Origin: Chloroflexota bacterium | GTDB lineage: Bacteria; Chloroflexota; Anaerolineae; CG2-30-64-16 | Direction: 5' to 3' | Assembly: GCA_029555885.1 (NCBI GenBank) | Contig: JAKPQT010000554.1 | Span: 1 to 6,878 of the forward strand | DNA length: 6,878 bases | In this document: one piece after another, positions 1 to 6,878 of the stretch | Position numbering within the stretch: position 1 is the first letter of the stretch | Layout of the letters: the number at the start of each line of letters is the position of its first letter | Notes under the pieces: model-generated | The model's database searches: none | The model's input: the letters and a program-made list of their open reading frames with translations, nothing else | Told to the model about the DNA's origin: nothing | Position numbers and translations under genes: made by a program

Positions 1-641
1 CCGAGCGCCAGGCCGAGCAGGAGGCGCTGACGAGCGGTCGACGCACGGGCGGCGGTCAGCAGCAGGCCCGCGAGCGCGAAGAAGAGGAACGCGGGCTCGG
101 ACATGACCATGCGGGAGTGGTCCACCACGAGCGGGGAGGTCGCGTAGAGCAGGCCGGCGGGCAGGGCGAGCATGTTCCAGCGGTGGCTCGGTTGGCCCAA
201 GCGTTGGGCAAGACCGGACACAGCAGTGGAACCAACCAGGCGGGGCCATCCCAGGACGATGAGCGCGGTATTAGCCAGCGTGAACACGAGCGACGCAATC
301 TTGAGCGCGCCGTACTCGCCGCCTGACAGCGCGACCAGCGGCGCAAGCAGGAGCGGCCAGCCGAACGGGAACTTCGCTTGCGGGATGTCGGGCCGGCTGA
401 CCAGGCCGTAGATCGGACCGTCCACCAGGGAGCACGCGAGCACCACATACTGTGCGTCATCGCCGTACACGCCCAACTGGAACGCGTCGAAGCGCCAGAG
501 GGAGAGCGCGGCGGCGAGGACGAGGAGCGCGGCGAGCGCGAGCCGGCGGACGAAAGCCGATTGAAGATGTGCGAAGCTGAGCTTCGCCAAGATTGAAGAT
601 TGAAGATTACGGGTTATGTGCTGCAAGCGCGATTTCACCAT
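1..641 (-). CDS. GT39-type membrane glycosyltransferase, N-terminal part (runs off left edge)
   Basis: This is the N-terminal part (about 213 residues) of a multi-pass GT-C fold glycosyltransferase, like bacterial GT39/ArnT-type proteins that move sugars from polyprenyl-phosphate carriers outside the membrane. After a first hydrophobic helix (about residues 33-49) comes GDDAQY (60-65), whose acidic pair sits where the family has its catalytic loop aspartates. KFPFGWPLLLAPL (90-102) and HSRMVMSEP (175-183) before another hydrophobic helix are also typical. I chose the ATG at 641 because it is the only in-frame ATG ahead of the first helix; no good ribosome binding site precedes it. Residues about 12-28 are encoded by heptad repeats around a GC hairpin, so the true start could lie inside, for example at the TTG of codon 18. 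It begins 22 nt after the orphan UPF0175 gene. The sugar substrate is unknown. Confidence 0.85.
   Translation of the reverse strand, partial: MVKSRLQHITRNLQSSILAKLSFAHLQSAFVRRLALAALLVLAAALSLWRFDAFQLGVYGDDAQYVVLACSLVDGPIYGLVSRPDIPQAKFPFGWPLLLAPLVALSGGEYGALKIASLVFTLANTALIVLGWPRLVGSTAVSGLAQRLGQPSHRWNMLALPAGLLYATSPLVVDHSRMVMSEPAFLFFALAGLLLTAARASTARQRLLLGLAL
559..609. repeat. Composite repeat: GATTGAA heptads flanking a GC hairpin, inside the GT39 reading frame
   Basis: On the plus strand GATTGAAGAT (559-568) is followed by the perfect palindrome GCGAAGCT-G-AGCTTCGC (571-587, 8-bp arms, 1-nt centre) and then by GATTGAA (591-597), GATTGAA (598-604) and GATTA (605-609). On the minus strand the block is read as residues about 12-28 of the glycosyltransferase. 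Its order matches the composite at 3498-3573 in wlbA. Confidence 0.85.
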
Positions 642-663
642 GGGTGATGTGTTGCCAATCACA

Positions 664-900
664 TCAGGCAAGGCGGGTCTCCTGGTTCAGGTCTTCGGCG
701 GTCAAATGGAAGGTGTCGACACCATAGCCGGCCAGGCAAACAAGGAATACGGTGCGCGGTACGCCGGCCAGGCGCGCTGCGGCGCCGGATGACAGCTGTC
801 CCACCTCGAAGAGCTTGATGGCGGCAGCTATACGCAGTGTATAGCACAGCCTCGGTATCACCACCGGCGGTGATTCGGGTCTGGGATCGTTCAGGCCCAC
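664..900 (-). CDS. Orphan UPF0175 family protein (antitoxin-like, unusual N terminus)
   Basis: This 78-residue protein resembles the UPF0175 antitoxin family from residue about 23 on: IAAAIKLFEVGQLSSGAAARLAG (24-46), then VFLVCLAGYGVDTFHL, then the acidic tail. It lines up with the intact UPF0175 protein at 2365-2117 (AVKLFEMKRIPSGIAATLAG). The first 20 residues are proline-rich and lack the usual beta-strand start seen in the other copy (MQLVIEYP). It starts at a GTG and overlaps the end of the DUF5615 toxin gene by 10 nt. No PIN toxin follows, as the next gene is a glycosyltransferase. I infer a copy whose 5' end was lost when the DUF433/DUF5615 pair came to lie beside it; it may be a remnant or a non-cognate regulator. 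Whether it is functional is uncertain. Confidence 0.6.
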   Translation of the reverse strand: MGLNDPRPESPPVVIPRLCYTLRIAAAIKLFEVGQLSSGAAARLAGVPRTVFLVCLAGYGVDTFHLTAEDLNQETRLA

Positions 901-1247
901 GCGCTCAGGAACTCCACACAGTTGTGCATGTCAGCCGCTGACTTAAGCGCCATCACCTTGAGCACCCGGCGCATCTGCTCTCCTACTGAGTAATGCTGCT
1001 GGCGTGCGAGTAGGATACCAGCGTGTTCCCTGCCTTCGGCGAGATACTGCGAATGCAGGCGCAGGAAGTCGCCGCGGTTGAAGCTGTATAGCACACGATC
1101 TTGGCTCGTGGCATACGACAGGTGCTCGTTGTCAGCCCACTCAATCATGCCTACTTCCGAAGCTGTGACCACATCGACACCGCGTGCCTGCAACGCCTGC
1201 ACCAGGCTGCGGTCGCCGGAATCCTCATCGATATAGAGCTTGAACAT
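891..1247 (-). CDS. DUF5615 family PIN-like toxin
   Basis: A 118-residue protein of the DUF5615 PIN-like family, predicted toxin nucleases usually paired with a DUF433 antitoxin, as here. Visible features are the N-terminal acidic strand LYIDEDSGD (4-12) with D7 and D9; GVDVVTASEVGM (23-34) with the following D39; RVLYSFNRGDFLRLH (51-65), where the family has a conserved NxxDF; and GREHAGILLARQ (72-83). The length is normal. The ATG at 1247 overlaps the TGA of the DUF433 gene by one base (TGATG), so the two are probably translationally coupled. The target RNA is unknown. Family assignment is firm; toxicity is inferred from family and pairing. Confidence 0.9.
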   Translation of the reverse strand: MFKLYIDEDSGDRSLVQALQARGVDVVTASEVGMIEWADNEHLSYATSQDRVLYSFNRGDFLRLHSQYLAEGREHAGILLARQQHYSVGEQMRRVLKVMALKSAADMHNCVEFLSAWA

Positions 1248-1558
1248 CAGGCTGCCCGCCGACGCGCGCGATATGCCTGTTCGACTCTGTCATCATCGGC
1301 TTCCTCAGCCGCCAGGGCTGCTTCGATCTGCTCGCGATTGGCGTGATAGTAGGCCAGCGCAGCGTGAACCTGGGCGAGGTTTATGTGACCGATGCGGTCG
1401 CTGATCTCCTCAGGTGTCAGGCCCAGCTTGTACCAGCCGACCACGCGCTGCACTGTGACGCCTGTGCCCGCAATGCGCGGCCGACCGTGCCGAATGTCCG
1501 GGGTTGCGATGATGAGTTGTCCGATGTCAACCATGGTTCCTTGTGGCTCCGCTGTCAT
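1247..1558 (-). CDS. DUF433 family antitoxin
   Basis: A 103-residue DUF433 protein, a small helix-turn-helix family usually encoded just before a DUF5615 PIN-like toxin and thought to neutralise it and repress the operon. The core is seen in IIATPDIRHGRPRIAGTGVTVQRVV (about 16-40), then KLGLTPEEISDRIGHINLAQVHAALAYYHANREQI, a typical DUF433 helical region. I chose the ATG at 1558 rather than the longer reading frame to 1627 because GGAGG lies 8 nt upstream and because the longer version would translate a heptad repeat. A TACAAT hexamer at 1583-1578 could be a -10 element, but no good -35 accompanies it. The C-terminal tail is rich in acidic and then basic residues (AAEEADDDRVEQAYRARRR). Confidence 0.93.
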   Translation of the reverse strand: MTAEPQGTMVDIGQLIIATPDIRHGRPRIAGTGVTVQRVVGWYKLGLTPEEISDRIGHINLAQVHAALAYYHANREQIEAALAAEEADDDRVEQAYRARRRAA

Positions 1559-1566
1559 TGCACAGT

Positions 1567-1571
1567 CCTCC
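1567..1571 (-). promoter_or_regulatory. Shine-Dalgarno site of the DUF433 gene
   Basis: GGAGG on the minus strand, with 8 nt between it and the ATG at 1558. It decides the start: the upstream frame extension would run through heptad repeats. Confidence 0.8.
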
Positions 1572-1584
1572 ACGGCTATTGTAC

Positions 1585-1616
1585 GATTGATTGCAGATTC
1601 AAGATTACCGATTGAG
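1585..1616. repeat. GATTGAA-type heptad array between the two toxin-antitoxin pairs
   Basis: After a partial GATT (1585-1588), four heptads stand in register: GATTGCA (1589-1595), GATTCAA (1596-1602), GATTACC (1603-1609) and GATTGAG (1610-1616). It fills the gap between the DUF3368 toxin stop at 1630 and the DUF433 start at 1558. Confidence 0.8.
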
Positions 1617-1629
1617 GGACCCGCCAACG

Positions 1630-2124
1630 TTATTGTTCACCAGATTGCTGGAGTGCGAAGGCTATCACGCGGTCGCTTAGCCATATGCCGCGACTGCGCA
1701 TTTGGTCGAGTGCGCCGCGCATCGAGAACTGGTGGCCCTCGCGTTGGGCGCGCAAGAGAATGCCGATCGAACCGGTCACGGATAGCCCATTGAGTCTCGC
1801 AACGCGCCTGCCAGCAGCTTCGTCTATCGCGACCGTCGTGATGCCGGCGTTCAGGGCCAGTTGGATGACGGATGCCTCACCCTTATCCAATACGTTTGCC
1901 AGGTTTGGTGCGAGCGGTAGCGGTTGCGAGCCCTTTGTCAGCCAGTGTGCTGAATTGAACTCGGCCAGCCCGAATTGTACCGGTCCACCTGCGGCGATTT
2001 CGGAACAGACTTCGAGGGGCACCAGTACGCGGCGGTATATCTGCAAGACGCGCAAATCTCCCAGGCCAGCGATAATGGTGAGGATAGGGCCTGTGTTAAT
2101 GACGAGATCCTGAGTCTCAGGCAT
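1630..2124 (-). CDS. DUF3368 family PIN-domain toxin
   Basis: A 164-residue PIN-domain protein of the DUF3368 type, predicted toxin ribonucleases paired with UPF0175 antitoxins, as here. It opens with DLVINTGPILTII (6-18), the beta-strand where PIN domains usually have their first aspartate; this copy has Asn10. Other expected acidic residues are E42, the LDKGEASVIQLA motif (79-90, E83) and AIDEAAGRRVA (99-109, D101). The C-terminal TGSIGILLRAQREG (117-130) is characteristic of DUF3368. The ATG at 2124 overlaps the antitoxin stop by 8 nt and puts the PIN strand near the N terminus. An in-frame ATG at 2148, with GGAAG just upstream, would add 8 residues and cannot be excluded. The gene stops 71 nt before the DUF433 start. 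Confidence 0.92.
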   Translation of the reverse strand: MPETQDLVINTGPILTIIAGLGDLRVLQIYRRVLVPLEVCSEIAAGGPVQFGLAEFNSAHWLTKGSQPLPLAPNLANVLDKGEASVIQLALNAGITTVAIDEAAGRRVARLNGLSVTGSIGILLRAQREGHQFSMRGALDQMRSRGIWLSDRVIAFALQQSGEQ

Positions 2125-2365
2125 TTTCCAGGTCCGAGCGAAGCTCATCTTCTTCCAGATCGACCATGTTTACACCGTAACGATGCAGACTCAGCAGGAA
2201 CGAGACACGATCCAGACCGGCTAAGGTGGCAGCGATCCCGGAGGGGATGCGTTTCATCTCGAATAGTTTGACGGCCATGGCCATCCTGGCTTCCTGCTCG
2301 AAATCGGTGCGCGTCTGCTGAAGTGCATCGGGCAGCAATCTCGGGTATTCTATGACTAATTGCAT
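2117..2365 (-). CDS. UPF0175 family antitoxin
   Basis: An 82-residue UPF0175 protein, the usual antitoxin partner of DUF3368 PIN toxins. It starts with a beta-strand (MQLVIEYP, 1-8) suited to DNA binding or dimer formation, then a helix ending in MAVKLFEMKRIPSGIAATLAG (30-50), then DRVSFLLSLHRYGVNMVDL (52-70) and an acidic tail. The longer frame back to 2404 is rejected: AGGAG lies 10 nt before the ATG at 2365, and a likely promoter -10 element lies at 2395-2400, inside the longer frame. The end overlaps the toxin start by 8 nt, the usual antitoxin-first, coupled arrangement. It probably represses its own promoter together with the toxin. Confidence 0.92.
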   Translation of the reverse strand: MQLVIEYPRLLPDALQQTRTDFEQEARMAMAVKLFEMKRIPSGIAATLAGLDRVSFLLSLHRYGVNMVDLEEDELRSDLENA

Positions 2366-2375
2366 GGCTGTGTCA

Positions 2376-2380
2376 CTCCT
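2376..2380 (-). promoter_or_regulatory. Shine-Dalgarno site of the UPF0175 antitoxin gene
   Basis: AGGAG on the minus strand with a 10-nt spacer to the ATG at 2365, a little long but well matched. It supports the shorter start. Confidence 0.7.
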
Positions 2381-2397
2381 TTCAAGTCGATTCAAGT
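2381..2397. promoter_or_regulatory. Candidate operator: ACTTGAA direct repeat over the start of transcription
   Basis: Two perfect ACTTGAA copies (minus strand 2397-2391 and 2387-2381) are separated by 3 nt, so they repeat every 10 bp on the same face of the helix. The first overlaps the -10 element and the second abuts the ribosome binding site. That placement fits a repressor site for antitoxin autoregulation. Protein binding is inferred only. Confidence 0.4.
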
Positions 2398-2423
2398 ATA
2401 CCACAGACAGCCTCGACTATGAG
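2395..2423 (-). promoter_or_regulatory. Promoter of the toxin-antitoxin island (extended -10)
   Basis: On the minus strand, TATACT (2400-2395) is preceded by TGG, giving an extended -10 (TGNTATACT). A weak -35, CTCATA (2423-2418), lies 17 nt upstream. Transcription would start near 2388, leaving a leader of about 22 nt that contains AGGAG before the ATG at 2365. Confidence 0.55.
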
Positions 2424-2427
2424 ACGG

Positions 2428-2471
2428 TTGCAGGCCTGCAATTGCAGATTGCAGATTGAAGATTGAAGATT
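2428..2471. repeat. GATTGAA-type heptad array with a 14-bp palindrome
   Basis: The perfect palindrome TTGCAGGCCTGCAA (2428-2441) runs into heptads AATTGCA (2440-2446), GATTGCA (2447-2453), GATTGAA (2454-2460), GATTGAA (2461-2467) and GATT (2468-2471). It lies between wlbA and the toxin-antitoxin promoter. Confidence 0.85.
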
Positions 2472-2505
2472 CGCGGTGTGCAGGGTTGAGACTCCGAGTC
2501 CAGAA

Positions 2506-3579
2506 TTACCGGTTCAACAGCGGGTGTGCGGGCGCAGCTTCACTAGCTGCGCCCGCCCGGACCTCGGCAGTGCGGATGCGGTAGACGAGGTCGATGGCGG
2601 GGCGGGCGTCGGCGATGCGGAAGCCCCGGCCGGCCAGGGTTTCTTCGTAGACCCTGGTATGCAGGCCGGTGAAGCCCTCGGTGAACTCGATTTCCTCGCC
2701 GTCGACGGTGATGGAGCGGAACGTGCTGCGCGCACCGGGTTCGACCGGGAAGGGCAGGTCCGCCGGGTCGATGGAGAGGAACCAGCGGACGCGGGCGCGT
2801 TCCAGCTCCAGGTAGCCGGCCATGCGCTGCGGGTCGGAGTGATGTACGGCCGGGCTGCGCACGGCTTTGCCAAAGAGCCACAACAGCAGGTCGAAGAAGT
2901 GGACGCCGATGTTGAGCGCGATGCCGCCGGACTTCTCCGGCGCGCCCTTCCAGGAGACGTGGTACCACGGGCCGCGGGCGGTGATGTAGGTCAGGACGAC
3001 GTCGTGTGTGCGACGCGGGGCGTCGCCCGTGCGACGCGGGGCGTCGCCCGTGCGACCGGCATCACCCGCCGCGAGGGCCTCGCGCAGCTTGAGCAACTGC
3101 GGGTGCACCCGGAGTTGGAGGACAGTGTGGATGCGGCGGCCGGTCTCGGCCTCGAGCTCCTCCAGCGCGTCCAGGTTCCATGGGTTGATGACGATGGGCT
3201 TCTCGCAGATGACGTCCGCGCCGGTGCGCAGCGCGAGGCGGCAGTGGGCGTCGTGCAGGTAGTTGGGCGAGCAGATGCTGACCCAGTGGACGCGCTGCTC
3301 CTCCGGCCCGCGGCGCAGCTTCTCGAGGTGGCGGTCGAACCGCTCGATCTCGGTGAAGAAGCGGGTGTTATAGCTGTACTGGTCGAGCACGCCGACCGCG
3401 TCCTTCGGGTCGACGGCCGCGACGAGGACGTTGCCCGTATCGCGGATCGCGCGCAGGTGCCGCGGCGCGATGTAGCCGGCGGCACCGATGAGCGCGAAGT
3501 TGGAAGGTTGTGCGAGCTGCGGCTCGCCCGAGGTTGAAGGTTGCAAGTTACCGGTGGAAGGTTGCAGGTTGGTGGTCAT
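2506..3579 (-). CDS. wlbA: UDP-N-acetyl-2-amino-2-deoxyglucuronate 3-dehydrogenase (Gfo/Idh/MocA family, WlbA/WbpB type)
   Basis: A cytoplasmic Gfo/Idh/MocA oxidoreductase. WlbA/WbpB enzymes use NAD to oxidise C3 of UDP-GlcNAcA, an early step toward UDP-diacetamido-uronic acids of O-antigen and other glycans. Diagnostic features: NFALIGAAGYIAPRHLRAI (27-45, Rossmann start), SICSPNYLHDAH (101-112), ICEKP (124-128, Lys127), TYITARGPWYHVSWKG (197-212), NIGVHFFD (223-230, His227) and GYLELERARVRWFLSI (255-270). The family normally starts just before NFALIG; here about 25 extra residues (NLQPSTG NLQPSTS pattern) come from a heptad-hairpin-heptad repeat, with no other ATG available. The ATG at 3579 overlaps the preceding stop (TGATG) and has no Shine-Dalgarno site, which suggests coupled translation. 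A repeat-derived insert (RTGDAP, about 173-190) and a hairpin-encoded tail (341-350) are further oddities. The partner aminotransferase, acetyltransferase and epimerase are not in the window. Confidence 0.96.
   Translation of the reverse strand: MTTNLQPSTGNLQPSTSGEPQLAQPSNFALIGAAGYIAPRHLRAIRDTGNVLVAAVDPKDAVGVLDQYSYNTRFFTEIERFDRHLEKLRRGPEEQRVHWVSICSPNYLHDAHCRLALRTGADVICEKPIVINPWNLDALEELEAETGRRIHTVLQLRVHPQLLKLREALAAGDAGRTGDAPRRTGDAPRRTHDVVLTYITARGPWYHVSWKGAPEKSGGIALNIGVHFFDLLLWLFGKAVRSPAVHHSDPQRMAGYLELERARVRWFLSIDPADLPFPVEPGARSTFRSITVDGEEIEFTEGFTGLHTRVYEETLAGRGFRIADARPAIDLVYRIRTAEVRAGAASEAAPAHPLLNR
2528..2556. repeat. GC-rich hairpin inside the 3' end of wlbA
   Basis: Perfect inverted repeat: GCGGGCGCAGCT (2528-2539), loop TCACT (2540-2544), AGCTGCGCCCGC (2545-2556). 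It lies about 20 nt inside the wlbA stop and encodes much of the Ala-rich tail RAGAASEAAP, beyond the conserved part of the protein. It could be an RNA structure at the end of the transcript, but no U-run follows. Confidence 0.8.
3008..3056. repeat. 21-bp tandem repeat in frame within wlbA, each unit a hairpin
   Basis: Two perfect 21-bp units (3008-3028 and 3029-3049) plus a 7-nt partial third (3050-3056). Each unit contains the perfect hairpin GCGACGC-GGG-GCGTCGC (3010-3026 and 3031-3047). On the minus strand they encode the repeated RTGDAPR stretch, just before the conserved HDVVLTYIT. The 21-bp unit keeps the frame. Confidence 0.9.
3498..3573. repeat. Composite repeat: GGTTGAA heptads flanking a GC hairpin, translated as the wlbA N terminus
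   Basis: Heptads AGTTGGA and AGGTTGT (3498-3511), hairpin GCGAGC-TGCG-GCTCGC (3512-3527), then six heptads in exact register from 3532 to 3573 (GGTTGAA, GGTTGCA, AGTTACC, GGTGGAA, GGTTGCA, GGTTGGT). The block covers wlbA codons about 3-28 and reaches the first conserved codons (Asn27-Phe28). Confidence 0.9.
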
Positions 3580-3995
3580 CAGTTGGATGTCTCGTATTCG
3601 GTGATGGATTCGCGGGTGCGGCGGGTGTTAGGCTGGGTGTCCAGGTAGCTGATGAAGCGGCTTATCAGGCGGCTGCAGTGTTCGGTCTCCGTCTTGAGAC
3701 GGCTAAACTCCTCCTGGGATAGATAGCCGGCACCGAGCGCGACGTAGAGCTGCGCGCGCAGCTCGCCGGCCGAGCCCTTGGCCCGGCCCAGGAAGTCAGC
3801 AAACATGGCCTGAGAGCGCGATTCGAAGCCTTCCGCGATATTGGACATTACCGAGACGGCAGCCCGTCGCATCTGATCCCGCAGACCGTAGTCGCGGGCA
3901 AAGCCCCCGCGCTCGGACAACTGGTATATCTGCTGCGTCAATGCCCTGGCGACTTTCCAGGCCTCGATGTCTTCGAAACGTTCAATCGTTGCCAT
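3579..3995 (-). CDS. Four-helix-bundle protein (S23 / 23S rRNA-intervening-sequence-like)
   Basis: A 138-residue protein of the four-helix-bundle family first noted in 23S rRNA intervening sequences and related to the bAvd protein of diversity-generating retroelements. Family marks are the N-terminal RFEDIEAWKVAR (5-16), then GLRDQMRRAAVSVMSNIAEGFE (about 38-59), then FLGRAKGSAGELRAQL and a C-terminal helix. I chose the ATG at 3995 (not the GTG at 4001) because GGAGGG lies 5 nt upstream. There is no reverse transcriptase or rRNA nearby, so neither classic setting applies; stand-alone copies among polysaccharide genes are known, with no settled role. Its TGA overlaps the wlbA ATG by one base, so it probably drives wlbA translation. 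The promoter seems to sit in the heptad array upstream. Confidence 0.93.
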   Translation of the reverse strand: MATIERFEDIEAWKVARALTQQIYQLSERGGFARDYGLRDQMRRAAVSVMSNIAEGFESRSQAMFADFLGRAKGSAGELRAQLYVALGAGYLSQEEFSRLKTETEHCSRLISRFISYLDTQPNTRRTRESITEYETSN

Positions 3996-4000
3996 GACCA

Positions 4001-4006
4001 CCCTCC
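4001..4006 (-). promoter_or_regulatory. Shine-Dalgarno site of the four-helix-bundle gene
   Basis: GGAGGG on the minus strand, 5 nt before the ATG at 3995. It overlaps the alternative GTG at 4001 and so favours the ATG. Confidence 0.8.
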
Positions 4007-4014
4007 GGATGACC

Positions 4015-4043
4015 GTTATAGGTTGGAAGGTTGAATGTTACAA
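4015..4043 (-). promoter_or_regulatory. Candidate promoter built from heptad repeat, ahead of the four-helix-bundle and wlbA genes
   Basis: On the minus strand TTGTAA (4043-4038), a 17-nt spacer and TATAAC (4020-4015) resemble a sigma-70 promoter. The -35 element and spacer consist of heptad repeat; the -10 lies just outside it. Transcription would start near 4008, leaving a very short leader that begins at the Shine-Dalgarno site. Confidence 0.4.
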
Positions 4044-4147
4044 GTTGACGGTTCACAGTTGAAGGTTCGAGATTTAAAGGTTGGCACCCTCCAGGCGCAA
4101 ACTTGCAACTTCCAACCTTCGAACCTGCAACCGCTAACCCTGCAACC
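4021..4147. repeat. Convergent GGTTGAA heptad arrays forming an imperfect inverted repeat
   Basis: From 4021 to 4085 the plus strand carries GGTTGAA-type heptads, seven in register from 4029 to 4077. After a short centre (4086-4099, CACCCTCCAGGCGC) the complementary form AACTTGC, AACTTCC, AACCTTC follows to 4147. The block fills the gap between the second SDR gene and the four-helix-bundle gene, and its last 14 nt supply the SDR C-terminal codons and TAG stop. Confidence 0.85.
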
Positions 4148-5099
4148 GTTCGTATTCGATCACCCGTCGCAGCGTGTCGTCGAGCGAGCAGCGCGGGGCG
4201 TAGCCGATGAGCGCGTGGAGCTTGGCGATGCTGGGCACGCGGCGCTGCATGTCTTCGAAGCCGGGGCCGTAGGCGGCGTCGTACGGGACCATCTGGATCT
4301 CGGAGCGGCTGCCGGTGAGGGCGAGCACGCGCTCGGCAAGGCCGCGGATGGTGATCTCCTCGGTCGCGCCGACGTTGAAGACCTGGCCGGGCGCGGCCGG
4401 GTGCTCGGCCAGCGCGGCGGCCGCGCGGGTGACGTCCGCGACGTCCGCGAAGCAGCGCGACTGCGTGCCGTCGCCGTAGACGGTCAGCGGCTGGCCCGCG
4501 AGGGCCTGGCGCACGAAGCGGGGCACGACCATGCCGTAGCGACCCGTCTGCCGCGGGCCGACGGTGTTGAAGAAGCGCATGACGACCACAGGCAGGCCGA
4601 ACTGGTGATAGTAGGCCAGGCCGAGGAACTCGTCGACGGCCTTGGACTCGGCATAGGCCCAGCGGCTGCGGGTCGTCGGGCCCATCAGCCGGTCGTCGTC
4701 CTCGGTGAAGGGCACGCGGACGCCCTTGCCGTAGACCTCGGAGGTGGACGCAATCAGCACCTTGCAGCCGTAGCGGTAGGCCGCGGCGAGCACGGCCTCG
4801 GTGCCCATGATGTTGGTGCGGATCGTGCGCACCGGGTCCTCGACGATCCGCTGGACGCCGACCATTGCGGCCAGGTGGACGACCACATCCGACTCGCTCG
4901 TCAGGCGGTCGAGCACCTGCTCGTTCCCGATGTTCTCCCGCACGAGCTGGAAATGGGGGAGGGGCCGCAGGTGCGCGATGTTCTCCACGCGGCCGGTCGA
5001 CAGGTCGTCGATCGCGACGACGCGGTGCCCCTGGGCAAGCAGCAGCTCGCAGAGATGTGAGCCGATGAATCCGGCGCCGCCGGTGATGAGATAGCGCAT
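4134..5099 (-). CDS. NAD-dependent NDP-sugar epimerase/dehydratase (extended SDR)
   Basis: A 321-residue cytoplasmic extended SDR acting on a nucleotide sugar. GGAGFIGSH (7-15) is the NAD-binding glycine motif and D31/D32 follow strand 2. LIASTSEVYG (115-124) holds the catalytic Ser/Thr and YAESK (149-153) the Tyr/Lys pair. RFFNTVGPRQTGRYGMVVPRFV (175-196) and VYGDGTQSRCFADVADV (207-223) are the usual substrate-side motifs. TEDDDRLMGPTTRSRWAYAESK resembles UDP-glucuronate decarboxylase and related epimerases, but the reaction (4-epimerase, 4,6-dehydratase or decarboxylase) cannot be set from sequence. The start at 5099 has AGGTAGG a few nt upstream and places the Rossmann motif at the N terminus. 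The last codons (RLQG, stop) are made of heptad repeat. Confidence 0.96.
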   Translation of the reverse strand: MRYLITGGAGFIGSHLCELLLAQGHRVVAIDDLSTGRVENIAHLRPLPHFQLVRENIGNEQVLDRLTSESDVVVHLAAMVGVQRIVEDPVRTIRTNIMGTEAVLAAAYRYGCKVLIASTSEVYGKGVRVPFTEDDDRLMGPTTRSRWAYAESKAVDEFLGLAYYHQFGLPVVVMRFFNTVGPRQTGRYGMVVPRFVRQALAGQPLTVYGDGTQSRCFADVADVTRAAAALAEHPAAPGQVFNVGATEEITIRGLAERVLALTGSRSEIQMVPYDAAYGPGFEDMQRRVPSIAKLHALIGYAPRCSLDDTLRRVIEYERLQG

Positions 5100-5118
5100 G
5101 AACCTACCTTTTTTGCAC

Positions 5119-5197
5119 GGTTACAGGTTCGAAGGTTGAAGGTTGAAAGTTGTGCTCACGCGGTAACCTGCAACCTTCAACTTCTCAACCTTCAACC
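5119..5197. repeat. 79-bp direct repeat, copy 1, self-complementary
   Basis: Copy 1 of a direct repeat starting every 87 bp; it differs from copy 2 (5206-5284) at 7 of 79 positions. The left arm (5119-5151, GGTTGAA-type heptads) and right arm (5165-5197, AACCTTC-type) pair at about 25 of 33 positions around a 13-nt loop (5152-5164, containing GCTCACGC). Confidence 0.88.
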
Positions 5198-5205
5198 ACG
5201 AAAAG

Positions 5206-5284
5206 GGTTACAGGTTCGAAGGTTGAATGTTGAAAGTTATGCTCACGCAGTAACCTGTAACTTTCAACTTCTCAACCTGTAACC
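5206..5284. repeat. 79-bp direct repeat, copy 2, self-complementary
   Basis: Copy 2 of the repeat. Here the outermost 11 bp pair perfectly (GGTTACAGGTT, 5206-5216, with AACCTGTAACC, 5274-5284), whereas copy 1 is mismatched there. The loop keeps GCTCACGC. Confidence 0.88.
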
Positions 5285-5286
5285 CG

Positions 5287-5322
5287 TAATATGCAACCTT
5301 CAACTTTAGAACCTTCAACCCG
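5287..5322. repeat. AACCTTC-type heptad run after the membrane protein gene
   Basis: AACCTTC, AACTTTA, (G)AACCTTC and AACCCGG follow each other on the plus strand just outside the TGA of the interrupted DMT gene. They are a continuation of the repeat block 5119-5284. Confidence 0.65.
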
Positions 5323-5323
5323 G

Positions 5324-5713
5324 TCAAACGCTCCACGCGACGAGGAGCACGCCGGCAATGATAAGGCCGATGCCGCCCCAGCGCAAGAGCGGGATGGCTT
5401 CGCCCAGGAAGATGCGGGAGGTGAGGGCGATCAGGACGAAGTTGAGCGCCAGGAACGGGTAGGCCAGGCTGAGCGGCAGGCGCGACAGGACGATGATCTA
5501 CGAGAGTGCGCCGATGCCGTAGAAGACGTAGCCGAGCCACACGAGCGGCGAGCGGAACGCGGTCAGCAGAAACTCGGCGCCGGCGTTGGCGTGGCCGCCC
5601 ATCTGCGTCGTGCCAAGTTTGAGCACGGTCTGGCCGGCGACGCTGCATGCGATCGAGAACAGGATCAGGGCGATGGATGTAAGCATCTTCTTCCTGGAGT
5701 GTGTCGTGTTCAT
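5324..5713 (-). pseudogene. Small DMT-superfamily (ArnE/ArnF- or EamA-like) membrane protein interrupted by an in-frame TAG
   Basis: The frame encodes a four-helix membrane protein of about 129 codons, like small DMT/SMR proteins including the ArnE/ArnF flippase subunits found in glycan clusters. Helix 1 contains LILFSIACSVAGQTVLKLG (residues 16-34, with the GQ...K pattern); helix 2 follows FRSPLVWLGYVFYGIGALS (53-71). Codon 72 (5500-5498) is TAG, then the same frame continues without a break as IIVLSRLPLSLAYPFLALNF, further hydrophobic helices and a TGA at 5326-5324. Relatives usually have Trp near this point, so TGG to TAG is the simplest explanation. The start at 5713 has AGGA nearby; an ATG at 5686 is an alternative. 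As it stands only the first 71 residues (5713-5501) would be made, unless the TAG is suppressed or is a sequencing error. Confidence 0.75.
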
Positions 5714-5724
5714 GGCTTCCTGTG

Positions 5725-5765
5725 TTTTGGGGTATGGGGAGGCGCAGCCTCCCCATACCCCAAAA
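5725..5765. repeat. Perfect 19-bp-arm hairpin between the epimerase and DMT genes
   Basis: The arm TTTTGGGGTATGGGGAGGC (5725-5743) and its exact reverse complement (5747-5765) are separated by only GCA (5744-5746). The hairpin ends 5 nt from the upstream gene's stop codon and 11 nt from the DMT start. No U-run follows it on the minus strand, so it is not a standard terminator; it could be a mobile palindromic repeat or an RNA-stabilising or attenuating structure. Confidence 0.92.
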
Positions 5766-5770
5766 ACAAA

Positions 5771-6712
5771 CTACCTGCCTGCGCGGAAGTGGGCGACGGT
5801 TGCGGCTAGGCCGGCGGACAGCGAGACCTGCGGCTGCCAGCCGAGCTCGCGGGCGGCGCGGGTCGCATCCAGGTAGATGTGGCGGACCTCGCCGGGCTTG
5901 GCCGGGCCGTGGCGCTGGCCCTGCGTGTAGTCAGTCAAGGCTGCCAGGTGGTCGAAGAGCGTGTTGATGTCCACCGGCACGCCGGCGCCGATGTTGTAGA
6001 TGCCGAAGCCGCCCGGGATTTCTGCGTCCAGCGCAAGCACGTTCGCCTGGGCGACGTCGCCGACATACACGAAGTCGCGTGACTGTTGGCCGTCGCCGGA
6101 GATGGTCGCAGGCCGGCCCGCCAGCATGGCGCCGGTGAAGATGGCGACGACGCCGGCCTCGCCCGATGGATCCTGCCGCGGGCCGTAGACGTTGCCATAG
6201 CGCAGGATGGTGCATGGCAGGCCGTAGTTGTAGTGGTAGGTGAAGAGCATGTGCTCCGCGGCGAGCTTGGTCGCGCCGTATGGGTCCAGCGGGCGGGGCA
6301 GGCAGGCCTCGGTCGCAGGCAGCTCCTCCGGCTCGCCGTAGACCGCGCCGCCGGTCGATGCGAAAAGGAAGCGGCGGACCGTGCCCGCCGCGCGGGCGGC
6401 TTCGAGCAGGTTGAGCGTGCCGATGATGTTCGTTTTCGCATAGGCAACCGGCTCGCGCAGGCTGCCGCGCACGTCGGCCAGCGCGGCCTGGTGGCAGACG
6501 ATCGTCGGGCGCTCGTCCGCAAACAGGGCCATGAGGGCCGCGGCGTCACGGATATCCGTCTCATAGAAGCGAGCCGCGGGGTTCAGGTTGGCGCGCTTAC
6601 CGGTGGACAGGTTGTCGACGATGGCAACCGAGTGGCCGGCGGCGAGGAAGGCATCGACGATGTGCGAGCCGATGAACCCGGCCCCGCCGGTGACGAGGAT
6701 GTGTTCTGGCAT
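5771..6712 (-). CDS. UDP-glucose 4-epimerase-like NAD-dependent SDR
   Basis: A 313-residue extended SDR close to the bacterial GalE-like epimerases, which interconvert C4 epimers of UDP-hexoses or their N-acetyl forms in the cytoplasm. TGGAGFIGSH (8-17) binds NAD, and IVDNLSTGKRANL (31-43) is the typical epimerase strand-2 region. HQAALADVRGSLREP (74-88), FASTGGAVYGE (117-127, Ser119/Thr120) and PYGATK (144-149, Tyr145/Lys149) form the active site, and LRYGNVYGPRQDP (170-182) and SRDFVYVGDVAQANVLAL (211-228) the substrate side. The length is typical. The ATG at 6712 puts the Rossmann motif at the N terminus; only a distant AGGA precedes it. It is the first gene of the visible block, followed 57 nt later by the DMT gene. 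The exact sugar is unknown. Confidence 0.96.
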   Translation of the reverse strand: MPEHILVTGGAGFIGSHIVDAFLAAGHSVAIVDNLSTGKRANLNPAARFYETDIRDAAALMALFADERPTIVCHQAALADVRGSLREPVAYAKTNIIGTLNLLEAARAAGTVRRFLFASTGGAVYGEPEELPATEACLPRPLDPYGATKLAAEHMLFTYHYNYGLPCTILRYGNVYGPRQDPSGEAGVVAIFTGAMLAGRPATISGDGQQSRDFVYVGDVAQANVLALDAEIPGGFGIYNIGAGVPVDINTLFDHLAALTDYTQGQRHGPAKPGEVRHIYLDATRAARELGWQPQVSLSAGLAATVAHFRAGR

Positions 6713-6830
6713 GGTTAGTCTACATTCCTACGGAAGAATAGAACGCTGATGACGCTGATTGGACTGATTTTTATGATCTTTTTCATTTTCTTTGATCTGT
6801 AGTTCCCAGCCGTCAGGCGCAATCGTCCAG
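6713..6830. other. AT-richer non-coding leader upstream of the epimerase
   Basis: No gene is seen. A second repeat type, period 9, occurs here: ACGCTGATG (6743-6751) and ACGCTGATT (6752-6760), then the partial ACTGATTT (6763-6770), followed by a T-rich tract to about 6794. The block probably holds the promoter of the epimerase gene, but I find no convincing -35/-10 pair on the minus strand. Confidence 0.5.
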
Positions 6831-6871
6831 CAATCTTCAATCTGCAATCTTCAATCCTCAATCCTCAATCG
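6831..6871. repeat. CAATCTT heptad array (reverse form of the GATTGAA type)
   Basis: Five exact-register heptads: CAATCTT (6831-6837), CAATCTG (6838-6844), CAATCTT (6845-6851), CAATCCT (6852-6858) and CAATCCT (6859-6865), then CAATCG. The orientation is opposite to the arrays at 559-609, 1585-1616 and 2428-2471. Confidence 0.9.
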
Positions 6872-6878
6872 TTCCCGC

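Follow-up and report, generated by a model that had tools for sequence, protein, structure and literature searches.

The STRR sequences of cyanobacteria are direct repeats of heptamers. Heptamers also accompany the S23p gene in the 23S rRNA IVS of Coxiella burnetii. Terminal inverted repeats of this IVS form a stem around the S23p ORF, and GACAGAT heptamers, two or three plus one degenerate and variable in number between strains, lie directly upstream of the S23p start (PMC4990558). The same paper states that IVP/S23 proteins have no known function. In Beggiatoaceae, TAACTGA heptamers occur near starts and some of them in ORFs, with no evident mechanism of transmission according to the abstract (PMC4679880), and the words S23 and four helix are absent from the text of that paper. 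Rickettsia palindromic elements are palindromes of about 150 bp inside ORFs, where repeat DNA is found in frame in unrelated protein genes (PMC10969869). The family PF05635 is reported to resemble Avd of diversity-generating retroelements (PMC10053308), and passages of two further papers name four-helix-bundle genes in gene tables without mention of repeats (PMC8700078, PMC5524665). In a search of titles and the beginnings of abstracts, with preprints and most subscription papers outside its range, none of the papers listed connected heptad arms with IVP/S23 genes located outside rRNA, the nearest being the Coxiella paper (PMC4990558).

The wlbA locus and its repeat-encoded N terminus

The window, by which we mean the whole stretch of 6,878 nucleotides analysed here, is a sugar-metabolism locus whose minus strand encodes, in addition to a WlbA/WbpB-type dehydrogenase, an IVP four-helix-bundle protein and two members of the epimerase/dehydratase family. 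The named relatives are Chloroflexota, with WlbA homologues from Anaerolineales bacteria and an IVP homologue (P0127) from Chloroflexi bacterium ADurb.Bin325. The wlbA product resembles WbpB/WlbA in both sequence and fold (PDB and Foldseek matches); it reached no NCBIfam cut-off, and the enzyme name, which would imply oxidation of UDP-GlcNAcA, was taken from JGI records. The IVP gene is located in the operon between the epimerase-family gene and wlbA and likely starts at the ATG at 3995, with GGAGG upstream. An Rfam scan of the window gave no match at the gathering score. Elsewhere in the window, a small transporter-like frame (by eye) at 5498–5713 on the minus strand stops after 71 aa, its relative in G102 contig L097 (5407–5793) having 128 aa, and a 19-nt inverted repeat at 5725–5765, perfect and with a loop of 3 nt, is terminator-like. 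Two gene pairs at 891–2404 on the minus strand, DUF5615 with DUF433 and DUF3368 with UPF0175 (Pfam families), may be toxin-antitoxin-like modules.

Features of the wlbA locus, with positions counted from the first letter of the window
Feature	Position	Strand	Basis
WlbA/WbpB-type Gfo/Idh/MocA dehydrogenase, 357 aa	2506..3579	-	PDB WbpB 3oa2, E 7.5e-98; Foldseek WlbA 3o9z, E 3.6e-35; Pfam PF01408
Second in-frame repeat insert in WlbA, about residues 175–191; 21-bp hairpin units encoding GDAPRRT	3008..3056	-	TRF
Repeat-encoded WlbA N terminus, codons 1–26, MTTNLQPSTGNLQPSTSGEPQLAQPS	3502..3579	-	ORF reading and alignment; residues 1–22 pLDDT <50
GC hairpin inside the tail, GGGCGAGCCGCAGCTCGCAC	3510..3529	-	Hairpin count; homologue proteins
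IVP-unit 3' heptad arm inside wlbA, of CAACCTT type (mRNA sense)	3531..3571	-	TRF; arm score 22; predicted pairing with 5' arm
wlbA start codon/IVP stop overlap, TGATG	3577..3581	-	Sequence; start codon predicted paired, unpaired probability 0.00–0.03
IVP/S23 four-helix-bundle gene	3579..4001	-	PF05635, E 3.9e-33; TIGR02436, E 2e-31
Palindromic 5' heptad arm region of the IVP unit	4012..4147	-	Repeat searches, TRF, RNA fold; outer part 4122–4147 predicted to pair with wlbA 3539–3570
Two palindromic heptad arrays, 11–13 nt between arms, so no IVP gene inside	5119..5320		Repeat searches, TRF; RNA fold of 5115–5200, z -4.46

An earlier note, made from the sequence alone, had suggested that a repeat element became the N terminus of WlbA. 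Judged from the sequence, the N terminus is indeed repeat-derived, with codons 1–26 made up of heptads and a GC hairpin ahead of N27. Residues 1–32 run through M, TT, NLQPSTG, NLQPSTS and GEPQLAQPS into NFALIG, and the peptide period of seven residues that the note had read from them was recovered in the ORF, together with a TRF array at 3531–3571 (7-nt period, 5.9 copies, 67% matches, score 40). The conserved enzyme begins at NFALIG, as had also been proposed: the Pfam GFO_IDH_MocA match starts at residue 27, which is profile position 2, the PDB WbpB match starts at residue 26, and N27, F28 and A29 are invariant in 25 aligned sequences. In the AlphaFold2 model (25-row alignment, mean pLDDT 80.3) the first strand comprises residues 27–32, and the pLDDT falls below 50 only in residues 1–22 and 179–184, both of which are repeat-encoded. 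WlbA is thus one enzyme with two in-frame repeat inserts, both predicted to be loose. The 21-bp units of the second insert are one fewer in homologue P0001 and absent from P0003–P0006.

The tail hairpin and two 21-bp units further down wlbA share the frame GGCGA..TCGCAC, a type of hairpin found four times in the window compared to 0.19 expected. The same pattern gave 24 matches in the close genome G102 and three in a reversed control. As a feature linked to IVP genes it was dropped; in G102 it forms the core of a longer palindrome without heptads, the hairpin GGCGAGCCTTCGGCTCGCAC being the centre of a dispersed palindrome CTCTCCTGAC..GTCAGGAGAG (L176–L178, L182, L185 and L191). Additionally, an ORF at 3–671 on the minus strand, without a Pfam match and membrane-like by eye, begins with heptads (NLQSSIL) and a hairpin in the same frame, GGCGAAGCTCAGCTTCGCAC, at 569–588. 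It is a possible second repeat-encoded N terminus without an adjoining IVP gene.

The expectation that WlbA relatives start right at the conserved point was correct for 102 of the 120 homologues examined, the best 120 of 7999, which begin within five residues of it (101 by pattern and P0112 by eye). It did not hold for the seven most similar ones, which carry a heptad-type tail of varied form (six by pattern, P0003 by eye). The extension is thus confined, among these 120, to the closest relatives, and it was not conserved without repeat character in distant ones. The seven tails have 13 to 26 residues, occur in two flavours, NLQPST and NLQSSI, and only some of them include the hairpin. P0001 (98% identical) has exactly the tail of the window, P0004 and P0005 have the NLQSSI flavour, and, judged from the proteins, P0001 and P0003 have the hairpin whereas P0002 and P0006 lack it. 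Because a database protein is always in frame, frame conservation among these sequences is biased evidence. An IVP neighbour is suggested only for P0001, P0002, P0007 and, via G102, P0006 among the seven. In G102 the gene order is SDR-heptads-IVP-wlbA and the WlbA tail has 13 residues, MTDNLQPATFQPA; aligned with the longer tail of the window it leaves a single in-frame gap of 39 nt. Short repeats can mislead assembly, but the arrangement recurs in this separate genome and seven protein clusters of several origins have heptad tails, which makes an assembly or annotation artefact hardly credible.

The overlap of the wlbA start codon with the upstream stop was confirmed in the sequence. The accompanying statement that there is no other ATG was accurate for ATG itself and incomplete for other start codons: in codons 2–80 the only in-frame ATG, GTG or TTG triplets are a TTG at codon 12, inside the repeat, and a GTG at codon 64. 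Codons 13–26 contain none of the three, and the internal non-ATG start near residue 25 that would have spoken against the note has no candidate there. The tail is probably translated. If it were not, wlbA would start at the TTG of codon 12, or the array would be an untranslated regulatory or leader region, a role for which the Beggiatoaceae heptamers, described as putative regulatory sites near start codons (PMC4679880), offer a precedent. A start at codon 12 would retain half the repeat, no ATG, GTG or TTG from codon 13 to N27 could replace it, and G102 has preserved an ATG that overlaps the IVP stop (ATGA there, TGATG in the window) although the IVP end has changed. We therefore regard an untranslated tail as quite improbable.

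Inverted heptad arms around IVP genes

We scored the arms of IVP genes by aligning 150 nt of sequence upstream of each gene with the reverse complement of an equally long stretch downstream. The main set of 98 loci gave 92 IVP domains in 90 loci and 83 genes with full flanks, 82 from genomes of the class of G102 and one from the window. The loci L133–L161 came from seven genomes chosen for wlbA or heptads, L234–L261 were the best matches of a search, and L262–L301 were 40 further places hand-picked from the same list. The IVP homologues listed were the best 120 of 7983; one IVP protein, P0183, carries NPSTGHSTGSQGTSGHR as an insertion within the bundle, and its C terminus, NVETFQPANHD, is heptad-like.

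The median arm score was 23 in the 83 IVP genes and 10 for flanks paired across loci (P 9e-39), and 30 of the 83 exceeded the 99th percentile of the mismatched pairs. A score of at least 14 was reached by 76/83 IVP genes compared to 10/64 neighbouring ORFs, and the window's score of 22 by 2/64 control ORFs. With one gene per genome (50 genomes and the window) the proportion was 47/51, compared to 480/2550 mismatched pairs and 126/1020 shuffles. For the 83 genes, flank identity at lag 7 was 0.416 and 0.373, compared to 0.267 for control stretches, and the main peaks were those at lags 7, 14 and 21. Strong periodicity was detected in 49 of 166 flanks, of which 41 had period 7, six period 8 and two period 6 (one gene per genome). 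The repeat flavour varied by locus (GGTTGAA, CAGTTCT, GGGATCA, GGTGACA and others), and both arms of one locus match. Period 7 was also raised beside IVP genes, with z of at least 3 in a flank of 20/64 neighbouring ORFs versus 51/83 IVP genes, and direct rather than inverted similarity of the two flanks was high in 13/83. Weak arms were found for 13/124 IVP genes with 250-nt flanks, and with 150 nt 23/124 were below the score or length limit.

Arms were likewise present outside Chloroflexota, in genomes whose titles do not name this phylum: 21 of 28 IVP genes (in 27 of 30 loci) scored at least 14, compared to 86/754, a few of the high scores, such as those of L322 and L324, looking period 6 or coding-like. 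Cyanobacterial plasmid loci were weaker, with 7/13 at this level (P 0.0015; 13 of 22 records scored, L344 and eight others left out). In a Pseudanabaena galeata plasmid (L333, about 1350–1970) an IVP gene lies between cas6 and cas4 and is flanked by direct arrays, AGCTAAA and AGCCAAA; its inverted score of 7 is an exception to the arm rule.

The far better match of IVP arms within a locus than between loci, the predicted pairing of the window's two arms and the repetition of the arrangement at cas4 (see below) all speak against the view that an ordinary dispersed tandem repeat grew by slippage at the wlbA start from a seed, the heptad-like AACTTC in the NFA codons, with the IVP gene as a mere neighbour. 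We consider growth by slippage unlikely, although it would suit three observations: most heptad arrays elsewhere have no nearby IVP gene, the tails of P0004 and P0005 are of another flavour, and in G102 an ABC-permease-like ORF (by eye; L097, 706–1563, minus strand) begins with the heptad-encoded MTNLQPANLQPVTL without an IVP gene adjoining it on the contig.

Tandem 7-nt units are dispersed in the genome, a three-unit pattern giving 14 matches in G102 and none in the reversed control. No IVP gene was found near the arrays at 33 distinct sampled loci, which remained from at least 58 after overlaps had been removed; one array of the same listing, at G190:C446, does flank an IVP gene. In the complete array lists of four genomes, 3/36 were within 1.5 kb of an IVP gene and 33/36 were not, compared to a random expectation, which ignores contig ends, of 0.24 (P 0.002). 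Arrays outside IVP loci showed no excess of inverted partners by local alignment (27 of the 33 tested, P 0.36). As most arrays have no IVP gene nearby, the spread or maintenance of heptads does not depend on IVP, and IVP genes may have been inserted into spacers already rich in heptads instead of generating them.

Two sequence markers were tried and rejected. ATGAC followed by CAACCT heptads, as a start signature, gave 14 matches in 13 of 396 genomes of the class of G102, two of them in G102 itself, versus seven for the reversed pattern, and the exact start form is therefore lineage-specific or near chance. The exact heptad pattern as a marker of IVP neighbourhood occurred at 7/29 IVP loci versus 4/96 others, the flavour differing per locus.

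Other loci and the proposed mechanism

Sites with and without an IVP unit were compared by BLAST. Between Picosynechococcus PCC 7003 and PCC 7002 homology ends in the last cas10 codons (position 1435 of L341) and is found again from one base upstream of the cmr3 ATG (1884), and the piece specific to PCC 7003 consists of an arm, an IVP gene and an arm. In Anabaena sp. 90 an IVP unit lies between cas6 and cas4 that is missing in Dolichospermum UHCC 0315A (98–99% flanking identity), with homology starting again within the cas4 gene, near codon 23 in Anabaena and near codon 8 in Dolichospermum. The predicted Cas4 N termini are MFQNELTNSLPTVTCHLSPVTSDDDYVS in Anabaena sp. 90 and MSLENINSDDYVS in Dolichospermum. 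By this reading the 3' arm encodes the N terminus of Cas4 in Anabaena sp. 90 as it does at wlbA, so that the arrangement is found again in another gene and another phylum. Among the best 120 of 2168 Cas4 homologues a similar tail was seen by eye in six, whereas 98 start within five residues of the conserved point and 13 were outside the pattern.

The unit is therefore present or absent at orthologous sites in two plasmid pairs, for which no target duplication was defined and of which one 'empty' site holds another palindrome. This palindrome, AGGTTGGGTTGA..TTAACCCAACCTAC, is different and lies in the Dolichospermum cas6-cas4 spacer (L347, about 1030–1270); the spacer may therefore be a hot spot. 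Units may be mobile beyond these two pairs of sites.

Rewriting of a predicted N terminus by the 3' arm is also seen downstream of IVP genes in other genes and phyla, in proteins whose start lies close to the IVP stop. GDP-fucose-synthase-like proteins of two genomes (L140 and L141) have repeat tails of different length, MSNNKPSNLRSSAFWQNK and MSNNKPSTLNLQPETYWQDK. LarA has a repeat-encoded tail ahead of the family model in L245 and L256, with a later in-frame ATG at the usual start in L245. A repeat tail is also present in a LegC-type aminotransferase whose gene is cut by the contig end (L307), and in a CDP-glucose 4,6-dehydratase that matches TIGR02622 from residue 14 on (L330). The arm scores of these six cases were 17 to 33. 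Three further loci, which a lenient rule had counted as 'forced', do not serve as evidence: a third GDP-fucose-synthase-like case, L281, has no detectable arm (score 8), and the frames of L239 and L308 resemble spurious GTG frames. Of the 111 IVP loci (from 124) that have arms, 53 have an arm that stops short of the next start, 41 have possible starts on both sides, these three were 'forced' and 14 had no same-strand ORF. A translated arm therefore recurs but is not the rule.

The two arms differ in polarity, with G exceeding C in 92/101 5' arms and C exceeding G in 93/101 3' arms. Stop codons were rarer in 3' arms (258/5576 codons versus 369/5550 in 5' arms), and all three frames were open at 31 loci for 3' arms versus 13 for 5' arms; both arms hold more stops than composition predicts. 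The folded RNA of the window had a z of -4.0 (20 shuffles), and in the predicted fold 4122–4147 pairs with wlbA codons 4–14 and the start codon with 4009–4011. The arm-arm pairing probability was 0.56, compared to a mean of 0.09 when the 5' arm was shuffled 30 times, one shuffle reaching 0.54. In G102 the bases predicted to pair with the start codon are incompletely conserved.

Based on these results, we consider it likely that the tail of WlbA represents a translated 3' arm belonging to an IVP unit, an S23/IVP four-helix-bundle gene flanked by inverted arrays of repeats of about 7 nt. The note had not named this likely source of the repeat. Such a unit would have entered the operon between the epimerase-family gene and wlbA, as what we infer to be a single event. 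As 7 and 3 share no factor, all frames of an array use the same seven codons, and the CAACCTT sense strand is stop-free in any of them. The 3' arm, just downstream of the wlbA start codon, would therefore be read as NLQPST-type residues and give a loose N-terminal tail, and a stop-free 7-nt arm could be joined to any gene because its cyclic peptide does not depend on the frame. Since the arms differ in flavour and in number of copies, close relatives have tails of different length. On the transcript the two arms would pair with each other, with the IVP ORF between them and the wlbA start buried. We propose that wlbA is therefore translated by coupling to IVP translation, with ribosomes that end on IVP going on to translate wlbA.

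Comparison with known systems

The link between IVP genes and heptamers in several phyla would bring the questions of IVP function and of heptamer spread together in one testable object. It would also point to a recurrent route from non-coding repeats to protein N termini, since a heptad without stops gives one and the same peptide whichever frame is used. In a wider and more tentative reading, which we find possible but rather doubtful, IVP/S23 genes across phyla could be the coding part of a widespread element with heptad-array arms that enters spacers at gene starts, adds loose peptides and couples translation to IVP, and many dispersed bacterial heptamers could be its arms or relics.

Like the TAACTGA repeats of Beggiatoaceae and the STRR of cyanobacteria, the arrays described here consist of 7-nt units in mixed variants, lie near starts and in some cases in ORFs, and have an orientation limited by stops. 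With the Rickettsia palindromic elements they share repeat DNA in frame in a protein gene, but the WlbA tail is a tandem heptad arm at a gene start, beside a protein-coding unit. Diversity-generating retroelements with Avd have a reverse transcriptase and TR/VR repeats beside avd; no reverse transcriptase was found among the ten ORFs scanned in the 6.9-kb window. The 23S IVS of Coxiella burnetii is similar in its protein family, in its enclosing inverted repeats and in its tandem heptamers, and the window holds both an IVP/S23p protein and, by arm score and fold, terminal inverted repeats that enclose the ORF. Excision by RNase III is a further property of 23S IVS elements. However, the unit of the window is located in a protein-coding operon between an epimerase-family gene and wlbA and not in a 23S rRNA gene, both of its arms are locus-specific heptad arrays, and the 3' arm is read as the N terminus of the next protein. 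The unit would work like an IVS but is not classed as one.
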